62,439 nucleotides of DNA. Origin: a virus. Below the pieces are notes generated by a model. The model worked only from the letters and a program-made list of their open reading frames with translations, made no database searches and was not told the origin of the DNA. Position 1 is the stretch's first letter. The number at the start of each line of letters is the position of its first letter. A program made the position numbers and the translations under genes. The stretch spans positions 1-62,439 of the IMG/VR virus record IMGVR_UViG_3300036801_000157, one strand, 5' to 3'. Positions 1-62,439 of the stretch are shown one piece after another.

Positions 1-479
1 GCTCGCAATTCCGCCGTCTCGACCGAGCGTGCGCGGCGGGCTGCAGCCTCGGCCTCCTCACGCAGCCGCTGCGCTTCCAATTGCTGCTTGCGGGCAGCGG
101 CGGCCTCGGCCTCGCGGCGGGCACGCTCTTCTGCTAATTGTTTTTGTTTGAATCCATCGAGCCGTACGCGGAGCTGCTCGCGTCTGGCGGTCAGCGGCTC
201 GATCAGACCCTTGGTGAACCATGCGAAAACGGCATCTCCGGCGCGCAGATGCGGCTCTTTTTCAGCCACGCGATGCGCCGTGGTCCGTCCTATAAGATCG
301 TGCAGCTTTTTGATCGCGCTCGCCACTTGCTCCACGTCTTTGCTGCTCTCGATGATCGAAGGCAGCGCCTCGGTATCGTCCAGCGCCGCCTGGGCGTTGG
401 TCTTCAGCTCGGCGTAATCAAGCTCGAGCCGCTCCGGAATGGTTTCGGCATACGATGCAATGTTGTGACCCATGCTCAT
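1..479 (-). CDS. Coiled-coil phage protein, 3' end outside the window
   Basis: 159 codons are visible and the frame is still open at base 1. ATG at 479 is preceded by GAGGAG nine bases upstream. The N-terminal half is mixed (Tyr-Ala-Glu, Ile-Pro-Glu-Arg); from about residue 110 it turns into an Arg/Glu/Ala-rich helix that should form a coiled coil. It is read away from the AT-hook gene from a shared control region. No family was recognised. If the two ends of this window were joined, the frame would stop two codons past the junction, giving about 161 residues; this is speculation. Confidence 0.8.
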   Translation of the reverse strand, partial: MSMGHNIASYAETIPERLELDYAELKTNAQAALDDTEALPSIIESSKDVEQVASAIKKLHDLIGRTTAHRVAEKEPHLRAGDAVFAWFTKGLIEPLTARREQLRVRLDGFKQKQLAEERARREAEAAAARKQQLEAQRLREEAEAAARRARSVETAELR

Positions 480-505
480 TATTATTTGCTCCTCATCGGT
501 GACTG

Positions 506-534
506 CGTTTAGGCCAACTTGGCCAGAAAGGCAA
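506..534 (-). promoter_or_regulatory. Promoter of the leftward gene, with a GGCC-N5-GGCC element in the spacer
   Basis: On the minus strand TTGCCT (529-534) and TAAACG (506-511) are separated by exactly 17 bases. The spacer carries GGCCAAGTTGGCC immediately upstream of the -10. The same TTGGCC-TAA arrangement recurs at other gene starts (28551, 37117, 40942). Assignment is by sequence only. Confidence 0.45.
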
Positions 535-544
535 GACTAAAATT

Positions 545-578
545 GGCGCCATCTTGAAATTTCTTGCCAGATGGTGCC
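545..578. promoter_or_regulatory. Inverted repeat in the divergent early control region
   Basis: GGCGCCATC (545-553) and GATGGTGCC (570-578) form a nine-base inverted repeat with one mismatch, 16 bases apart. It lies between the leftward gene at 479 and the AT-hook gene at 613, overlapping possible promoter elements of the rightward operon (TTGAAA at 554, TATTGT at 579, a long 19-base spacer). An operator is the likely role, but no regulator gene lies beside it. Confidence 0.35.
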
Positions 579-612
579 TATTGTCTAGCCGTATTCAAAA
601 GGAGAATTTTGC

Positions 613-1368
613 ATGGCAAGACCATCAGAAGCATTCAACGAAGCCCCGAAGCGCCGCGGCCGGCCGCCGCTGATTCGAACCGCCTTTGAACCACCCAAGC
701 GCCGGGGCAGGCCGCCAAAGATTGAACCCGCCATCGAAGCACCGAAGCGCCGCGGGCGCCCCCCGCTGGCACGTGCCGATATCGAAGCGACACCCAAGCG
801 CCGGGGTCGGCCGCCACGTGTCGGCATTGAAGCCGAACCGCCGAAGCGCCGGGGCAGGCCGCCGCTCGCCAAGGAACTGGCGCCCAAGCGGCGTGGCAGG
901 CCACCTGCGCCACGTGTCGACAAGGACGACAAGTCGGTCGACATGGCTTTCCCGCTGATCGGCAGGAACGATCTCCGCAGGCTCCTCGAAGAGGCCGCGA
1001 TCCTCGGCAATCGGGCATCCAGCGCCAACGGATCGAGAAACGAACTGGTTGGTGAATACGTCAAGAACAAGCACCTTCACGCCGGGGCATTCCGCATCAT
1101 TTCGCGCTGGGCGAAGCTGGGCGAGGACGATCCGCAAAAGCTGTGGCTGGAACTTGCGCACCTTGATGACATGAGATCGAAGGCCGGAATCGACAGGATA
1201 GCCAAGGCGCAGGGCCAGTTGCTGCCGGCGATCGCCGACGAGGCTGAAGACGCTAAAGAGGCCGCCGAGGCTAAAGAGGCCGACGCTGAAACAGGGGCAG
1301 AGCAGAAAGACGACAAGGCGAGGAATTATCCTCGCGAGGTCGAGGAACGCGCCGGGGATGCCGCATGA
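613..1368 (+). CDS. DNA-binding protein with six AT-hooks
   Basis: 251 residues. PKRRGRPP occurs six times (residues 12-19, 28-35, 44-51, 61-68, 77-84, 91-98), about 16 residues apart. This is the canonical AT-hook core that inserts Arg-Gly-Arg into the minor groove of AT-rich DNA. Residues 110-205 form a separate domain with a Lys-His-Leu-His-Ala-Gly-Ala-Phe segment seen in small phage proteins of unknown function. The tail is Glu/Ala/Lys-rich. AAGGAG lies nine bases before the ATG. It opens the rightward early operon and overlaps the next gene by ATGA. A role in chromatin-like organisation or silencing of phage or host DNA is inferred. Confidence 0.85.
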   Translation: MARPSEAFNEAPKRRGRPPLIRTAFEPPKRRGRPPKIEPAIEAPKRRGRPPLARADIEATPKRRGRPPRVGIEAEPPKRRGRPPLAKELAPKRRGRPPAPRVDKDDKSVDMAFPLIGRNDLRRLLEEAAILGNRASSANGSRNELVGEYVKNKHLHAGAFRIISRWAKLGEDDPQKLWLELAHLDDMRSKAGIDRIAKAQGQLLPAIADEAEDAKEAAEAKEADAETGAEQKDDKARNYPREVEERAGDAA

Positions 1369-1586
1369 TAGGGGGAGTGGAGGGCGGCAGAATGAAATCA
1401 AAACGACAATACGATCCACTTGATCTATGGCCAGCGCGCCCGACGGCAACCGCCCTCAACCTACCGACAAATATGACGCGAGCACAATTGGAAGCGATCG
1501 CCCGCAAGCTCGCAATACTTCATACGCTCACAAGATCAGGAAGAAAGCGCAAGCGGATAAAGCGTCCGAGCGGAGGGCAGAAATGA
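1365..1586 (+). CDS. Small basic phage protein
   Basis: 73 residues, starting in an ATGA overlap with the AT-hook gene and ending in an ATGA overlap with the MT-A70 methylase. An internal ATG (residue 10) is an alternative start. The middle (Asn-Met-Thr-Arg-Ala-Gln-Leu-Glu-Ala-Ile-Ala-Arg-Lys-Leu) looks helical and the C-terminus is strongly basic. No family was recognised. The main support is its exact fit between coupled genes. Confidence 0.65.
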   Translation: MIGGVEGGRMKSKRQYDPLDLWPARPTATALNLPTNMTRAQLEAIARKLAILHTLTRSGRKRKRIKRPSGGQK

Positions 1587-2590
1587 AATTAATACCGCAT
1601 AAGAAGAATTTCGGACTCCATGTTCCTGGCCAACTCACGAAAGTTGGCTGGAGCATTCCTAAGAACATTTCACAAGATGAATGGCTCGCCTGCGGTGCAG
1701 CCTTATGTCAAATCGAGACCGGCGTGCAATGGTGGATCGGTGACTGGTGGATTATCGGCGAGAATCGACAATGGGGCGAGGGCGAGGAGACAGCCGAAAA
1801 ATTCGGTTGGAATTATGACACGGTTCGAACCTATGGCTCGGTCGCTCGCGCCTTCCAATTGTCGATTCGAATCGACAATTTGACGTTTCGCCACCACCGA
1901 CTAGCTATGGCTGAATCTGATCAACGCAAGCGGTTGGTATGGTTGCGCCGCGCCGAGAAGGAAGGCTGGTCAACCAACCAACTAAAGGCGGCAATCGCTC
2001 GCCAAGCCGCTCTCGACAAGACCGCGCAAATCGACTTCGACGCCAAGGCGATCGGCAAGTTTGCCGTAATCTATGCCGATCCGCCCTGGCGATACGAACA
2101 CCCACCGATGGGCGGATCAAACCGCTCGATCGAGAATCAATACCCGACCATGGTGCTAGAAGAGATCATGGCGTTGCCAGTCTCCGACATCATACACGAC
2201 GATGCAGTGCTGTTCCTGTGGGCGACCAGCCCGAAGCTCTATGAGTGTATGCGGGTGCTCGATGCCTGGGGCATGGAGCACCGCACTACAATGGTCTGGG
2301 TCAAAGGTGATATTGGCATGGGCTATCACGTGCGCGAGCGGCACGAGATACTTCTGATCGCCAAGCATGGCGAGCTGCCACCGCCGGTACCAGATGCGCG
2401 CCCGGATTCCGTTGTCGAGGCGCCGCGGTTGGAACACAGCGCCAAGCCGCCGATCTTTTATGATCTCATAGATCAAATGTATCCCGACATTCGCAAGATC
2501 GAATTGTTCGGTCGCAACTGCGCCGGCCGGCCACTCTGGACGTTCTGGGGCAATCAAGCAGTGGCGCCGTTGCAGGAAGCGGCAGAATGA
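1583..2590 (+). CDS. MT-A70 family adenine-N6 DNA methyltransferase
   Basis: 335 residues. The catalytic Asp-Pro-Pro-Trp is at 166-169 (IYADPPWRY). It is followed by the MT-A70 blocks Leu-Phe-Leu-Trp-Ala-Thr, Met-Val-Trp-Val-Lys, His-Glu-Ile-Leu-Leu-Ile and a C-terminal Lys-Ile-Glu-Leu-Phe-Gly-Arg. Residues 1-150 form an extra helical domain, probably a DNA-reading module. The frame is open upstream to 1427, but the ATG at 1583 sits in the ATGA overlap with GGAGGG seven bases before it, so it is preferred. The family methylates adenine using AdoMet; in phages it usually protects DNA from host restriction or regulates genes. No cognate restriction gene is nearby. Confidence 0.9.
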   Translation: MKLIPHKKNFGLHVPGQLTKVGWSIPKNISQDEWLACGAALCQIETGVQWWIGDWWIIGENRQWGEGEETAEKFGWNYDTVRTYGSVARAFQLSIRIDNLTFRHHRLAMAESDQRKRLVWLRRAEKEGWSTNQLKAAIARQAALDKTAQIDFDAKAIGKFAVIYADPPWRYEHPPMGGSNRSIENQYPTMVLEEIMALPVSDIIHDDAVLFLWATSPKLYECMRVLDAWGMEHRTTMVWVKGDIGMGYHVRERHEILLIAKHGELPPPVPDARPDSVVEAPRLEHSAKPPIFYDLIDQMYPDIRKIELFGRNCAGRPLWTFWGNQAVAPLQEAAE

Positions 2591-3027
2591 ATGACGACGA
2601 CAAAGACAAAGATCGCATCAGCCGCGGACGCGTTCCAGATTTTGACATTGACCGAGCGAATGGCGCGCAAGCCGAGTTATGGGTGCTAGACATCTGTAAG
2701 ACAATGTCGAAAGGAAAGGGAGAGATTGAAGTCAAAGCGCCAAAGCCATTTCTCCGTCGCGGCAGCCCTTACATTGAATATTCCTGCAAGCATAAGGATG
2801 GACAATGGCATCCATCCGGGATCGCAACATCAAAGGCAAAATTGTGGGCGATCAAGTTCGGCTCGCTGCCGGGCATGCTCGTGATTGAGACCGCTTGGCT
2901 GAAACGAGCAGCGCGATTGGCCTACGAAAAGAAACAATTCCTCGAAGAATCCGACGGCGACAATCCCACCAAGGGTGTGTACGTCACATTCAAGAATTTA
3001 TGGGACGCGAAAGAACACGAGCCATGA
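2587..3027 (+). CDS. Probable PD-(D/E)XK-like nuclease of the early operon
   Basis: 146 residues with ATGA overlaps on both sides. The residue order fits a small restriction-endonuclease-like fold: Gly-Ala-Gln-Ala-Glu (E30), Glu-Val-Lys (48-50, the D/E-x-K motif), Tyr-Ile-Glu-Tyr (E64) and Ser-Gly-Ile-Ala-Thr-Ser (77-82), where related proteins place a conserved Thr/Ser before Trp-Ala. Phages often keep such proteins beside RusA. Substrate is unknown. The fold assignment is motif-based inference. Confidence 0.55.
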   Translation: MNDDDKDKDRISRGRVPDFDIDRANGAQAELWVLDICKTMSKGKGEIEVKAPKPFLRRGSPYIEYSCKHKDGQWHPSGIATSKAKLWAIKFGSLPGMLVIETAWLKRAARLAYEKKQFLEESDGDNPTKGVYVTFKNLWDAKEHEP

Positions 3028-3302
3028 CGAACACTGACCGCGATCCTGATTTTCCCAATCTTCCGCACATCCCGGACGACATCCGCTGTTTTTGGAGTGA
3101 GAACGAAAAGTTCACACGCCATTGCCAGGAGATCGAGGAGAACGCATTGCTATTCAATCAGCGGCTTCGTGACGGCATGCCCCCTGTAGATGCGGCCAAG
3201 TTACCGATCCCATGGATGAACCGCCATAGCTTCAGTGAGCTATTGAAGATGCAGGCGGCGGCACGAGCAAAACTGCGCAAACAAACAGAGCAAAATAAAT
3301 GA
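3024..3302 (+). CDS. Small early phage protein
   Basis: 92 residues. The frame is open further upstream, but the ATG at 3024 overlaps the previous stop as ATGA, like every junction in this operon. It is acidic at the N-terminus, with a helical Arg/Lys/Gln-rich end. No motif was recognised. Confidence 0.7.
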   Translation: MTNTDRDPDFPNLPHIPDDIRCFWSENEKFTRHCQEIEENALLFNQRLRDGMPPVDAAKLPIPWMNRHSFSELLKMQAAARAKLRKQTEQNK

Positions 3303-3553
3303 AGTGGATCGCCAAGCTCTACTACATGATGCGCGCCAACGGCCGCAAGATCATTCCGGCGCACCGCAAATACCACGAGCGCATCGCCGTCAATTCGATG
3401 GACAAGGAACAGGCCGAATCCTATGTCACACGCGCGCGTATGCGGTCCAGACTGTTGATGGCGCAGCGGGAGGCCGAGATCGAGGCCGGCGTCGAGCATC
3501 ATTCGCCGGCGATGGCGATGGACGTAGCGCGAGAACGTGTGAACCAGCCATGA
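3299..3553 (+). CDS. Small basic early phage protein
   Basis: 84 residues with ATGA overlaps on both sides. Begins Met-Lys-Trp-Ile-Ala-Lys-Leu-Tyr-Tyr and is rich in Arg/Met; the central part (Lys-Glu-Gln-Ala-Glu-Ser-Tyr-Val) is probably helical. No family recognised. Confidence 0.7.
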   Translation: MKWIAKLYYMMRANGRKIIPAHRKYHERIAVNSMDKEQAESYVTRARMRSRLLMAQREAEIEAGVEHHSPAMAMDVARERVNQP

Positions 3554-3711
3554 GACGAGATCGGAAAGACGACGACCACGACGAGGCTTCACCCGAGCAC
3601 GTGCTGCGCACCGATCATGCCGTTCTCGAACGAACGACCGAAAAATTCTTGCTGCTGTTGCGGCGGGAATGGAGGCGGGCGCAGAAGGAAAAGGAGATCG
3701 CGGCGCAATGA
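3550..3711 (+). CDS. Very small charged early protein
   Basis: 53 residues. ATG at 3550 and stop at 3711 both lie in ATGA overlaps, which is the main evidence that it is translated. The N-terminus is Asp/Arg/His-rich, the rest a charged helix ending in Lys-Glu-Lys-Glu. Function unknown. Confidence 0.6.
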   Translation: MRRDRKDDDHDEASPEHVLRTDHAVLERTTEKFLLLLRREWRRAQKEKEIAAQ

Positions 3712-4073
3712 TCGACCTGTGGGCGGATCATGCCAACGTGCGCGCCGTCAACGTGATGATGCTGCTTGCCAAGATGCGGCTTGAAGCTGGGAGATCGCCG
3801 GCGCCCTGGTATCGGGCCGCCGGGCAACACCTCGCGCGCCTGCGCCGCGGGCGGGGCAAGAGCAAATGGGCACAACTTGTGCGCGACGAATGCGGGATCG
3901 GCACCAGTCGCGCTTTCGAACTGATCGCGCTCGGGCGAGGCAAGGCTCTCGCGGAGGCCCGCGCGGAGAATTCCGGTAGAGTTAAAAAGTCACGCAGCTG
4001 CAAAGCGTTACCTGGTCCAAGGGGCCCCAGGAAGACGGCAAATCGCCGCTCTGGCACAGATTCCAAGCATTGA
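3708..4073 (+). CDS. Early phage protein, possibly DNA-binding
   Basis: 121 residues, ATGA-coupled to both neighbours. Residues 30-85 contain an Arg-rich helix, then Thr-Ser-Arg-Ala-Phe-Glu-Leu-Ile-Ala-Leu-Gly-Arg-Gly, which resembles the helix-turn-helix of phage proteins that recognise DNA near replication genes. The C-terminus is basic and looks disordered. It lies directly upstream of the resolvase. Confidence 0.6.
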   Translation: MIDLWADHANVRAVNVMMLLAKMRLEAGRSPAPWYRAAGQHLARLRRGRGKSKWAQLVRDECGIGTSRAFELIALGRGKALAEARAENSGRVKKSRSCKALPGPRGPRKTANRRSGTDSKH

Positions 4074-4621
4074 TTATATTGACGTTTTCCTGTCGCGGAC
4101 GGGGCTCGAAGGTGGCCAACGACGAGGTCCAGCTCGCTTTGATCGCCGAGGCCGCGCCGCTCCGGGTGGCCGCCAAGCCATTCGTCGTCTTCGAGATTGC
4201 CGGCGAGCCGAAGGCCTGGGGCCGGCCGGGCGCAACCATTCGTTGGGCTAGTGGTCGACCGTTCATCCACTGGTATGTATCGGCGCCAGAGGCCGCCTAC
4301 AGGACCGCAGTAGCTTGGTGCGCCAAGAGTGCCATGAAGGGCCGAAAGCCCACCAGCGAGCCCGTGGCGCTGCTGGCGCATGCCTTCGTTGGCATTCCTC
4401 CAAGCTGGCATTGGCTCACCAAGCAAAAAGCGCGTTCTGGCGCGCTGTTGCCGACCGGAAAACCAGACCACGACAATTTTCTGAAACTTCTCTGCGATGC
4501 CTTGCGCGGAATTGTTTGGCTCGATGATGCCGCCGTCGTCGATGGCCGATGCATTAAACGATTCAGCGATCGACCAGCACTTAGATGCGAGGTCAGAGAA
4601 TTCACTTCGTCGCTAAAATGA
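4070..4621 (+). CDS. rusA: RusA-family Holliday-junction resolvase
   Basis: 183 residues. The C-terminal half carries the RusA signature: Lys-Pro-Asp-His-Asp-Asn, then Leu-Cys-Asp-Ala-Leu, then Trp-Leu-Asp-Asp-Ala-Ala-Val-Val-Asp. The acidic residues bind the catalytic metal. RusA enzymes cut four-way junctions symmetrically; in phages they resolve branched DNA before packaging. The first 20 residues are less conserved and a start nearer Phe-Glu-Ile-Ala-Gly-Glu-Pro is possible, but ATG 4070 keeps the ATGA coupling. It is the last gene of the operon, followed by a terminator-like hairpin. Confidence 0.9.
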   Translation: MIILTFSCRGRGSKVANDEVQLALIAEAAPLRVAAKPFVVFEIAGEPKAWGRPGATIRWASGRPFIHWYVSAPEAAYRTAVAWCAKSAMKGRKPTSEPVALLAHAFVGIPPSWHWLTKQKARSGALLPTGKPDHDNFLKLLCDALRGIVWLDDAAVVDGRCIKRFSDRPALRCEVREFTSSLK

Positions 4622-4624
4622 AAA

Positions 4625-4649
4625 CGGGCCGCGTTTGGATCGCGACCCG
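4625..4649 (+). terminator. Terminator-like hairpin after rusA
   Basis: CGGGCCGCG and CGCGACCCG pair with one mismatch around a seven-base loop, starting three bases after the rusA stop. On the plus strand it is followed by pyrimidine-rich TTCATTCATT; on the minus strand by TTTT, so it may act on transcripts from both sides. Confidence 0.5.
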
Positions 4650-4666
4650 CTTCATTCATTACTGCC

Positions 4667-5755
4667 TTGCGTTGCCCAGCCTTTCCGGACCGGACCACGC
4701 CAAGCCTCACCCGATCACATCTCGCCACAACCGGACAGACCGCGCCTGCCGAACCAAGCCTAGCCACGCCATGTCGCATCCCGCCCCACTACGCCATGTC
4801 GCACCCCGCCACGCCTGCCAAGCCTGATCAAGCCTGTTCGAATCGAGTCGAGACATGCCATATCCCCGCCGCGCCTGCCTTCCATGCCAAATTTAACGCT
4901 GCCGAACGGACCTCGCCATATCGCGCCTGCCTTCCATGCCGCGCCCAATTCGACCCAACCACACCGGAACCTGTCGCACCCGACCATGTTTAGCCGAGCC
5001 GCGCCTGCCTGACCCAGCCTCTGCTCGCCGAACCCGGTCTAGGCTAGTGTTGCCACGCCTGCCATACCGACCGGAACTTATCTTGTCGCGCCCAGCCAAT
5101 CCCCGTCCCGTCTCGCCATGCCTGCCACGCCATGCCTTGCCTCACCCGACCGCACCGGGCCGTACCCTGTCCCACCGAACCATGCCGCACCGAACCATGC
5201 CGCGCCTTGCCGGACCCAACCGCGCCTGCCTCGCCACGCCCCGCCTGACCGTATTCAGCCCAGACGAACCTTACCCGACCCGACCACGCGCGCCGCGCCT
5301 GCCTCGCCCTACCTTGCCTCGTTACACCCAACCTTGCCAAACCCAATCCCACCTCGCCATTCCTGCCACGCTTGCCGGGCCTATCCTCGACCGACCTAGC
5401 CTTGTATCGCCAAGCTATATCAAGCCCCGCCTGCCAGACCTCGCCATGCCACGCCGGACCTTGTCTTACCTAGTTCCACCCCACCTCGCCTCGCCACGAT
5501 GCGACGCGCCATACCGCTCCTGCCATGCATGTCCATGCCTCGCCTCACGGCGCCCAGCCGGACCTCACCTCATCGGGACTTGCCCCGCCTGCCTTCCTTG
5601 CCTTGCCATGCCTTATTGCACCCGGCCCAGACACGCCCCATCTCGACTTACCGATCCTGCCATGCCCAGCCCAGCCTCACCTTTCCAGACCATGCCGTGC
5701 CACGCCCCACCTTGACTATCCGTGCAAGACCAAGCCCCGCCTGCCATAGATCACC
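4667..5755 (-). repeat. Pentamer tract T1: about 215 degenerate GGYNN units
   Basis: About 1.1 kb in which almost every five-base unit on the plus strand ends in RCC (examples: GAACC, AAGCC, TAGCC, ACGCC, ATGCC, GCACC), i.e. GGYNN on the minus strand. The phase slips occasionally but the period stays five. Long frames are open in several registers because NNRCC rarely makes a stop, so the Pro/Cys/His-rich translations are not evidence of a gene. It lies between the convergent early operon and the 7242-5867 operon. The GG-N3-GG spacing fits two-tier G-quadruplex motifs on the minus strand. Confidence 0.9.
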
Positions 5756-5815
5756 GCGCCCGCGATTGCGCCGAGCGTTGCGCTGCCAATCCGCACCGTG
5801 CCTGCCGAGCTTTTT

Positions 5816-5857
5816 CCGCTTCATAGATGCGGTGGCCCACGCGAGGAGCGCCTCGCG
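5816..5857 (-). ncRNA. Two-hairpin leader at the head of tract T1
   Basis: Read on the minus strand: a perfect seven-base-pair hairpin (CGCGAGG, loop CGCT, CCTCGCG; 5840-5857), then a CCGC/GCGG hairpin (5816-5832), then the GGYNN units. The same order and similar bases head T2 and T4, with pairing kept by different bases. It starts ten bases after the stop at 5867, so it could be the 3' untranslated region of the 7242-5867 operon or a separate RNA. Transcription has not been shown. Confidence 0.5.
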
Positions 5858-5866
5858 CCGCGGAAT

Positions 5867-6352
5867 TTATGCAGCGAGTCGTTGCTCCAAATCGATCAGT
5901 TCTTGAAGCATCCGCTGCAATAAACCAGACAAACCTGGATGTCTCGAATCGAGCATATGCGTAACATCACGCGCGCGTTCGATCGAACTCTTACAACGCA
6001 TAACTTCAGCCAGCACAATGCGTTCAGCCGCGCTGCGATTGATTGATGTGGCTGTGATCGGAACATGGCCGGCTTCGTTGTCGCGACGATCCGGATTTGA
6101 GACGTAATACGGCGAAACTATTCGCATCGATTCGTGAACGACTGTAACTGTTATGAATCGAATTAGTTCACCAGCCCGATCGAGCCGTTGCTTGTGCGCC
6201 GCCTTTCGGTCATCCCAAATAAATTCTGAATGCAATACATGCCGCGCTGGACGAGCAGCGCGGACGATGTCCTCTCGCTTCAGCACGCCGCCGTTCGCCT
6301 CGCGGATTTGCTCCAGCGCGTCGCGGATTTGATCATCTCTGCGCGATGCCAT
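5867..6352 (-). CDS. Phage protein of unknown function
   Basis: 161 residues. Its ATG overlaps the stop of the upstream gene (TAATG). The N-terminus (Arg-Asp-Asp-Gln-Ile-Arg-Asp-Ala-Leu-Glu-Gln-Ile) and the segment Ser-Glu-Phe-Ile-Trp-Asp-Asp-Arg-Lys-Ala-Ala-His are reminiscent of a small phage protein family encoded beside recombination genes. The C-terminal half is helical. No catalytic motif is visible. Confidence 0.75.
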   Translation of the reverse strand: MASRRDDQIRDALEQIREANGGVLKREDIVRAARPARHVLHSEFIWDDRKAAHKQRLDRAGELIRFITVTVVHESMRIVSPYYVSNPDRRDNEAGHVPITATSINRSAAERIVLAEVMRCKSSIERARDVTHMLDSRHPGLSGLLQRMLQELIDLEQRLAA

Positions 6353-7242
6353 TATTCAATCCCCACATATTCTGCCTCGCCCTTGCCATCAAGCTTTTCA
6401 AGAATCACTGGGCCTTTCGGCATCGGCCGACGCTTGCCTTTGCGGTCCACCAGTTCATGATCCTCGGCATCGATAAGCTGGCCAAGCATCTCGCGCCGCG
6501 CGACTTCTTCGGAAAACCAAGTCAGTAGTTCTTCGGTGTTTTCATCGAAAAATCCAGGTGATTTGAACGCCTTGTCCTGCGCCGTGCGCGCTTGGGTCTT
6601 GACGATGCGCTTGAAATCAGCATTATTGGATTCGACGACATCGTAAGCGCCGAATGGTCCGCCTTTCTGGCCACGCCAATCGCCGATGCCGACGATCTTG
6701 CCGGCGGCGCCAAAGAGATTCACGACGGTTCGCTCTGTCAGGATGCCTCGGATGTAGCGAAAGGTGATCGTGCCGCACCACTCCGGAAAGATCGGCCGTG
6801 TGCGAACGTCCGGCGTGCGATTCTGGTCAGAATTGCGCACCATTGCGCAATAAATTTCTGGCGTGCCATATAGGTTTACCTGCAATTCTACGATCTTGGT
6901 GAGCCGCTCGATTTTGGCTTTTGCCGTTCCTGGAATGTCGAGCGCGACCGCCGACAATGCGCCGTGAAATGCGCCGGACGGAACGTGAATGAGCGTCTTC
7001 TCTTTCAGATCGCGGTTGACATAAAGCGCGCCTCTGAACTCAGCAGGCGGATCGTGCTTGAGGCTCTGTTCCAGCCCAGCCCGGTTCTGCCTGATGCTTG
7101 GGAACAGCAATTCCCGCCAAGCCTTTGCGGCAAATCTATTCATGATCATCGGAGACGTGCCGAGGAAGTTCATCGTCACTTCGTCGATCTTGATCTCCTG
7201 GATTTCGAGCTGCGCCTCTTCTTTTTTCCTCTTCGGTGCCAT
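6352..7242 (-). CDS. Widespread siphophage protein, probable recombination-region component
   Basis: 296 residues. Recognisable blocks are Gly-Thr-Ser-Pro-Met-Ile-Met-Asn-Arg-Phe near the N-terminus, Phe-Pro-Glu-Trp at about 150, and Ile-Gly-Asp-Trp-Arg-Gly-Gln-Lys-Gly-Gly-Pro-Phe-Gly near 190. The same blocks occur in a common phage family that usually sits next to recombination or nuclease genes and has no settled function. The N-terminus is Lys/Glu-rich. First gene of a two-gene leftward operon with its own promoter-like sequence (7289-7317). Confidence 0.8.
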   Translation of the reverse strand: MAPKRKKEEAQLEIQEIKIDEVTMNFLGTSPMIMNRFAAKAWRELLFPSIRQNRAGLEQSLKHDPPAEFRGALYVNRDLKEKTLIHVPSGAFHGALSAVALDIPGTAKAKIERLTKIVELQVNLYGTPEIYCAMVRNSDQNRTPDVRTRPIFPEWCGTITFRYIRGILTERTVVNLFGAAGKIVGIGDWRGQKGGPFGAYDVVESNNADFKRIVKTQARTAQDKAFKSPGFFDENTEELLTWFSEEVARREMLGQLIDAEDHELVDRKGKRRPMPKGPVILEKLDGKGEAEYVGIE

Positions 7243-7288
7243 TTGGTGTTGTCCTTGCTAGACATCGGCCGATTTAGCCGCGCGGCCA

Positions 7289-7317
7289 CTATTGCCAAAT
7301 AATCCAGCGTTTGACAA
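7289..7317 (-). promoter_or_regulatory. Promoter of the 7242-5867 operon
   Basis: Minus strand TTGTCA (7312-7317), a 17-base spacer, and CAATAG (7289-7294). The -10 lies in GGCAATAGTGGCC (7284-7296), a variant of the GGCC-N5-GGCC element found at other starts. It follows the terminator of the structural operon, consistent with a new transcription unit. Confidence 0.45.
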
Positions 7318-7322
7318 GCCAC

Positions 7323-7378
7323 AAAAAAAAAGGCCCGCAGCCGGCGCAAGGATAAACCGGCTACGAGCCCTGTGGGCC
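7323..7378 (-). terminator. Intrinsic terminator of the long leftward structural operon
   Basis: Minus strand: GGCCC, an inner AGCCGG/CCGGCT stem and GGGCC form a GC-rich hairpin, followed directly by nine T residues. This is the clearest terminator in the window. It lies beyond the last structural gene and tract T2, so both would be on the terminated transcript. Confidence 0.85.
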
Positions 7379-7431
7379 AAATCCGCGACGGGATCGTGCG
7401 GCTTGGCGGCACCTAAAGTGTTAATACCTTC

Positions 7432-7700
7432 CAGGTCGGCCTGACCGCGCCTGTCCTAGCCTCACGCGCCCCGCCGCACCGAGACTTACCCAGCGTGCCT
7501 CGCCTGCCAAGCCATGCCGAACCGGACTGTACCCAGCAACACCTGACCACAACATATCACGCCGTGACGAACCCCGCCTGCCTCGCCGCGCCGAACCGAT
7601 CTGTACCTTGTCCTGACGTGCCCAGACGTGCCCGGACATACCAAGCCTGCCCTACAATTCCGAGCAAATGGACGTGCCGCGCCGTGCCTACCGACCGTTT
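7432..7700 (-). repeat. Pentamer tract T2: about 52 GGYNN units
   Basis: The same five-base pattern as T1 (plus-strand units such as AAGCC, ATGCC, GAACC, GCGCC, ATACC). It lies between the last structural gene and the terminator, so the GGYNN strand is the transcribed strand. There is no coding frame with a ribosome site. Confidence 0.85.
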
Positions 7701-7701
7701 A

Positions 7702-7744
7702 CCGCTTCATAGCTGCGGGCGGCCGCGCGAGAAACGTCCCGCGC
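7702..7744 (-). ncRNA. Two-hairpin leader at the head of tract T2
   Basis: Minus strand hairpin 1: GCGCGGGA, loop CGTT, TCTCGCGC (7725-7744), fully paired if one G-U is allowed. Hairpin 2: CCGC/GCGG (7702-7717) with loop AGCTATGAA, matching CTATGAAGCGG in T1. Then GTCGGTAGGCACGG, close to the T1 equivalent. It begins 11 bases after the end of the gene at 7756. Confidence 0.5.
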
Positions 7745-7755
7745 CACAGCGTGTG

Positions 7756-8352
7756 TCATACGCCGGAATTTCTTGAATCGTCAAGCAGCGCATTGACGCG
7801 CTCTGACGCTTGCACAGTATCGTCGAACTGTTCAACCCCCCATTTGCCAGCGCCGATCAGTTTCACAACATAACTGCCGTGCGTAATTTCGATATCTTTT
7901 TCTGGCAGCACCAACCAAACACGATCGTGAATTCTAATATGAACCAACAAAATTTCATCGGCAGATCGCACATGCAAGCCACGCAACGACATCGCCTTTA
8001 ATTGTTGATAATATGGCGCATCTTTCCACACATCAGGATAATCAGGATCAACCGTGCACGTCACACATTGGACTCCATTGAAAACACCAAGACTTAAAAT
8101 CATGTGACTCAATAATGGAAACCATTCATGGCCGACTTTCGGGCTCATCAGCCAGCCACATGCATAGGTGCGACATATCTGCGGACGCGCTTCGTAAATT
8201 CCGCAGCCACCGCAGCCAGGCCGACAGTGCTCGCACCAAACGCCTGCCGGCTTGGATAATTCGGCAACAAATAATAATCGGCAGCATTCGGAACACTTGC
8301 CGCAGGATCGTCCTGGCGCGATTGGCGGGCCACCGTGCATCACGTTGTCCAT
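7756..8352 (-). CDS. YkgJ-like CxxCxxCC cysteine-cluster protein
   Basis: 198 residues. Near the N-terminus Cys-Gly-Lys-Cys-Ser-Glu-Cys-Cys matches the CxxCxxCC signature of the YkgJ family, thought to bind zinc or an iron-sulphur centre. More cysteines follow in Cys-Gly-Gly-Cys-Gly-Ile-Tyr-Glu-Ala-Arg-Pro-Gln-Ile-Cys. The frame extends upstream to 8550, but that part is a shadow of the overlapping gene. ATG 8352 (13-base overlap) or ATG 8340 (TGATG overlap) are the likely starts. It is the last gene of the tail operon, an odd place for this family. Confidence 0.75.
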   Translation of the reverse strand: MDNVMHGGPPIAPGRSCGKCSECCRLLFVAELSKPAGVWCEHCRPGCGGCGIYEARPQICRTYACGWLMSPKVGHEWFPLLSHMILSLGVFNGVQCVTCTVDPDYPDVWKDAPYYQQLKAMSLRGLHVRSADEILLVHIRIHDRVWLVLPEKDIEITHGSYVVKLIGAGKWGVEQFDDTVQASERVNALLDDSRNSGV

Positions 8353-9716
8353 ATTCCAAACCCGACCGGCGCGGGATAAATAAACGGCGTGCCGGATACG
8401 GTGCCGCCGAAATTGCCGACCATCTGATCGTTGATCGCGCCGCTGGCGCCGCCGAAGCAGACCGCAGGCGCCATCGGCGACGACGCCTGGATGACCACAC
8501 CGCCGATGCCAGTGTTCGGATTCTCGGAACCGAGAACAAGCCCGTTCCAATTGCCGCCGTTCTTACGCAGCCACGCTTTGCGCGCGCCGAGATCGATCGC
8601 AAAGCTGATCACATCGCCAGATGTGCACGCGCCGAGCGTCTTGCCGCTATTAGCGCTGTTGGAAAATATATTTCCTGTCGACCTGTAGAGCGCCGTGCAT
8701 TGAATGCCGCCGACCATATTGTTGAAAGAGCCGGTCGACGAAAGTAGTCCTGGACAATCGGATGCGCCATGCGTCACGGCCATCGTGACTTCGAAATAAT
8801 ACTTGCCTGCCGTTTTCTGCGTTGTGCTGATAGCACCGCCATTGGCGACTGTGCTGGTGCGGGTCACCGATAATTTGCTGGCCGACAGCGAGACCGCAGC
8901 CGCCGTGCCGTCGAATGATGCTGGCTGACCACTGACGACGACTGGTATGTAAAATGCTTCCTGGTCGAACATGACATCGATATCGATTATTTGATTGCCG
9001 CCGAACAACGACAGAAGATAGATGGCGTCAGTGTCTGTTGCTAAGCCGGCGAACAATGTCGCGATAACATCGCTTCGTGCAGCATAGATCGCGTCGCTAT
9101 CAGTCACCAACGAGACGCCGAGCACTGTCGCGCTCGTGCGCGCTGGTGGATAAAACACATCCAGATCATTGACGAAAGGCGCAAACAGGAAATTTCGAAA
9201 CACGATCGGCGCGAACACCGAGTCCGATTCCGTGTGCCGGCCTGGCAGCACAGTCAATGGCGTGCTCAATTCCGGCGCAAACACCATTTCGAAATCTCCG
9301 AACAGGCTTGGTCGCACCGATCCAGGGAGCCCGACGACCGCCGAGAATATCGCGTCATCACTATTATATATGTTTGGCCATACGCTGCCAGGTGCCACCA
9401 CTGGCGCGATGGAAGGCAACGACAGAACGTCACCGTCGAAATAGATCATCGGCGTGACGACCTGATCGCCTTTCAGGATTGGCGCAAACACGAAATCGTC
9501 GGTGATCAGGAATCCAATATTCATAGCTTGTGGAATTATGGCGGCAAAAATAGAATCTAATTCGGATACAAATGGCGACGACAACAATTGAGTGACGGCA
9601 TAATCGAACGCAATGAACGGACCCATAATACCGTCGGCGTCATCGTAATAACGCGTTGGACCAATCACACCGCGAGGCGTGAGCGTTCCGATCTGCGCAA
9701 TGATGCCTGAGATCAT
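8340..9716 (-). CDS. Tail-associated protein with Asp-x-Asp repeats and a SPRY-like C-terminus
   Basis: 458 residues. The first 270 contain repeated Asp-x-Asp-x-(Ile/Val)-(Phe/Tyr)-x-(Ala/Pro) units, such as SDSVFAP, SDAIYAA and TDAIYLL. The protein at 24929-26188 carries the same units. From about residue 300 there is a SPRY/B30.2-like domain: Gly-Lys-Tyr-Tyr-Phe-Glu-Val, then Gly-Asp-Val-Ile-Ser-Phe-Ala-Ile-Asp-Leu, then Lys-Ala-Trp-Leu-Arg-Lys-Asn-Gly. SPRY folds bind partners or glycans. Overlaps the upstream gene by four bases. A receptor-binding or fibre role is inferred from place and architecture. Confidence 0.75.
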   Translation of the reverse strand: MISGIIAQIGTLTPRGVIGPTRYYDDADGIMGPFIAFDYAVTQLLSSPFVSELDSIFAAIIPQAMNIGFLITDDFVFAPILKGDQVVTPMIYFDGDVLSLPSIAPVVAPGSVWPNIYNSDDAIFSAVVGLPGSVRPSLFGDFEMVFAPELSTPLTVLPGRHTESDSVFAPIVFRNFLFAPFVNDLDVFYPPARTSATVLGVSLVTDSDAIYAARSDVIATLFAGLATDTDAIYLLSLFGGNQIIDIDVMFDQEAFYIPVVVSGQPASFDGTAAAVSLSASKLSVTRTSTVANGGAISTTQKTAGKYYFEVTMAVTHGASDCPGLLSSTGSFNNMVGGIQCTALYRSTGNIFSNSANSGKTLGACTSGDVISFAIDLGARKAWLRKNGGNWNGLVLGSENPNTGIGGVVIQASSPMAPAVCFGGASGAINDQMVGNFGGTVSGTPFIYPAPVGFGIWTT

Positions 9717-11083
9717 AATTTTGGATCAGGAATATAGCGCTTGATCGCCGCTACCTGGCCTAAATTCGCATAGTTTCCGGCAGACCCGCTAATCCACTTG
9801 CCAGACCCATGCAACATCATGTCTGGTTCTCTTCCGAAGAACGCGATGGAGCCTTCCGTGTCATCCTCATCTGACTTCTCTTTTTTCGGTGGCACAGGCT
9901 TGCCGTCTTTGACGAAAACGTTGCGAATAGACTCGTCACTCGTGTCTGCCGCAATACCGGCGAACATCTGAAATTCCGCCATTTCAACTTCATGAATATG
10001 ATCGACCCAGCGTGACGAAGCTGGGAATCCCATAAGACCTCCCAGCAAGATCGGCAATGTGCCAGAGTCGTATGTTGGCTCCGATGTGCCGATACGTGTC
10101 ACCGTCTCAGTTTCTCTCTGGACTGGATCGTATGCAACAACGGTGATGCCATCGAATCCAGAAATCGTATCTGCTACATGCCGGCCGGCAGGCGAAATAA
10201 TCCAATTATCGTCCACACCCTCCTTTATGTTGTAACACGACAACTGGCGCCCATTCTTGTTCGCATTATCAAACGCAATCCACATCTTCGGCGCGCTTAC
10301 GACAACCGGTTTCGGTGTGAGAACCGATTCCTCTGTTTGCAGTCCGTGGGTTATACATGGCTTTGTCGTGTCGAATGACAACAATAGATGATGCCAACGA
10401 TCCGCCGCCACCGTGATGCCGCTTCCGGCAACATATGGCTGGTCAACATCGGCAAGCAACGGGTGACTGCGTAAACATTCTGTTTGAGGATATACATAAT
10501 CTTGATTGATATCCTCGTATGTAAACGTTTGATTCCAGGTGCGAGCCGGCGGCGGAAATGTTGGTGGGAAAAAAAAGTATGCTTGTCGGTCATCTACGTC
10601 ATGGCCGACCAACTCTGGAACGCCAGTGATGGATGCATGTGTTCCAAATTCAAGATTAATTGCCAGCCGGACTTGGTCCGACCTACACCAGACGCCGATA
10701 TATGATGGTTCCGTGTTCCATGTGGAATCTGGTGCTATAGGCGCCTCATCTTCTATTTGAATTGTATCCTGGCGTGTACTCACCCACACGTAGGGGCTGT
10801 CTGGCAATGCTCCTACCTGAACAGCAACGTAGTTGGTATAGACCCAGCTGCCGAAATTTTTTAATTCGGTCCTAATAGTGCTTGATGTTCCAACCTTCCC
10901 AAATGTCACTAGCGGAATAATCCCAGCCATTTGCGGCGTCTGGCCGTCATGATCCCAAGAAGCGATGGCCGCATCGTATTCTTTCGCCGCATCGTCGATC
11001 GATTTTTGGGGGATACGGAACCACAGCGAAATTATCGCTCTGTGGACGCTCCATGACATCACCGTACCGCTAAGGTAGCTCAT
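9713..11083 (-). CDS. Tail protein with lectin-like (LamG/ConA type) region
   Basis: 456 residues, overlapping both neighbours by four bases. Residues near 225 read Asp-Arg-Trp-His-His-Leu-Leu-Leu-Ser-Phe-Asp, the core strand motif of concanavalin A-like/LamG domains. A late segment (His-Glu-Val-Glu-Met-Ala-Glu-Phe-Gln-Met-Phe-Ala-Gly) fits the end of such a fold. A Lys/Glu/Asp-rich loop is at about 400-420. Probably a virion component at the tail tip; no specific family named. Confidence 0.7.
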   Translation of the reverse strand: MSYLSGTVMSWSVHRAIISLWFRIPQKSIDDAAKEYDAAIASWDHDGQTPQMAGIIPLVTFGKVGTSSTIRTELKNFGSWVYTNYVAVQVGALPDSPYVWVSTRQDTIQIEDEAPIAPDSTWNTEPSYIGVWCRSDQVRLAINLEFGTHASITGVPELVGHDVDDRQAYFFFPPTFPPPARTWNQTFTYEDINQDYVYPQTECLRSHPLLADVDQPYVAGSGITVAADRWHHLLLSFDTTKPCITHGLQTEESVLTPKPVVVSAPKMWIAFDNANKNGRQLSCYNIKEGVDDNWIISPAGRHVADTISGFDGITVVAYDPVQRETETVTRIGTSEPTYDSGTLPILLGGLMGFPASSRWVDHIHEVEMAEFQMFAGIAADTSDESIRNVFVKDGKPVPPKKEKSDEDDTEGSIAFFGREPDMMLHGSGKWISGSAGNYANLGQVAAIKRYIPDPKL

Positions 11084-11811
11084 GCCGCTTCTTTCTTCGG
11101 CGGAGGGTCGGGCGCATCGTTTGCTTTATCGCCAAATATGACGGCAAGGCCACCCCAAGACACATTCACTATCCATTGCAATGGATCAATTCTAACTGGT
11201 TCCTTTTTCCCACATTTCTGTTTTTTTGCATCTCCATTTGCCGGCGTTTTAGGAATTAAATCGCTGTTGCAGATCGCAATGTGATGGTTTGTCGTCTGCC
11301 CGATCACAGGCGACGAATCGTCTGCGCCATACCCATGTTTCCCTGTGCCGGTTTCCTTGGATTGCTTGATCACCTCGAAACAAACATACTGGTCTGGATT
11401 GCTGTCTTTTGATTTCTCGATTGCCTTTTTATATATGTCAGGGTCTCTCGGAGGTTTCCCGCCAAACCCGCCATCAAGAAATTCATCAGCAATGTTGCGG
11501 TTCGTGATCCTCTTTACAGTTACATTGCGTGTGGTCGGGCCCTTGCAATTTGCAAAGCTACGCTGCACGTCAGTCGCCTTGTATTCATCCCACACAGCTA
11601 TCTCAACATGTTGATCTTCATCTTCCGGGTTCTTAACACGTAGATAATTAGATTTTCTCTTTGGCTTACAGGCAAAGTGCCGAATTGTCCTTTGCCCTCC
11701 ATCTCCGTCTTCAACCAATTCATCCAATATTTCAAGATCAAGCCAGCAATCATCATTCTCGTTTTTTCCATAGGTGCGCTCAACATGCGTCTTGCGTTTT
11801 TGGTCAGCCAT
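11080..11811 (-). CDS. Tail-operon protein of unknown function
   Basis: 243 residues. The frame is open to 11856, but ATG 11811 has GAGGG five bases upstream and is preferred. Very charged, with many Lys/Asp and several Cys. A short hydrophobic stretch (Trp-Ile-Val-Asn-Val-Ser-Trp-Gly-Gly-Leu-Ala-Val-Ile) lies near the C-terminus before a Pro-rich tail. AT content is higher than in its neighbours, hinting at separate acquisition. Stop overlaps the next start (ATGA). Confidence 0.7.
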   Translation of the reverse strand: MADQKRKTHVERTYGKNENDDCWLDLEILDELVEDGDGGQRTIRHFACKPKRKSNYLRVKNPEDEDQHVEIAVWDEYKATDVQRSFANCKGPTTRNVTVKRITNRNIADEFLDGGFGGKPPRDPDIYKKAIEKSKDSNPDQYVCFEVIKQSKETGTGKHGYGADDSSPVIGQTTNHHIAICNSDLIPKTPANGDAKKQKCGKKEPVRIDPLQWIVNVSWGGLAVIFGDKANDAPDPPPKKEAA

Positions 11812-11818
11812 ATTTCCC

Positions 11819-12802
11819 TCATGCCCCTGCCAACAAACCAAAAAGCCTCCATTCATTGACGGCTGTTTTCTTCACCGTCGCAGTAGCATACTGTCCGAGA
11901 AGCTGATTGGAAAAGCTTGCATGCTTGAGAATCACGACTCCAGAATCACCGGCAATCATTACCATTCCCGTACCGTCCTGGTGAATGTTCAGCTCTGAGC
12001 CAATCGGAAAGTTCTGTGTTGAATCGTTCGGCACGACGATAGATACATCTGTAGCGCCATTCGTCAATACCATGAACGCGCCTGCATTTGCGACTACCGG
12101 AGACCACGAGGACGAACGCATCACCACTAATGGCTTTGCGTTGACCCAGAACCCATTCACTGCATCCCAGCGCAAATAATCTTTGTCGCTCAACGCGCTC
12201 AGCACAACGTCTCCGAGATCGTCAAGTAATAAAGTCGACCAGCTTGCGTCGCCGTTCACCGATGTGTTCTTGCGAAGCACTTCTCCGGTAGACCCGCCAA
12301 AAGGCGCCCCAGGCGTGTCCCACGACATGGCGAAATCGAGCGGCGAGGTCTTGCGTAGCGTGTACCCGGTGCCACCACCACTTGGTATGTTCGTCCCCGG
12401 AATCGAAAGCAGCACTAAATAGTATTTATTACCATGGCCATCGTTGGCACCAGCGTCGAACGTGCTGGCCGACGTATGCGCCATGGCAACCAGATAGACG
12501 ACGCCATCCGGCCCGTTGATCGCATCGTCGACCGCATATGCCGTATTCGGCAGCCACGCGCCGCGGAAAAACCAACGCTTTGTCGGCAGCGTCAGTGGCC
12601 CCTGAACAGTGCCGTCCGACATGTGGATGTAGAGTTGATCTCCGACCGCCGAGAACGATGTGATCTGAACAGGCGTCGGCGCATTAAGCTCAAGGAATTG
12701 CACGCGCGTCGTGATGTCGTAGAAGTTTCCATCGACCTGGGGCGAGGAGAGCGGCGCGCCGGCGCCAGGACCCCACGGGCCATCGCTGCGGTAAATAATC
12801 AT
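11819..12802 (-). CDS. Tail fibre-like protein
   Basis: 327 residues. Begins MIIYRSDGPWGPGAGAPLSS, a start type common in siphophage fibre proteins. Residues 75-130 contain Arg-Gly-Ala-Trp-Leu-Pro-Asn-Thr-Ala-Tyr-Ala-Val-Asp-Asp, a carbohydrate-binding-like motif found in fibre shafts. Gly/Asn/Ser-rich beta segments follow, as does a C-terminal Val-Asn-Glu-Trp-Arg-Leu-Phe-Gly typical of fibre ends. Likely involved in host attachment. Confidence 0.75.
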   Translation of the reverse strand: MIIYRSDGPWGPGAGAPLSSPQVDGNFYDITTRVQFLELNAPTPVQITSFSAVGDQLYIHMSDGTVQGPLTLPTKRWFFRGAWLPNTAYAVDDAINGPDGVVYLVAMAHTSASTFDAGANDGHGNKYYLVLLSIPGTNIPSGGGTGYTLRKTSPLDFAMSWDTPGAPFGGSTGEVLRKNTSVNGDASWSTLLLDDLGDVVLSALSDKDYLRWDAVNGFWVNAKPLVVMRSSSWSPVVANAGAFMVLTNGATDVSIVVPNDSTQNFPIGSELNIHQDGTGMVMIAGDSGVVILKHASFSNQLLGQYATATVKKTAVNEWRLFGLLAGA

Positions 12803-12820
12803 TGAATTGCTCGCAAAATT

Positions 12821-13129
12821 TTATGTGGCATGCTCATAATCGGCGCATTCTGGGGCCACGTTGCCGCTAGAGTTTTCACGCTCTTGTTTGGTCATATAAA
12901 GCTTATAAGAATAGCCATAAGACGATGACCTCGTTCGCTCTATCGGAGATGTAGCCTTTGGAGGAGTCTGACTTGCCTGATTCTGCGCCGCCGCAGTAAT
13001 CGCAAGCACGCTAGGCGCCGCCATTTTCACAGTTGTAGTCGCTGGTGCCTGCCGGCATTCCGGCTTTTGCTGCGTCGGGTCTGGCGCCACCGGCAAATGC
13101 GGCCGCACGATTCTTTCCATCAAGATCAT
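12821..13129 (-). CDS. Small protein after the tail hub gene
   Basis: 102 residues. ATG 13129 has GAGAGG seven bases upstream and follows the hub gene by 15 bases. The middle is Ala/Thr/Pro/Gln-rich and probably unstructured, ending in a Tyr-rich and charged segment. No family recognised. Confidence 0.6.
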   Translation of the reverse strand: MILMERIVRPHLPVAPDPTQQKPECRQAPATTTVKMAAPSVLAITAAAQNQASQTPPKATSPIERTRSSSYGYSYKLYMTKQERENSSGNVAPECADYEHAT

Positions 13130-13144
13130 GTGACGTTCCTCTCG

Positions 13145-15151
13145 TTACGTTGCTGCGAGATCGATCTGCTTGAGAACCTGCAACGGCGTCGTGGTGATTA
13201 CATTCCTGCTCTGAAGAAAGATATTCTGTATGGGTGCGAATTCCATCTCAACCCAACTTTGGTTGTCAGTGAGCGCCTGCGTCAGATTCGCATCCAATTG
13301 GGCGCTCATATTTGCATATTCTACTGTTTTAGGCAGCGGCACCGCGGTCGGGCTCGGCCCTGTTGGCACCGTCGGCGTGAAATCGAAATTTCTCAAAGCG
13401 TTGGCGCCAGATGTCAATATATCATTGATGATGGATCGGCCGTCTAACGTGCCGGCGTCGTTATATACATGACGCACGAGCAATTGATCAACGGTGATCG
13501 GGAACTGTATGCCGATCGGCACGAATGGAACCGGCTCGAAGCTCACATCGTTCGTTGTCGCGGCTATGAGCGCATTTGTGTGATGCTGATACATGGGGTC
13601 GACATAGATGTCCTCGACATAATCAGGCGTTCCAGCCGCCGTCGATGTGCCGATCGTGACTTGATTGCCGACCGCACTCTGAATGTTGATCTTGCCGAGA
13701 AATACGCCGCTATCGCCATCGCCGGTCATTCCGTAGGAAACGATTTTCCCTAGCACCGTCGTGCCCGGCAAACGCTGATCATCTATGGTCGCGCTCTTGC
13801 GGCAACTGAGATTCGATGAGACGATTTTGTGGAATGAACATTCCCATTCGACGCTGACGACTCGCGCTCTGGCGAGCAAATGCGCCCGTGCGATATGCAG
13901 CAGATATTCGATACTTTGTTGCCCGCGCGGGGTAGCAAGATACGCGCCGGAATGTGTATTCAACACACCTGCCTCGACGAGATCGCGCGAATTTATCGTC
14001 AGTGATTCCGTCAAGTCCTTCTGATCCATCGTCAAACTGACCAGCACCGGCTGCACATCGGCGCGCATTGCGACATAGACATCCTCGACACGATTCTGCG
14101 AGACTTCAGCCGCGATCGCAACAGGCTGCGTGTCAGGAGATGGCGACTGCGGCGCTGGTGGAATTGGAACACCTGGAGTCAATATCTGAGGCGACGGGTT
14201 ATACCAATCTGTGGTCCTATAACTTTCCTTGATGCTGTATTCCTCTCCCTGACCGGTATATGGGTCTGCTTTGGTGAATGATTCATTACTAGAGACTATT
14301 TCCCCACCATACATCGGCACCGTCTCTTCTGTTTTTTGGTCCATCAAGTCGCCATCGGAATGTGGCCCTGGAGATGTATTTTTACGTTCCTCGGTCTCCG
14401 TGTATTGTGGCGGTTCTTTCGCCCATTTGAAATCATCGGCCGGCGAGAGCACACCCGCCGTAAATGTGATGCCGGGTGCTGGCGTTGTTTCACCAACAAG
14501 CCCTGGAACGGTCGTGGTGTCGACAGTCCCGCTACCGCATTGCGTCCATTGAACCGAGGCCTCGATCTCGCACATTAGCAATGGAGCGCCAGCAAGCGTC
14601 ATCTTCACAGAATCATAAAACACTTCGTCCGGCGCGAAATCGATAATGCCATCCTCGCCGGTGATGATATCGGAAATCGTCACCGCACCCGTGCATCGAT
14701 CGACATGCCACAGCGCCGAATAGCCCTCGAGCACGCTGTTGGGATCGTCCTCTTTGTCTTTCTTGGCGTCGATAAAGATCGGGTCGTAGAAGGGCAAAAC
14801 CTTGAGCGTGTGCGCCAGCGCGATCTGCCGCGCGGCATAGTCGGCAGGCTTGCCTACGAGTTTTATCTTGATTATCTCCGCGAACAGATCGTCTGGAATG
14901 GCGAGCAAGCGACCGAAGAATAAGGGGATGATAGCCATGCCGTCGCTATACGACCACCATAACCACAACTTTCGATCAGGCGCCAACAGCCCGGAGTAAG
15001 GGTTGGCGATCTCAAGCGTAAGTTCGGCGAATTGGCCTTCGTCGTGGAGCAGCTCGAATGAAAACACGAGTTCGTCCTCGCGGACATGTGCGATCGGATC
15101 GAACGCTGTCTCGGGGTCTACCCATGCAAAAAAAAATGTGCCGTCTGGCAT
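13145..15151 (-). CDS. Putative tail hub/tip protein
   Basis: 668 residues. Size and position (after tape measure and a small tail gene, before fibre-like genes) fit the tail hub. The start (Phe-Ser-Phe-Glu-Leu-Leu-His-Asp-Glu-Gly-Gln-Phe-Ala, then Leu-Glu-Ile-Ala-Asn-Pro) matches the beta-rich opening domain of hub proteins. A Pro/Ser/Gly-rich linker occupies about 215-345. The hub would form the tail tip through which DNA leaves. Function rests mainly on synteny. Five bases separate it from the preceding gene. Confidence 0.65.
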   Translation of the reverse strand: MPDGTFFFAWVDPETAFDPIAHVREDELVFSFELLHDEGQFAELTLEIANPYSGLLAPDRKLWLWWSYSDGMAIIPLFFGRLLAIPDDLFAEIIKIKLVGKPADYAARQIALAHTLKVLPFYDPIFIDAKKDKEDDPNSVLEGYSALWHVDRCTGAVTISDIITGEDGIIDFAPDEVFYDSVKMTLAGAPLLMCEIEASVQWTQCGSGTVDTTTVPGLVGETTPAPGITFTAGVLSPADDFKWAKEPPQYTETEERKNTSPGPHSDGDLMDQKTEETVPMYGGEIVSSNESFTKADPYTGQGEEYSIKESYRTTDWYNPSPQILTPGVPIPPAPQSPSPDTQPVAIAAEVSQNRVEDVYVAMRADVQPVLVSLTMDQKDLTESLTINSRDLVEAGVLNTHSGAYLATPRGQQSIEYLLHIARAHLLARARVVSVEWECSFHKIVSSNLSCRKSATIDDQRLPGTTVLGKIVSYGMTGDGDSGVFLGKINIQSAVGNQVTIGTSTAAGTPDYVEDIYVDPMYQHHTNALIAATTNDVSFEPVPFVPIGIQFPITVDQLLVRHVYNDAGTLDGRSIINDILTSGANALRNFDFTPTVPTGPSPTAVPLPKTVEYANMSAQLDANLTQALTDNQSWVEMEFAPIQNIFLQSRNVITTTPLQVLKQIDLAAT

Positions 15152-15155
15152 TGAT

Positions 15156-15611
15156 CTAGCCTACTGCTTCGCCAGTCTCTTCAAGCGTTAGGCTCCATTT
15201 GACCCTGCGGCCGTATTCGTTGATGCTCTGCTGCACGCCAGTCACCATCATCATGAGACGCGGCCGGTAGATCGTGAATGCGCCGACGACGCGCTCTGAG
15301 CCATCAACGACAGGCCGTGATGGCGCGCCACCCACTGTCCGATATACCAGCTCGGCCACACAATCTACAGTGACCTTCATGCCTTGGAACACACCATCGA
15401 ACGCAGGGGCCTCGACATCGCTGCAGGTGATGACGGATTCGTACTTCTTGAATTTATCAACCGCCAGATCGACCAGAAGACCATTCACAGTTCGCCGAGG
15501 TGCCGCCACAGCTTTAATCGGATCGAGCGTCTGATCTAAATTTCTCGCAGAATATAATGGTACGCCATTGGATAAAAGCACCAATAGTGTCTGTTCAGCT
15601 GGGAGACTCAT
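15156..15611 (-). CDS. Tail-operon protein upstream of the hub
   Basis: 151 residues. The frame extends to 15728 through non-coding tract sequence, but ATG 15611 has GAGAGGAA seven bases upstream and opens a normal protein (Ser-Leu-Pro-Ala-Glu-Gln-Thr-Leu-Leu). It is beta-rich, with Val-Thr-Cys-Ser-Asp-Val-Glu-Ala and a C-terminal Trp-Ser-Leu-Thr-Leu-Glu-Glu. Likely a minor tail or distal tail component by place; family not recognised. Confidence 0.7.
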   Translation of the reverse strand: MSLPAEQTLLVLLSNGVPLYSARNLDQTLDPIKAVAAPRRTVNGLLVDLAVDKFKKYESVITCSDVEAPAFDGVFQGMKVTVDCVAELVYRTVGGAPSRPVVDGSERVVGAFTIYRPRLMMMVTGVQQSINEYGRRVKWSLTLEETGEAVG

Positions 15612-15710
15612 TAATTTTTCCTCTCTTGCATTTTCTTCAGAATTATGGCCATATCGGCCGCTTGCTTTCTCGCAATCGGTCCATCGGGCGCTGCGCTTGC
15701 GACACGCTCG

Positions 15711-15822
15711 ATCGACTAGGCATGGCATGGCGAGGCAGGCGTGGTTGGTCTCGGCAGCGTCCGTCTGGGTGCGGTGTACCTAGGCAGAGCGGAGCACGGC
15801 TAGGCTTGGCAGGCAAGTAAGC
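15711..15822 (+). repeat. Pentamer tract T3: about 22 GGYNN units
   Basis: GGYNN lies on the plus strand here (units such as GGCAT, GGCGA, GGCAG, GGTCT, GGCTT), opposite to T1 and T2. It sits between two leftward tail genes, so the G-rich strand is antisense to them. Upstream, GATCGACTAGGCATGG resembles the T2 join GGTCGGTAGGCACGG, but the leader hairpins are weak (TTGC/GCAA at about 15656-15669). Confidence 0.8.
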
Positions 15823-15853
15823 CAGGGCCGCAGTGATGCGCCCCTGGCTCTCT

Positions 15854-16039
15854 TTATTCATTCCGGCGCAATGACTCGGCCTCTTCGAGCTGGCGCAACC
15901 GAGCCAATGCCTCCTCACGCGTTGGGATGTCAGCCAGCACCGGCCGCAGATCGATCAGCCGGCCGCGTTCAAAAATTTTCCAGCTCCTGGTCTTCGTAAC
16001 AAGATCGGTGACCTCGACAGTCTGATACCGGCGTGGCAT
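15854..16039 (-). CDS. Small tail-operon protein
   Basis: 61 residues, 12 bases after the tape-measure stop, with AAGAGGAA seven bases before the ATG. Basic start (Pro-Arg-Arg-Tyr-Gln-Thr-Val-Glu-Val), then a beta segment, then a Glu/Arg/Leu helix. Unknown function. Tract T3 begins directly beyond its stop. Confidence 0.7.
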   Translation of the reverse strand: MPRRYQTVEVTDLVTKTRSWKIFERGRLIDLRPVLADIPTREEALARLRQLEEAESLRRNE

Positions 16040-16050
16040 TTGTGTTCCTC

Positions 16051-19000
16051 TTATTTATTCCAGCGGGGCCTGAGTCCAGTGCTCGAAGCTTGCCTCGCGA
16101 TCGCCGCGCGTTCGAGCGCTTTAGCCGTATCCTCCGGCGCAGTCAGGCCCCTGAACGTCTGATCCCCGATCGTAAGATTGATCGTGCGCGTGCTCTGTTG
16201 CGTGCTGTTCGAACCGACTACGATACCGCCGCCGGCAAACCCGGGCAACGTAATCCGAGGCATGAACGATATCTGATTGAATCCGCCATTGCGAAACCCA
16301 TCCAACGGCATTCTCAGATTATTTAAAAGATCGAACAGACCGACGCCGTACTTCTGCACCGCAGCCGCTTTCATCACGAATTCGCCGTTTGACAGCCACG
16401 ATAGTATACTGTCCGACGTTCCGCTGCCGGCACCACTGACAAAGCCGCCCGATGCATGGCTGCCAGCGCTCGACGCAGCTGCTGCCGCCGAGCTGGCCGC
16501 TGCTGCCGCCGAGCGAGCCGCGTCGTTCGCCGAGCTTGCCGCCGCTGCCGCCGAGCTGGCCGCATCGCTAGCCGAATTCGCCGCATCGCTGGCGGCCGTC
16601 GCCGCATCGGTGGCAGCCTGCTGCGCCGTCTGCAATCCTGCCTGGGCGTTGCTCACCGCCTCCGTGATCTGCTCCCCAGCGCTCGTTACCTGACTCAATA
16701 AATCTGTGAATATCGATGAAACCTGCTGTGCCGTGCTCTGCGCCGCGAAGATGATGGCGCTGAAGTCGGGCGGCTGCGGCGGCGGGATGATGATGTTGCT
16801 GAACGCCTGCGCAACCTGCTGCGCCGCCTGCCGGGCGGCGTTGATAATGGCGTTGAAGTCGGGCGAGCCGGAAAACTCCGGATGAATGTTCTGGAACACG
16901 GCTTCGATCTCGTTCGCCGCACTTCGCGCCGCGTCAATGATGTTGTCGAAATTCAGCTTGCCGGAAAACTCAGGCTTGATTTTCTGAAATATCGCCTCGA
17001 CCTCGTTGGCCGCGCTGCGTGCCGCGTCAATGACGCCACTGAAGTCCAGGCCACCCTTGAATTCTGGCTTGATGTCGTTGAAGACGGCCTCGACCTCGTT
17101 GGCCGCGCTTCTGGCCGCATCGATCACACTAGCGAAGTCCAGCCCGCCCCTGAACTCTGGTTTGATGTCGTTGAAAACAGCTTCGATCTCGTTGGCCGCG
17201 CTTCTGGCCGCATCGATCACACTAGCGAAGTCCAGCCCGCCCTTGAACTCAGGCTTGATGTTGTTGAAAACGGCTTCGATCTCGTTCGCCGCGCTTCTCG
17301 CCGCGTCGACGATGCTGTCGAAATTAAGCGACCCAGAGAACTCCGGCTTGATGTTCTGAAATACGGCTTCGATCTCGTTGGCCGCCTTCTCGGCCGCCTG
17401 CACGAGATTCGAAAATTCACCGGCGCCGCTTGGGTCGACATCTGGCTTGATCTTCAATGCGTCATTGATCCCTTTTCCTATCTTCTCGGCCTCAGTCACA
17501 AGCTGCTGGCCGGATTGATTGAGCTCTGCCGCGCCGGCGCTCATGTCGAAAAGCTTGCCGAAGAAGCCCTTGATCCCCTGTAGCGCGTTCTTGATCTTCT
17601 CTAAGAAACTGGTGGTGTCAGGTGGCTCAAGCTTGGGCGCCGGAATAGTTTCCTTGCCAAGAGCTTGTAATTTCTGTTTGTAGGCTGCGATTGCCTTGTC
17701 GGTTTCGGTTGTATCAAATCCAGCCGCCTTCAATTGGATTCGTATGTTCTGCAAGTCTTCGATCTTTCTCCTGATCTCCTCGGCTGTTTCCTTCGCGTCG
17801 CCTTCGAGCGAAACCTTTGGTGAAGCCGTTATATTGTTTAAGGCTTCGATCTCTCTCCCGAGCTCGTCGGCTTCTTGCTTCGCCTCTTTCCCGCCTTCGA
17901 GCGAAACCTTTGGTGAAACCGTTATATTGTTTAACTGCTTGATTTTCTCGGCATATTCATTGAAAGAAATTATTCCAGCTTGCCACATATATCTCAAACG
18001 ATCAGCAGTATTGCCTTCAGGATGCGACGCGTAAAATTCCTTAATTTTTGAGGCATATTGATCAAAAGAAATTATGCCGTCCTGCCACATCTTGAAGATA
18101 TCACCAGAACTGGCAGGCTTGATCTGGTTCAATTCCTGAAGCTTACTCTTGTATTGATCTACGCCAATTATGCCGTCCTGCCACATTTGCCTGAGTCCAG
18201 CCGCCGTGGCCTGCAACGCGCTGGTATCAGGCGACGGAAGCTTGATCGGGATTTGCAGCTTTTGATTGGCATCGTTGAATTTCTGAAGTACCGCATCGAT
18301 TGCCTTGTTGGCTTCCGTCGGGTCGCCGCCGATCTTTATTATATTGTCTCGCTTGCTTATGAGATTGATCAGCTCGTCGCCCAGCGCGCTGATTTGCCGC
18401 CTGGCCTCCTCAACGCCTTTAGCGCCGAGCGTGATTTCGGCCTTCTGGGCGGTGATCCTTTCCAGTTGGCCTTGTAAATCGGCAAGCTCTTTTTTGGCGT
18501 CAGTCGTATCTGCGCCGATCTTTACTTTCGCATCTATCTTGGTCGTAACTTCGGCTATCTTGCTTTTGATTTCGCTGGCTCTTTGATCGAGAGCCGCGAG
18601 GTCGGCGTCGACTTTAATTTGAAGATGCGTCTTGTTGACTTCGTCGGCAAACGCCTTCAGATCGGCCTTGATTTGCTCGAATGGCTTTTGCTTGGCAAGA
18701 CCGCTCAATATGATCCCAAACGCGCGGACCTGTTCTGTCGCAGTCAAGGAGGAAAGACCAGTCTCCTTGACAGCAGCGGCCGCAGCCTGAATATTCTTTA
18801 CATCTTCAACTGGGATTTTGAACGCTTGGCTGATCAAAGCTGGATCAACACCTTGTAATGCGCCCACTAAATCTGTAATAGCCTTTTGAACATTGCCGCC
18901 ACTTTTCACTATCTCGTCAAGCGCCACACGCGCAGCCGCGATCTTGCTGGTGCCTTCCGTCATTGAATCGAATGTGATGCCTTTGATGCCGTTGACGACA

Positions 19001-20709
19001 TCCTCCATCTTTTTGACAAGCGTCGACATGTCATTCGCTACAGCGGTCGCCGCCGCAGATGATTTTCCAGCGAGATCGTCAAAGGCTTGCTTTGCAGGCG
19101 TTGTCGCCTCAGCAAGCTGGCGTATGACATCCTGAAGCTTCTGGTAATTTTCGACGGATTGTTTCGGGCCGCCCAGTTGCTCCGCCTTCTGTTCGGCCTC
19201 CAGCCAATTCTTGGTCGCCTCCAAGGCGGCGATGTGCGATTTGGCGACTTGATCGCCCATCGCAGCTACTTTTGCGCTATTGGCTTCGAGATTGCCCAAC
19301 GCCGCAACGTAGCCTGCAGCGCTCCCGCCTGCAGCGATGAAAGCATCCTGCTGCTTGCGAAGGGCATCCGTCGTTTGCCCGGTAGCGTCAGCGAGGCTTT
19401 TCAGGGCGATTTCATTCTCGCGGATTTTGTCGATCCATCCCGAGATCGCCGAGACGACACCAGTTATGACAGGTATTAAAAGGCTGATGCCTGCGCTGAA
19501 CCCGGCGAGCGCAAGGCTGAGCGGCGCGAACGCCGCGGCTACCCCATTGGCCGCAGTTGCGATCGCGCCGATCTTCCCAGGAATTCCACCGGCGACACCG
19601 GCGAGATTGTTGAGGCCCGAAAGAGCGGTCGTCGCGCCCGTCGCAAAAGTCGATAACGCCGGCCCGACCTGCTGCAGGCTCGTCGCCACTTGCGTGAAGC
19701 CTTGCTGCGTCGCCGTAGCCGATTGCGTCACGGTCGTCAGGGCGCCTGATACGGTCTTGCCCGCGTCCGCCACCGTCGTCATCGCGCTGGCGACCGTCGT
19801 TCCGGTTTCGCCGAACTTACCGACCGTGCCAGCAGCGGTCGTGAGTTTGTCGGTCAGACCGCTGATCGCCGTCGCAGCGCCGCCGGTGACATCGGCGACC
19901 TTGCCGATGGCGCCGGACGCGTTCCCGACAGCATCACCGACCTTACTGACCCCATCAGCAGCTTTTTGACCTACGTCAACGACTTTCCCAAGTCCATCAG
20001 CGGCCTTGCTGCCGGCATCGCTGGCTTTGCCTAGTCCATCCGCGGCCTTGCCAGTCCCATCGGCGATCTTCCCGACGCCCTCGCCGGCTTTCGCCCCGGC
20101 ATCGGCGATCTTGCCGAGTCCATCCGCGGCCTTGCCGCCCGCCTCCCCGATCTTGCCGAGAGCTTCTGTCGCCTTGTTTCCGCCATCGGCGATCTTGCCA
20201 AGATTGTCGGACGCCTTGCCAGCCGCCTCGCCGGCCTTGTCTAATCCACTCGATGCCTTATCGGTCCCTTCCCCAATCTTCGAAACGCTGTCGCCAACCT
20301 TGCCGGCAGCATCGCCTATCTTCCCAATGCCTTCGCCAGCCTTAGAGGCCGACTCGCCTATCTTTGAAATACCGTCACTGGCCTTCGAGACAGAATCACC
20401 GACCTTTGAAATGTCGTCGCCGGCCTTCGAGGCCGCATCGCCAATCTTCGTAATGCCTTCCCCAGCCCCGCCGAGCGTCGAGAGCTTTTCGCCGATCCCG
20501 GAGGCCGCCTCGCCGATCTTGCCGATCTGTTCGGCCGCCTGCGCTGCCGCCTCGCCGGCCTTCTCAAGACCAGTGCCGCCGCCCTCGCCAGCCTTTTCAA
20601 TCTGCTGCGACGCCTCGTCCGCGGCATCGCCGACAGCCTTGAACTGCTGGGCAGCCTCGTCGGCGCCAGTTGTTGTTATAGTGATTTTCTGAACGACATC
20701 ATCGGCCAT
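16051..20709 (-). CDS. Tail tape measure protein
   Basis: 1552 residues; it sets tail length and occupies the tube lumen. Residues about 60-290 are an uninterrupted series of seven-residue units of the type GKIxDxx/GKAADGL. Residues 380-430 contain two hydrophobic helices (Leu-Ala-Leu-Ala-Gly-Phe, Leu-Leu-Ile-Pro-Val-Ile). Residues about 1100-1320 hold eight copies of a 31-residue unit (KPEFxGxLDFxxVIDAARSA). The C-terminus has an Ala/Ser-rich helix and the tape-measure hallmark Gly-Gly-Phe-Val-Ser-Gly-Ala-Gly-Ser-Gly-Thr-Ser-Asp with Asn-Gly-Glu-Phe-Val-Met. GGAAC precedes the ATG. The antisense open frames here are composition artefacts. Confidence 0.95.
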   Translation of the reverse strand: MADDVVQKITITTTGADEAAQQFKAVGDAADEASQQIEKAGEGGGTGLEKAGEAAAQAAEQIGKIGEAASGIGEKLSTLGGAGEGITKIGDAASKAGDDISKVGDSVSKASDGISKIGESASKAGEGIGKIGDAAGKVGDSVSKIGEGTDKASSGLDKAGEAAGKASDNLGKIADGGNKATEALGKIGEAGGKAADGLGKIADAGAKAGEGVGKIADGTGKAADGLGKASDAGSKAADGLGKVVDVGQKAADGVSKVGDAVGNASGAIGKVADVTGGAATAISGLTDKLTTAAGTVGKFGETGTTVASAMTTVADAGKTVSGALTTVTQSATATQQGFTQVATSLQQVGPALSTFATGATTALSGLNNLAGVAGGIPGKIGAIATAANGVAAAFAPLSLALAGFSAGISLLIPVITGVVSAISGWIDKIRENEIALKSLADATGQTTDALRKQQDAFIAAGGSAAGYVAALGNLEANSAKVAAMGDQVAKSHIAALEATKNWLEAEQKAEQLGGPKQSVENYQKLQDVIRQLAEATTPAKQAFDDLAGKSSAAATAVANDMSTLVKKMEDVVNGIKGITFDSMTEGTSKIAAARVALDEIVKSGGNVQKAITDLVGALQGVDPALISQAFKIPVEDVKNIQAAAAAVKETGLSSLTATEQVRAFGIILSGLAKQKPFEQIKADLKAFADEVNKTHLQIKVDADLAALDQRASEIKSKIAEVTTKIDAKVKIGADTTDAKKELADLQGQLERITAQKAEITLGAKGVEEARRQISALGDELINLISKRDNIIKIGGDPTEANKAIDAVLQKFNDANQKLQIPIKLPSPDTSALQATAAGLRQMWQDGIIGVDQYKSKLQELNQIKPASSGDIFKMWQDGIISFDQYASKIKEFYASHPEGNTADRLRYMWQAGIISFNEYAEKIKQLNNITVSPKVSLEGGKEAKQEADELGREIEALNNITASPKVSLEGDAKETAEEIRRKIEDLQNIRIQLKAAGFDTTETDKAIAAYKQKLQALGKETIPAPKLEPPDTTSFLEKIKNALQGIKGFFGKLFDMSAGAAELNQSGQQLVTEAEKIGKGINDALKIKPDVDPSGAGEFSNLVQAAEKAANEIEAVFQNIKPEFSGSLNFDSIVDAARSAANEIEAVFNNIKPEFKGGLDFASVIDAARSAANEIEAVFNDIKPEFRGGLDFASVIDAARSAANEVEAVFNDIKPEFKGGLDFSGVIDAARSAANEVEAIFQKIKPEFSGKLNFDNIIDAARSAANEIEAVFQNIHPEFSGSPDFNAIINAARQAAQQVAQAFSNIIIPPPQPPDFSAIIFAAQSTAQQVSSIFTDLLSQVTSAGEQITEAVSNAQAGLQTAQQAATDAATAASDAANSASDAASSAAAAASSANDAARSAAAAASSAAAAASSAGSHASGGFVSGAGSGTSDSILSWLSNGEFVMKAAAVQKYGVGLFDLLNNLRMPLDGFRNGGFNQISFMPRITLPGFAGGGIVVGSNSTQQSTRTINLTIGDQTFRGLTAPEDTAKALERAAIARQASSTGLRPRWNK
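16740..17430 (-). repeat. 93-bp tandem repeats inside the tape measure gene
   Basis: Units of 93 bp encode the 31-residue repeats. Two adjacent copies, beginning at about 17101 and 17194, match over more than 50 bases; the flanking copies are more diverged. Such in-frame units can be gained or lost by recombination, changing tail length in 31-residue steps. Confidence 0.85.
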
Positions 20710-20712
20710 GTG

Positions 20713-21243
20713 TTAAGTTCCTGCCATCTCAACGCGGAACAGTGCACCAAGCGTCTTCGCCTCGGCTTGAGCGATTTCTATGAGGTGAAACTTTTTGGGG
20801 ATCGTAACCTGAGTCTGGCCGTGGTATTCGACGGTCTTGGTATCCGCCGACAGCAGCAACGGCGCGCCGCCGCCCTTACGGTCAACACGAAAAAGGCGCC
20901 CCCCGAACTCGCTCGCTCGCGGGCCGCCTTCTTTCATTGGAATCCACAACAGCGGCCGACCATGGATGACCGCGCCGAATTGAAAAACAGTCCAATACGG
21001 AACCGCCTGGCTGAGTGTAACCGTGCGCTCAGCCCCTTCGCCGCCGACTTCCGCGGTAAGACCTTGCGTCCATCGCACGCCAAACTTGCCGGCACTTGAA
21101 ATATCGTCGCGGCCTTTCTGCAAAATATTGTCGGCGAGCTTCTGGGTGGCGGCTTCAGTCGCCTTCGCAATGCGCTGCTTTATCGCCTCCCCTTGCGCGT
21201 CAAGCTGCGGCTTAATCGAAGCCGGGACTACTGTCACAGGCAT
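20713..21243 (-). CDS. Minor tail/neck-type protein
   Basis: 176 residues. Helical N-terminus, then Val-Pro-Tyr-Trp-Thr-Val-Phe-Gln-Phe-Gly-Ala-Val-Ile and Pro-Leu-Leu-Trp-Ile-Pro-Met, blocks resembling phage DUF6441-like or HK97-gp10-like tail-assembly proteins. Its start follows the stop of the frameshifted chaperone by three bases. A gene of this type between chaperones and tape measure is a less common order. Exact family is uncertain. Confidence 0.65.
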   Translation of the reverse strand: MPVTVVPASIKPQLDAQGEAIKQRIAKATEAATQKLADNILQKGRDDISSAGKFGVRWTQGLTAEVGGEGAERTVTLSQAVPYWTVFQFGAVIHGRPLLWIPMKEGGPRASEFGGRLFRVDRKGGGAPLLLSADTKTVEYHGQTQVTIPKKFHLIEIAQAEAKTLGALFRVEMAGT

Positions 21244-21246
21244 GCG

Positions 21247-21902
21247 TCATCGTCCATTGCCAGCGGCAAACGCCAGCAACGCGCCGTGATATTCGCGCGC
21301 TGGCTCGATATCCGCATGTGCGTTTCTCAATCTGATGTAATCGTCAGCCGCCACGCGCATGCGCTCGCGCTCGATCAGATCGCACCACGCGATCAATTGG
21401 CGCGGCGTGCACGCCCATGCAGCATTCCCGGCGTGTCCATTTGCAATGAGGCGTTGAATGGCGCAGGCGAGCTGGTCGTCGAGCTTGCGGAGGGATTCGG
21501 CGAGCCAGTCTTCGGCAGCGCCACCGACATCTCCGAAGTCGACGTCATGAGCTTGGTCACCCCGTCCACGAAAGGGCCAATCCCGTTTGGGAACGACAGC
21601 CGTTGCATCGCCAGCATGATCGCCAGCTGATCGCCAGCCCCCAGCGCCATCGCCTGCATCTCGGCCTGCTTGTCGTGCGGACTCCCGGTCACCATCGCGA
21701 TGATCTTCGCGATCAGCTCCGGCGCGAGCGACAGGAAGATTTCCTTCGGATCGCCATTCTTGTTGTCGAGCAATTTCCGCATGTCAGGAAAGTCGTTGAA
21801 AAGCTGGAATAGGTGCCCGGCGCTGAGGCCTTGCACAGTCAGCTTCACGCCATGAATTTCCACGTCCTCCGTCAGCGGACCGATGTCGAGGAGACTTGCC
21901 AT
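21247..21902 (-). CDS. Tail assembly chaperone, G and frameshifted G-T products
   Basis: The zero frame (21902-21393) gives a 169-residue G-type protein; its last 50 residues are Ser/Pro-rich and look non-coding. The -1 frame is open from the middle of the gene to a TGA at 21247 and encodes a normal helical protein (Asp-Trp-Leu-Ala-Glu-Ser-Leu-Arg-Lys-Leu-Asp-Asp, then Leu-Ile-Ala-Trp-Cys-Asp-Leu-Ile-Glu). In-phase slippery heptamers CCCAAAC and CCCTTTC lie at the switch. Slipping at the first gives a 218-residue fusion. Place between tail tube and tape measure is exactly where phages make G and G-T chaperones. ATG 21902 is preferred over upstream starts because earlier codons overlap the tail tube gene. 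Confidence 0.8.
21570..21591 (-). promoter_or_regulatory. Two tandem -1 slippery heptamers
   Basis: Minus strand, zero frame TTC CCA AAC GGG ATT GGC CCT TTC. C-CCA-AAC (21585-21591) and C-CCT-TTC (21570-21576) both fit X-XXY-YYZ in the correct phase. Both lead into the -1 frame that stops at 21247. Confidence 0.75.
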
Positions 21903-21918
21903 GTCGATTACTCCATTT

Positions 21919-22737
21919 TCAAGTTGTGATGGTGCCGGTCTCAGGGCTGACGACTGGCGTTGATGCACCGATCGAATTGGTGCCTGTGACCGTAACCGTC
22001 GCCGTCTTGGTGGCATCGCCGGTGACGACAGTATATGTCTTAGTGTTGACTGGAGTCCCTCCAGGCGTGGTGCCGCCAACTTTCCATAAATAACCATAAC
22101 TCGCAACGCCGATCCAGCCGCCGGTGTTGGCCGTGAGCACGTCGCCGACTTTCGGCGCGCCAGCCGTGCCGGTGCCGCCAGTGACGAAAGGCGGCATCAC
22201 GTTCTCAGGAATGACCGTGCTGACCGGCGGCTTCAGCGTCATGGTGCCGAACACGCCGCCGACCGCCTGCACCGTCCCAGTCACAGGCAATTTGGCGAAC
22301 GTGGTCCCGATCGGCGAGAAGTCGCCGGACGGATTGAATTTCACCGAAAGCAGATCGACATACCAGCGCGGACCCACCTCGTTGGTCGCGTAATATTTCA
22401 ACTCGCCGCTCAGCGAATCGCGCGAGAAAATATTGACGGTCGGATTGCCGTCCACATCCAACGTCACATCGCCAAGCACCAACATCGCAAGGTTCTGCGC
22501 AGTCAACTCCTCCATGTCCATCTTCACCTCGCCAGACTTCTCCAGCGTGATGGACAAATCCTTCAACTGCGTACCCTCCATCGCCGAAAAGTGGTCGAGG
22601 GTCGTAATCTTGGGAGTGAATGTAAAAGTCGGCACATTGCCGACGTGATAGAAGTCGAGCGCGTCTTCGGGTTTGAACAGGATAAAGCCCTTCCCAACGG
22701 CCAAGTTTTTTACATCAGGTGAGAGGATTCCGGCCAT
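21919..22737 (-). CDS. Major tail (tube) protein with Ig-like C-terminal domain
   Basis: 272 residues. Residues 1-170 are the tube subunit: Thr-Pro-Lys-Ile-Thr-Thr-Leu-Asp-His-Phe-Ser-Ala-Met-Glu-Gly, then Asp-Leu-Ser-Ile-Thr-Leu-Glu-Lys-Ser-Gly-Glu, a pattern common in siphophage tube proteins. Residues 185-272 form an Ig-like add-on (Val-Gly-Asp-Val-Leu-Thr-Ala-Asn-Thr-Gly-Gly-Trp, then Tyr-Gly-Tyr-Leu-Trp), of the kind that decorates tail surfaces and may bind sugars. It is followed at once by the chaperone gene. Confidence 0.85.
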   Translation of the reverse strand: MAGILSPDVKNLAVGKGFILFKPEDALDFYHVGNVPTFTFTPKITTLDHFSAMEGTQLKDLSITLEKSGEVKMDMEELTAQNLAMLVLGDVTLDVDGNPTVNIFSRDSLSGELKYYATNEVGPRWYVDLLSVKFNPSGDFSPIGTTFAKLPVTGTVQAVGGVFGTMTLKPPVSTVIPENVMPPFVTGGTGTAGAPKVGDVLTANTGGWIGVASYGYLWKVGGTTPGGTPVNTKTYTVVTGDATKTATVTVTGTNSIGASTPVVSPETGTITT

Positions 22738-22848
22738 TTGTAGCCTCCTTTGTTGATGTTGTCTAAGTGGTGTTGTGATATCATGCGGAACGCCCGTCCC
22801 CCGGTAAGAGAACGGGCGCTCCTATCCACCGAAGCAAGGGACGCTCCG

Positions 22849-23409
22849 ATGAAATCCAAGCGCAAGCGTACTAAGATTCTGCCTTCCGTCGAATACCTAC
22901 GAGCCTGCTTCGAATGCGATCCTGCCACCGACATCCTGCGGTGGAAGCCTCGGCCGCAAAAACATTTTCCCGACGCGGGAACGTGGGCGAGCTGGAACAG
23001 TCGATATGCAGGCAAGATTGCTGGCACCATCCAACAAAATGGACGACGCAGCATTCTCATCAACCGCCGTCCTTATTTGGCGCATCGAATCGGCTGGAAG
23101 CTCCGTACGGGACGAGAACCCCCAGCAAGCATCGATCACAAGGATAGAGATTACACCAACGACGTTCAGCGCAATCTTCGCGCTGCGACGAGACAACAGC
23201 AACGCTGGAACTCACGTCCTCAGAAGAGCATTTCCGGCTATCGATGCGTCTACCGCAACAAGAAAAAATGGCAGGCGTTGATCCACATGAACGGTCACAA
23301 CCGTTCTCTCGGCTATTACGCCACACCAAAAGAAGCCTCGGCCATCGTCGAACCATTTCTTCGCAAGCTTCACGGCGCCTTCTACAGATCGCCTGGGTTC
23401 AGAACATAG
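22849..23409 (+). CDS. HNH homing endonuclease with AP2-like domain
   Basis: 186 residues on the opposite strand to all neighbouring tail genes. Residues about 95-130 (Ala-Ser-Ile-Asp-His-Lys-Asp-Arg-Asp, then Asn-Leu-Arg-Ala-Ala-Thr) are the HNH core. Residues 135-175 (Ser-Gly-Tyr-Arg-Cys-Val-Tyr, Ala-Leu-Ile, Gly-Tyr-Tyr-Ala-Thr) are an AP2-type DNA-reading domain. ATG 22849 is preferred; AAGGGA lies upstream. Its last 28 bases overlap the end of the convergent tail terminator gene. A second HNH-AP2 gene of equal length is at 49254-49814. Probably a selfish element inserted between tail genes. Confidence 0.85.
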   Translation: MKSKRKRTKILPSVEYLRACFECDPATDILRWKPRPQKHFPDAGTWASWNSRYAGKIAGTIQQNGRRSILINRRPYLAHRIGWKLRTGREPPASIDHKDRDYTNDVQRNLRAATRQQQRWNSRPQKSISGYRCVYRNKKKWQALIHMNGHNRSLGYYATPKEASAIVEPFLRKLHGAFYRSPGFRT

Positions 23410-23855
23410 TTGAGGCTTAGCGCGAGTTGCATCTGGCCCAGCATGGTGCTGCCCGTCTGCATATCTGTGTCACCGCTAAGATACTGCAGCTCGCCATTCG
23501 ACCCGAGGAGTCCGAACAGCTCCTCGTCCGTCGAAAAAGCTTTCAGCAGCTTCACGCGGTAGGCCGACAGCGCTTCGCCGATGCCTTCGTTGCTGGCGTC
23601 CGGCGTCGGTTTGAGGACCGCGAATACCTGCGGCGACAGCGTGAATATCGTCGGCACGAGGATGCCGCCCTTGCCGGCGGCGGACACTGCGATCGCCTCG
23701 CGGCCGTCGAGCAGGACCAGCGCCGGCATTTTCTCAATCGGGATTTCACCGCGATTGCGGAAGACGAACGGCGCGTCCGTGGTGAACGTGTCGGCCACTG
23801 CCTGCAGAATCGCGAGCATGCGCTGGAGAATGGCCTCGCGCTTGTCGAACGACAT
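23382..23855 (-). CDS. Putative tail terminator protein
   Basis: 157 residues, starting in a TGATG overlap with the connector-like gene. A helical start (Glu-Ala-Ile-Leu-Gln-Arg-Met-Leu-Ala-Ile-Leu), then Pro-Ala-Leu-Val-Leu-Leu-Asp-Gly-Arg-Glu and a Leu-rich end fit the small proteins that cap the tail tube and join it to the head. Size (about 150) and order (connector, terminator, tube) support this. Overlaps the 3' end of the HNH gene. Confidence 0.65.
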   Translation of the reverse strand: MSFDKREAILQRMLAILQAVADTFTTDAPFVFRNRGEIPIEKMPALVLLDGREAIAVSAAGKGGILVPTIFTLSPQVFAVLKPTPDASNEGIGEALSAYRVKLLKAFSTDEELFGLLGSNGELQYLSGDTDMQTGSTMLGQMQLALSLNYVLNPGDL

Positions 23856-24196
23856 CACCGCCTCGTGGCCAATTCCCAATACAGCACGACGCCGGCCGGC
23901 GCGATCTTGCCGATCGGCGCCACCAGGCGCAGGTCTTCCTGCGTTCCCATTTCCGGATCAGTCCACACCAGACGATCCTGTTCGGCGTCTGGCGGCACCG
24001 TCAGGCCTTCGGTCGACACCAGGAAGGTCCGATCCGGCATGTTTCGAAGCTGACCTGGATTGCTGCGCGGCAGAAAATCGACCATGCAGGCAATGCAGTT
24101 GCGGTCACCGCTGGCGCGCCGCAGAATGGCTGGCGCGCCAAATTTCGTGATCATTCTAGTTGCCGTGGCGCGGCTGCTTGCCCAATCGTATCCCAT
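23855..24196 (-). CDS. Head-tail joining protein
   Basis: 113 residues, TGATG-coupled on both sides. Begins with Arg-Met-Ile-Thr-Lys-Phe-Gly-Ala-Pro-Ala-Ile-Leu-Arg-Arg, typical of short head-closure or stopper proteins. The end reads Pro-Ala-Gly-Val-Val-Leu-Tyr-Trp-Glu-Leu, a beta segment common in that group. Function inferred from position. Confidence 0.65.
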   Translation of the reverse strand: MGYDWASSRATATRMITKFGAPAILRRASGDRNCIACMVDFLPRSNPGQLRNMPDRTFLVSTEGLTVPPDAEQDRLVWTDPEMGTQEDLRLVAPIGKIAPAGVVLYWELATRR

Positions 24197-24912
24197 CAGC
24201 AGATCGTTATGCCAGTCCCTTGGGCCGTCAATAGGTTATCGAAAATCAAGCCGTACGTCGTCGAGCCGAGCGCGCCAGGAGTGGTGGCCGCCGCAGTGTT
24301 GCCGCTGGCGTAGCTCACCGAAATTCGGCCGATCGTCTCGGAGGATACCACGCGTCCGACGCCTGTCGCCGCCCCGGAGCCGGATGCGCTCAATGCCATG
24401 AAGTGCGCGGCGAGCCACATGGTGGCTGAACTTTCTTGATCTCCCCAGCTATCGTCGACGAACTGGCTGGCCTGATCGAGTGCGATCTGCACCGTGGTGT
24501 CGTCCACCGCGGAAAATTCAGGGAACATGGCCTTGAATGCGGCAACGTTCGGCACGACGGTCGGATCGATGACCGTCATGAGGCCGATCGTAGTGGTGAT
24601 CAGCTCACCGTGGTCTGCGACGATGCGCACCTCGTGATAGTAATTGCCGCTCAGCCCGTCGACATCCTCGCCCGAGATCGTGACGGTGAACTGCATGAGC
24701 AGCGGATCGGTGATCTCTACGCCCGTGCCAATGCTCTTAGTGATCAACGGCGCCGTCATGTCCGGCACGCCGAGCATCTGCGCATAAGCGGCCCACGTGA
24801 GGTCTTGGACGAATTCCAAATTGATCGCGTCGGCGTCGTCCGGCCCGAGGTCGAACAGTACGTCCGTATCGTTATCAGCGTAGAGGCTGAAATTTTGGTT
24901 GATCAAAGGCAT
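24196..24912 (-). CDS. DUF4054-type head-tail connector with an extra N-terminal domain
   Basis: 238 residues. The C-terminal 115 read Phe-Lys-Ala-Met-Phe-Pro-Glu-Phe, then Ile-Ala-Leu-Asp-Gln-Ala, then Trp-Leu-Ala-Ala-His-Phe-Met-Ala-Leu, the DUF4054 connector pattern. The N-terminal 115 (Asn-Gln-Asn-Phe-Ser-Leu-Tyr-Ala, then Val-Thr-Ile-Ser-Gly-Glu-Asp-Val-Asp) form a beta domain normally seen as a separate phage protein. It therefore looks like a fusion of two neighbouring head genes. Confidence 0.75.
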   Translation of the reverse strand: MPLINQNFSLYADNDTDVLFDLGPDDADAINLEFVQDLTWAAYAQMLGVPDMTAPLITKSIGTGVEITDPLLMQFTVTISGEDVDGLSGNYYHEVRIVADHGELITTTIGLMTVIDPTVVPNVAAFKAMFPEFSAVDDTTVQIALDQASQFVDDSWGDQESSATMWLAAHFMALSASGSGAATGVGRVVSSETIGRISVSYASGNTAAATTPGALGSTTYGLIFDNLLTAQGTGITIC

Positions 24913-24928
24913 GAGAGCTTTGTCTCCT

Positions 24929-26188
24929 TTATCGCCTGACGGTTCCGATCAAAACCTTCGTCTTGCGTTGAACGCTGCCGACGAGACTTCGCCGCGTCTT
25001 GACACTTCCGGTCAACCTCCGCCGATCGATGACTGTGCCGACGAGCACGCCGGGCGGCTGCGGGACCGGAATGCCGCCTTCGACAGAGTGAACGAAAAAC
25101 GGATAATCTTGAATGTGATCGTCCTCGACGAATATGTCAGGCTGCAAACCGTTGAACGTGTGAAGCACAACACTGAATATTTGATCAACGTCATCGACGA
25201 ATTTCGCGAAAACCTTCCAGCCCACATCTGCCGCCGGGATCGCGTCGGCGTCCGCCACGAGCTGCGGCAACAAGAACAACGACAGCGTCGGCCCATAGAC
25301 AACATCGTCGTCCTGCACCGATCCCAGCGGCACCGATCTACCGATGTTGGCGGCCGGGAAAATGTCGGCATCGAAGACGAAAGGTGCGCTCAGGCCATAG
25401 TACGCGAAGACGATCGGCGCAAAGAAGGCATCATTGTCGACCACCAGCCGCGGCGACATCGATAACCGCGCGGCGTAGATCGTATCGATATCCTGAACGT
25501 TCGGCGCACGAAGCGTCTGCTGTTTCGGCAACTTCGCCGTGTCGATCGAATATGCCGGATAGACCGTCTCGGGATCGACGAACAGAGCCGGCCGTAGGAC
25601 GCGATCCTGGATGGCGGCCGCCGCATAAATCACATCAACGTCAATAACTTTGGACGGAAATAGCGTGACCGCGCCAGCCGCCACACTCGCCGCATAGACG
25701 ACATCGATATCGGTCAGTAGCGCTGGCAACAGGAACTGCAGAACATTCCTGATGCTCGCGGCATAGATCGTGTCGGCGTCGACGAAAAACGCCCCAACCA
25801 GCGCGCCAGCCGGAGCCGCCGTGACACCTGGCACATAGAAAACGTCCGCGTCGGTGACAAGCGCAGGCAATAACGTCGCGACACCGGCCGCAACGGCAGG
25901 CGTATAAATTACATCAGAGTCGGCGACGAACGGCGGCAGCAGAGTGACCGCGCCGGCCGCCATCGTCGGCGCATAGATAATATCGGCATCGACAACAACG
26001 GTTGGCAACAGAGTCGAAAGGCCAGCCACTGCTGGCGCATAGACGATATCGGCGTCGCTGACGAGACCGGCGAGCGCCACCTGCGTCGGCGGACCCAACG
26101 TGACGATCGGCACATCCGGAGCGAGAGTAACCGTGCCGGCGTCGGTGACGAATGCGGCGCCGTAAAATCCGACGAGATAGCCGGTCAA
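24929..26188 (-). CDS. Asp-x-Asp repeat protein, probable virion surface protein
   Basis: 419 residues. Likely start is TTG 26188 in a TTGA overlap with the previous stop; the upstream frame is a shadow. Residues 30-370 consist of about 15 units of some 22 residues, with core (Val)-x-Asp-(Ala/Ile/Ser)-Asp-(Ile/Val)-(Ile/Val/Phe)-Tyr-Ala-(Pro/Ala), many followed by Ala-Gly-Ala-Val-Thr-Leu-Leu-Pro. The C-terminus is basic (Gly-Thr-Val-Ile-Asp-Arg-Arg-Arg-Leu-Thr-Gly-Ser-Val). Related units occur in the tail protein at 8340-9716. The regular acidic strand pattern suggests a repetitive beta structure, perhaps calcium-binding. Role unknown. Confidence 0.75.
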   Translation of the reverse strand: MTGYLVGFYGAAFVTDAGTVTLAPDVPIVTLGPPTQVALAGLVSDADIVYAPAVAGLSTLLPTVVVDADIIYAPTMAAGAVTLLPPFVADSDVIYTPAVAAGVATLLPALVTDADVFYVPGVTAAPAGALVGAFFVDADTIYAASIRNVLQFLLPALLTDIDVVYAASVAAGAVTLFPSKVIDVDVIYAAAAIQDRVLRPALFVDPETVYPAYSIDTAKLPKQQTLRAPNVQDIDTIYAARLSMSPRLVVDNDAFFAPIVFAYYGLSAPFVFDADIFPAANIGRSVPLGSVQDDDVVYGPTLSLFLLPQLVADADAIPAADVGWKVFAKFVDDVDQIFSVVLHTFNGLQPDIFVEDDHIQDYPFFVHSVEGGIPVPQPPGVLVGTVIDRRRLTGSVKTRRSLVGSVQRKTKVLIGTVRR

Positions 26189-27993
26189 CTCAACGTCACC
26201 ATGGGATCGATGTAATACGTGGTCGACGGCTTGGCGACACGCACACGTGCCTCGATGATGCCGGCAAATCCCGGCTGCGGCGAGGCAAGCGTGGCGACAA
26301 GCTTGAACGGCGACCAGCCTGCGCCGGAGCCACCGCCGTTCCATGTCGAGCCATCCGAGGCGACCGCAGCATTGGCCGAGGACACAGTCGCCTTGGTGGT
26401 GTTCTTGATCGTCCCCTGCGGAAACGACGCGCTGCCGAGGTATTCAACCTCAATCCAGATGTCATCGTTGTTGGGCAGTGCGCCGGCGTTGATAGTGCCG
26501 CATACCGTCACGATGACATTGGCGCCGGTGGTCGGATTCCAGATCGCATAGGGCTCAGCCTTGAATGGCCGCAGCCACTGCGAATTCGCGGTAGTGACGA
26601 TCTTGCGCGACTGCGCCTGCCCGGTCGGATCGGTGGCGCCATTGACGCGAGTGATCGATGCTTCCGTCGTCTCGGTGCCTTCCACCACATAGCGCGCGGA
26701 CTTATAAGCCGTTGCCCCGCCGTCGGCGCGGATGACCTGGATGACCTGACCGGTATTCACCGGATTAGGAAACGTCGCGGACGCGTTGAGCTTGCAGTCC
26801 TTGACGACCCAGTTACCTATCGAAGCAGGAGGTGTTGCCGAGACGAAAACGGAAGCCCACTGGCTGAGGTCGAGCGTTTCGAGCAGGGTGTCGCTGAAAC
26901 CGCCGGTAGCGTTCTGACCTAGCAAATTCGTCGGCACCGTCGATCCGGACGCAAGCACCGTTGCCGTATTCTGCCAGGTGAAATTGGTGTAGGCGACACT
27001 GATGATCTGCCCAACATTGGAAAAACCAACCTGACAGTTGTTCCAGATAATAGCGCCGGAAGCAGTCGTGTTCAGCACTATCAGCGCAGTGCTTGAAGTG
27101 GTGGCAAGCTTGAAAGCACAGCTTTCGAAATTATAAAAACTGCTGCCAGGGAACATCGCCACGTTTGCCGCAGCCGATTGTCCGACCCCGACGATAAACG
27201 TCAGTCCGTAGAGATAAAACGTTCCACTGAGATTGATATTAATGGCTGCCGACGCCGCTGTCGTCGAGATCGTCGCCGTGACCGCCAGATCGGCCGCTGC
27301 CGGCGGATAGCTGCCCGAATGATTATGGCAAATGATTTTGCTGACCGTCGTATTGGACCCTGCTCCCCCTGTGGTGATCGCCGTCGTTTGAGACTCAGCA
27401 TGGTTGTCGCCGACATAAATCGTATTGCCGGCCACGAACCAAGTAGCCGTAAGGACGCTGGCCAGCCGCGCGTGTGGAGCGCCGCCGCCGGTGAAGTTCC
27501 CGACCACGCCGAGGCAGGTCCACGTCACCGTGCCGTCGGTCTGTGTCGTGCCAGCCGTGTCGTTCGCCCAGGCCGGCTCTGATGCACCTGTGCTTCCCGC
27601 CGTCGAGCAAATCCAGTAACTGGCGCCATTGTTGCGCTGGATGATCGCACCCAGTGAAACCCCAGTAGCAATAGCCCTTTGCGCCGCCCAGGTCGGCGTG
27701 TTCGTCTGGTCTCCGTTAACGGCGGCGGCGCCGGTAACTTCCTGCCATGTGACTGTGCCGTCGGTCGTCTTGGCGCCGCGCGTGAGCACCCAAGTCGCAT
27801 CGGTGACGTTCGCCGTGGTCCCAGCCGCAATGCAAACGAAGCATCGCTCGCTTCCCACTGCCGGCGCCGTAAACTGGCGACGCACGACACCAGCCGCAAC
27901 GGCGGTGTTCTGAGGACGGACGGTTACCGCGTAATAACCAGTCGTGCTCTGATTGCCGGCGTTGCAATACCAGGTGGTGTCGCCGAATGCCAC
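26185..27993 (-). CDS. Large surface (decoration or receptor-binding) protein
   Basis: 602 residues, GTG start with AGGGA nine bases upstream. Two N-terminal units contain (Thr/Gln)-Thr-Asp-Gly-Thr-Val-Thr-Trp, as in carbohydrate-binding phage proteins. The middle is Ser/Thr/Ala/Asn-rich with regularly spaced hydrophobics (Leu-Tyr-Gly-Leu-Thr-Phe-Ile-Val, then Phe-Glu-Ser-Cys-Ala-Phe), consistent with a parallel beta-helix. The end (Ile-Glu-Ala-Arg-Val-Arg-Val-Ala, then Tyr-Tyr-Ile-Asp-Pro) resembles decoration-protein C-termini. It lies between capsid and connector genes. Confidence 0.7.
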   Translation of the reverse strand: MAFGDTTWYCNAGNQSTTGYYAVTVRPQNTAVAAGVVRRQFTAPAVGSERCFVCIAAGTTANVTDATWVLTRGAKTTDGTVTWQEVTGAAAVNGDQTNTPTWAAQRAIATGVSLGAIIQRNNGASYWICSTAGSTGASEPAWANDTAGTTQTDGTVTWTCLGVVGNFTGGGAPHARLASVLTATWFVAGNTIYVGDNHAESQTTAITTGGAGSNTTVSKIICHNHSGSYPPAAADLAVTATISTTAASAAININLSGTFYLYGLTFIVGVGQSAAANVAMFPGSSFYNFESCAFKLATTSSTALIVLNTTASGAIIWNNCQVGFSNVGQIISVAYTNFTWQNTATVLASGSTVPTNLLGQNATGGFSDTLLETLDLSQWASVFVSATPPASIGNWVVKDCKLNASATFPNPVNTGQVIQVIRADGGATAYKSARYVVEGTETTEASITRVNGATDPTGQAQSRKIVTTANSQWLRPFKAEPYAIWNPTTGANVIVTVCGTINAGALPNNDDIWIEVEYLGSASFPQGTIKNTTKATVSSANAAVASDGSTWNGGGSGAGWSPFKLVATLASPQPGFAGIIEARVRVAKPSTTYYIDPMVTLS

Positions 27994-27999
27994 GTCCGG

Positions 28000-28194
28000 C
28001 TATCCCTTCGCCGGCTTCCGTGGCTTCGCAGAAAGGCCGCTGGCGCGTTTTTCCGAGGCAGGCGCCTCACTGGCCCGGCCGATCTCGACCGCATCGGCGA
28101 CCACCATGCGCCGCTGGCGCCATGCCTCCCGCTCGAGCTCGGCCTTCTGGTCCCACATCTGCCTGAAAGCGGTGTGCCTCTTGCTGCGGATCAT
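28000..28194 (-). CDS. Small basic head-operon protein
   Basis: 64 residues. AAGGGG lies nine bases before ATG 28194, just after the previous stop. N-terminal Met-Ile-Arg-Ser-Lys-Arg-His and a Trp/Arg/Glu helix, then a Lys/Pro tail (Ala-Lys-Pro-Arg-Lys-Pro-Ala-Lys-Gly). No family recognised. Confidence 0.65.
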   Translation of the reverse strand: MIRSKRHTAFRQMWDQKAELEREAWRQRRMVVADAVEIGRASEAPASEKRASGLSAKPRKPAKG

Positions 28195-28200
28195 GGCGCG

Positions 28201-28515
28201 TTACCCCTTGATCAGATCGTCTTCATAATGCGGTGGCGCCCGGAGAACTTGGGTAAAAGGAAACACCGTCTTCCGCCTGCCTGTCACGCTGTCATAATGA
28301 CGATCGATCAGCAGCGACTTGCCACGGCCGAATAGCATGTCCCACCGCGCCTCGGCCTCCTTGCGCGTCGGTTCCATTTGCCTGAGCGTGTTGATCAAAA
28401 TGTTGATCGCTGCGCCGATCACACAATCGACGTTCTTGCCGGCTGCCGCCTGCCGGAACGCCTCGAACAACATTCGCTCCTGTTCAGGAAGGCCTTTGAG
28501 AGGATCGAGATTCAT
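28201..28515 (-). CDS. Head-operon protein of unknown function
   Basis: 104 residues. Helical N-terminus (Leu-Pro-Glu-Gln-Glu-Arg-Met-Leu-Phe-Glu-Ala-Phe), a core of Val-Asp-Cys-Val-Ile-Gly-Ala-Ala-Ile-Asn-Ile-Leu and a basic C-terminal half. Similar small helical proteins lie among phage head genes. It is divergent from the coiled-coil trio at 28566. Confidence 0.65.
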   Translation of the reverse strand: MNLDPLKGLPEQERMLFEAFRQAAAGKNVDCVIGAAINILINTLRQMEPTRKEAEARWDMLFGRGKSLLIDRHYDSVTGRRKTVFPFTQVLRAPPHYEDDLIKG

Positions 28516-28531
28516 GCTCTTCGCTCCGCAC

Positions 28532-28560
28532 TTGACTTGGATTCGCCATTGGCCTAAATG
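28532..28560 (+). promoter_or_regulatory. Rightward promoter giving a probable leaderless mRNA
   Basis: TTGACT (28532-28537), a 17-base spacer, TAAATG (28555-28560). The ATG of the first coiled-coil gene begins five bases after the -10, so transcription should start at or next to the start codon. GGCC-TAAAT-GGCC (28551-28563) straddles the -10 and may be an operator. No ribosome site is possible between promoter and ATG. Confidence 0.6.
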
Positions 28561-28565
28561 GCCGC

Positions 28566-28799
28566 ATGACCGACTTGCCGGACAACATCAACTTGAACTT
28601 GATCGGCCACACGCTGCTCGCCATGCAGCGAGAGTTGCTGTCGCTGCGCGATGACATGACCGTCGTCACCGCGATTTTGAACCGCATCGACCGCAATCAA
28701 AGCAGCTTCATCGAGGAGCTGCGCGTCATGCGGATTCAACAAGACCGCGTGCGCAGCCGTGTCGACCGATTGGAGCAAGACCAGAATCCGCATCCATGA
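28566..28799 (+). CDS. Coiled-coil protein 1
   Basis: 77 residues, no Shine-Dalgarno because the promoter lies directly upstream. Heptad pattern through Leu-Leu-Ala-Met-Gln-Arg-Glu-Leu-Leu-Ser-Leu-Arg-Asp-Asp-Met, then Arg-Val-Asp-Arg-Leu-Glu. Clearly related to the next gene (shared Leu-Arg-Asp-Asp-Met and Arg-Leu-Glu). Overlaps it by ATGA. Confidence 0.75.
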   Translation: MTDLPDNINLNLIGHTLLAMQRELLSLRDDMTVVTAILNRIDRNQSSFIEELRVMRIQQDRVRSRVDRLEQDQNPHP

Positions 28800-28993
28800 C
28801 CGACGTTGACCTCAATTTTCTGGCGCGTCAGAACGAACGCATCCTCGCGGAATTGCGCAGCGTGCGCGACGAGATGGCAACCATGCGCGATGACATGATC
28901 GTCATGTCTGCCATGCTGCGGAAGATCGAAAATTGGATGCGCAGAACCGATGACCGCCTGCATCGCCTCGAAGATAGCGAAACAACACGATGA
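28796..28993 (+). CDS. Coiled-coil protein 2
   Basis: 65 residues. Met-Thr-Asp-Val-Asp-Leu-Asn-Phe-Leu-Ala-Arg-Gln, then two copies of Arg-Asp-(Glu/Asp)-Met, ending Asp-Arg-Leu-His-Arg-Leu-Glu-Asp. A paralogue of coiled-coil protein 1. ATGA overlaps on both sides. Confidence 0.75.
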   Translation: MTDVDLNFLARQNERILAELRSVRDEMATMRDDMIVMSAMLRKIENWMRRTDDRLHRLEDSETTR

Positions 28994-29241
28994 CCATCAT
29001 GATGGGCAAGCTGTACGCAGCCCTGCGCGAGGCCAACGCGCCGGAAACGGCAGCCCGCGAGGCCGCCGAGGAAGCCGCCGAATTCAGGAGTTCACTCGCG
29101 GACATCAAGGCGGAATTTTCCGGTGTCAAATTGGAATTCGCAGAAGTGAAAGGCAAGCTTCTGCTGCTGCAATGGATGGTCGGATTCAATCTCGCAATGA
29201 CCGTCGCCATCGTCGCACGCCTGTTCCTGATGCGGCCATGA
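28990..29241 (+). CDS. Coiled-coil protein 3 with C-terminal membrane helix
   Basis: 83 residues. Glu/Ala-rich coiled coil (Ala-Arg-Glu-Ala-Ala-Glu-Glu-Ala-Ala-Glu-Phe) with Phe-Ser-Gly-Val-Lys-Leu-Glu-Phe-Ala-Glu-Val-Lys repeats, then a membrane segment (Met-Val-Gly-Phe-Asn-Leu-Ala-Met-Thr-Val-Ala-Ile-Val-Ala). The plan resembles DUF1640 (CCDC90-like) proteins. With its two partners it may form a membrane-anchored coiled-coil complex expressed apart from the virion genes. Confidence 0.75.
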   Translation: MTIMMGKLYAALREANAPETAAREAAEEAAEFRSSLADIKAEFSGVKLEFAEVKGKLLLLQWMVGFNLAMTVAIVARLFLMRP

Positions 29242-29246
29242 AAGCG

Positions 29247-30590
29247 TCACGCAGGCTCCGCTTCCTCGCATTGCAGTTCGGACTGCCGCCGCTTCAGCTC
29301 GGCTTCTAGTTCGGCGTATCGAGCTTCAAGCAGAGCAGTGTTGATCGGCGCATCTGTAAAGTCGCTCGGCATCAAGGCGCGGCCGATCCGAGCTTCAAGA
29401 CATTCAAAGCAGAGAAAGTCGCCATAGCTGGTGTTGTATGGCAGTATTTCGCGATCAGGCATGCCTGCCGAAAACCAAAGACTGTCATGCACGTGATAAT
29501 TTTCGCACCTCACGCCACAGTCGATGCAGAGGAAACTCATGCCCCTGCGCGGCGTCTGGTACGGACCGATCCGCTTCTTGTCCCTGTATTTGGCCTGACG
29601 CAACCGAGCGCATTCGCCACAAGTCCGGTATTCATATTTGCCGTCGCGACCAATCCGGAGATTGCCGCCGATCAACTCGTGCCCATGCTTGCAGTGCGTC
29701 GAAACGGTCCTTGGCGCACGTGCCGGCTTTTCTTTCTTCGCCCTGTGCTTGCGCATACGAAGCTTGATGCACTCTTTGCATCGACGCTTTTCATATTTAC
29801 CTTCGTGAGCAATGATCAGATTGTCGCCGCTCAATTCGTGGCCATGGCTGCATCTTGGCCCAAGCTTCCACCGTGATTTACCCTTCCAAGCATCAAGACA
29901 TTCCATGATCTTGGCTCGCCGCCGTGCACCCATCAGCGGCAACAGCGTCATCATCAGCCCGGAGACCTGAGCTTGCTTCATGAGCTTCCAGTGATAAGCC
30001 GTTTTGCCAGACGGCAGGAGACGCTGCTGCGGAAGCCTACCAAGATCAAGCATCGTGCCGAAACGATCGATGACATCCTTGTCCGTCATCGCGATCTCAA
30101 TGATCGGCTCACCATCGCGGCGGTGACCAAAGTAACCCTCCCCTTCAAGTAGACCAGCTATCCACCCTAGATCAAATGTCGGAGCATGCCTCCACTCGAT
30201 CTCAGGAAAAGTCGTTACGCGATCTTCAATTACAGCCAATCGCATTCTTCGCGGTCTCTCGGTCTTCCAAGAAAACCTTCGTTTCGTCTTCCAACGTTCA
30301 AGGCATTCGACGATCTTTGCCCGCCGTCGTTCTCCCATCAATGGCAGTAGCGTCATCATTAGACCAGCAGTGGTTGCTTGATTTGTGGAAGACCACCGGA
30401 ATTCGGTCTTGCCAGATGGCAATAGCCTCTGTCCTACTCCACCAAATCCAAGGATTGATTGCAGACGGCAGATGACATCGCCATCGGTCATGGGAATCGA
30501 TATCACCAGATCACCGCAGTCCCGATCGGTGAAAGAACCTTCGCCCTCAAGCAATCCCGCTACCCAACCCAATTGACCCATTGAGATCAT
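29247..30590 (-). CDS. LAGLIDADG homing endonuclease with zinc-binding C-terminal repeats
   Basis: 447 residues. Two LAGLIDADG helices read Leu-Gly-Trp-(Val/Ile)-Ala-Gly-Leu-Leu-Glu-Gly-Glu-Gly (residues about 7 and 142), each followed by the beta platform, so one chain forms a complete enzyme. After them come two units of His-Gly-His-Glu-Leu-x-Gly-x-Asn-Leu with Cys-x2-Cys and Arg-rich ends, and a further Cys cluster (Cys-Ile-Asp-Cys-Gly-Val-Arg-Cys). These look like zinc fingers that read DNA. GAGG precedes ATG 30590. It sits alone between head genes as a mobile gene. Confidence 0.9.
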   Translation of the reverse strand: MISMGQLGWVAGLLEGEGSFTDRDCGDLVISIPMTDGDVICRLQSILGFGGVGQRLLPSGKTEFRWSSTNQATTAGLMMTLLPLMGERRRAKIVECLERWKTKRRFSWKTERPRRMRLAVIEDRVTTFPEIEWRHAPTFDLGWIAGLLEGEGYFGHRRDGEPIIEIAMTDKDVIDRFGTMLDLGRLPQQRLLPSGKTAYHWKLMKQAQVSGLMMTLLPLMGARRRAKIMECLDAWKGKSRWKLGPRCSHGHELSGDNLIIAHEGKYEKRRCKECIKLRMRKHRAKKEKPARAPRTVSTHCKHGHELIGGNLRIGRDGKYEYRTCGECARLRQAKYRDKKRIGPYQTPRRGMSFLCIDCGVRCENYHVHDSLWFSAGMPDREILPYNTSYGDFLCFECLEARIGRALMPSDFTDAPINTALLEARYAELEAELKRRQSELQCEEAEPA

Positions 30591-30673
30591 GCAATGCCTC
30601 CAATCGACCGCGAAATGCGATCGGGAGACTGCATAGCATTGGATATGTTGTTACTCCAAACGGTGGATGTGCG

Positions 30674-31294
30674 TCATGCTGCCGCGGCGAACGCAGCGGC
30701 ATAGTCCACATACTTCAGACCGCCGAACTCCCGCACTGCATGCGGTGCAAACGTCTCGACCTGCTCGGCGATAAGACCAATTTGCCGTTTCTTTTCACCG
30801 ATATAGCGATAGCTGACGATTTCCGCTTGACCAAACTTCCCAAGCCTCATAATGTCCGTCTTCGCCACAACCGTAGATAGCTGAAAAATTCCACTCGCGT
30901 TCCACGTGATGACAATGTTGCCCCCGTTGGGCGTGACCGGTAATCCGGTGACCGACGTATCCTCATACAGCACCAGCCTCCACGTCGTATTGGCCCCCGC
31001 ATTCTTCCTGTAGATAACGATTGCGCCGATGACGGTGCCTGAGACGGCGGTGAACGTGCAGTCGTCGCCATCGAACAGGCCGTTGGTGACCGTTGGTGTT
31101 GTGATGGCGACATCGGTGCCCTGGACGTTGCTCAGCGACGAATAGAACTGATGCGCCGACGAGTAGGTGTAGCCGCTCGACGTGGTGACCAGCGCGGCGA
31201 ACGGCGCGTTGGAGCCGGTCTGATCGAGCGACTTGTTGGTGTCGGCCTCGGTCATGAGGCTTTGCTTCCAACGTGGGTAAAGTGCGTTTGCGAT
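30674..31294 (-). CDS. Head-fibre-type protein fused to an S74-like end, apparent ATC start
   Basis: From the first ATG (31255) it has 193 residues, but AGGAGG lies five bases before an in-frame ATC at 31292-31294. Reading from there gives x-ANALYPRWKQSL, the normal beginning (MANALYP) of a common phage family that continues with Tyr-Thr-Tyr-Ser-Ser-Ala-His-Gln-Phe and Gly-Leu-Pro-Val-Thr-Pro-Asn-Gly-Gly. So ATC is probably the start. After about residue 145 comes Gln-Ile-Gly-Leu-Ile-Ala-Glu-Gln-Val-Glu, then Tyr-Val-Asp-Tyr, as in S74 intramolecular chaperones. The family usually ends before this point. The LAGLIDADG gene begins 83 bases beyond its stop. Confidence 0.75.
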   Translation of the reverse strand: MANALYPRWKQSLMTEADTNKSLDQTGSNAPFAALVTTSSGYTYSSAHQFYSSLSNVQGTDVAITTPTVTNGLFDGDDCTFTAVSGTVIGAIVIYRKNAGANTTWRLVLYEDTSVTGLPVTPNGGNIVITWNASGIFQLSTVVAKTDIMRLGKFGQAEIVSYRYIGEKKRQIGLIAEQVETFAPHAVREFGGLKYVDYAAAFAAAA

Positions 31295-31443
31295 TGTAGC
31301 CTCCTATTGCTTCAACTTTATAGACATGCGCCGAGAACGGCTTAGGAAGGCCGCTGGCACGTTTTCGCGATTGACGGATGTCGAGTAGCCACCCTGACAG
31401 TGAAGCCGGGCCTGCGGCCTTGGCACGCGGCCCTGCGCCGGGC

Positions 31444-31890
31444 TTAGGCCTTCTTCTTCGGCGGGGCGTCAGCCGGTCGCGTCACCACGTCCGGCGCCTG
31501 CCCGCGTGCGTGCATGTGAATGCCTGTCTCGGCCGCCAGCTGCTCGCCGCTTTTCTTGGCATCCTTCTCGCGGCGTTCCTTGTCGGCTTCCTGGCCTTCC
31601 TCGATCAAATTCGCCTCGGCCTCGGCCAGCGCTGACCGCGACTTCTGCTCCTCGGGAATTTCCGGGCCATCTTTCGGCTCCGGGTCTTGGCCCGAAACGC
31701 GCAGATCGGCGCCCGCCTTCGACGCCTCTTCCATGTTCTTCGCCACCGGCTCGGCCACCTCCACCTCGGCTTCCTGACCCGGACCGAGATTATGCTGCTT
31801 GCCAGCCGCGTCGAATACCCAACGCATGCCCGTCGGCGAGACGTTCTTTACCTGAATCGTACGCTTTGCGACTTCCTGCTGCTCAGCCAT
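31444..31890 (-). CDS. Capsid-operon protein of unknown function
   Basis: 148 residues with AAAGGAG eight bases before the ATG. Residues 10-50 form a small beta domain (Thr-Ile-Gln-Val-Lys-Asn-Val-Ser-Pro-Thr-Gly-Met-Arg, then Leu-Gly-Pro-Gly-Gln-Glu-Ala-Glu-Val), like phage proteins with a short beta domain placed after the capsid gene. The rest is a charged Glu/Ala/Lys region with a basic end. Bases 31295-31443 hold no gene. Confidence 0.7.
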   Translation of the reverse strand: MAEQQEVAKRTIQVKNVSPTGMRWVFDAAGKQHNLGPGQEAEVEVAEPVAKNMEEASKAGADLRVSGQDPEPKDGPEIPEEQKSRSALAEAEANLIEEGQEADKERREKDAKKSGEQLAAETGIHMHARGQAPDVVTRPADAPPKKKA

Positions 31891-31938
31891 CGCTGTGCTC
31901 CTTTGTTTACTTCCATTACGTTGTCAACCTCATAGGAT

Positions 31939-32889
31939 TTAGATACCATCGGCATAATGTACGCTGAGCGGCCTTCTGACCTCGATACCGCCGGTACGGA
32001 AAATCCCGGGTACATCGTACCGGAGAGGCGTGACTTGCATGACGCCGAGGAACTTGTGCGGCATCGGGAGATGCAGCTTGAGGATCGACGGATCGTTTCG
32101 ATACGCGACCATGCGGGCCGCGCCCGCAGCACCTGCCGTCTCCAGCCCGCGGACCGCGCGGATGGTGAGCTGCTGGCCGGTGATGGCGGTGTATGTGTTG
32201 TACTGCTGCAGCCACGCCATCGCGCTCGCCGTGGTGTTGGCAATTCGCGTGGTCGCCAACAATGTAAAGCTGGCAACCGGCAGCAGCAGCGTGTCGGCCA
32301 TTTCAACTGTTTGCGATCCGGTGTAGATGCCCGTCAGAACCGCGTTGACATCCCGGATCATCAGATCGGCAGTCTTGGTGGACCACAGCGTTGACGATCC
32401 GCTGCCATCGGCGGCCACGCTGCCGGCGGGCACGTTGGCGTCGTTTACGATGCCGGTCCAGTTTTTGGTCGAGTCGCCGGTGAATGTGATGCGCTCCATG
32501 AACTCTTCGTAAGCTCGGCGCGCCGCATCGCCTCGCTCGGCGGTCAGATTCATGTTCGGAATCTGCATCGCCACACCAAGTTCCTCCATCGTGTAGTAGT
32601 ACCCGATGCCCGCCATCTCGATTCCTTGCTCGTACTTTGTGCGCACGATATCGGCAAATGGCATATCGGAGGCCATGTGGTGGAACCACTGGGCCTGACC
32701 GACTTTATCCGACGAGAAGAATGTTTTCGATTTCGTCCACTCGTTGCCCGAAGTATCGACAGGCACAAGGTCCGGGTATTGGATTTCAGGATACTGAATT
32801 TCGTAGATTTGCGGCTCTATATAAGAAGCCTGCTGCACCATGAAGCTCAATATCGACTGAGCGTCACGAAACGATTCGCGATAGTTCAT
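31939..32889 (-). CDS. Major capsid protein, DUF2184 type
   Basis: 316 residues with a strong AAGGAG seven bases upstream. Family blocks: Ala-Gly-Ile-Gly-Tyr-Tyr-Tyr-Thr-Met-Glu-Glu-Leu-Gly, then Ala-Ala-Arg-Arg-Ala-Tyr-Glu-Glu-Phe, Phe-Thr-Gly-Asp, Leu-Leu-Leu-Pro-Val-Ala-Ser-Phe, and a C-terminal Gly-Gly-Ile-Glu-Val-Arg-Arg-Pro. DUF2184 proteins are HK97-fold capsid subunits. It follows the protease/scaffold and cement genes, the expected order. Confidence 0.9.
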   Translation of the reverse strand: MNYRESFRDAQSILSFMVQQASYIEPQIYEIQYPEIQYPDLVPVDTSGNEWTKSKTFFSSDKVGQAQWFHHMASDMPFADIVRTKYEQGIEMAGIGYYYTMEELGVAMQIPNMNLTAERGDAARRAYEEFMERITFTGDSTKNWTGIVNDANVPAGSVAADGSGSSTLWSTKTADLMIRDVNAVLTGIYTGSQTVEMADTLLLPVASFTLLATTRIANTTASAMAWLQQYNTYTAITGQQLTIRAVRGLETAGAAGAARMVAYRNDPSILKLHLPMPHKFLGVMQVTPLRYDVPGIFRTGGIEVRRPLSVHYADGI

Positions 32890-32929
32890 TGTAATTCTCC
32901 TTTCGAGCGTGATCGCTCAGATGATCGGC

Positions 32930-33403
32930 TCAAGCCCCGGGCGCTGTTGCTGTCAACCGGAGCAGAGCCAACGCGCCCGCTCCAGCGGATGTGAGATAGC
33001 GAGAATTCGGAATCGCGACACCGGCAGAGGCCGGATTGAGCTGCCCGGTGCTGGAGCTGTATGTCGCCGGCGAGCCATGCGTGACAGCCGCCACCGCAAC
33101 CACCCAAATGTCCCCCTCGAGCATCACCCCCATGTTTGAATTTTGCACATAGGTGTCGACCACCGTCGCCGGATAAATCGGATACGCGGTGACGCTGCGC
33201 ACCGAAATGCCGAGGAATTTCGTCGCGCCTCCGAGCACAGCGCCGCGCGCGTTGGCGCCTTCCGACACCGCACGGCCGAACGCGATGCCCGCCGCCGTTT
33301 CGCAAATGCGGGTCTCCACACCATCGTCGTCCATTTGCGTGGCGATCTGGCCCTCGAGGCCAGGCTGCATCGTTAGAGAATAAGTGGTCTGTACAGCAGG
33401 CAT
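32930..33403 (-). CDS. Capsid cement/decoration protein
   Basis: 157 residues. Leu-Gly-Ile-Ser-Val-Arg-Ser-Val-Thr-Ala-Tyr, then Gly-Val-Met-Leu-Glu-Gly-Asp-Ile-Trp-Val, is the signature of small cement proteins (Gp24-like) encoded just upstream of the capsid gene. Beta-rich and Gly/Ala-rich, with AAAGGAGG upstream. It would trim the capsid surface and stabilise it. Confidence 0.8.
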   Translation of the reverse strand: MPAVQTTYSLTMQPGLEGQIATQMDDDGVETRICETAAGIAFGRAVSEGANARGAVLGGATKFLGISVRSVTAYPIYPATVVDTYVQNSNMGVMLEGDIWVVAVAAVTHGSPATYSSSTGQLNPASAGVAIPNSRYLTSAGAGALALLRLTATAPGA

Positions 33404-33484
33404 GAGAATGCCTCCTTTGCTTTAGAGTGATGATTTTTGGATTGGTGTTGCCGCGAGATATCGGCCTGCGGCGGTGGCCTTTAA

Positions 33485-35539
33485 TTAAGCGCCAGCAGTC
33501 TTCGCCGGCATCCTGCTCGTCTTCCACCGATTGCTGAGATCGGCATTGCGCTTGTCGTATGCCGTAGCGGCTTTGTCATTGTAATTTGGCGTCGGCGGCC
33601 GCGAGAAACTCTGCGTCATTCGCGCGAAGCCGTCCTGATGCTCGGGCTCCGTGATACTGAGGAAAGCGCCCTCGACGGCATCGTCGTTCATCGTCTTGGT
33701 CTTCTGATCGCCGAGGCGCGCGGCGACGACATCACGGCGAATCTGCGGATTGCTCTTTCCCTTCCATGCGTAATTCTGGTCGCCAAAGAATGCCGCGGCA
33801 CGGTCTTTGACTTCCTCACGCGTCTCCAGCTCCTTGTCGAGAATCTCTGGCGTGACCTTGGAGTCCTCGACTTTCTGCTTCAGCGCGGCGATCTCGCCGT
33901 CCTTTGCCGAGTCGCCCTTCATCGCCGCCGCCAACTGGGCCTGCAGTGCGGCGATCTGCGCCTTGAGCTTCTCGACATCGACACCCTGATCCGTGACCTT
34001 GCTATTGAGCGCAGTCAGATGCCGTGCAAGAATCTGATCATCCCTGTCCTCCAGCTCGATAGTAACGCCATCGATATTCCTGGTTACCATTGTCATACTC
34101 CTCTGTTCGTCAGCACTGTCGCCCCATGATTCCGGAATGAGCTTCGTCAGGCCCAGGGCGCGGGCCCGCTTTTTGATATGCGCCTTCGCAGCGGCCGGAT
34201 CCTTGGCACGGCCAACGGCCTGAATCGCATTTCGTAAATCTTTTGAACTCTTCACCGGAAAGCCGCCATGAGGCATGGCCTGCCCCTTCTCAGCCGCCTT
34301 CTCACGTTCTTTCTGGGAGAACTCGCGATCGAGTGCACCGCCGTCTTCGCCATCTCCAATCTTCAGCTTCTCGCCACCACGCGCGGCCTGCACCAACGCG
34401 ATATGATTTGCTCGAATTCCAACCTGCATCGCATCGAATTTTTCACCGGCGCCGTTCTCGCCGTCGCCCCACAACAATCTTGCGCTATAGCCGACGCTGA
34501 GCTGCGACGTGCCGGATTGCACCGCTTTGATCGCAGCGGCATCCGCGATCATCATCGGCACGCGGATATAATCGCCATCACGGGCAATGTCCCCGGTCGA
34601 ATGACCGACCGCCAGCTCCTTCCAGTTGCCAGCATTCACCGATGTGTCGGGATGATCGAGCGTGATCGGCACATGCGCCAGCGACGACATCGCGCGCCTG
34701 TCGAACACCTCTGAATCCGGCCGCATCACACGGACGACCTTCATGTCAGGGCGGCCAAGCTCAGCCCCCTTGTAGAGCTGAACCCCCGTGCGAGCAACGC
34801 GCGGCTCGGCAACGAGGTAGCCATCCTTCCGGATACGCATGCCGAAGCGCTTGGCGGTGTCGGCGTCGAGCGTGAATGTTTCGTCGAATTGATAACTGTC
34901 ACCGGTGCCGCCTTCGCCCTCGCCTTCGCCCTCCGCCTCCGCGGCCTTCTTGCGCCTGCCACCGCGTTGCTCGATCGTCTCGGTGGTCGTCTTATGAGTT
35001 CGGCTGTAACTCGCTTCGTCCTCGTCGTCGGATTCATCATCGTCGGATTCATCATCGTCGGATTCGTCGTCGTCAGGCTTCGACTTCGGACCGTTTTCTT
35101 CTTCCGATTCACCACCCGGCAAACGCTCGGCCTCAGCCGCCAATTCCTCCACCTGCTCAGATAACTCTGGCAACTCCAGCTCGAGTCTCGCGGCTTCCGC
35201 GGCTTTCTCAGCTTTCTCAGCTTCAGCTTTTTCGACCCATTCTTCCTCACCTTCCTCGGACTGGACGCGCGAGAATTTCTGCTGTACGGCGCGCAACGCG
35301 ATTTGACCCGCCAGCCGCTCCGGCTCTTCCTTGATCGAGCTGCGAAACGCCGCCCGCCAGATCGACTTGGCCGCCGCCGGCATGGACTGCACTTCCAGCG
35401 GCAAGTCGCGATCCCGCAGCGCCTTGTCGCCTTGCGCATTCGAGATTGCAGCCGCCTTCGCCTTCGAATATCCCCTGCGCCTAAGCGCTTCGTATACTTT
35501 TGCGTTTTTTATCGAAGGCCCTGGACTCTTGCCGGGCAT
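33485..35539 (-). CDS. ChaB-like / DUF2213 prohead protease / scaffold fusion
   Basis: 684 residues. Residues 1-35 (Lys-Val-Tyr-Glu-Ala-Leu-Arg-Arg-Arg-Gly-Tyr-Ser-Lys) and 45-75 (Met-Pro-Ala-Ala-Ala-Lys-Ser-Ile-Trp-Arg-Ala-Ala-Phe) resemble ChaB-type helical domains. An acidic linker at about 155-170 has three Asp-Asp-Asp-Glu-Ser units from a 15-base DNA repeat (35018-35070). Residues 240-400 are the DUF2213 protease (Val-Pro-Ile-Thr-Leu-Asp-His-Pro, Gln-Leu-Ser-Val-Gly-Tyr-Ser-Ala, Asn-His-Ile-Ala-Leu-Val). A coiled coil at 530-590 would be the scaffold. AGGAG precedes the ATG. It cleaves scaffold and capsid proteins during head maturation. Confidence 0.85.
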   Translation of the reverse strand: MPGKSPGPSIKNAKVYEALRRRGYSKAKAAAISNAQGDKALRDRDLPLEVQSMPAAAKSIWRAAFRSSIKEEPERLAGQIALRAVQQKFSRVQSEEGEEEWVEKAEAEKAEKAAEAARLELELPELSEQVEELAAEAERLPGGESEEENGPKSKPDDDESDDDESDDDESDDEDEASYSRTHKTTTETIEQRGGRRKKAAEAEGEGEGEGGTGDSYQFDETFTLDADTAKRFGMRIRKDGYLVAEPRVARTGVQLYKGAELGRPDMKVVRVMRPDSEVFDRRAMSSLAHVPITLDHPDTSVNAGNWKELAVGHSTGDIARDGDYIRVPMMIADAAAIKAVQSGTSQLSVGYSARLLWGDGENGAGEKFDAMQVGIRANHIALVQAARGGEKLKIGDGEDGGALDREFSQKEREKAAEKGQAMPHGGFPVKSSKDLRNAIQAVGRAKDPAAAKAHIKKRARALGLTKLIPESWGDSADEQRSMTMVTRNIDGVTIELEDRDDQILARHLTALNSKVTDQGVDVEKLKAQIAALQAQLAAAMKGDSAKDGEIAALKQKVEDSKVTPEILDKELETREEVKDRAAAFFGDQNYAWKGKSNPQIRRDVVAARLGDQKTKTMNDDAVEGAFLSITEPEHQDGFARMTQSFSRPPTPNYNDKAATAYDKRNADLSNRWKTSRMPAKTAGA

Positions 35540-35548
35540 GGCGGACTC

Positions 35549-35668
35549 CTATTTGTTGAGCGGATCGGCGTGCCAAGAACCATTAAGGTAGCCCGCCATA
35601 GCCAACGCAAAAAGGATCGCGCAGATCGCGCAAAATGCGATGATCGCGTCCCTGCTCTGATTGCTCAT
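35549..35668 (-). CDS. 39-residue single-span membrane protein
   Basis: ATG 35668 follows the previous stop by eight bases. Met-Ser-Asn-Gln-Ser-Arg-Asp, then one hydrophobic helix (Ala-Phe-Cys-Ala-Ile-Cys-Ala-Ile-Leu-Phe-Ala-Leu-Ala), then a short polar tail. No strong ribosome site; translation is probably coupled. Could assist lysis or modify the membrane. Confidence 0.5.
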   Translation of the reverse strand: MSNQSRDAIIAFCAICAILFALAMAGYLNGSWHADPLNK

Positions 35669-35676
35669 GCGCCGAT

Positions 35677-35874
35677 CTATCGCGGCAGCCTGAACCCGGT
35701 ATCCATGCCAGCGAATTGTATCAGTAGCACAATCAAGATGATGACCCCGATGGCCACCAGAACTATGGTTGCGATCTTCTGCAAAGGCGGCGGCAACGGA
35801 ACTTGCTGCATCAGCCAGTACAAGAAAATGCAGACCACGACCAATATTACGATATACACGAGCAGCGCGATCAT
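35677..35874 (-). CDS. Small two-span membrane protein
   Basis: 65 residues, almost entirely two hydrophobic helices (Ile-Val-Ile-Leu-Val-Val-Val-Cys-Ile-Phe-Leu and Ile-Val-Leu-Val-Ala-Ile-Gly-Val-Ile-Ile-Leu) joined by Pro-Leu-Pro-Pro-Pro. Similar to the Thivi_2564-type small membrane proteins. It lies between the MuF-like and protease genes, far from the lysin. A holin-like role is possible but unproven. Confidence 0.65.
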   Translation of the reverse strand: MIALLVYIVILVVVCIFLYWLMQQVPLPPPLQKIATIVLVAIGVIILIVLLIQFAGMDTGFRLPR

Positions 35875-35883
35875 CTTGCTCTC

Positions 35884-37098
35884 CTATGCATTCCCTTGCG
35901 GCAGCGATGGCACCCACGCGCACCGGCAACGTGGATGAAGTGGAATCAGCCCTCGCGCCTCGTCCAGCGTGTAGGTGTCTTCGGCCGCCGCGAGGCAGAT
36001 TTTGCAGACGCGATCGTCGCCAGCCGTTTCTATTTTGAAGACATCAGGTTCAGTCGCCTGCGCCAATTCCAATTGCGCCTCGGCCAGTTCTTTTCTGGCC
36101 TGCTCGGCCGCCTGAAAAGTCGCCGACGCTTCGGCTTGCGCCTGCGTGAGCGCGGTCTGCATCTCCGCTTCCTTCACCGCAGCGTTCGAAGCCTTGATGT
36201 TGGCACGCGCCGCCTGTGTTTCGGCGTTGGCGCGGTATTGCTCTGGCGCGACCTCAGCAGCCGCCTCGGCCTGTTGCGCCAAACCCAAAGTGCGCTCGGC
36301 CTCGGCCTCGGCCGTCTCCACTCGTGCGCTGGCGACCTCCACATCAGCCTTGGATTGCGCCTCGGTTAACTCGGCCTCAGTCAAACGCTGTTGCGCCTCG
36401 TCAACCCGCTGTTGGGCCGCAGCGATCTCGTCCGGCGTGGCATCCCGCACATGCGCGTGATCATGCTTGACCAATCGTCTGCCGAACCGGGAAGGCCGCG
36501 GCGGCTCGAGCATTTCAGCATCGATCCCGACCCGCGTGATTCCGATGGCACCGAAGTGATCCAGCCGGCCTGCATTGTGAAGCCACACGACCAGCGTATC
36601 GACCGCTGTCTTGACACGCGCCTGCCCGACCTTGCGCAGCACAGCCAGAACTTGCTGATACATCGGCAGCGGCTTGCGCCCGCCAATCGCCGCGCTCGCG
36701 GCCTGCCTCGACACCCCCTGAGTCATAGCCGCGGCAATGCCGTCAAATTCGCGCTGCGCCAGCTCCCTGTACACGATCGGCGGTGCCCGGCTATTGGCAG
36801 GCTGGCTGCCGGTGAGCGCGCCGGCGGCCTCCATACCACCGCTGTAGGCCCGCTGCAGGAACCTCTCCCACCACGGCCCGCCGAGTTGCTCGTTGGCAAC
36901 ACGCTCGAACCATCCAGCAAATGCCGCCAATCGGTAACCGGGCTGGCCCAGCAATTCGGCCACCGGATCATTTCTGGCCGACATTAAATCATGCTGCACA
37001 AGCATAGTGTGCGTCTGCGACCGCACGCGCGCGAGCCGGCGATTGGCCTCGCCCAGAAACGATCTGCGTAACGCGTATGTGCCGGTCGGATCAGTCAT
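35884..37098 (-). CDS. MuF/SPP1-gp7-like minor head protein with coiled-coil insert
   Basis: 404 residues from ATG 37098 (a TTG at 37113 is an alternative). The C-terminus Glu-Thr-Ala-Gly-Asp-Asp-Arg-Val-Cys-Lys-Ile-Cys, then Ile-Pro-Leu-His-Pro-Arg-Cys-Arg-Cys-Ala-Trp, is diagnostic of the MuF family (metal-binding Cys/His). Between residues about 215 and 360 lies a long Ala/Glu/Gln coiled coil not usual in the family. These proteins bind the portal and help head assembly or DNA entry. It lies beside the portal gene but is separated from it by a rightward island. Confidence 0.85.
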   Translation of the reverse strand: MTDPTGTYALRRSFLGEANRRLARVRSQTHTMLVQHDLMSARNDPVAELLGQPGYRLAAFAGWFERVANEQLGGPWWERFLQRAYSGGMEAAGALTGSQPANSRAPPIVYRELAQREFDGIAAAMTQGVSRQAASAAIGGRKPLPMYQQVLAVLRKVGQARVKTAVDTLVVWLHNAGRLDHFGAIGITRVGIDAEMLEPPRPSRFGRRLVKHDHAHVRDATPDEIAAAQQRVDEAQQRLTEAELTEAQSKADVEVASARVETAEAEAERTLGLAQQAEAAAEVAPEQYRANAETQAARANIKASNAAVKEAEMQTALTQAQAEASATFQAAEQARKELAEAQLELAQATEPDVFKIETAGDDRVCKICLAAAEDTYTLDEARGLIPLHPRCRCAWVPSLPQGNA

Positions 37099-37143
37099 TT
37101 CACCCTGTGACAATTTGGCCTAATGGATTTCCTGTTGGCCATA

Positions 37144-37172
37144 TTGACCAGCCGGACAAAATGTCCTACATT
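37144..37172 (+). promoter_or_regulatory. Promoter of the 37.2-38.2 kb island with an operator-like palindrome
   Basis: TTGACC (37144-37149), a 17-base spacer, TACATT (37167-37172). The spacer contains GGACAAAATGTCC (37154-37166), a perfect five-base inverted repeat around AAA, placed where a repressor would block polymerase. TTGGCCTAATGG lies 27 bases upstream. AAAGGAG and the first ATG follow. Confidence 0.6.
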
Positions 37173-37201
37173 ACAAACATAGGAACAAAGGAGACGGACA
37201 C

Positions 37202-37345
37202 ATGACAAAGAACGAGCAGATCGCCTACCAAGCCGGCCTCATCGCAGCAAGCTACCCGGTTGAAGGCCCTGAATACAAAGACCAGAAAATAAAGGCAGCC
37301 TACGAAAAAGGAAAAGCAGACCGAGCAAAGATGGAACCGAGATAA
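37202..37345 (+). CDS. 47-residue charged protein of the rightward island
   Basis: AAAGGAG lies nine bases before ATG 37202. Lys/Glu/Ala-rich with Tyr-Gln-Ala-Gly-Leu-Ile-Ala-Ala-Ser-Tyr and Lys-Ala-Ala-Tyr-Glu-Lys-Gly-Lys-Ala, probably helical. First gene after a dedicated promoter and followed by a stable hairpin, so it may be made in quantity. Function unknown. Confidence 0.65.
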   Translation: MTKNEQIAYQAGLIAASYPVEGPEYKDQKIKAAYEKGKADRAKMEPR

Positions 37346-37356
37346 ACCGAAACCAG

Positions 37357-37374
37357 CCCCTCCGAAAGGAGGGG
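37357..37374 (+). terminator. Hairpin after the 47-residue gene
   Basis: CCCCTCC, loop GAAA, GGAGGGG: a perfect seven-base-pair stem with a GNRA tetraloop, 11 bases after the stop. No U-tract follows on either strand, so it may be an attenuator or an RNA stabiliser rather than a full terminator. Confidence 0.45.
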
Positions 37375-37402
37375 CGCCAACCACCAGAAAGAAGAATGAA
37401 AA

Positions 37403-37753
37403 ATGACACCGCGAATGACAATCACCTGGAACGTTTTGGAATGCGCCAAAGACGCCGGCGCAGTCCGCAAGCGCAAGCCGGCAGACGTTATGCCAGCAAT
37501 GACCATCAAGCCCAAGAAGCCAAAACCAATGACTCCGGCCGCCTATCGCGATGCCATCGCGCAACTCGACCTCACTCAAGTCGCCGCCAGCGACTTCTTC
37601 GAGACCGCCCGCCGGACCTCACCGCGCTGGGCGCAAGGCGAAGCCAGGATACCGGGTGCCGTCAAAAAGCTGCTCGCCGTCATGATCAGCGAGGGTCTCC
37701 TTCCGGAAGATGTCGACAAGATCGTCAACCAGTGGACCACGAAAAGAGAATGA
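37403..37753 (+). CDS. Helix-turn-helix DNA-binding protein
   Basis: 116 residues. The C-terminal 70 contain Pro-Ala-Ala-Tyr-Arg-Asp-Ala-Ile-Ala-Gln-Leu-Asp-Leu-Thr-Gln-Val-Ala, then Thr-Ala-type helix, Arg-Trp-Ala-Gln-Gly-Glu-Ala-Arg-Ile-Pro-Gly-Ala-Val. This matches the HTH family of alphaproteobacterial phages that reads '...LGLsqvaaA...prTVRRWaaGeapIPgpv'. The N-terminal 45 residues are basic. It is the best regulator candidate in the window and could bind the palindrome upstream of its own island; that link is inference. Confidence 0.7.
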   Translation: MTPRMTITWNVLECAKDAGAVRKRKPADVMPAMTIKPKKPKPMTPAAYRDAIAQLDLTQVAASDFFETARRTSPRWAQGEARIPGAVKKLLAVMISEGLLPEDVDKIVNQWTTKRE

Positions 37754-37754
37754 A

Positions 37755-38186
37755 ATGACCAGAATCGACAAAGTGTTCGTCATAGGATGCAGCGTTGCAT
37801 TCATAGGAACAGTAACAGCACTGTGGGCACACCAGCAGCAACCCACATTTCACTTATCACCCACACAAATAGATCAGATTCTAAAGACGCCAAGAATGTC
37901 AGATGAAGAGATACAGCAGTCGCACCTTGCCGCAGTGCGCGCGCAAGCGGAGTACGAGACTGCTCTCAAATGTCAACCCAATATGGGTAAGTTCTCAAGC
38001 TTGCACACTGGCATGTCCATGTCCGAAATATTGAATATCATGGGCTGCGCTGGATCAATGCTAAGCAGTTCGACTATAGCTGGCTATCGAACTGATATGT
38101 TCGAATGGCAGGGCTCGCCAGGAAACATGAACGTCATGTTTCAAAATGGCAGGCTTATCTCGAAGGCGCAATCGGGGCTGCGTTGA
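37755..38186 (+). CDS. Membrane-anchored BamE/SmpA-like protein
   Basis: 143 residues from ATG 37755. One N-terminal membrane helix (Val-Phe-Val-Ile-Gly-Cys-Ser-Val-Ala-Phe-Ile-Gly) targets it to the envelope. The C-terminal part, Leu-His-Thr-Gly-Met-Ser-Met-Ser-Glu-Ile-Leu-Asn-Ile-Met-Gly-Cys, then Phe-Glu-Trp and Val-Met-Phe-Gln-Asn-Gly-Arg-Leu, follows the BamE/SmpA pattern (GMs..ev..ilG). Two Cys could form a disulphide. Not needed for virions; an accessory gene acting at the host envelope, perhaps superinfection exclusion. Confidence 0.6.
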   Translation: MTRIDKVFVIGCSVAFIGTVTALWAHQQQPTFHLSPTQIDQILKTPRMSDEEIQQSHLAAVRAQAEYETALKCQPNMGKFSSLHTGMSMSEILNIMGCAGSMLSSSTIAGYRTDMFEWQGSPGNMNVMFQNGRLISKAQSGLR

Positions 38187-38204
38187 TCTGCTTCGGCTTG
38201 TCGC

Positions 38205-40913
38205 TCACTGCCCCGTCTGCGATCTTCGCTGCAATGATGTCAACGGCGCCTGCTTCGCACCTCGCGCCTTGCCAGGTGCCTTCGCCTTGGGTGCGGCTTT
38301 TGCCTTCTTCGGCTTCGGAGCTGCCTTAGCCTTCGGAGCCGCTTTCGGCTTCGGACCTTTCTTTGGCTTGGGCCCAGCCTTGGCCTTGCCGCCTCCTTTG
38401 GCACCCTTACCACCACCGCCACCTTTGCCGCCGCCCGATCCCTTGCCTTGGCCTTGACCCTGGCCTTGACCCTGGCCCTTCTGCGGCTTGTCTCCCTTGG
38501 CTGCGGCCTTCGCCTCTTTCGCAGCCTTCGCAGCGTCCGCCTTCGCGGCCTGCGCGTCCGCGCGCGCCTGCTTGGCATCAGCCTTGTCCTTCGCGCTGGC
38601 GTCTTTCGCAGCCGCCTTCTCCTCGGCCTTCTGCGCTTTCGCCTCGGCCTTGGCAGCCTTGTCCGCAGCCTTAGCCTCAGCCTTGGCGGCCTTGGCCTCC
38701 GCACGCGCCTGCTTGGCCTCGTCTTGAGCGTTTTGCTTTTGGTTCGCCTTCAAATCCTTGTCAGCCGCCTTGGCCTCGGCGGCAGCCGCCTTCGCCTCGG
38801 CCTTGTCCGCCCGATCCTTGGCGGCCGCAGCCTGCTTGTCGGCCTTCGCCTGCGCGGCCGTCTTGTTCGCCTCAGCCTTCGCGGCCTCCTTTGCAGCGGC
38901 CGCCTCGGCCTTTGCCTTGTTGGCCTCGTCACGCGCCGCCTTGGCCGCGTCCTTGTCCGCCTGCTTGGCGTCTTTCGCCGCCGCCTTGGCCTCAGCCGCC
39001 TTGGCCTTTTCCTCAGCCGCGTCGGCCTTGTCTTGCGCCCTGTCCGCTTCCTTGTCGGCCTTCGCCTGCGCCTTTTCCGCTGCAGTTGCCTCTTTCGCCT
39101 TGCCTGCCTCGGCCTTCGCAGCCTCCTTTGCCGCAGCCGCCTCGGCCTTTGCCTTGTCAGGCTCTTTCGTAGGCTTCTCGGCGGCCTTGCCCTTCTCAGG
39201 TGTCTTCTCAGCCGACTTATCAGGCTTCTTGGATTTCTCGGGCTTACTGGCACCACCACCGGGAGACGAGGCAAACAGGCCAGCGGGCCCGTGATTCGGA
39301 TTGAAGTCGGCAACGACGCCACGGGCGTCGCCCGCACCCTTGCCACCTGGGAACGTGCTCTTGCGCATGTTCGGCGGAAGCTGCCCAGTCTGCCCTGGCT
39401 GCGGCGGTGGCGGCCCGCCAGGCATGCCACCAGGCCCGGGTGGCGCTACCGGCGGCGGCGCATTCGGATCGAACGGCGCGGTATGCTGGCCAGGGCCAAA
39501 CAGCGTTCCAACCGGCGCCGGCTGCGGCGTGTTCTGTTCCTCGATCGTGTCGCCTTCCATGGCCGCGTCGTCGAGCGCCTTCTCAAAGCCAGGATAAACG
39601 CCGTCCTCGATCAACTGATTGGCACGCCCATTGGCCAATGCCACCGGCGGTAATTGCGCGGCATTCACGTCGATCTGGTACGCCTGCGCTTTCTTGAGCG
39701 CGATGTCGGCCTTGTCGCCATCCGACAATTGCCACAGCGAATTCCATTCGTACCAGACCTCGGGCGGACGCGTACCGAGCGCCGAGCGGATCAGCACCTC
39801 GTCGAGCGCCGTCATCGCAGGAGTCAACGTAACCGTCTGCTCCGAGGACAGCCGATCGTAATAGTTCCTGAAATCAGCCTCTCCAGTCACATTCAATCCG
39901 CGATGCGGCAATCCGAGAAATCTGCCAGCCGGAATATCCACCGCGCCGGAAGCGATCTGTAAATATGTCGAAAGCACCTGTGGCGCAGCCGTTAGATTGG
40001 CCTCGACGCGCTGCCATTTCTCGTTGCCATCGATCAGCACTGTGTTGATGACGCTCTTGGCGGCATTCGCGGCCTGGAAGCGAGCGATCATCTTGCGCTC
40101 GCCTTCCTTGGTCGACAGAATGCTCTTCAATTCAGGAACGCTGATGATGTCGACCTTCATTTCGGCTACCAGCGTCGCCAGCGAGCCGGAAACCAGCGAG
40201 CACATTTTCACAGCATCGCTCACCGCTTGCAGAACGCTGTCGCCCCAGACCGTGTTTAATAATTGATCGGCAGTGTCCATGCCGATCAGCTTGATCACCC
40301 GCGAAGGGTGCAGCCTCACCTGCGTCTTGGAAAAATTCGGATCAGATGGATCGTTGGTCTGGAATGATCTATCGACCGGACGGTTCTGCGCTTCGTAATA
40401 TTCAGGCTGCCCGTAATATCTCGACGAAATGTCGTAAATAACCGGTCCCATGCTGATCTGATTGCGCGAGACGACGTGCAAGAACTTCAGCGAATCCTTG
40501 GTGACATCATCGTAATTAAGCTCCTCCTCGGGATCGCCGGCATCGACTCCGATGATGATCGCCGAGCCGCCATAAAGCCGCGCCTTGATCAGAGCTTGCT
40601 GAACCTTCTTCTGTAACAATAATTTCTTTTCGGTCGCCTCCAGCAATTGAATCTGATCCGGATCGGCCTGCCAATTCCGCCATTGTCGCGTCATGTCGAA
40701 AGCGGGAACATCAACCGCTTTCCTACTAATCCAATCGCCGCGATAACTAAATTCCAATTCCTGCGTCGTCAATAATGCGAATGTGTAGGCCTGCGACATG
40801 AATTTGTCGCGGCCAGGAACGCCAAGACCAGCGAGCAAATTAATATAACCGTCAGACCACCGGACGGCCTCCGTCGGCGGCATGCTTACAACATTGTCTT
40901 GCGCATCAGTCAT
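38205..40913 (-). CDS. DUF1073-type portal protein with a histone-H1-like C-terminal extension
   Basis: 902 residues from ATG 40913 (AAGGGTG upstream; a GTG two codons earlier is less likely). Residues 1-440 are the portal (Trp-Ile-Ser-Arg-Lys-Ala-Val-Asp-Val-Pro-Ala-Phe-Asp-Met, Gly-Gly-Ser-Ala-Ile-Ile-Ile-Gly, Gly-Leu-Asn-Val-Thr-Gly-Glu-Ala-Asp). Residues about 450-555 are Pro/Gly-rich. Residues about 560-812 are a Lys/Ala/Glu/Asp helix built of AKAEAAAAKEAAK-like units. Then come a Gly/Gln/Lys stretch and a basic tail of (Pro/Ala)-Lys-(Pro/Ala)-Lys units as in histone H1. Related portals normally end before this. The extension could bind DNA or the head interior. Confidence 0.85.
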   Translation of the reverse strand: MTDAQDNVVSMPPTEAVRWSDGYINLLAGLGVPGRDKFMSQAYTFALLTTQELEFSYRGDWISRKAVDVPAFDMTRQWRNWQADPDQIQLLEATEKKLLLQKKVQQALIKARLYGGSAIIIGVDAGDPEEELNYDDVTKDSLKFLHVVSRNQISMGPVIYDISSRYYGQPEYYEAQNRPVDRSFQTNDPSDPNFSKTQVRLHPSRVIKLIGMDTADQLLNTVWGDSVLQAVSDAVKMCSLVSGSLATLVAEMKVDIISVPELKSILSTKEGERKMIARFQAANAAKSVINTVLIDGNEKWQRVEANLTAAPQVLSTYLQIASGAVDIPAGRFLGLPHRGLNVTGEADFRNYYDRLSSEQTVTLTPAMTALDEVLIRSALGTRPPEVWYEWNSLWQLSDGDKADIALKKAQAYQIDVNAAQLPPVALANGRANQLIEDGVYPGFEKALDDAAMEGDTIEEQNTPQPAPVGTLFGPGQHTAPFDPNAPPPVAPPGPGGMPGGPPPPQPGQTGQLPPNMRKSTFPGGKGAGDARGVVADFNPNHGPAGLFASSPGGGASKPEKSKKPDKSAEKTPEKGKAAEKPTKEPDKAKAEAAAAKEAAKAEAGKAKEATAAEKAQAKADKEADRAQDKADAAEEKAKAAEAKAAAKDAKQADKDAAKAARDEANKAKAEAAAAKEAAKAEANKTAAQAKADKQAAAAKDRADKAEAKAAAAEAKAADKDLKANQKQNAQDEAKQARAEAKAAKAEAKAADKAAKAEAKAQKAEEKAAAKDASAKDKADAKQARADAQAAKADAAKAAKEAKAAAKGDKPQKGQGQGQGQGQGKGSGGGKGGGGGKGAKGGGKAKAGPKPKKGPKPKAAPKAKAAPKPKKAKAAPKAKAPGKARGAKQAPLTSLQRRSQTGQ

Positions 40914-40959
40914 GATCACCCTTGCATTAATCTGACAAATAGGCCACTTTGGCCGTGCG

Positions 40960-41004
40960 GCGTCGAGCGTTCTCGGCGCGGTCGCCCGGTAGCGTTAAAC
41001 CGGG
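40960..41004 (+). ncRNA. Two-hairpin leader at the head of tract T4
   Basis: Plus strand hairpin 1: GCGTCGAG, loop CGTT, CTCGGCGC (40960-40979), fully paired with one G-U. Hairpin 2: CCCGGT/ACCGGG (40985-41004). Then GGGGCACGG and the GGYNN units. The same layout as T1 and T2 with different bases in the stems. It is antisense to the flanking portal and fibre genes. Upstream is GGCCACTTTGGCC (40942-40954), which may belong to the minus-strand portal promoter instead. Confidence 0.5.
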
Positions 41005-41009
41005 AATTG

Positions 41010-41370
41010 ATCGAGGGGCACGGTTCGGACAGGCGAGAACGAGGCGCGGCCAGACAGCGCTCGATAATCTTTGGCAGGAGCGGCTAGACCGGACGGGGCG
41101 AGGCTGGGCATGGCGCGTTCGGGCAAAGCGCAGCGTGGCAAGGCAGGCGTGGTTGGGTTGGACATGGTGCGGCATGGACTGGCGGGGTCAGGCGGGGCTT
41201 GGCCTGGCAGGCCAGGCACGTCGGGCGCAGCGAGTCTAGTGCAGGCAAGGCACGGCGCGGCGAGGCATGTCGCGGCAGGGATTGGCATGGCAGGCGCGGT
41301 CCGGTGCGGCTGAGCAGGACGTGGCTGGGCGCGGTGCGGATTTGCCCGGCAACGCAAGGCCGGCAGAATG
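41010..41370 (+). repeat. Pentamer tract T4: about 75 GGYNN units
   Basis: GGYNN on the plus strand (units such as GGCAA, GGCAC, GGCGC, GGCGA, GGCAT, GGCAG). It fills the gap between the portal and collagen-like fibre genes; no gene is seen in it. Confidence 0.85.
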
Positions 41371-41406
41371 TTTGGTGGCGGTCGTCCTTCGGGGCGGCCG
41401 TCATTT

Positions 41407-43233
41407 TCAACGCATCCTGCGCGCACGAATAAATCCAGTCGCGGTCGTAGTCGGCCCTAGCCCCACAAGATAAATCGTGGTGGCGACGTTGACGTTGAAA
41501 CGGCACACACCCGTCGGCATCGACATCGCCGCCTTGCCGAAATTCATCGAGAGATCATTCATGGCGCCGACGCCGGTCGCGAGCTGCGCCGCGGTCGGCA
41601 ACACGGCCGACGCATTGCTGATCGCAACGGCCATTCGCGTCGCGGCTGATGCTGGCGCGACGAAGCTCACCACACCGGAAACATCCCAATCGCCAGGACT
41701 CAGCAGAAGAGAGCCGATATTCGCAGCAATGCCGCTAGTGAGATTGACGGCCGTCGTAACCGAGGTCGAGAGAACCTCCCCAATTTTGCCAGCCGCCGCA
41801 TTGTCGGCCGCAATGGTGCCATTAGCAGCCGCCCGTGACGTATCGGTCGGATGGACATGATCGCCGCGCGACCATGCAGTTGCGACCCCAGTTGCAGCCG
41901 TCCCGTTCATGGTCGGGATGGCGTTCGAGGCGCCCGGCGTCAGCGGCACAAAAATCAAATTGTCGGTGCCTAACGTGGCCGTGTTATTCGGGTTTGCCGA
42001 AACCGCAACCGGACCAGGCGGGCCAGGAATGCCCTGCGCGCCGGATGTACCCTGTGTGCCGGCCACGCCCTGGGTGCCCTGTAGACCAGCTACGCCAGCC
42101 ACGCCGGCCGGCCCCTGTGGTCCCATTGGACCCATCGCGCCAGCGGCACCTTCTGGTCCCTGTAATCCTGCCGGTCCAGCAGCGCCCTGTTGCCCAATGA
42201 CCCGAACACCGAACAACACATTCGGCTTGTTGCCGCTAAGCGGCGTCGTCCCCTGCTTGACGAACGTCACTGCGAAAGAAACATAGGTGGTATTGTCGAC
42301 TGGCGGTCCGTTCAGCGTATAGACGGCATAGCAAGTCGAGTCGTTCGCCGCCTGGACGAAAACCTCGTCCCCTGCATTCGCCAAAAGCAATTGCAAGCGC
42401 TCGTCGACACCGTTCTGGTCAAGCGAGGCCACCCAGATTTGCGTGTTGCTCGGAGCATCCGCCCCATCAGTGCGGATCATTCCGTTGCCAGGCGGCGGCG
42501 TGGCAGCCGAGGCATACGCCCATGGCCACAAGCTGGTCGACGTGCCCGGCGAGCCCTGCGGTCCTTGTGGCCCGATTACGCCGGGATCACCTTGAGGCCC
42601 CGGCATGCCCTGTAGCCCGCTCGTACCGTCCTGGCCGGCGGCACCAGCCGGTCCTTGATCTCCTTGAAGCCCTTGGGGGCCTTCTAATCCCTGTGGCCCC
42701 TCAGCCCCGTCTTGCCCGGCCGGCCCTTGTGGACCTTGAGAGCCCTGGGGCCCGAGGTCGCCTTGCGGACCTGGAACACCCGGCGCGCCGTCAACGCCGG
42801 CAACGCCCGGCGGACCGACGGGCCCAGCCGGCCCTGGATCACCTTGTGGACCGGCCGGCCCAGGTGGCCCGACGCCACCAGCGCTGCCTACCGCGGTCCA
42901 ATCCGCATTCTGGCGCCCGTAAATCGTGCCGTCCGTCGGCGCCTCGGCAATGCCGCCACCGCCATCGGTCGGCACCGTCGGACTGCTGCCATCCTGCGAA
43001 AACACCGCATCCGCGCGCCCGCGCATGAGGACGCCTTCATTGATCAGTGCCTGCTGGAACGAAGCCATGATCGGGTCGTCGAGGTCGACCCAATTGAGCG
43101 CTATCGCTTGATCCCAGCGCCGCATGATGTTGCCGCCGACAAACTGCACGCCGCGCATGCGATGACGGAACAACGAAAATTCAGCGTCGGTGAACCTGCT
43201 CGTCCAATCCGTGAATGTGAGGTATGCTCCCAT
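41407..43233 (-). CDS. Collagen-like fibre protein
   Basis: 608 residues from ATG 43233 with GGAG five bases upstream. Residues about 120-230 and 350-410 are Gly-x-y triplets rich in Pro/Gln/Asp ([11 protein letters not shown]-like), which form collagen triple helices. Between them is a compact beta domain of about 110 residues ([10 protein letters not shown]). The C-terminus has [10 protein letters not shown], a fibre motif, then a beta-rich tip. The N-terminus lacks a signal peptide. It sits between terminase and portal, an unusual place for a fibre. Confidence 0.85.
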
Positions 43234-43244
43234 TGTTCTCCAGC

Positions 43245-45587
43245 TCAATCCGCTCCAATCCAGCCAAGATCGAGATCGTAATTGCGAGCGCGATCATCGA
43301 AGCATTTCCATGCAAGACCAAGGGCCATACAGCAATCGTCAAAAAGTCCAGGAGGAGCCGCATAGCGAATACCAAGGCGAGTCCATTCGTATTCCATGGA
43401 TAGCAGCTCGATGCTGATCGGCCCCTCGGGAAACCGCACCTTGCGCTCGTGGATCGCCAACCCGAGCCCTTCCATCAGCCCCTGCTTGGACGCCTGCGTG
43501 AACCTGAAACCTTCGAGCCGCGGACAACTCAGCTCGATCACCTCGGCGCGGTTCGATCCGCTGCGCACCGGCAGCTTGATGGCTTCGACTATCGGATCAC
43601 CGACACCAGTCTCATCCACCAAAGCAGGCGTGTTGCCCACGTATTTCTTGATAATGTCCACTGTGACATGCCAAGGCCGCTGGAAGCGCAACGCTTCGCA
43701 GACGTGGCCATCCTCATCAAGGCCGATGCCGACCGTATAATCCACCTTTCTCGCCAGGTCCCAGCCCCATGCCACCGCGGGCCGCTCGCTCAATGGCGCA
43801 AAACATGCCCTGATATGCTGGGCACCGAACGGATTGCCCTCGTCGTCGCTCGGCTCGGCGAGATAAAGCTCCTTGAAGACATGCTCTGGCAGCATCGCCT
43901 TCGCCGATCTGATCTCCTCATCTGCGAGCACGCCAGCAGCAACCGCATCCCATGCCGTTATCTTGTGGTAACCGAAATTCGGCATGCCTTGCTCGGCCAA
44001 ACGCGCCAATTGGAAAAACCAGTTTTGGCGTCCCTTGACATTTCCGATTATGCGGATCGGACCGCGCGTCGCCGTCAGTGTCGAGCGGATGGCATGAAAT
44101 GCCTCTTCACGACATCTGCTCGCTTCGTCCACTACGCAGGCATAGACATCTTCACCGTAAAGTGAATTACCAGACCAGCAAGGCTTTCCGTTGCGCCTGA
44201 CAAGAATGCATGTATTCGGAACCGAAACACAATGCACCGTACCATCATATGAGCGGCCCTCATAAAATGGACCGGCCTTCGTTGAACTAAGACATCGCGA
44301 TGTCAATTCCGAAAACATAACTCGATAGAGTGGAGCGCGCTGCATAATGTCGCGTCCATCCTTCAATTTGCCGGATGACATCTCCGGATTTGGATGTTTG
44401 ACGCCGATAATCGCGCTATAGCCGCACTTGAGAGCGATTTCCTGAATATCGTCCGCTAGCCGTTTACTAGCTGTCCAGATGACTTCAATATGCCCACGAC
44501 GGATGCAACCATCACCCATGGCGAGCCACACCAGCAATGTGCGCAGCTTATCCGGTGGAAGCTGCTTCACTGCACATGGAATATATTTTTTATATTTGTC
44601 GCCCAACACAACAAGATAAGACCAAAGTTCCTTGTCCCATATTTTTAATCCGGCCGAATATTCTTTCGTCTTGTGCCCTAATCTTGCAAGCACTTCGCCA
44701 AACGCTTCTCGAACTTCGCCCTTCTCGCCACCCTTGATCCCAGCCGTTTGTGCAAAATGAATGCGATAACCGTTGCGCGCCACGAGCGCTGCAGCTTTCT
44801 CAATTGTGCTGGCATTGCCAAGAGCCGAACCTTCAGCCAAATAGAAACCTAAAAATGCGCAAAAATCATGCGTCATGACATCGTTGTCAAAGCCATCCCA
44901 TCGAGAGTGCATTGGAATCGTATCATACGCCTTTAGCTCACTCGCTGGCACCCACATTTCAACTGATCTCGGCTTGGCACGCCTACCTGGACCGAGCCGA
45001 GATGCTCCACGCTTGCGCTGCACAATCTGCCGATGATTTGGTGTCACCAACAAATCGATCTTGTTCGCCCGAATGGCGACCATTTCGCCATTATAAGGCT
45101 GATGAATGATACGCGTTGGTCGTTGCCATTCAGCCACCCCACCAGGTGATCGCGTCATCACATCGTCCGTAGTGAGAACATCTGCAAAATACTTCCACCC
45201 ATCCAGAGTAAGCACCTCTGTCTCACTGTCATAACAGTCAGGCCGATCAGAGCCGCGAAATGCAATCACCGCGCCATTGATCATAGTCAGCGTATGATCG
45301 GTAAGGTGGGTGGTGAAAACCGATCTCCCATCCTGATCGAGAAAATGCTGACGCATCCGATTGAAGGCAATGCGAGCCTGCAATGTGACCGGCGCAACCC
45401 ACCAAAAATTCTGTCCTGGCCCGCCCTTGAGCGCCTGCTCGTACAGCCAAATGATGGCGCTCACCGTCTTGCCAGATTTAGCGCTCGCCTCGATCAGCGA
45501 AATGCGCGCCGGATCGAACATGGCCGCGCGCTGCTTTTCATACAGCGGCGGCCGCTTGTAGATGATCTCGTGCGCCTGCTCGCTCAT
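43245..45587 (-). CDS. Terminase large subunit interrupted by an intein
   Basis: 780 residues; removing residues 118-474 leaves 423, a normal terminase size. Walker A: Glu-Ala-Ser-Ala-Lys-Ser-Gly-Lys-Thr (33-41). Walker B: Cys-Val-Val-Asp-Glu-Ala (C-extein). Nuclease acidic residues: Trp-Gly-Trp-Asp-Leu-Ala, Val-Asp-Glu-Thr-Gly-Val-Gly-Asp and Phe-Asp-Asp-Cys. It is the motor that packages and cuts phage DNA. Start overlaps the preceding small gene by ATGA. Without splicing, the ATPase motifs would be separated by 357 residues. Confidence 0.92.
44166..45236 (-). mobile_element. Intein with LAGLIDADG endonuclease in the terminase
   Basis: 357 residues. Starts at Cys118 ([10 protein letters not shown], block A), has block B (Val-Thr-Pro-Asn-His), two LAGLIDADG helices (Phe-Leu-Gly-Phe-Tyr-Leu-Ala-Glu-Gly and Leu-Val-Trp-Leu-Ala-Met-Gly-Asp-Gly), block F (Val-Ser-Val-Pro-Asn-Thr-Cys) and ends Gly-Asn before Ser475. 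The penultimate residue is Gly instead of the usual His. Insertion between Gly-Ser-Asp-Arg-Pro-Asp and Ser-Leu-Tyr-Gly is a conserved terminase site. Confidence 0.9.
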
Positions 45588-45760
45588 GGCTTGCCATGGC
45601 GGCGCACCCAGCGCCGATCCGGCGACGGCACTTCACGCCCGATGCGGAAAACGGCATGACGTAGATGATGCGAGAGCGAGTGCCACAATTTCTCGTCGTC
45701 ACGCTGCTGGTGGCGCAGACGCTCAAAATCATCCAAGGCGTGCGTGCGCTTGCTGGACAT
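45584..45760 (-). CDS. 58-residue protein upstream of the terminase
   Basis: ATG 45760 to a TGA overlapping the terminase ATG. Very rich in His/Arg (Leu-Trp-His-Ser-Leu-Ser-His-His-Leu-Arg-His). An in-frame stop lies two codons before the ATG. The tight coupling argues for translation. Function unknown; possibly a terminase partner. Confidence 0.55.
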   Translation of the reverse strand: MSSKRTHALDDFERLRHQQRDDEKLWHSLSHHLRHAVFRIGREVPSPDRRWVRRHGKP

Positions 45761-45795
45761 TGGTGGTCATTCACAGCCTGCCATCGATCTCATGT

Positions 45796-46191
45796 TCATT
45801 GCAATTTCTTCCTGAAATAATTCACTGCGTCCCCGATCATGCGCGGCGTTGTCACGATTTCGGTGGCGTCATCCATGACGGCAAGCGCACATTCCTGGCA
45901 CAGCTTGCGTCCAGCCGGAGCATGCGGACGAAACTGCACCCGATGTCCGCAATCGCTGCATTTCCCCGTCGCATTGTCCGGCAGCAGCAATGGCGTAGTG
46001 ATCCGAGCGCAAACAACCACCAATTCGTCATCGTCAATCATTTTTGGCGTTTCGATCCAATGCTGATATGTCTCGCCGAGACATCGGCCCTTCCATGGAC
46101 AACGATCGCAGTCGCAACCCTTGCGAAACTGCCATTCGCATCCTGGCAATGGCCGTCTCGATGGCCGCATTGGAATCTTTGCATTGCTCAT
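45796..46191 (-). CDS. Small zinc-ribbon protein A
   Basis: 131 residues; start ATG 46191 in an ATGA overlap with the upstream zinc protein. Cys-Asp-Cys-Asp-Arg-Cys-Pro-Trp-Lys-Gly-Arg-Cys near residue 27, then Cys-Ser-Asp-Cys-Gly-His and Cys-Gln-Glu-Cys near 80-100 form paired Cys knuckles. The last 25 residues are helical. Role unknown; perhaps nucleic-acid binding. Confidence 0.7.
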   Translation of the reverse strand: MSNAKIPMRPSRRPLPGCEWQFRKGCDCDRCPWKGRCLGETYQHWIETPKMIDDDELVVVCARITTPLLLPDNATGKCSDCGHRVQFRPHAPAGRKLCQECALAVMDDATEIVTTPRMIGDAVNYFRKKLQ

Positions 46192-46706
46192 TTCTTGGCG
46201 TCTCGTTTCGCCAGCGCCGTCGCATAATCGCGGCCGAGCATGTCCGTGCCGCGCACGAAATCCTCGGGAAACAAGCCGCGATGGCAATGCGGACAAGCCG
46301 GGATCATGTTGCGATGGCGCCAAGCCTGATCGATCGCCTTGGCCGCCAGCGAGCGCACACTGAAACTCTCGGCTTCCTTCAACGCGATCTCGCGCTCATC
46401 CAAACGATGCAGCGCGCCGCTGTATTGACTCACGAGCTGCTCGAAAGCGTCGAACGCCTCGACATTCCTTTGGCAGTCCTTGCACCAGATGCGGCGCTTG
46501 ACATTATCGTACACGAGCGACCGGTGCAGGCACGAACCATGGTGCCGCCGCGTCCAGCCACGCGCAACCCGGAGATCGCCGATGTCGACCACGGTCACGC
46601 CACCGATAAAAGCCTGCTCCTCGATCGCAGGATCGCGCTCGCGCAGCGGACAGCCCGGCACTTGGCACGGCGCCGTGACCTCGGTGTGGCAATCAGGGCA
46701 TAACAT
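46188..46706 (-). CDS. Small zinc-ribbon protein B, probably leaderless
   Basis: 172 residues from ATG 46706. Met-Leu-Cys-Pro-Asp-Cys-His opens the first Cys pair, with Cys-Gln-Val-Pro-Gly-Cys later; Trp-Cys-Lys-Asp-Cys-Gln and Cys-Pro-His-Cys-His form others. The frame extends to 46751, but a perfect TATAAT ends six bases before this ATG. ATGA-coupled to protein A. Confidence 0.7.
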   Translation of the reverse strand: MLCPDCHTEVTAPCQVPGCPLRERDPAIEEQAFIGGVTVVDIGDLRVARGWTRRHHGSCLHRSLVYDNVKRRIWCKDCQRNVEAFDAFEQLVSQYSGALHRLDEREIALKEAESFSVRSLAAKAIDQAWRHRNMIPACPHCHRGLFPEDFVRGTDMLGRDYATALAKRDAKK

Positions 46707-46712
46707 TTGGCA

Positions 46713-46742
46713 ATTATAGCCAACACAAGCGCCGATCAGCAA
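46713..46742 (-). promoter_or_regulatory. Promoter giving a probable leaderless mRNA
   Basis: Minus strand TTGCTG (46737-46742), an 18-base spacer, and consensus TATAAT (46713-46718), followed by TGCCAA and then ATG. Transcription would begin at or one base before the start codon. TTGGC-N7-GCCAA encloses the -10. It would drive the zinc proteins and the terminase. Confidence 0.6.
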
Positions 46743-46743
46743 G

Positions 46744-46823
46744 GCCGGCACGCGGGACTCGGGGGAAAAGCGAGAAAGACCCCGATTTCGTCAGGGGACA
46801 GCCCTTTCACGCCGCGTGCCGGC
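46744..46823. other. Perfect 12-base inverted repeat forming an 80-base stem-loop
   Basis: GCCGGCACGCGG (46744-46755) and CCGCGTGCCGGC (46812-46823) pair perfectly. The 56 bases between contain a smaller CGGGG/CCCCG stem. It fills the gap between zinc protein B and the gene at 47095-46853, directly upstream of the -35. It could terminate the lysis transcript or act as a structured RNA; no T-tract follows. Confidence 0.6.
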
Positions 46824-46852
46824 TCGATCGCGTAGGCTGCCGAAAGCCCAAA

Positions 46853-47095
46853 TCAACGCGCCCGCGATCGAGTGCTCATGCGGGTCAGCTCCCGCTGCTG
46901 CCGCATCACCTCGTTCTGCCGCTCGATCCGCTCGACCGCAAGCCGATCCTGCGCGATGCGCTCCGCAAAACGATCCTGCTGAGCTTTCGCCAAAGCGTCG
47001 CCATTGCTCATCAGCGCCAGCCCGCGCACCCTGTGCCACGCCTCTTTGATCGCCGCACGCCGCTCAGCACACCCGCAAGGCATTGCACAATCCAT
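46853..47095 (-). CDS. Coiled-coil protein of the lysis region
   Basis: 80 residues from ATG 47095 (ATG 47083 is an alternative). Cys-rich start (Cys-Gly-Cys-Ala-Glu-Arg-Arg), then a long Gln/Arg/Glu helix (Arg-Ile-Glu-Arg-Gln-Asn-Glu-Val-Met-Arg-Gln-Gln). No membrane segment or signal peptide. Position near the lysin suggests a spanin- or tail-like accessory, but this is unsupported. Confidence 0.55.
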   Translation of the reverse strand: MDCAMPCGCAERRAAIKEAWHRVRGLALMSNGDALAKAQQDRFAERIAQDRLAVERIERQNEVMRQQRELTRMSTRSRAR

Positions 47096-47115
47096 CCAAT
47101 TTGATTAAATTCTTC

Positions 47116-47220
47116 AAGCCGAACCGCACCCACCCGGTCCGCCGCAAGCCCGTCCCTTCCTGACCTCACTTCTCCGATCTGCCGCACGCCACACCGCCCC
47201 ACACCATCCCATCACTCAGC
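47116..47220 (-). repeat. Pentamer tract T5: about 20 units
   Basis: Plus strand reads as AAGCC, GAACC, GCACC, CACCC, GGTCC, GCCGC, AAGCC, CGTCC, CTTCC, TGACC and so on, with unbroken phase. It lies in the gap between the 28-residue membrane gene and the gene at 47095. No leader hairpins are present. Confidence 0.75.
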
Positions 47221-47302
47221 CCCATATTGCGTAGGCGATGATCATTGCTATCACCACCAGAAACGCCAACAGAAGCCAACTGTCAGCAGGATCGATCCTC
47301 AT
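47216..47302 (-). CDS. 28-residue membrane peptide
   Basis: Start overlaps the end of the upstream gene. Met-Arg-Ile-Asp-Pro-Ala-Asp-Ser-Trp, then one hydrophobic helix (Leu-Leu-Leu-Ala-Phe-Leu-Val-Val-Ile-Ala-Met) to the end. Near the lysin and similar in plan to tiny phage lysis peptides. Translation is not certain. Confidence 0.4.
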   Translation of the reverse strand: MRIDPADSWLLLAFLVVIAMIIAYAIWG

Positions 47303-47468
47303 GTCTTTTATCTTCTATCGCGACCAGCGCCATCCGCAGCAGCAACTCGACGCTCTCGGCCAGCCAGCGCTGCGTGGCCGTGAATTGATCGTGCTTCATC
47401 TCCTCGATCTCGCGTTTGCGCTTCAACAACGCAATCACCTGCCGCTCGGCGACCATTGGAGCCATCAT
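47283..47468 (-). CDS. Small helical lysis-region protein
   Basis: 61 residues from ATG 47468, in an ATGA overlap with the previous gene. Ile-Ala-Leu-Leu-Lys-Arg-Lys-Arg-Glu-Ile-Glu-Glu-Met-Lys-His, then Trp-Leu-Ala-Glu-Ser-Val-Glu-Leu-Leu-Leu-Arg; amphipathic helices. Unknown function. Confidence 0.6.
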   Translation of the reverse strand: MMAPMVAERQVIALLKRKREIEEMKHDQFTATQRWLAESVELLLRMALVAIEDKRHEDRSC

Positions 47469-47665
47469 TCCCAATATCTGTGTTGGTTATTCGCTTGCCA
47501 ACGATATAATTGCTGCTTCCAGCCCAATCTAGCCGCCACCTTCCGCCACAGCGGCGCAGCCTCGGCGCAACGCCTGATGGAAGCGGCATGCAAAGCGTTG
47601 TGCATCTTGATGCGGTCGAGAAACGGCGTCTCGCCTTTCAGATGCTCGCCGACGGAGCCCATCAT
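47465..47665 (-). CDS. Small protein coupled to the lysin
   Basis: 66 residues. ATG overlaps the lysin stop (ATGA). Rich in Trp/His/Arg (Leu-Trp-Arg-Lys-Val-Ala-Ala-Arg-Leu-Gly-Trp-Lys), with a Tyr-Arg-Trp-Gln end. No family recognised. Confidence 0.6.
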   Translation of the reverse strand: MMGSVGEHLKGETPFLDRIKMHNALHAASIRRCAEAAPLWRKVAARLGWKQQLYRWQANNQHRYWE

Positions 47666-49257
47666 GCCACCGCAGGCATTTTCTCGACGTAATCCTGCAC
47701 GCCCTGGAGCATCTCATCCGCCTCGGAACGCAACTCCACCTCGCCTCTCACGATCGGGCCGTAATGGTTGGCGAGATTGCGTAGCGTAAGACCATGCGTT
47801 TCCACCGCAAAAGCCGGGCATTCCTTGCACAGCTTCTGAAACGCATAACCTTGGCCACTTCCATAACAGCCCCATTCATCGTCCGTGCAGTTGACACCAT
47901 CGTCGAACACCGTGAGATAGCAGGTCGCTACGTTCCGCGGATTTGAATATTCCGCCATGAGATTGCTGAACTCGGGATCGCTTGCGCCGTGAGCGTTCCA
48001 ACTCGTTTGAAAAAGACCGGCCTCGGCCGTATCGCTCGAAACATTGGTGGCCGACAAGTCCCGACCTTCGCAGTGCCGCCCGCTGCTCTCTCTCATCCCG
48101 CTTCCGATCATTAAAGCATACAGATGGCGCAACGTATCAACCCCCGCCGCCTCGTTGCTCATTCCCATCGCGTCGAACTTGCTGCGATAGATATTGAGCG
48201 CATCCTTGTCCGAGCCAGTCCGCGCCTTCGACATTTCGACCGCCGCGCGGTGCCCGAGCTGTAACTTGCGATATGTCTGGGCGAACGCCAGCGCCATGCC
48301 TTCCGTGAATCCTGGCGGCGCAACCCCACGATCCTTCCAAGAATACTCCGCGATCTCGCTCGCGTCGGCGATGGCGCAAATCGCCTCGATGTCCCGTTCG
48401 CTAAGCGCATGCGGCGGAGGCGGCAATGGTGGCTTGCTGTCATACAAAGCCGCCCATGTCTCCTCACCGCAGATGCCATCGGCGGCAAGCCCGCGCGTCG
48501 CCTGATAATTCATGACGGCAGTCTCGGTCTTATTTCCGAAGTCGCCGTCGTCATTTAGATTCGGCGCAAGCTCGGTGAGATTGAGTAGATACTGCAAATC
48601 CTCCACATCACGGCCCTCGTCGCCATTGCCTAGCACAGGCCGCTGCTCCAACGGCACTTCAAGCGGATCACCGACCCACGGCGGCCGCTCCGGCGGCACC
48701 GGCACGTCGATCGGCGGCTGCTCGGGCGGCTTCTCGAGTGCCTTGCCGGCGATCGACGCCGCTATGGCGTGGCAGATGGCTTCGAAGTGCTGGCGATATA
48801 AGTTGCAATCGGACGACGAATCGCAGAAAAACGTTTCGATCAAAATTGCTGGCTTGGCCGTGTTGTTCAGAAAGTACAGCCCATTTTTCTTTGCCCCACG
48901 ATTGGTGAAGCCACCCGCATCGGCAATCGCCAACGACACCTTGGCTGCGAGATCAGCCTGTGTCGCATACCAAACTTCAGTGCCGTGCGCGCCAGGAGTT
49001 GCATTTAGGTGCACACTGCAGTCGAGATCGCGCGTCTGCTTATTATGCCAGCCCACAATTGTTTTTAAATTAGTATCCTGATCATGGCTCGTGTTGTCGT
49101 GAAACTTTACCGTCGGCACCCCGCCATCATTGAGAATTTGCGTGACCCGATCGACTATCTTGCGCACCTCGTCGACTTCGTCGCATTGCGGTGGCACCGG
49201 CGAGCCCGCAGCGCCTCTGATATATTTTCCATGACCCGACGAGATCGCCAACTTCAT
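47662..49257 (-). CDS. Endolysin: amidase, peptidoglycan-binding and lysozyme-like domains
   Basis: 531 residues. Residues 1-180: Amidase_3-type N-acetylmuramoyl-L-alanine amidase (Ile-Ser-Ser-Gly-His-Gly, Cys-Ser-Val-His-Leu-Asn-Ala, Ile-Leu-Ile-Glu-Thr-Phe-Phe). Residues about 205-275: PG-binding_1 repeat (Asp-Val-Glu-Asp-Leu-Gln-Tyr-Leu-Leu, Gly-Asp-Phe-Gly-Asn-Lys-Thr-Glu, Gly-Glu-Glu-Thr-Trp). Residues 375-460 read Gly-Met-Arg-Glu-Ser-Ser-Gly and Glu-Ala-Gly-Leu-Phe-Gln-Thr-Ser, a lysozyme/transglycosylase-like active site with Glu. It has Cys but no signal peptide, so it needs a holin. GGAG precedes the ATG; stop and start are ATGA-coupled to neighbours. Confidence 0.88.
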   Translation of the reverse strand: MKLAISSGHGKYIRGAAGSPVPPQCDEVDEVRKIVDRVTQILNDGGVPTVKFHDNTSHDQDTNLKTIVGWHNKQTRDLDCSVHLNATPGAHGTEVWYATQADLAAKVSLAIADAGGFTNRGAKKNGLYFLNNTAKPAILIETFFCDSSSDCNLYRQHFEAICHAIAASIAGKALEKPPEQPPIDVPVPPERPPWVGDPLEVPLEQRPVLGNGDEGRDVEDLQYLLNLTELAPNLNDDGDFGNKTETAVMNYQATRGLAADGICGEETWAALYDSKPPLPPPPHALSERDIEAICAIADASEIAEYSWKDRGVAPPGFTEGMALAFAQTYRKLQLGHRAAVEMSKARTGSDKDALNIYRSKFDAMGMSNEAAGVDTLRHLYALMIGSGMRESSGRHCEGRDLSATNVSSDTAEAGLFQTSWNAHGASDPEFSNLMAEYSNPRNVATCYLTVFDDGVNCTDDEWGCYGSGQGYAFQKLCKECPAFAVETHGLTLRNLANHYGPIVRGEVELRSEADEMLQGVQDYVEKMPAVA

Positions 49258-49814
49258 TTTCGGTCTCCATCCGGTAGATAAAATTCACCCTGAAATCCGC
49301 GCGCAATAGCCTCATAAGCCGCTGCCGCATCTTCTGCTGTGCCAAAACACCCGATGTGCTGGTAGCGACCATCTATGCTAATTCGCGCCGACCATCTTGT
49401 GCCAGACGGATGAACGCCACGGAACCCAGACTTGTTGTCGTTTCTAATCCGCATATTCCATTTCTGCTGAAGATGACTAGCAGGCCGCAGATTAACCCAC
49501 CGATTGTTATCTCCATCACCATGCTTGTGATCAAGCGTCTCCGGCGGCTCCTCGCCTGTCATCCACTTGTAGATCACGCGATGCTCCTGATAGCTGCTTT
49601 TTTCGATCAGAACCCGGCGATGCCCAGTGCCTTTCACATTACCAGCACGAGCGCCAGCATTGTTCGCGTTCCAGACCGCCCATCCTTTGTATGTGGCGAA
49701 GCGATGTCTTGCTCGCGGTTTCCATATCAACCAACCGGTCTCAGGATCGTAGTCTAGATATTCGCGCAGCAGCTCGACAGGCGGCAGAATTTTGATAGCC
49801 TTCGCCTTAGACAT
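49254..49814 (-). CDS. HNH-AP2 homing endonuclease upstream of the lysin
   Basis: 186 residues from ATG 49814 (GGAGGT six bases upstream). HNH core: Glu-Thr-Leu-Asp-His-Lys-His-Gly-Asp, then Asn-Leu-Arg-Pro-Ala-Ser. AP2: Ser-Gly-Phe-Arg-Gly-Val-His, Trp-Ser-Ala-Arg-Ile, Gly-Cys-Phe-Gly-Thr-Ala-Glu-Asp-Ala-Ala. Same length and plan as the gene at 22849. Its stop forms an ATGA overlap with the lysin start, so it has become part of the lysis operon. Confidence 0.88.
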   Translation of the reverse strand: MSKAKAIKILPPVELLREYLDYDPETGWLIWKPRARHRFATYKGWAVWNANNAGARAGNVKGTGHRRVLIEKSSYQEHRVIYKWMTGEEPPETLDHKHGDGDNNRWVNLRPASHLQQKWNMRIRNDNKSGFRGVHPSGTRWSARISIDGRYQHIGCFGTAEDAAAAYEAIARGFQGEFYLPDGDRK

Positions 49815-49885
49815 CGAAGCACCTCCGTTGCTTTGGTGTTCAGAGATGTCGCTTCCGTGCAAGGAAACGGCATCTCGCCTTCAAC

Positions 49886-50050
49886 TCAAGGCGGCGTCAT
49901 CGCCCATGCGATCAACGCGAACATAGCCGCCGTCGCCACCACCACGATCGAGGCCTGAACGCGAATGTCTTGATCGATGCTCGGCGCCACCATGACAGCG
50001 CAGATCACAGCAGCCACCGCGATAGCCAAAGCAACGATCACGCCACGCAT
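49886..50050 (-). CDS. Holin candidate, two membrane helices
   Basis: 54 residues. ATG 50050 overlaps the stop of the Acb2-like gene (TGATG). Two hydrophobic helices (Val-Ile-Val-Ala-Leu-Ala-Ile-Ala-Val-Ala-Ala-Val and Ser-Ile-Val-Val-Val-Ala-Thr-Ala-Ala-Met-Phe) joined by a charged loop (Pro-Ser-Ile-Asp-Gln-Asp). Size and topology fit a class II holin, and the lysin gene follows once the inserted HNH gene is ignored. Sequence family not identified. Confidence 0.6.
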   Translation of the reverse strand: MRGVIVALAIAVAAVICAVMVAPSIDQDIRVQASIVVVATAAMFALIAWAMTPP

Positions 50051-50265
50051 CAGACCGACGGTAAGGGCGCGCCGTCAAGAGTCGCGCACTTCACCGCCCA
50101 CATTGCTGCATTTTCGTAATGCGTCATGGCGAGCGAGGCCAGCCTGGAATCATGCGATTTCAGCGTCTCACAGATGTCGATCAGCTCAGCCGTCTTTCGA
50201 TTGATCAGATCAACCAACGGATGACCGCTCGGCCTTGGCCGCATTCTTTCCTGGCCGATGCCCAT
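50050..50265 (-). CDS. Acb2/Tad1-like anti-CBASS/anti-Thoeris sponge candidate
   Basis: 71 residues; GGGA nine bases before ATG 50265. His-Pro-Leu-Val-Asp-Leu-Ile-Asn-Arg-Lys-Thr-Ala-Glu-Leu-Ile-Asp, then Ser-Arg-Leu-Ala-Ser-Leu-Ala-Met-Thr-His, then Asn-Ala-Ala-Met-Trp-Ala-Val-Lys. This helix-turn-helix with Thr-x3-x-Ala-x-Met-Trp-Ala matches the Acb2/Tad1 hairpin family, whose members bind and hide cyclic nucleotide signals of CBASS or Thoeris. Length is slightly short. Located in the lysis region among small accessory genes. The family call is from memory of its pattern. Confidence 0.6.
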   Translation of the reverse strand: MGIGQERMRPRPSGHPLVDLINRKTAELIDICETLKSHDSRLASLAMTHYENAAMWAVKCATLDGAPLPSV

Positions 50266-50279
50266 CTCCGACGTTCCCG

Positions 50280-50618
50280 TCAGCGGTGTTGAGGCTGATG
50301 CGGCTGCGGAGGCAGCTGTCCAGGTGTAGGCCGCTGCCCCGGACCAGGCGGGTGCTGCTCGGGCCGCGGATTCTGCGTCGGGTTGGGATTCGGCTGCGGT
50401 TGATTCGGCGGCTCAGTATGTGGCTGCGGCTGATTGGGATTCGGATTGGGATTCGCCATTGCTCTTGCTCCTGCTCCTGTTTGTTCTGTTTGCTTCGCCT
50501 CGCGCTCGCACTCCATTTCGATCAACGCGTCGGCAAAGCCCTTCTTGTAGCCGGCGTCAAAGCCGATATCGTAGCCGTTGGCGTATGCCTGATTCTCAGA
50601 CGTTCCGCGCTCCATCAT
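50280..50618 (-). CDS. Protein with Asn/Pro/Gln-rich disordered tail
   Basis: 112 residues. Residues 1-50 contain Ala-Asn-Gly-Tyr-Asp-Ile-Gly-Phe-Asp-Ala-Gly-Tyr-Lys-Lys-Gly-Phe-Ala-Asp, a short Gly/Tyr repeat found in small phage proteins. The last 60 are Asn-Pro and Gln-Pro runs. It may be two domains of different origin. Function unknown. Confidence 0.6.
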   Translation of the reverse strand: MMERGTSENQAYANGYDIGFDAGYKKGFADALIEMECEREAKQTEQTGAGARAMANPNPNPNQPQPHTEPPNQPQPNPNPTQNPRPEQHPPGPGQRPTPGQLPPQPHQPQHR

Positions 50619-50684
50619 CCGTCCCTCGCAGAAAAAGAGGCAGGCCGATCATAGCCTGCCGAGTCGGGGAGGAACAAGGCATAG

Positions 50685-50861
50685 TCATGGTTTTGGCGGA
50701 TCAGCGGCGACGCCTGCGGCGCGCTCGGCCGCTGCAATCCGCGCTTCCGCCGCAGCGATCACCGCCTCGGCCCGCGCCACCACCGCCTCGGCCCGCGAGA
50801 TCACGGATTCGACACGCAAGCGCGTGGAAGTCTCACTTTCAAAACCCCAACGCATGGTCAT
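50685..50861 (-). CDS. 58-residue coiled-coil protein
   Basis: ATG 50861 overlaps the previous stop (ATGA). The C-terminal two-thirds are a perfect repetition of Ala-Glu-Ala-(Val/Arg)-(Val/Ile)-Ala, a long alanine helix. Could pair with the adjacent membrane protein. Confidence 0.6.
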   Translation of the reverse strand: MTMRWGFESETSTRLRVESVISRAEAVVARAEAVIAAAEARIAAAERAAGVAADPPKP

Positions 50862-51172
50862 GGCGGTGCCTCGGGTGGACGCGGACGCGGCAGCTCGATC
50901 GGAACCGATTCGTCGCTCTGCACCCTGAAACGAGCAGTCGGCTGCACACCTGACGCGCAATTGGCCAACTGCTTGATGAGTTCGGTCTGCTGCGCGATCA
51001 TCGCGATCTGAACGCGCTCCATCGACGCCCGCGTTTCCTTGCCGCTCATATAAAACAAAATCAGGAACACCACAAAAAAGGCGATCAGCGCCAGCGTCGC
51101 CGGTGAGTTCTTCAGGCTCTCGACGATCGAGGTTGCGACTTTTCCAACTTCCTCTGATGGACCTGGGTTCAC
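50858..51172 (-). CDS. Single-span membrane protein
   Basis: 104 residues, GTG start with GAGG seven bases upstream. One helix at about 25-45 (Ala-Leu-Ile-Ala-Phe-Phe-Val-Val-Phe-Leu-Ile-Leu-Phe), then a short coiled segment and a Pro-rich end. The plan resembles phage inner-membrane lysis accessory proteins. ATGA-coupled to the coiled-coil gene. Confidence 0.65.
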   Translation of the reverse strand: MNPGPSEEVGKVATSIVESLKNSPATLALIAFFVVFLILFYMSGKETRASMERVQIAMIAQQTELIKQLANCASGVQPTARFRVQSDESVPIELPRPRPPEAPP

Positions 51173-51317
51173 CTTACCTCACTCGATTGGAACGATTTGA
51201 CGCCAGCATTGTTTTATCATCGTCGTGAGAGCATGCTGATCGCCCCCGTCCCCCGGCAAGCGGTCATCCCCTCCCCGCAGGCTCTCACGCAAATCCTTCC
51301 ACATGCAGGCTCGATCG

Positions 51318-51665
51318 ATGGCGCGCGCAGCAGCAATTATCCTTTTAATGCTCGCCACGACGCCAGCGGCGGCCCAGGGCTGGAGCTGGGATGGCACCTA
51401 TGATCCCTATTGCCCGCCAGGATGGTGCTACCAGCGGCCCGCCGTCGAGCAGCGCAGGCCTGTCCGCCATCGAACGCCTCGCGAGGCCGAGCGACCGGCC
51501 AAGCACCATGCCAAACCAGCGGCGAAGGTCGCTCGTGCTGCGCCGCAACGCGCGATGTCGCATGACGACGAGCGGGAATGGCTCAACAGCCGGGTGAAAA
51601 ACTTCTGCCGGCGTTATCCCAAGGATCAGGCCTGCCATCCGCCTGAATCACCCAAAGAGCCGTAG
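51318..51665 (+). CDS. Exported protein with signal peptide
   Basis: 115 residues from ATG 51318 (ATG 51303 also possible). Signal peptide Met-Ala-Arg-Ala-Ala-Ala-Ile-Ile-Leu-Leu-Met-Leu-Ala with a likely cut after Ala-Ala-Ala-Gln. The mature part has Tyr-Cys-Pro-Pro-Gly-Trp-Cys, a basic Pro/His/Lys middle and a C-terminal Cys pair. A rightward accessory gene amid leftward genes. It overlaps the possible membrane gene at 51778-51626 by 40 bases at its 3' end. Confidence 0.65.
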   Translation: MARAAAIILLMLATTPAAAQGWSWDGTYDPYCPPGWCYQRPAVEQRRPVRHRTPREAERPAKHHAKPAAKVARAAPQRAMSHDDEREWLNSRVKNFCRRYPKDQACHPPESPKEP

Positions 51666-51778
51666 GACATCTCGCCGATCGCATGCCAAATCCACGCGAC
51701 GATCGCGCACCACAAAATCAGCGCGATAAGCCCCAGCATCAGACAGAAAACAACGTCGCCTTTTTGCGCGCGGCCCAT
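51626..51778 (-). CDS. 50-residue single-span membrane protein
   Basis: Met-Gly-Arg-Ala-Gln-Lys-Gly-Asp, then one hydrophobic helix (Phe-Cys-Leu-Met-Leu-Gly-Leu-Ile-Ala-Leu-Ile-Leu-Trp) and a polar tail. No clear ribosome site, and it overlaps the convergent exported-protein gene; therefore uncertain. Confidence 0.4.
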   Translation of the reverse strand: MGRAQKGDVVFCLMLGLIALILWCAIVAWIWHAIGEMSYGSLGDSGGWQA

Positions 51779-51788
51779 GGTAATGAAG

Positions 51789-51914
51789 GCTGCGTCCCGA
51801 AGTACCCGTTACGGAACGCAGCTAACCGCCGAGAGCAACGAATATTTGGGGACATGCGCGACACTCGGCGGCTGTAGCGCCAGCCGGGCCCTCACCATGA
51901 AAAGAGCCCGGCTG
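51789..51914. other. Three consecutive stem-loops in a gene-free stretch
   Basis: GCTGCGTCCCG/CGGAACGCAGC (51789-51822, one mismatch), CCGCCGAG/CTCGGCGG (51826-51871) and CAGCCGGGC/GCCCGGCTG (51881-51914). They follow each other within 126 bases in a region without a credible gene (51779-52003). The last could be a terminator, but no T-tract is present. A structured RNA is possible. Confidence 0.5.
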
Positions 51915-52003
51915 TTCGGCACCTTTGTCGCCAGCGCTGTCGTATCAAGGTGACGCGGATGCCGGCATCGCATGGCCAGACCGGCCGGACTGCCATCGCG
52001 ATC

Positions 52004-52171
52004 TCACTTGTCGTGCTGCTCCGTGACATCGGTGCGTTTCACGACTTTTTCGGTGCCGTCATCGAGCGTGACGACAACTTGATCACCGCCCTGCTGGAAA
52101 CCAGCGTCGCCAGCACGAGCGTCACGAACATTCCTAACGTTTTTTCCTTGGTATTGTTTTGCCATTTTCAT
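52004..52171 (-). CDS. Small beta-rich protein
   Basis: 55 residues from ATG 52171 with AAGGA upstream (ATG 52165 is possible). Met-Lys-Met-Ala-Lys-Gln-Tyr-Gln-Gly-Lys, then Asp-Ala-Gly-Phe-Gln-Gln-Gly-Gly-Asp-Gln-Val-Val-Val-Thr-Leu-Asp-Asp-Gly. A compact strand-turn pattern. Unknown function. Confidence 0.65.
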   Translation of the reverse strand: MKMAKQYQGKNVRNVRDARAGDAGFQQGGDQVVVTLDDGTEKVVKRTDVTEQHDK

Positions 52172-52279
52172 TTTTCCTTTTCACAGTTTGCAGGGAGGCG
52201 CCCGCGCCTAGGAGCAAAGGCGCCCCCCCTCTTCACAACTGCAACCCTAGGAAAGCAGCGGAAGCCGAAATGGGCTTCT

Positions 52280-52951
52280 CTATTTCTTCACCGGCTGACC
52301 TGCCGGAGTACTTGGCAATGTGCCGGCCTGCGGCGGAGCATGAGTCGGCGGAGCATGAGTTTCTTCAGGCGGCTGGCCACCACCGGGACCGCTGGGAGGA
52401 TTCGGCTTGCCACCAGGCACATAAGCAGGATGCCAGCCCTGGCCAGGACTCCATGCCCAAGCCCAATTCGGATCAGAGGGATTGGTCGGAGGAGAACCAG
52501 GTTGTTGCGGCGGCGGCTGCTGTCCCGGAAGGCCTTGATCGGGATACGGTAACGGTCCTGGCCCAGGCCAAATCTGCGGCGGATACGGCGGCTGCGGGCC
52601 TGGGAATCCGATATCCATGTAGGGCGGCTTTCCGGGCCAAGGACCTGGCTGCGGTCCGGGCCCACCGATATCCACGTAATTTGGTGGCCGGCCTCCCCAG
52701 ATGCCCAATGGCGGAGGTTGTGGCTGGGGAAATCCGATGTCGACGTAGTTAGGCGGACGGCCGCCCCAAATACCAAGAGGCGGACCACCACCCGGCTGAC
52801 CGGGCTGCGGTCCTGGTCCTCCAATGTCCACATAATTCGGCGGCCTGCCGCCCCAGATTTGAAGTGGCGGCCCACCCGGCATCGGGCCTCCACCAACACC
52901 AACATCAGAAAAGAACAAAATGCCCTGAAATGTAACCGGTACCGCTGCCAT
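52280..52951 (-). CDS. Gly/Pro-rich repeat protein
   Basis: 223 residues with AGGAGGATC before ATG 52951. Three near-identical units of (Gln/Gly)-Ile-Trp-Gly-Gly-Arg-Pro-Pro-Asn-Tyr-Val-Asp-Ile-Gly, with variant Pro-Tyr-Met-Asp-Ile-Gly and Gln-Ile-Trp-Pro units, separated by Pro/Gln/Gly spacers. The C-terminal 90 residues are Pro/Gly-rich without repeats. It begins with a short beta segment (Val-Thr-Phe-Gln-Gly-Ile-Leu-Phe-Phe). No known family; a virion or secreted role is possible. Confidence 0.75.
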   Translation of the reverse strand: MAAVPVTFQGILFFSDVGVGGGPMPGGPPLQIWGGRPPNYVDIGGPGPQPGQPGGGPPLGIWGGRPPNYVDIGFPQPQPPPLGIWGGRPPNYVDIGGPGPQPGPWPGKPPYMDIGFPGPQPPYPPQIWPGPGPLPYPDQGLPGQQPPPQQPGSPPTNPSDPNWAWAWSPGQGWHPAYVPGGKPNPPSGPGGGQPPEETHAPPTHAPPQAGTLPSTPAGQPVKK

Positions 52952-52970
52952 GTGATCCTCCTAGGCTATT

Positions 52971-52989
52971 GCCAGCATGCCCTGCTGGC
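52971..52989. promoter_or_regulatory. Perfect inverted repeat between divergent genes
   Basis: GCCAGCA, five bases, TGCTGGC. It sits between the Gly/Pro repeat gene (leftward) and the HNH gene (rightward). The adjacent GGCTATTGCC (52964-52973) resembles the AATAGCC sequence at 53054. An operator or terminator. Confidence 0.4.
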
Positions 52990-53077
52990 GCGGGTGAAAT
53001 CGTGTTAGAGTGCGCAGCGGCCGAGCGCTGTCAACGTTCGACCGCCACTTGTCACAATAGCCTTGTATGGAGGCCAT

Positions 53078-53605
53078 ATGACCAATCACCATCCTAACTT
53101 CAAAGATATCACCGGACAACGCTTCGGGCGTCTCATCGCGCTCGAACTCGCCACCGAGAAGCGGGACGGCCGTACTCTCTGGCTATGTCGTTGCGACTGC
53201 GGCAAAGAAAAAGCAATCTCAGGCAAATATCTCCGAACTGGCCGCACCATCTCCTGCGGCTGCGCGCGACGCGGGATACCACACAATTTTCGTCATGGGC
53301 ATGGGCACGCACGACACAACAGCGAACGGCATTACCTTTATCGCACTTGGTCCAGGATGCGCGAACGCTGCAACAATCCAAATCACCACGCTTATGATCT
53401 ATACGGCGGATGCGGCATCACGGTGTGCACGCGCTGGAATGATTTCGCCGTCTTCCTTGCCGACATCCTCGGCAGGATCGGTGAACGGCCACCCGGCCTC
53501 ACCCTCGATCGCTATCCTGATCCATACGGCAACTACGAACCAGACAATGTGCGCTGGGCTACCAGAAAGCAGCAGGCCAACAACAGACGATTGCCGTCTC
53601 GTTGA
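53078..53605 (+). CDS. Zinc-ribbon HNH-like endonuclease
   Basis: 175 residues; GGAGG four bases before the ATG. Gly-Gln-Arg-Phe-Gly-Arg-Leu-Ile-Ala-Leu, then Trp-Leu-Cys-Arg-Cys-Asp-Cys-Gly, Ser-Cys-Gly-Cys, Arg-Cys-Asn-Asn-Pro, Tyr-Gly-Gly-Cys-Gly-Ile, and Tyr-Glu-Pro-Asp-Asn-Val-Arg-Trp-Ala-Thr. This is a common phage HNH-type homing family with an N-terminal zinc ribbon. It is reversed relative to its neighbours. Confidence 0.82.
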   Translation: MTNHHPNFKDITGQRFGRLIALELATEKRDGRTLWLCRCDCGKEKAISGKYLRTGRTISCGCARRGIPHNFRHGHGHARHNSERHYLYRTWSRMRERCNNPNHHAYDLYGGCGITVCTRWNDFAVFLADILGRIGERPPGLTLDRYPDPYGNYEPDNVRWATRKQQANNRRLPSR

Positions 53606-53607
53606 CC

Positions 53608-53811
53608 TCAGTCCTCGAATCGCACGGTGCCGTCACGCTTGGCCCGGCGCATGAATTCCTCGTAGTCACGCTTGGCCTGCGCCGCGCGCTCGGCAGTCAG
53701 TCTATTGAGCGGTCCCAATGCGGCTTCAAGCTCGGCGTGCGTGTAGACGTAGTCGCCGACCTTGTAATGGCCGAACCATTGCCGCCATTTGCGAACGAGC
53801 CAATTGATCAT
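53608..53811 (-). CDS. Small basic/aromatic protein
   Basis: 67 residues from ATG 53811. Trp-Leu-Val-Arg-Lys-Trp-Arg-Gln-Trp-Phe, then Tyr-Val-Tyr-Thr-His-Ala-Glu-Leu-Glu-Ala-Ala. It reads directly after the zinc/AT-hook protein. No strong ribosome site. Confidence 0.55.
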   Translation of the reverse strand: MINWLVRKWRQWFGHYKVGDYVYTHAELEAALGPLNRLTAERAAQAKRDYEEFMRRAKRDGTVRFED

Positions 53812-53819
53812 CCATCGAA

Positions 53820-54059
53820 TCACACTGTGTCGGAGCGCTTGGCCTTGGCGCGGGTGCGTCGCGCGCGCTCGGTGCTCGACATGGCCTTGGCGCCGATCGG
53901 CGGACGGCCGGCGCGCTTCGGCTTTATAGCCGCAGCCATTTCCTTCTCGAGCTCGGCTTGAGTGTATCGCCGGCCGATCGAAGGCCCATCGGGCGGAGGC
54001 CTGCACTCGAGCAAGTCGGCGCCGCAATGCGGGCACTTGATTGTGGCCTTGCGCTTCAT
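53820..54059 (-). CDS. Small zinc-finger and AT-hook-like protein
   Basis: 79 residues; GAAGG upstream and ATGA overlap with the GIY-YIG stop. Cys-Pro-His-Cys-Gly-Ala near the start, then Lys-Arg-Ala-Gly-Arg-Pro-Pro (an AT-hook-like core) and a basic Arg/Lys end. Probably DNA-binding. Confidence 0.65.
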   Translation of the reverse strand: MKRKATIKCPHCGADLLECRPPPDGPSIGRRYTQAELEKEMAAAIKPKRAGRPPIGAKAMSSTERARRTRAKAKRSDTV

Positions 54060-54427
54060 TGCTTGGCCTTCGTCGCACGATCGGCCGCCCGCTTCTTTCG
54101 CATCAACTCGCGCATGTAGATTAGCCGATCGGTCTTCGCGGCAATCATTGGTCGGTCTTGGCGTGCCGCTCGCGCTCGATTGGCACCTTTATTTGCCAAA
54201 CCTGGAAATTCACCGATCAACCTGCGTTCGACGTATCTAGCTTTCTCCTGATCTTCAAATATCGCCAAGATCACCATTTTTGTTTTACGATCACGAACGC
54301 GTGGCCATGCAGATGATGCCGGATCATATTTATGATTCATGAGCCGCCCACCTGGGTTGCTCGTGACGCCGATATAGAAGACCGTTTGCGTTTCTTCGTC
54401 GAGAATACCGTAGATGTGGAACGCTAT
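54056..54427 (-). CDS. GIY-YIG nuclease without a canonical start codon
   Basis: 123 residues if read from ATA 54427, which overlaps the preceding TAG as ATAG. Key blocks: His-Ile-Tyr-Gly-Ile-Leu, Phe-Tyr-Ile-Gly-Val-Thr-Ser-Asn-Pro (GIY-YIG), then His-Lys-Tyr-Asp and Arg-Tyr-Val-Glu-Arg-Arg-Leu-Ile. A stop lies directly before the ATA, and no ATG, GTG or TTG occurs before the domain. The first ATG (54340) lies after the catalytic Tyr-Ile-Gly, so starting there would destroy it. Either ATA initiates, translation enters by coupling or frameshift, or the gene is dying. Confidence 0.7.
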   Translation of the reverse strand: MAFHIYGILDEETQTVFYIGVTSNPGGRLMNHKYDPASSAWPRVRDRKTKMVILAIFEDQEKARYVERRLIGEFPGLANKGANRARAARQDRPMIAAKTDRLIYMRELMRKKRAADRATKAKQ

Positions 54428-54783
54428 TTACGTTGCGCCTTTGCCTTGACAGCTCGGCGCGCTTCGCACACCGGGCAAGGCGTAGAGACTACACTATCCG
54501 TAGATGCTACGCTAGGCATCGCGGCAAGCTTGCCATGGGCCTCGGCCAGGGCCCGTTTCAGCACCCGCACCTCGGCTTCCAGCTCGTTGATCCGCTCGAT
54601 TGCCTGCGCCATGGCAGCAGCACGCTCGGCCGGCCGCTCGACCGTCACATAACGCTTGCGACCGATCGAAGGCTTGTCAGCCAGCGGATTGTCGGTGCGC
54701 TTGGCGACGGCGCCGTCCCATGCATGCGGCTCGTGCGTGTAATGCTCGTGCCCGCACAGCTTACATTTCGGCCGTCTTACCAT
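54424..54783 (-). CDS. Zinc-ribbon/coiled-coil protein
   Basis: 119 residues. Cys-Lys-Leu-Cys-Gly-His-Glu-His near the N-terminus and Cys-Pro-Val-Cys-Glu-Ala near the C-terminus flank an Ala/Glu coiled coil (Ala-Ile-Glu-Arg-Ile-Asn-Glu-Leu-Glu-Ala-Glu-Val). Overlaps the small membrane gene upstream by 23 bases. Confidence 0.7.
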   Translation of the reverse strand: MVRRPKCKLCGHEHYTHEPHAWDGAVAKRTDNPLADKPSIGRKRYVTVERPAERAAAMAQAIERINELEAEVRVLKRALAEAHGKLAAMPSVASTDSVVSTPCPVCEARRAVKAKAQRK

Positions 54784-54904
54784 CAGGCGACTTCTTTTTC
54801 GTCACGGCCATCATGGCATTGATGGCGAGCAGAACGCCGAACCGCCCAAGCTCAAAGCCGGCGCCGAACAATATGGCCAACAGGAATAACTCCCAGCCAG
54901 CCAT
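54761..54904 (-). CDS. 47-residue membrane protein
   Basis: ATG 54904 overlaps the previous stop (TGATG). Hydrophobic start (Trp-Glu-Leu-Phe-Leu-Leu-Ala-Ile-Leu-Phe-Gly-Ala-Gly-Phe) and a second apolar segment before a Lys-rich tail. Coupled to the terminase-small-like gene. Confidence 0.55.
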   Translation of the reverse strand: MAGWELFLLAILFGAGFELGRFGVLLAINAMMAVTKKKSPDGKTAEM

Positions 54905-55419
54905 CACGCCGCCTCGCCGGGCTCAGCCACACCTTCGATCATTTTCATCTCGTCGGTGACATCATCGCTGTCGCTGTAGACCTTCTCGCCGCGCTCATTC
55001 AAGATCGTCACATTCACCACGGTGCGCTGGCCATGCGTTACCGGAGGCGCATCTGCCGGAGCCAATCGCGTCGATTCGTAGGGCAAAATCTCGGCGAGAT
55101 AGCGCAATTGCATGACGCATAATTCCATGAACGTCCGGTAGTCGCCGCCAGGCCGTTCTGTCCCATCGGGGTTCCACGGCTGCTTGATGGCCATGGCGCT
55201 GCCGAGATAACGCGCCGTATCGCGCAGGCTCGTCAGCGACAGCTTGTGCACTGCAGGCACGTTCGCCTTGGCCTTCTCAATCGCTGCGATTGTGCGCTTG
55301 TTGAGCGCCCCCAGCGGCCGTCCGCCCTTGCTTGGATTGTTCGGGTCTTTGGCCTCGGATTTGCGTTTGCGCTTGGGCGGCACATACGTCGTCGGCGCGG
55401 AAAGCTCCTTTAATTTCAT
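54904..55419 (-). CDS. Putative small terminase or related DNA-binding protein
   Basis: 171 residues. Lys-Arg-Lys-Arg-Lys, then Gly-Gly-Arg-Pro-Leu-Gly-Ala-Leu-Asn-Lys-Arg-Thr, the basic opening common in rhizobial phage small-terminase-type proteins; the helical middle (Leu-Arg-Tyr-Leu-Ala-Glu-Ile-Leu-Pro-Tyr-Glu) also fits. Not adjacent to the large subunit, about 9 kb away, so the role is tentative. Confidence 0.5.
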   Translation of the reverse strand: MKLKELSAPTTYVPPKRKRKSEAKDPNNPSKGGRPLGALNKRTIAAIEKAKANVPAVHKLSLTSLRDTARYLGSAMAIKQPWNPDGTERPGGDYRTFMELCVMQLRYLAEILPYESTRLAPADAPPVTHGQRTVVNVTILNERGEKVYSDSDDVTDEMKMIEGVAEPGEAA

Positions 55420-55486
55420 TGCGGTATTCTACATGAGCACAGTCTTCTGACATGGTGGCGAGAGTTGCCCGTTGAAAATACTCCCG

Positions 55487-56907
55487 TCAAGCGGCAAATA
55501 CTGGCGCAGGCGCCTTGGCCTTGGCTTTCGCCTTGAACTTACTGGACTTTGGCTTCTTTCCCAACCGCTCGGCCCTGACCTGATCGAAGCTTTGCCCGTC
55601 CATGGTCGCCTGCTTGCCGGTGAAGTTCTGCCAGCGCTCGATAGAACAATCCACATAGCCTGGATCGATCTCGATGGCGTAACAGCGTCGCGCCGTCATT
55701 TCGGCGGCGACAATCGTGGTGCCGGAGCCGACAAAGGGATCGTACACGCCATCCCCTGGCTGGCTGTTGTTCTCGATCGGACGCTTCATGCACTCGACTG
55801 GCTTCTGGGTAGAATGGCCGGTCTCGGATTTTACCGGCTTGTCGATTTGCCAGAGCGTCGATTGCGTCCGGTCGCCTTGCCAGTGCGCGGTCGCGCCTTT
55901 CCGAACACTGTACCAGCACGGTTCATGCTGAACATGGTAGTTTCCGCGGCCGATCACGAATTGCTGCTTGGCCCAAATGATTTGAGCCCGAACTTCAAAA
56001 CCGGCGGCGATCAATGCGTCACGGTGCTCGACCAATAAATCTCCGCCCGGAGACCATGCGTACACGACATTACCTGGAAACAGCGCCCAGGCATTGCGCC
56101 AATCCGCTTTGTCGTCATTCTTCACAACGCCTATGGCGCTCGCGCCATAGGCTTCCCATTTGCTCGGTCGGCCCGATTGCGCCAGTCTGGATCGTAATCC
56201 ACCCCATACGGCGGATCGGTCACCATGAGGTGCGGCTGCGCCTTGCCGAGAGCTCTCGCGACATCCGCTGCATTGGTCGCATCGCCGCACAGCAGCCGGT
56301 GCCGCCCGAGCCGCCACAAATCGCCAAGTCGCGTCACCGGAATCTTCGGCGGCTCCGGCGCCTCGTCAGGATCGGTCAATCCCGGCGTCGCATCGAATGA
56401 CGCCAACTCGGCATCGCCGAATCCCAACAGCGGCAGATCGAAGCCATGCAACTTTAATTCGCCGACTTCCAATTTGATCAATTCCTGATCCCAGCCGGCC
56501 AGCAGCGCCACCTGATTATCCGCAATGCGCAGCGCGCGCTTGTCGTCGTCTGATAGACCATGCTGCACCACTACCGGAAAACTCGTGAGACCCGCCTTCA
56601 AGGCCGCGAGGCGCCTGCCATGGCCTTTCAAAATCACGCCACTCTCGTCAACCACGATCGGCTGGTCGACGCCGTACCGCGCCATCAGATTGGCCAGCAG
56701 ATCGATCTGCTCGTCGCTGTGCGTTCGCGCGTTCTGCGGATAAGGCACGATCTTGGCAAGCGGCCGGTTCTCGACCCGATCAGCCGGCTGCCCATTCGAT
56801 CGCTTCAGGGAAGGCCGTGGAGGCGTTTTGCGCCGGGAGGCGGCTATCCTAGCCATGGACGGATTTCTCGCATGGGCGGCCACCTGTGGCAGGGATGAGG
56901 CATTCAT
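55487..56907 (-). CDS. ParB-domain DNA methyltransferase, frame broken
   Basis: Two frames. N-part (56907-56131): ParB-like domain (Ile-Val-Pro-Tyr-Pro-Gln-Asn-Ala-Arg-Thr-His, Gly-His-Gly-Arg-Arg-Leu-Ala-Ala-Leu) and methylase motif Asp-Pro-Pro-Tyr-Gly-Val-Asp-Tyr. C-part, in the -1 frame to 55487: Asn-Asp-Asp-Lys-Ala-Asp-Trp, His-Glu-Pro-Cys-Trp-Tyr and motif I Asp-Pro-Phe-Val-Gly-Ser-Gly-Thr. In relatives these form one protein. The N-frame stops (TAG 56131-56133) inside a perfect 24-base palindrome. A -1 shift would restore about 473 residues. May be an assembly error, a mutation or recoding. Family members methylate adenine or cytosine. Confidence 0.8.
56129..56152. repeat. Perfect 24-base palindrome at the methylase frame break
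   Basis: GCCTATGGCGC, two bases, GCGCCATAGGC. It contains the premature TAG on the minus strand. No standard slippery heptamer precedes it in phase. Confidence 0.85.
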
Positions 56908-56974
56908 TTAGCGGCCGCAGCGGCATGGGACGGGATTCCCGCCGCCTTACGTGCCATCGAGCTTGGCACCATCC

Positions 56975-57478
56975 CTAGGCGTTGGCGGCGAGCCTGAGCC
57001 AATCCCTGGGACAAGTGGCCACCGTATCGCCTCCGAGGATTTGAAGCAACACAACAATCCGCTCCCGCCGTGTCATTTTTACCACACCATTCAGGCCTAC
57101 AAGCGAACCAACCTTGAACTCGACCACATCGCCGACCCTAATCTGGCGATGACGCTCATGGCGCAGCAGGCCATGGCTTTCGCGCCATTGGAGCTGCTCG
57201 ATCTCACGATCTGCGATGGCCACCGGAGCGCTGCCGTTGCCCAGCAGCTTCCGGACACCCCGGGTGCCGTTTATGGCGCGCCAGCAGGCGGCATCGGCCT
57301 GCACCCGCACGAACAGATAGCCCCAGAACACCGGTTCCGGCGCCTCGATCCAACGCCCGTTGCGGCTCCGGCTGCTCTGCAGCATCGGATTGTAGACGGT
57401 GAAACTTTGCTGTTCGAGACAACTGACAGCAAGACGTGTCTTGCGTGTTTGCGCGCAGTACCAACGTTCGTTTTGCAT
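56975..57478 (-). CDS. NusG/RfaH-like transcription antitermination protein
   Basis: 167 residues. NGN domain: Arg-Trp-Tyr-Cys-Ala-Gln-Thr-Arg, then Phe-Trp-Gly-Tyr-Leu-Phe-Val-Arg-Val and Gly-Thr-Arg-Gly-Val-Arg-Lys-Leu-Leu. KOW-type end: Arg-Val-Gly-Asp-Val-Val-Glu-Phe-Lys-Val-Gly, then Gly-Leu-Asn-Gly-Val-Val. Binds RNA polymerase. A phage copy could help polymerase read through terminators in the very long leftward operon. It lies upstream of the head and tail genes, consistent with a late regulator. Confidence 0.85.
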   Translation of the reverse strand: MQNERWYCAQTRKTRLAVSCLEQQSFTVYNPMLQSSRSRNGRWIEAPEPVFWGYLFVRVQADAACWRAINGTRGVRKLLGNGSAPVAIADREIEQLQWRESHGLLRHERHRQIRVGDVVEFKVGSLVGLNGVVKMTRRERIVVLLQILGGDTVATCPRDWLRLAANA

Positions 57479-57579
57479 TCGATCCAGTCCAAGCTATGGA
57501 TCGATCCCGCTGTGCCTTTGGAAACGAAACCGCCGCCAACGTCAAGCGCCAACAGCGAAAATCCGCCCATCCTCGACTG

Positions 57580-57768
57580 TCAGAAGCGTCTCCTCATCTG
57601 ATCCCATGCCGCCATCTCGCGGTAGAAAGCCAAACCCGTCGACGGATCGAGGCGGAAAAGCCGATTGAGATTATCCAGCACAGCGCCAAGGCCGCGCCAG
57701 TCGCCAGTAATCAGAAGCATGCGTGCCTCGAGTTTTTGCCGCTCGATCTCATCGACGATTTGTTTCAT
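57580..57768 (-). CDS. Small helical protein
   Basis: 62 residues, ATGA-type overlap with the preceding gene. Ile-Val-Asp-Glu-Ile-Glu-Arg-Gln-Lys-Leu-Glu-Ala-Arg-Met, then Asp-Asn-Leu-Asn-Arg-Leu-Phe-Arg-Leu. Mostly helix. About 100 bases without a clear gene separate it from NusG. Confidence 0.65.
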   Translation of the reverse strand: MKQIVDEIERQKLEARMLLITGDWRGLGAVLDNLNRLFRLDPSTGLAFYREMAAWDQMRRRF

Positions 57769-58442
57769 GCCGGCACCAACGCCATGGCGGCATCGCGGGC
57801 CCGCTCCAGTTCGGCGATCGCTGTACCGCCCTCGTATTGCGCCATTTCCTCAAGGATAGGATAGCCGCTGTCGATCGACGCCATGATCTCGGCGCGCGTG
57901 GCCCGCCTGCCCTCGGCGAACCATGACAACCCGACCTGATCGCCGATCTTGATCATTGGACGGCCTTGGCCATCATTGAAGATCGAGAATGTCTTGGTGA
58001 CCCAGATGCATGTCACGCCGGGATTGCGCTCGATCATCTCGCCTGCCGGATTGCCGGCATTCATCGGCAAATCCTTGCTGTGACGGCGCATCCGCGGCCG
58101 AGTCAAAAACGGGCACGCGCGCGCAGAGAATTCGGCGCACTCCAAATGACTTGGCGGCTCGGTGGTGACACGATTGATCGTGCACATGGGGCCCAGAACG
58201 AAAGCCTTGTGCACGCCGAGCTTCTCGCCGCAAACCCAGCACAGGCCATGGCGAACGCACTTCCTCCAGGTTTCCGCCAAGGCGACGCGGAAGTCGGGCT
58301 CGCCGTCGCCTGTCACGCAACGCTCGCCATGCTTGAACCAAGTAACGAAATAGGGCACTGGCGCCAACATCCCCATGATCTCCCAACGCGGAAGCGCTGC
58401 GATGCGCGGCGGCATATCTTGAAGAAAACGGCTGCTGTTCAT
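57765..58442 (-). CDS. Cys-containing phage protein of unknown function
   Basis: 225 residues, four-base overlaps both sides. Cys-Trp-Val-Cys-Gly-Glu-Lys-Leu-Gly, then Gly-Pro-Met-Cys, Cys-Ala-Glu-Phe and Cys-Pro-Phe form a metal-binding set. Later Val-Thr-Cys-Ile-Trp-Val-Thr-Lys-Thr-Phe. The C-terminus (Ser-Gly-Tyr-Pro-Ile-Leu-Glu-Glu-Met-Ala) is helical. A recurrent protein of early phage operons by appearance; no function assigned. Confidence 0.75.
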   Translation of the reverse strand: MNSSRFLQDMPPRIAALPRWEIMGMLAPVPYFVTWFKHGERCVTGDGEPDFRVALAETWRKCVRHGLCWVCGEKLGVHKAFVLGPMCTINRVTTEPPSHLECAEFSARACPFLTRPRMRRHSKDLPMNAGNPAGEMIERNPGVTCIWVTKTFSIFNDGQGRPMIKIGDQVGLSWFAEGRRATRAEIMASIDSGYPILEEMAQYEGGTAIAELERARDAAMALVPA

Positions 58443-58876
58443 TGGATTTTACTCACGCATTGATCACCATCGACCACAGCGATGAGATTGACGGCGAAAT
58501 GTCCGGGGTCGAATTCCTCAGTCCACATCTTCCAATCTTCGAGGCCACCCGGTAGCCCGAACTCGGCTGCGAGAGCCACAACGGTAGGCACGCTCGGACA
58601 CGCGCCAGGCTTCCCGTCAACCGAGATCGAGAGATGACGCACGAGGCCCACCGGTTGCTCTTCGAAGCTGATCGCCGCATGATAGCCCATAGGAATCTCG
58701 ACATGGTGCGAGCTGGGGCGCCATCCTGGCGGCCGATCGGCGAGCATGATCTTCGCCTTGTCCGGCATCGCCAGCGCCATGACGATGTCAAGCGGCACCG
58801 GCGTCTTGCGCGCCTCGGCGATCGCCCGCGCGATCTCGGCGCGCACCTCGTCGGTAATCATGAGCGCGCGCATCAT
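58439..58876 (-). CDS. Phage protein of unknown function
   Basis: 145 residues. Helical N-terminus (Glu-Ile-Ala-Arg-Ala-Ile-Ala-Glu-Ala-Arg), then beta segments (Leu-Val-Arg-His-Leu-Ser-Ile-Ser-Val-Asp-Gly) and Leu-Glu-Asp-Trp-Lys-Met-Trp-Thr-Glu-Glu. ATGA-coupled in the operon. Confidence 0.7.
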   Translation of the reverse strand: MMRALMITDEVRAEIARAIAEARKTPVPLDIVMALAMPDKAKIMLADRPPGWRPSSHHVEIPMGYHAAISFEEQPVGLVRHLSISVDGKPGACPSVPTVVALAAEFGLPGGLEDWKMWTEEFDPGHFAVNLIAVVDGDQCVSKIQ

Positions 58877-59070
58877 CGCTTCGTCTCCCGTCGAATCGAT
58901 TCTATCAACGCACGATGCCGAGCACGCTGTTGTGCGATATCATGGTCGTGTTCATTGTACGGAAAAGCCCGATCGATCGCCGCCAGCCATGCGGCGCGCC
59001 ATGCCTCCGGGCCACGCCTCTCCTCGGCCACGATCCAGTGCAGTTTCTCCAGACTCGTCGGAGCCGTCAT
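58873..59070 (-). CDS. Small charged protein
   Basis: 65 residues between ATGA overlaps. Trp-Ile-Val-Ala-Glu-Glu-Arg-Arg, then a His/Arg/Asp-rich helix. No motif. Confidence 0.65.
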   Translation of the reverse strand: MTAPTSLEKLHWIVAEERRGPEAWRAAWLAAIDRAFPYNEHDHDIAQQRARHRALIESIRRETKR

Positions 59071-59564
59071 TGCTTTGTCTCGCTTTCCGCCATTCGCTCG
59101 GCTATCATCCGCTCGTTGACTGGAATCAACTCACGCACGGTCTTGCACCAATCCTGAATCATACGCTCGCGGAATTCGTCGATCTCAGGCTTCCTACCTT
59201 GATGGCCGGCCAGCCAGATCGCGAACAGATCGGCCAGCACCGCGAGCTGAATACCCGGCGGCAACCTATGCAGCATTGGCGCAATGGTCGAGACGACCAT
59301 TTTCACCATGGCATCGAACACGACAAGCCCAGCATTCTCCGGAACATCCGGGACAGGGTTTGGCGGCCTCTCGTCCGGAGGCATCAGCTCGCCCAGCCGC
59401 CTCGCCAGCATCATCATGACCACGAGAATCGCATCGGCCTCGGTTTCGGCGAGCAGCACTTCGGCCGAAACGCGCGGCAGCACGATGTTGCCAAGCGGCT
59501 TGTCCTCTGGACCTCGCCATGCGAGATCGGCGCGGATTTTATTGAGAACGTCGATGCGCGTCAT
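59067..59564 (-). CDS. Helical phage protein of unknown function
   Basis: 165 residues from ATG 59564 (ATGA overlap). Residues 45-60 (Ile-Leu-Val-Val-Met-Met-Met-Leu-Ala-Arg-Arg) are hydrophobic but short. The rest is helical with Met-rich stretches. No family. Confidence 0.65.
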   Translation of the reverse strand: MTRIDVLNKIRADLAWRGPEDKPLGNIVLPRVSAEVLLAETEADAILVVMMMLARRLGELMPPDERPPNPVPDVPENAGLVVFDAMVKMVVSTIAPMLHRLPPGIQLAVLADLFAIWLAGHQGRKPEIDEFRERMIQDWCKTVRELIPVNERMIAERMAESETKQ

Positions 59565-59773
59565 GATGCCGACCAACCGTTGCGATGCGCCGCTGATACA
59601 GAGACCTCCGTGTCAATCGAGCATCCATCTGGTGGATGAAACGTGTTGTCCCCGCCGCACGTGATGCACACGGCATTGATATGCGTCACAGCGTCGTCCA
59701 CCACGTAGGTATAAACCGTGCCGCTGCATTTCCAGCACGGCGCGCCGTTGTCGGAATGATAGCGCGTTCTCAT
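59561..59773 (-). CDS. Small zinc-ribbon protein C
   Basis: 70 residues. Cys-Trp-Lys-Cys-Ser-Gly and Cys-Ile-Thr-Cys-Gly-Gly form a zinc ribbon. It joins at least four other tiny zinc proteins in this phage. Confidence 0.7.
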   Translation of the reverse strand: MRTRYHSDNGAPCWKCSGTVYTYVVDDAVTHINAVCITCGGDNTFHPPDGCSIDTEVSVSAAHRNGWSAS

Positions 59774-59831
59774 GGTCCAGACTCACTATCGGTAAATGAA
59801 GCCGCTAACAAAGCGGCCGCTCGCCCAGGGA

Positions 59832-61493
59832 TCATTTGAAGTTGTCCAATTCTCTGTAATCATCTTCGGTCATCAGCGTTGTCCGCTCGGCAACGCGATC
59901 GATGATGGCCTGCTCGCGATCCGTCAATGCGCCGTTATCATGGCCGTTGCCGTGGCCATTGCCATGACCGTTGCCGTGCCCATTGCCATTGGCGGAGCGT
60001 GCACCGCCCTGCTCCCTTTGTTTCTGAGAGTTAGCCCACGCAATTTGCGTATGCTTGATCCAACCAAGCGTCGCGATCGAGACGTAATTGGCTTGCGATA
60101 CATCCTTGATCGACCAGTCTGGCCAGCAATCGAATTTATCGCGGAACTTATTCGCAGCCCACCCAGGCTTGTAGCCGCGTTGCGCGCCGTAAAGCTTGAG
60201 TTCCCCGAGAAATCTGGCCTTGTCCTCCATCGTGTAATGCTGTTTGGCGCGCTTCTTAGGCAACATGGATTTGCTGATTTCTTGAAGCTCGACATCATCC
60301 TCGATGACGTTGTTCAGAATGACTGGTTCGAAACCGCAATACGGACATTTGCGCGCGCCAACCGGCTTTAGAGCGCTGCAGGCCGCGCATTCTTTCGGTA
60401 ATCTCTCTCGCAACTCAGCCTTTGGCTTGTCCCTTCCATCATCCAACTGATCGTGCTCAATGTCCGTTACAAATCCAAGACGCAGCGTTGTATCGCTATG
60501 GTCAAGAATTAAAGCGCAATCTTTGCCTTCAGCCGTCCTCAAAGATCGTCCGATTATCTGCTTGTAAAGCATTTCCGACTTGGTTGGCCGCGCCAAGATC
60601 GCGCATCTCACATCCCAGTCCACTCCAGTCGTCAGCGTCCCGACGTTGGTGACCACCTGAAAACCGCCAGCATGAAACTTACGCTTGATCTCTGCGCGCT
60701 CATCGAGCGGCGTGCTGGCATCCTGATAGCCGCATTCAATTCCAGCTTCGAGAAACCGCATCTGCAACGCCTGGGCATGCGCGCAATCAACACCGAAACA
60801 AAGCGTCTTGTCTTTTCCCCATCGCGTCATCCACGTCTTGACGATATCCGCACTCAGCGATCCGGCTTGCATGGCTGTGCTCAACTGGCCCTCGTGATAA
60901 TCCCCTGCAATCGTCTTCACGTCACGCAAGTCCGGATGACCCGTGGCATATACCTTGAACGGCGCCAGCACCCCCTTGTCGATCATGTCCTGCGTTGTCG
61001 CCACCGTTATCAATGTCTCGAAATATTTGCCTAGCCCACGCGTGTATGGCGTTGCCGACAGACCAATAAATGGAACTTTCTGCCAAGCCTCATGCTCCAG
61101 CCAAGTCTTGTGATATTCATGCAGAACGTGACATTCATCGATGATGATGACGTGCGCCTCCGGATAGACGCCGCGTTTCAATAGTGTTTGCACCGAAGCA
61201 ATTTGAACGGGCCGAGACCAATCCGTCAATCGATGCGACGCCTGAATCACTCCAACATCTTTTATATCCTCAGCATGCAACGCTTCCATTGTCTGGTCGA
61301 CAAGAGAAATGCTCGAGACGACAAAGCACACCCTGTTGCCTTTTTTCAATGCCGCTTCGATGATCGCGCCAGAGAGTAATGTTTTTCCGCTTCCGGTGGG
61401 AGACTGCAAGACAATTCTACGGACTCCCTGCCGAACTGTCTGACGCAATGTCGAAAGAGCTTCTTCCTGATGTGCCCATAGCGATCTGTTCAT
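59832..61493 (-). CDS. SF2 DNA/RNA helicase
   Basis: 553 residues. Q-like opening (Leu-Trp-Ala-His-Gln), Walker A Ser-Pro-Thr-Gly-Ser-Gly-Lys-Thr (31-38), motif II Asp-Glu-Cys-His (119-122), motif III Ser-Ala-Thr-Pro-Tyr, motif VI Gln-Ile-Ile-Gly-Arg-Ser-Leu-Arg. A zinc ribbon (Cys-Ala-Ala-Cys, Cys-Pro-Tyr-Cys) follows. Near the C-terminus is a run of Asn-Gly-His-Gly repeats encoded by imperfect tandem DNA repeats (about 59930-59996). Probably unwinds or remodels phage DNA during replication or recombination. ATGA-coupled upstream. Confidence 0.9.
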   Translation of the reverse strand: MNRSLWAHQEEALSTLRQTVRQGVRRIVLQSPTGSGKTLLSGAIIEAALKKGNRVCFVVSSISLVDQTMEALHAEDIKDVGVIQASHRLTDWSRPVQIASVQTLLKRGVYPEAHVIIIDECHVLHEYHKTWLEHEAWQKVPFIGLSATPYTRGLGKYFETLITVATTQDMIDKGVLAPFKVYATGHPDLRDVKTIAGDYHEGQLSTAMQAGSLSADIVKTWMTRWGKDKTLCFGVDCAHAQALQMRFLEAGIECGYQDASTPLDERAEIKRKFHAGGFQVVTNVGTLTTGVDWDVRCAILARPTKSEMLYKQIIGRSLRTAEGKDCALILDHSDTTLRLGFVTDIEHDQLDDGRDKPKAELRERLPKECAACSALKPVGARKCPYCGFEPVILNNVIEDDVELQEISKSMLPKKRAKQHYTMEDKARFLGELKLYGAQRGYKPGWAANKFRDKFDCWPDWSIKDVSQANYVSIATLGWIKHTQIAWANSQKQREQGGARSANGNGHGNGHGNGHGNGHDNGALTDREQAIIDRVAERTTLMTEDDYRELDNFK

Positions 61494-61678
61494 CGCGCTA
61501 CCTCCGCCAATTCCATGTAATCTAGAAATTCTTCAATCCACGAAATGTCGCGCATCGCATCTTGCACGGATAGACATTCGTTGAGAGCGCCGAAAGTGTA
61601 TGATCCTGGTGAAAATTGATATGCCAACTTCGCCTCACGAACCGCGCGATTGACAGCTTTCATCAATTGATCGCTCAT
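61490..61678 (-). CDS. Small helical protein upstream of the helicase
   Basis: 62 residues. Val-Asn-Arg-Ala-Val-Arg-Glu-Ala-Lys-Leu-Ala-Tyr, then Ala-Leu-Asn-Glu-Cys-Leu and Trp-Ile-Glu-Glu-Phe-Leu-Asp-Tyr. ATGA overlaps both ends. Confidence 0.65.
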   Translation of the reverse strand: MSDQLMKAVNRAVREAKLAYQFSPGSYTFGALNECLSVQDAMRDISWIEEFLDYMELAEVAR

Positions 61679-61938
61679 CGGTTAACCTCCATAGAATTGT
61701 CGCCATTGATCCAACTTCGCATCGGTTCAGGAATTCGCTCGGCGGCAACAATGATCACGTTGGTTGAATCACATGAGCCGCAGAACAATAGATCGCCCCG
61801 CCGAGCAGTGAATTTCTCAATGGCCGTTCTGCATTGAAAGACCGTCGGCACCCGATTGCATTCGCCACACTCGTTGCAGCTCACCAGCAACCATGTCCGC
61901 AGCCGCCGGCCGAAACTATTGCGCTGCGGCATTTTCAT
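61675..61938 (-). CDS. Small zinc-ribbon protein D
   Basis: 87 residues from ATG 61938. Cys-Asn-Glu-Cys-Gly-Glu-Cys and Cys-Gly-Ser-Cys-Asp-Ser set up a zinc ribbon. Basic start (Phe-Gly-Arg-Arg-Leu-Arg). Overlaps the preceding small gene. Confidence 0.7.
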   Translation of the reverse strand: MKMPQRNSFGRRLRTWLLVSCNECGECNRVPTVFQCRTAIEKFTARRGDLLFCGSCDSTNVIIVAAERIPEPMRSWINGDNSMEVNR

Positions 61939-62044
61939 TTCGCAGTTGCGAAACCCGCGCGCGCGGCTCAAACCCTGTTAAGTCTGCCTCAACTAAGAGG
62001 CTACCAAGGGTAGAAGAGCTAGTTATTCCCTCTTGCTTGCTCAT
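61916..62044 (-). CDS. 42-residue protein at the head of the leftward operon
   Basis: ATG 62044 with AGGAAG upstream in a purine-rich leader. Ser/Thr/Leu-rich, then Phe-Glu-Pro-Arg-Ala-Arg-Val. The frame is open back to 62164, but that part lacks a ribosome site and coding character. Confidence 0.55.
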   Translation of the reverse strand: MSKQEGITSSSTLGSLLVEADLTGFEPRARVSQLRNENAAAQ

Positions 62045-62196
62045 TCTTCTATCTTCCTTTCTTACTTCTCTTGCTTTCTTCTCTGTTCGATTCGAAACCG
62101 TGCAGGCGTGCGCGCGCGAGGGTGACTGCGGACACGCTTCTCTATGCGCCGAGAGGGTGGTCATTCCCCTGGCGCTTCGAGACAGACCATTTCGCT

Positions 62197-62208
62197 GACT
62201 GATCAGTC
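62197..62208. promoter_or_regulatory. 12-base perfect palindrome, operator-like
   Basis: GACTGATCAGTC, perfectly symmetrical, about 155 bases upstream of the first leftward gene. Suitable for a dimeric repressor. Confidence 0.45.
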
Positions 62209-62237
62209 GATGCAGGCGGGAGACGGCACCTGCGCCG

Positions 62238-62414
62238 AGCCGCGAGTTCCGGGAGCGGCTATCCCTTCGCTATTTCGCTATTAGCGCGGCCGGCGGTGTT
62301 GGTGAGGACACCTGCCGGCCGCCCGGTCGGGAAAGCGTTGGGGTGTCCCCCGACCGGCAACTGGTGTAGCGCGGCCGCCAGGGGAGCCCATTGATGGGCG
62401 GGCTTGCCCTGGCG
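62238..62414. other. Cluster of four strong hairpins
   Basis: AGCCGC/GCGGCT (62238-62260); GCGGCCGGC/GCCGGCCGC with inner GGTGT/ACACC (62286-62322); CCGGTCGGG/CCCGACCGG (62323-62357); CGCCAGGG/CCCTGGCG with inner GCCCAT/ATGGGC (62376-62414). Dense, perfect, and without a credible gene. It could be an origin, a packaging site or an RNA. Confidence 0.6.
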
Positions 62415-62439
62415 ACGCTTGCGGCAAGAACCCTACCGC

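Follow-up and report, generated by a model that had tools for sequence, protein, structure and literature searches.

What are the hairpin-bearing blocks that head three tracts of GGYNN pentamers in a phage genome, and what do the pentamers behind them do? The DNA analysed, called the window here, is the whole 62,439-nt stretch of IMG/VR virus record IMGVR_UViG_3300036801_000157, and its tracts are referred to as T1, T2 and T4. The original prediction for this locus had described at the head of each tract a leader of two hairpins whose stems differ in sequence but keep pairing, had taken the G-rich strand to be the RNA, and had proposed a repeated non-coding RNA family, with a structured 5' end followed by a variable-length GGYNN tail. 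Direct reading of the sequence bore out the three leaders in their positions, stems, loops and G.U pairs, and the pentamer tracts behind them are real (Table 1).

The block of 66-67 nt is a common structured leader heading T1, T2 and T4. Its first hairpin has 8 bp and a CGCT or CGTT loop in all three copies, its second has 4 bp except in T4, where it has 6 bp, and the block is closed each time by GGCACGG, after which the GGYNN units start. Both predicted hairpins are therefore present, but a third helix had been overlooked. This helix, P2, encloses hairpin 2 (GGGC/GCUC in T1, GGCC/GGUC in T2, GGUC/GAUC in T4) in the layout G24G25-N26-C27 with G53-N54-U55C56; pair 26/54 is G-C in T1, C-G in T2 and U-A in T4, while pair 25/55 is a G.U invariant across the copies. 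The occurrence of G.U pairs in all copies, one of them invariant, supports the earlier choice of the G-rich strand as the RNA strand, because on the opposite strand these pairs would turn into A.C mismatches. Kissing of the two hairpin loops was also considered by eye and rejected, being inconsistent between copies.

Over the 16 leader pairs, 97.9% of cells in the alignment of T1, T2 and T4 form a standard pair, as against 31-46% when the partners are slid by 1-3 columns, and both sides have changed in five of the pairs. The T1 and T2 leaders are 79% identical; local alignment of the T4 leader with that of T2 scores 30 (shuffled maximum 25), and with that of T1 it stays under the shuffled maximum. 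A covariance model built from T1 and T2 recovers the left-out T4 leader at 48.5 bits (E 2e-9), its sole further strong match in the window, while a sequence-only model of the same two copies gives this leader 16.1 bits (E 1e-3). Structure thus provides most of the T4 signal, since sequence by itself scarcely reveals this copy; the leave-one-out comparison on three copies is the test of covariation. Folding energies of the single leaders are ordinary for their base composition (z -0.3 to -1.9), so the evidence for the structure is comparative and comes from three copies only. As P2 was spotted on those same three copies, its own weight is that of one covarying position.

Table 1. Leaders, guide arrays, lead guides and neighbouring genes of the window
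Feature	Positions	Strand	Remarks
T1 leader	5861-5796	-	66 nt; hairpin 1 5858-5839; hairpin 2 5832-5816, then GGCAGGCACGG
T1 leader P2	5838-5835 with 5810-5807	-	
T1 guide array	4668-5802	-	~16 units, GGCA/GGC separators
T1 closing terminator-like hairpin and T run	4615-4650	-	CGGGTCGCG..CGCGGCCCG TTTTCATTTT; by inspection, not listed by terminator scan
Guide T1_1	5662-5741	-	16 NN; homologue of vap-like gene, opposite strand; z 10.5
T2 leader	7747-7682	-	66 nt; hairpin 1 7744-7725; hairpin 2 7718-7702
T2 leader P2	7724-7721 with 7696-7693	-	
T2 guide array	7440-7688	-	~4 units
T2 terminator-like site	7350-7334	-	terminator scan
Guide T2_1	7583-7647	-	13 NN; homologue of ORF 7756-8550; z 7.7
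T4 leader	40957-41023	+	67 nt; hairpin 1 40960-40979; hairpin 2 40985-41004
T4 leader P2	40980-40983 with 41009-41012	+	
T4 guide array	41017-41370	+	~5 units; inverted relative to flanking structural genes
T4 closing terminator-like hairpin	41377-41408	+	11 bp, weak T run; found by eye, absent from terminator scan
Guide T4_1	41077-41141	+	13 NN; portal gene of sister phages; z 9.8
vap-like gene	5867-6352	-	161 aa
vipr-like gene	6352-7242	-	296 aa, RAMP-fold protein (predicted), C-terminal extension
Gene preceding T2	7756-8550	-	phrog_9155
Portal gene (PF06381)	38205-40919	-	adjoins T4 leader

The tracts themselves are highly regular. Position 3 of the GGYNN consensus is C in 56% and T in 33% of cases in the window, and the NN positions are near-free. 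The arrays are split at a recurrent GGCA/GGC junction, where the 4-nt GGCA separator shifts the pentamer phase by one base; the spacing from one separator to the next is 52-104 nt (3 or 4 modulo 5 in 17 of 19 cases), and most guides between separators hold ~10-17 pentamers, one holding 20. The T1 and T2 arrays with their leaders lie directly behind the stop codons of the vap-like gene and of the gene preceding T2, respectively, both leaders beginning at most 12 nt past the stop. A scan of the regions upstream of the leaders gave no convincing promoter candidate. From its sequence each tract reads as a leader, then an array, then a terminator. A further weak GGYNN-like tract, T3 (47239-47080, minus strand), lies behind a short gene; it has no leader (no match to the model) and no GGCA separators, and is possibly a decayed array or a product of chance.

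This organization recalls VIPR (Viral Interference Programmable Repeat), a system of phage RAMP proteins and vrRNAs (PMC13142463; bioRxiv 2026.04.26.720920). According to the preprint's main text, a vrRNA alternates GGY and NN over 9-16 repeats, DNA is read at each NN with a 1-nt skip that falls at the codon wobble base, the targets are in competing phages, and the loci carry accessory vap genes (vap1-6) (PMC13142463). The unit sizes of the window fit the repeat number, and a candidate for the protein sits between T2 and T1. The AlphaFold model of this Vipr-like protein (pLDDT 85.9, 40-sequence alignment) predicts a RAMP fold: every Foldseek match listed for it is a CRISPR effector subunit or complex, and its best VIA Z, 10.7, is to Csm3-type (Csm3/Cas7) subunits of Csm complexes. 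Besides the window, an iterated profile search found Vipr homologues in 89 of 126 loci, 120 of which had been fetched by the GGYNN DNA pattern alone and six as vipr relatives. Genes like vipr adjoin GGYNN arrays in Gordonia phage ODay, Pseudomonas phage LESphi2 and Cy-LDV1; in ODay and Cy-LDV1, as well as in locus L126, homologues of the vap-like gene are found next to vipr and GGYNN arrays. The peptide patterns used found no vipr in bacterial genomes; Pfam returned nothing credible for the Vipr-like or the vap-like protein, and PADLOC returned nothing. With class 1 CRISPR systems the locus shares the fold of the Cas7-family (Csm3, Cmr) RAMP backbone and, in the manner of a crRNA 5' handle, a conserved RNA element next to guides of programmable sequence; it differs in having no identified CRISPR repeats, in guides read only at NN and in an RNA element that occurs once per array.

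Separators can be compared among the vipr relatives. The nearest of these, which share the C-terminal extension, use similar ones: GGCAGGC (L126, L025, L078), GGCGGTC (L075, L100) and GGCCGTC or GGCAGTC (L076). Separators vary between phages (L075, L076, L100, L126) and recur within each, so that a separator may evolve jointly with the Vipr or processing factor of its phage. Among the other genes of the window, a terminase-like ORF (43245-45587, minus strand) matches a phage family annotated as thymidylate synthase over residues 115-254, a match that may reflect an insertion or a domain in common.

The NN dinucleotides were decoded as positions 1 and 2 of consecutive codons, following the published 1-nt-skip rule, and the guides were compared with the window's own proteins against 200 shuffles. 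The rule is borne out for three guides only, T1_1, T2_1 and T4_1, and shuffles never reached the own-protein score of any of them; the other guides tested gave no significant match in the window's proteins. An apparent match of T2_2 to the same gene as T2_1 was dropped, as it was not significant with 200 shuffles. In each array it is the gene next door that the first full guide behind the leader matches, and each time the phage's own copy is mismatched: T1_1 agrees with the vap-like copy (6092-6139) at 24/32 bases and T2_1 with its own copy (7927-7965) at 21/26, and in the phage's own portal gene the counterpart of the T4_1 target, codons 40748-40710, reads SYRGDWISRKAVD, with mismatches. The own-gene mismatches to the lead guides sit at non-wobble positions.

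T4_1 decodes to AYRG[DE][CW][IM]AR[KN]AV. Its 18-base core is matched at 18/18 in 65 viral contigs, every time in the portal gene (65/65) and with the skip at the wobble base, a number owed in part to family conservation, as portal genes conserve this motif. What discriminates is that T4_1 matches 25/26 bases in three contigs, a sister phage included, and 20/26 in the phage's own portal. The 16-base cores of T1_1 and T2_1 have 3 and 21 matches in viral_contigs, respectively, with outer positions near background, so their exact targets, which were not found in IMG/VR, are either absent from the collection or differ within the core. At other loci, neighbour-gene targeting exceeded z 5 in 11 segments, compared with 4 and 1 in misread-code controls; as a general rule it is weak overall against these controls and is not proven. 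In L076, L090, L115 and L048, as strong single cases, a decoded guide peptide matches a gene ~0.2-1.6 kb from the array.

The sister phage (IMGVR_UViG_3300036801_000043) has a portal that is 91% identical at the protein and 86% at the DNA level. Its counterpart of the T4 interval is a virion structural gene (phrog_563): window positions 40915-41406 correspond to L251 1053-1529, with T4 in place of the sister's phrog_563 gene, and the part of the sister phage that was read showed no array. A 44% identical copy of the sister's phrog_563 protein is encoded elsewhere in the window (33403-32954).

Since T1 and T2 flank the gene of a predicted RAMP-fold protein and the tracts follow the GGYNN consensus and have lead guides that decode to genes of related phages, they are VIPR guide arrays. 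That T1, T2 and T4 are transcribed vrRNA arrays, with the RAMP-fold Vipr encoded between T2 and T1, is in our opinion very probable, transcription itself being presumed from the sequence. As in the preprint, GGY/NN pentamers have a free NN, a phage RAMP protein is present, arrays flank vipr and a vap-like gene on both sides, and targets decoded in related phages keep the 1-nt skip in wobble register; the preprint also has guides against other VIPR loci (PMC13142463). The locus departs from the preprint's main text in several ways (PMC13142463). Its structured element is 5' and occurs once per array, instead of the structured invariable 3' tail that stands behind each repeat tract in type II vrRNAs, so that the window does not conform to type II; its arrays are continuous, with GGCA separators, a layout to which the preprint's staggered overlapping arrays may be equal; it has in T4 an additional cassette, which lies inverted among structural genes a long way from vipr; and the lead guide of each array is aimed at a homologue of its own neighbour gene. 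Its Vipr, at 296 aa, is longer than the ~20 kDa described, because of the C-terminal extension (PMC13142463).

It follows that the repeated RNA family proposed earlier stands in one part, a structured 5' leader in three copies with a GGYNN tract behind it. It does not stand as an undescribed family with a variable tail: the tail is a string of VIPR guides accompanied by a Vipr protein of RAMP fold, and phage genes emerge when the NN positions of its lead guides are decoded. Nor did the search for further homologues, named with the prediction, reveal a wider family of leaders: the leader model R1 had no convincing match in 126 array/vipr loci, 28 phage records and 14 further loci, and the exact leader pattern had 0 matches in viral_contigs. 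Weak matches to the model, when inspected, were in array-free sequence of coding appearance. The nearest vipr relative opens its array with AGTAGGCACGG and does so without the two-hairpin block. The enrichment of hairpins ahead of arrays in general is no more than modest (21% against 11% at score 18), hence a structured 5' leader is no general VIPR trait. The leader is apparently a lineage-specific 5' leader of VIPR guide arrays, and it is this leader, together with the cassette layout, that is new with respect to the preprint's main text (PMC13142463). In polarity it is opposite to the 3' tails of type II vrRNAs (PMC13142463) and to those seen in L112 (3320-4035), where a two-hairpin element whose loops are AAATG or AAACG-like stands behind every short vrRNA of the array; the L112 elements would suit a covariance model of such tails.

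Several other explanations of the leader have to be weighed. A self-cleaving ribozyme or nuclease processing site freeing the array would suit a compact element that stops exactly where the array starts, and hammerhead-interspersed VIPR arrays are known (PMC13142463). We consider it unlikely, as Rfam gave no match at gathering score over the whole window (hammerhead and other ribozymes included), none around the T1 leader and only two unrelated sub-threshold ones around the T4 leader at E up to 5, and as the leader occurs once per array and is absent between guides. It is still less likely that the leader belongs not to the array that follows but, as a type II-style 3' tail, to a lost upstream vrRNA. 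Structured 3' tails do exist in type II vrRNAs (PMC13142463), the L112 element stands behind each short array, and LESphi2 has hairpin-bearing segments between arrays; yet none of the three leaders has an array upstream, and no structured element is found between the guides or behind the arrays of T1, T2 and T4. As the T1 and T2 leaders follow a stop codon so closely and T4 lies elsewhere, three independent losses would be needed. The same closeness to a stop codon could mean that the leader hairpins terminate transcription of the gene ahead or stabilise the 3' end of its RNA, but neither hairpin has a T run, the T4 leader is the same although no gene ends ahead of it on that strand, and conservation runs through GGCACGG into the array start, all of which makes this very improbable. 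Finally, four GG runs with 3-nt loops make, in principle, a two-layer quadruplex pattern, but that the tracts are G-quadruplex or protein-binding tracts (cf. TRAP-bound repeats) instead of guides is hardly credible, given that lead-guide NN positions, when read in codon register, yield phage protein motifs, that the pattern matches of T4_1 all fall in one gene family and that a RAMP protein is associated.

With T1, T2 and T4 taken as VIPR arrays, each would be a self-contained cassette of a three-helix 5' leader, GGCA-separated guides and a terminator-like hairpin. Under the published mechanism Vipr would hold the GGY positions, the NN dinucleotides would pair with DNA at 1-nt skips, and this pairing would repress genes of competing phages; the guides of the window would presumably repress those of sister phages and leave the phage itself unharmed. 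Judged only by its position and conservation, the leader could well serve the precursor RNA as a 5' handle or cap that sets the start of Vipr loading and the pentamer register and protects the 5' end, a tentative assignment, close to an even chance. Other roles for it would be mainly those of a processing signal or ribozyme.

Homing elements and marker exclusion are precedents for an attack function that lies beside a resisting allele and is inherited with it. By analogy, and somewhat more speculatively than the handle role, the cassette is possibly a linked attack-and-immunity unit, in which the lead guide represses rival alleles, the neighbour gene is a recoded, guide-resistant allele, and both are spread together by recombination, the leader making the cassette portable. 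It would differ from a homing element in being an RNA-guided repressor, not an endonuclease, and in leaving the target site itself uninserted. If this is true, phage recombination would spread array and resistant allele jointly, in the manner of a homing drive, and the leader would be the conserved module behind the portability of the cassette, as with T4, which stands where the sister phage has a structural gene.

VIPR has been known only since 2026, and the locus adds independent support, from sequence only, for its decoding rule (PMC13142463). The own-genome copy of the lead guide's target is the adjacent, mismatched gene, which suggests a route by which a phage may attack its relatives and spare itself. 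Both self-avoidance and the passage of guide arrays from phage to phage thereby become directly testable.
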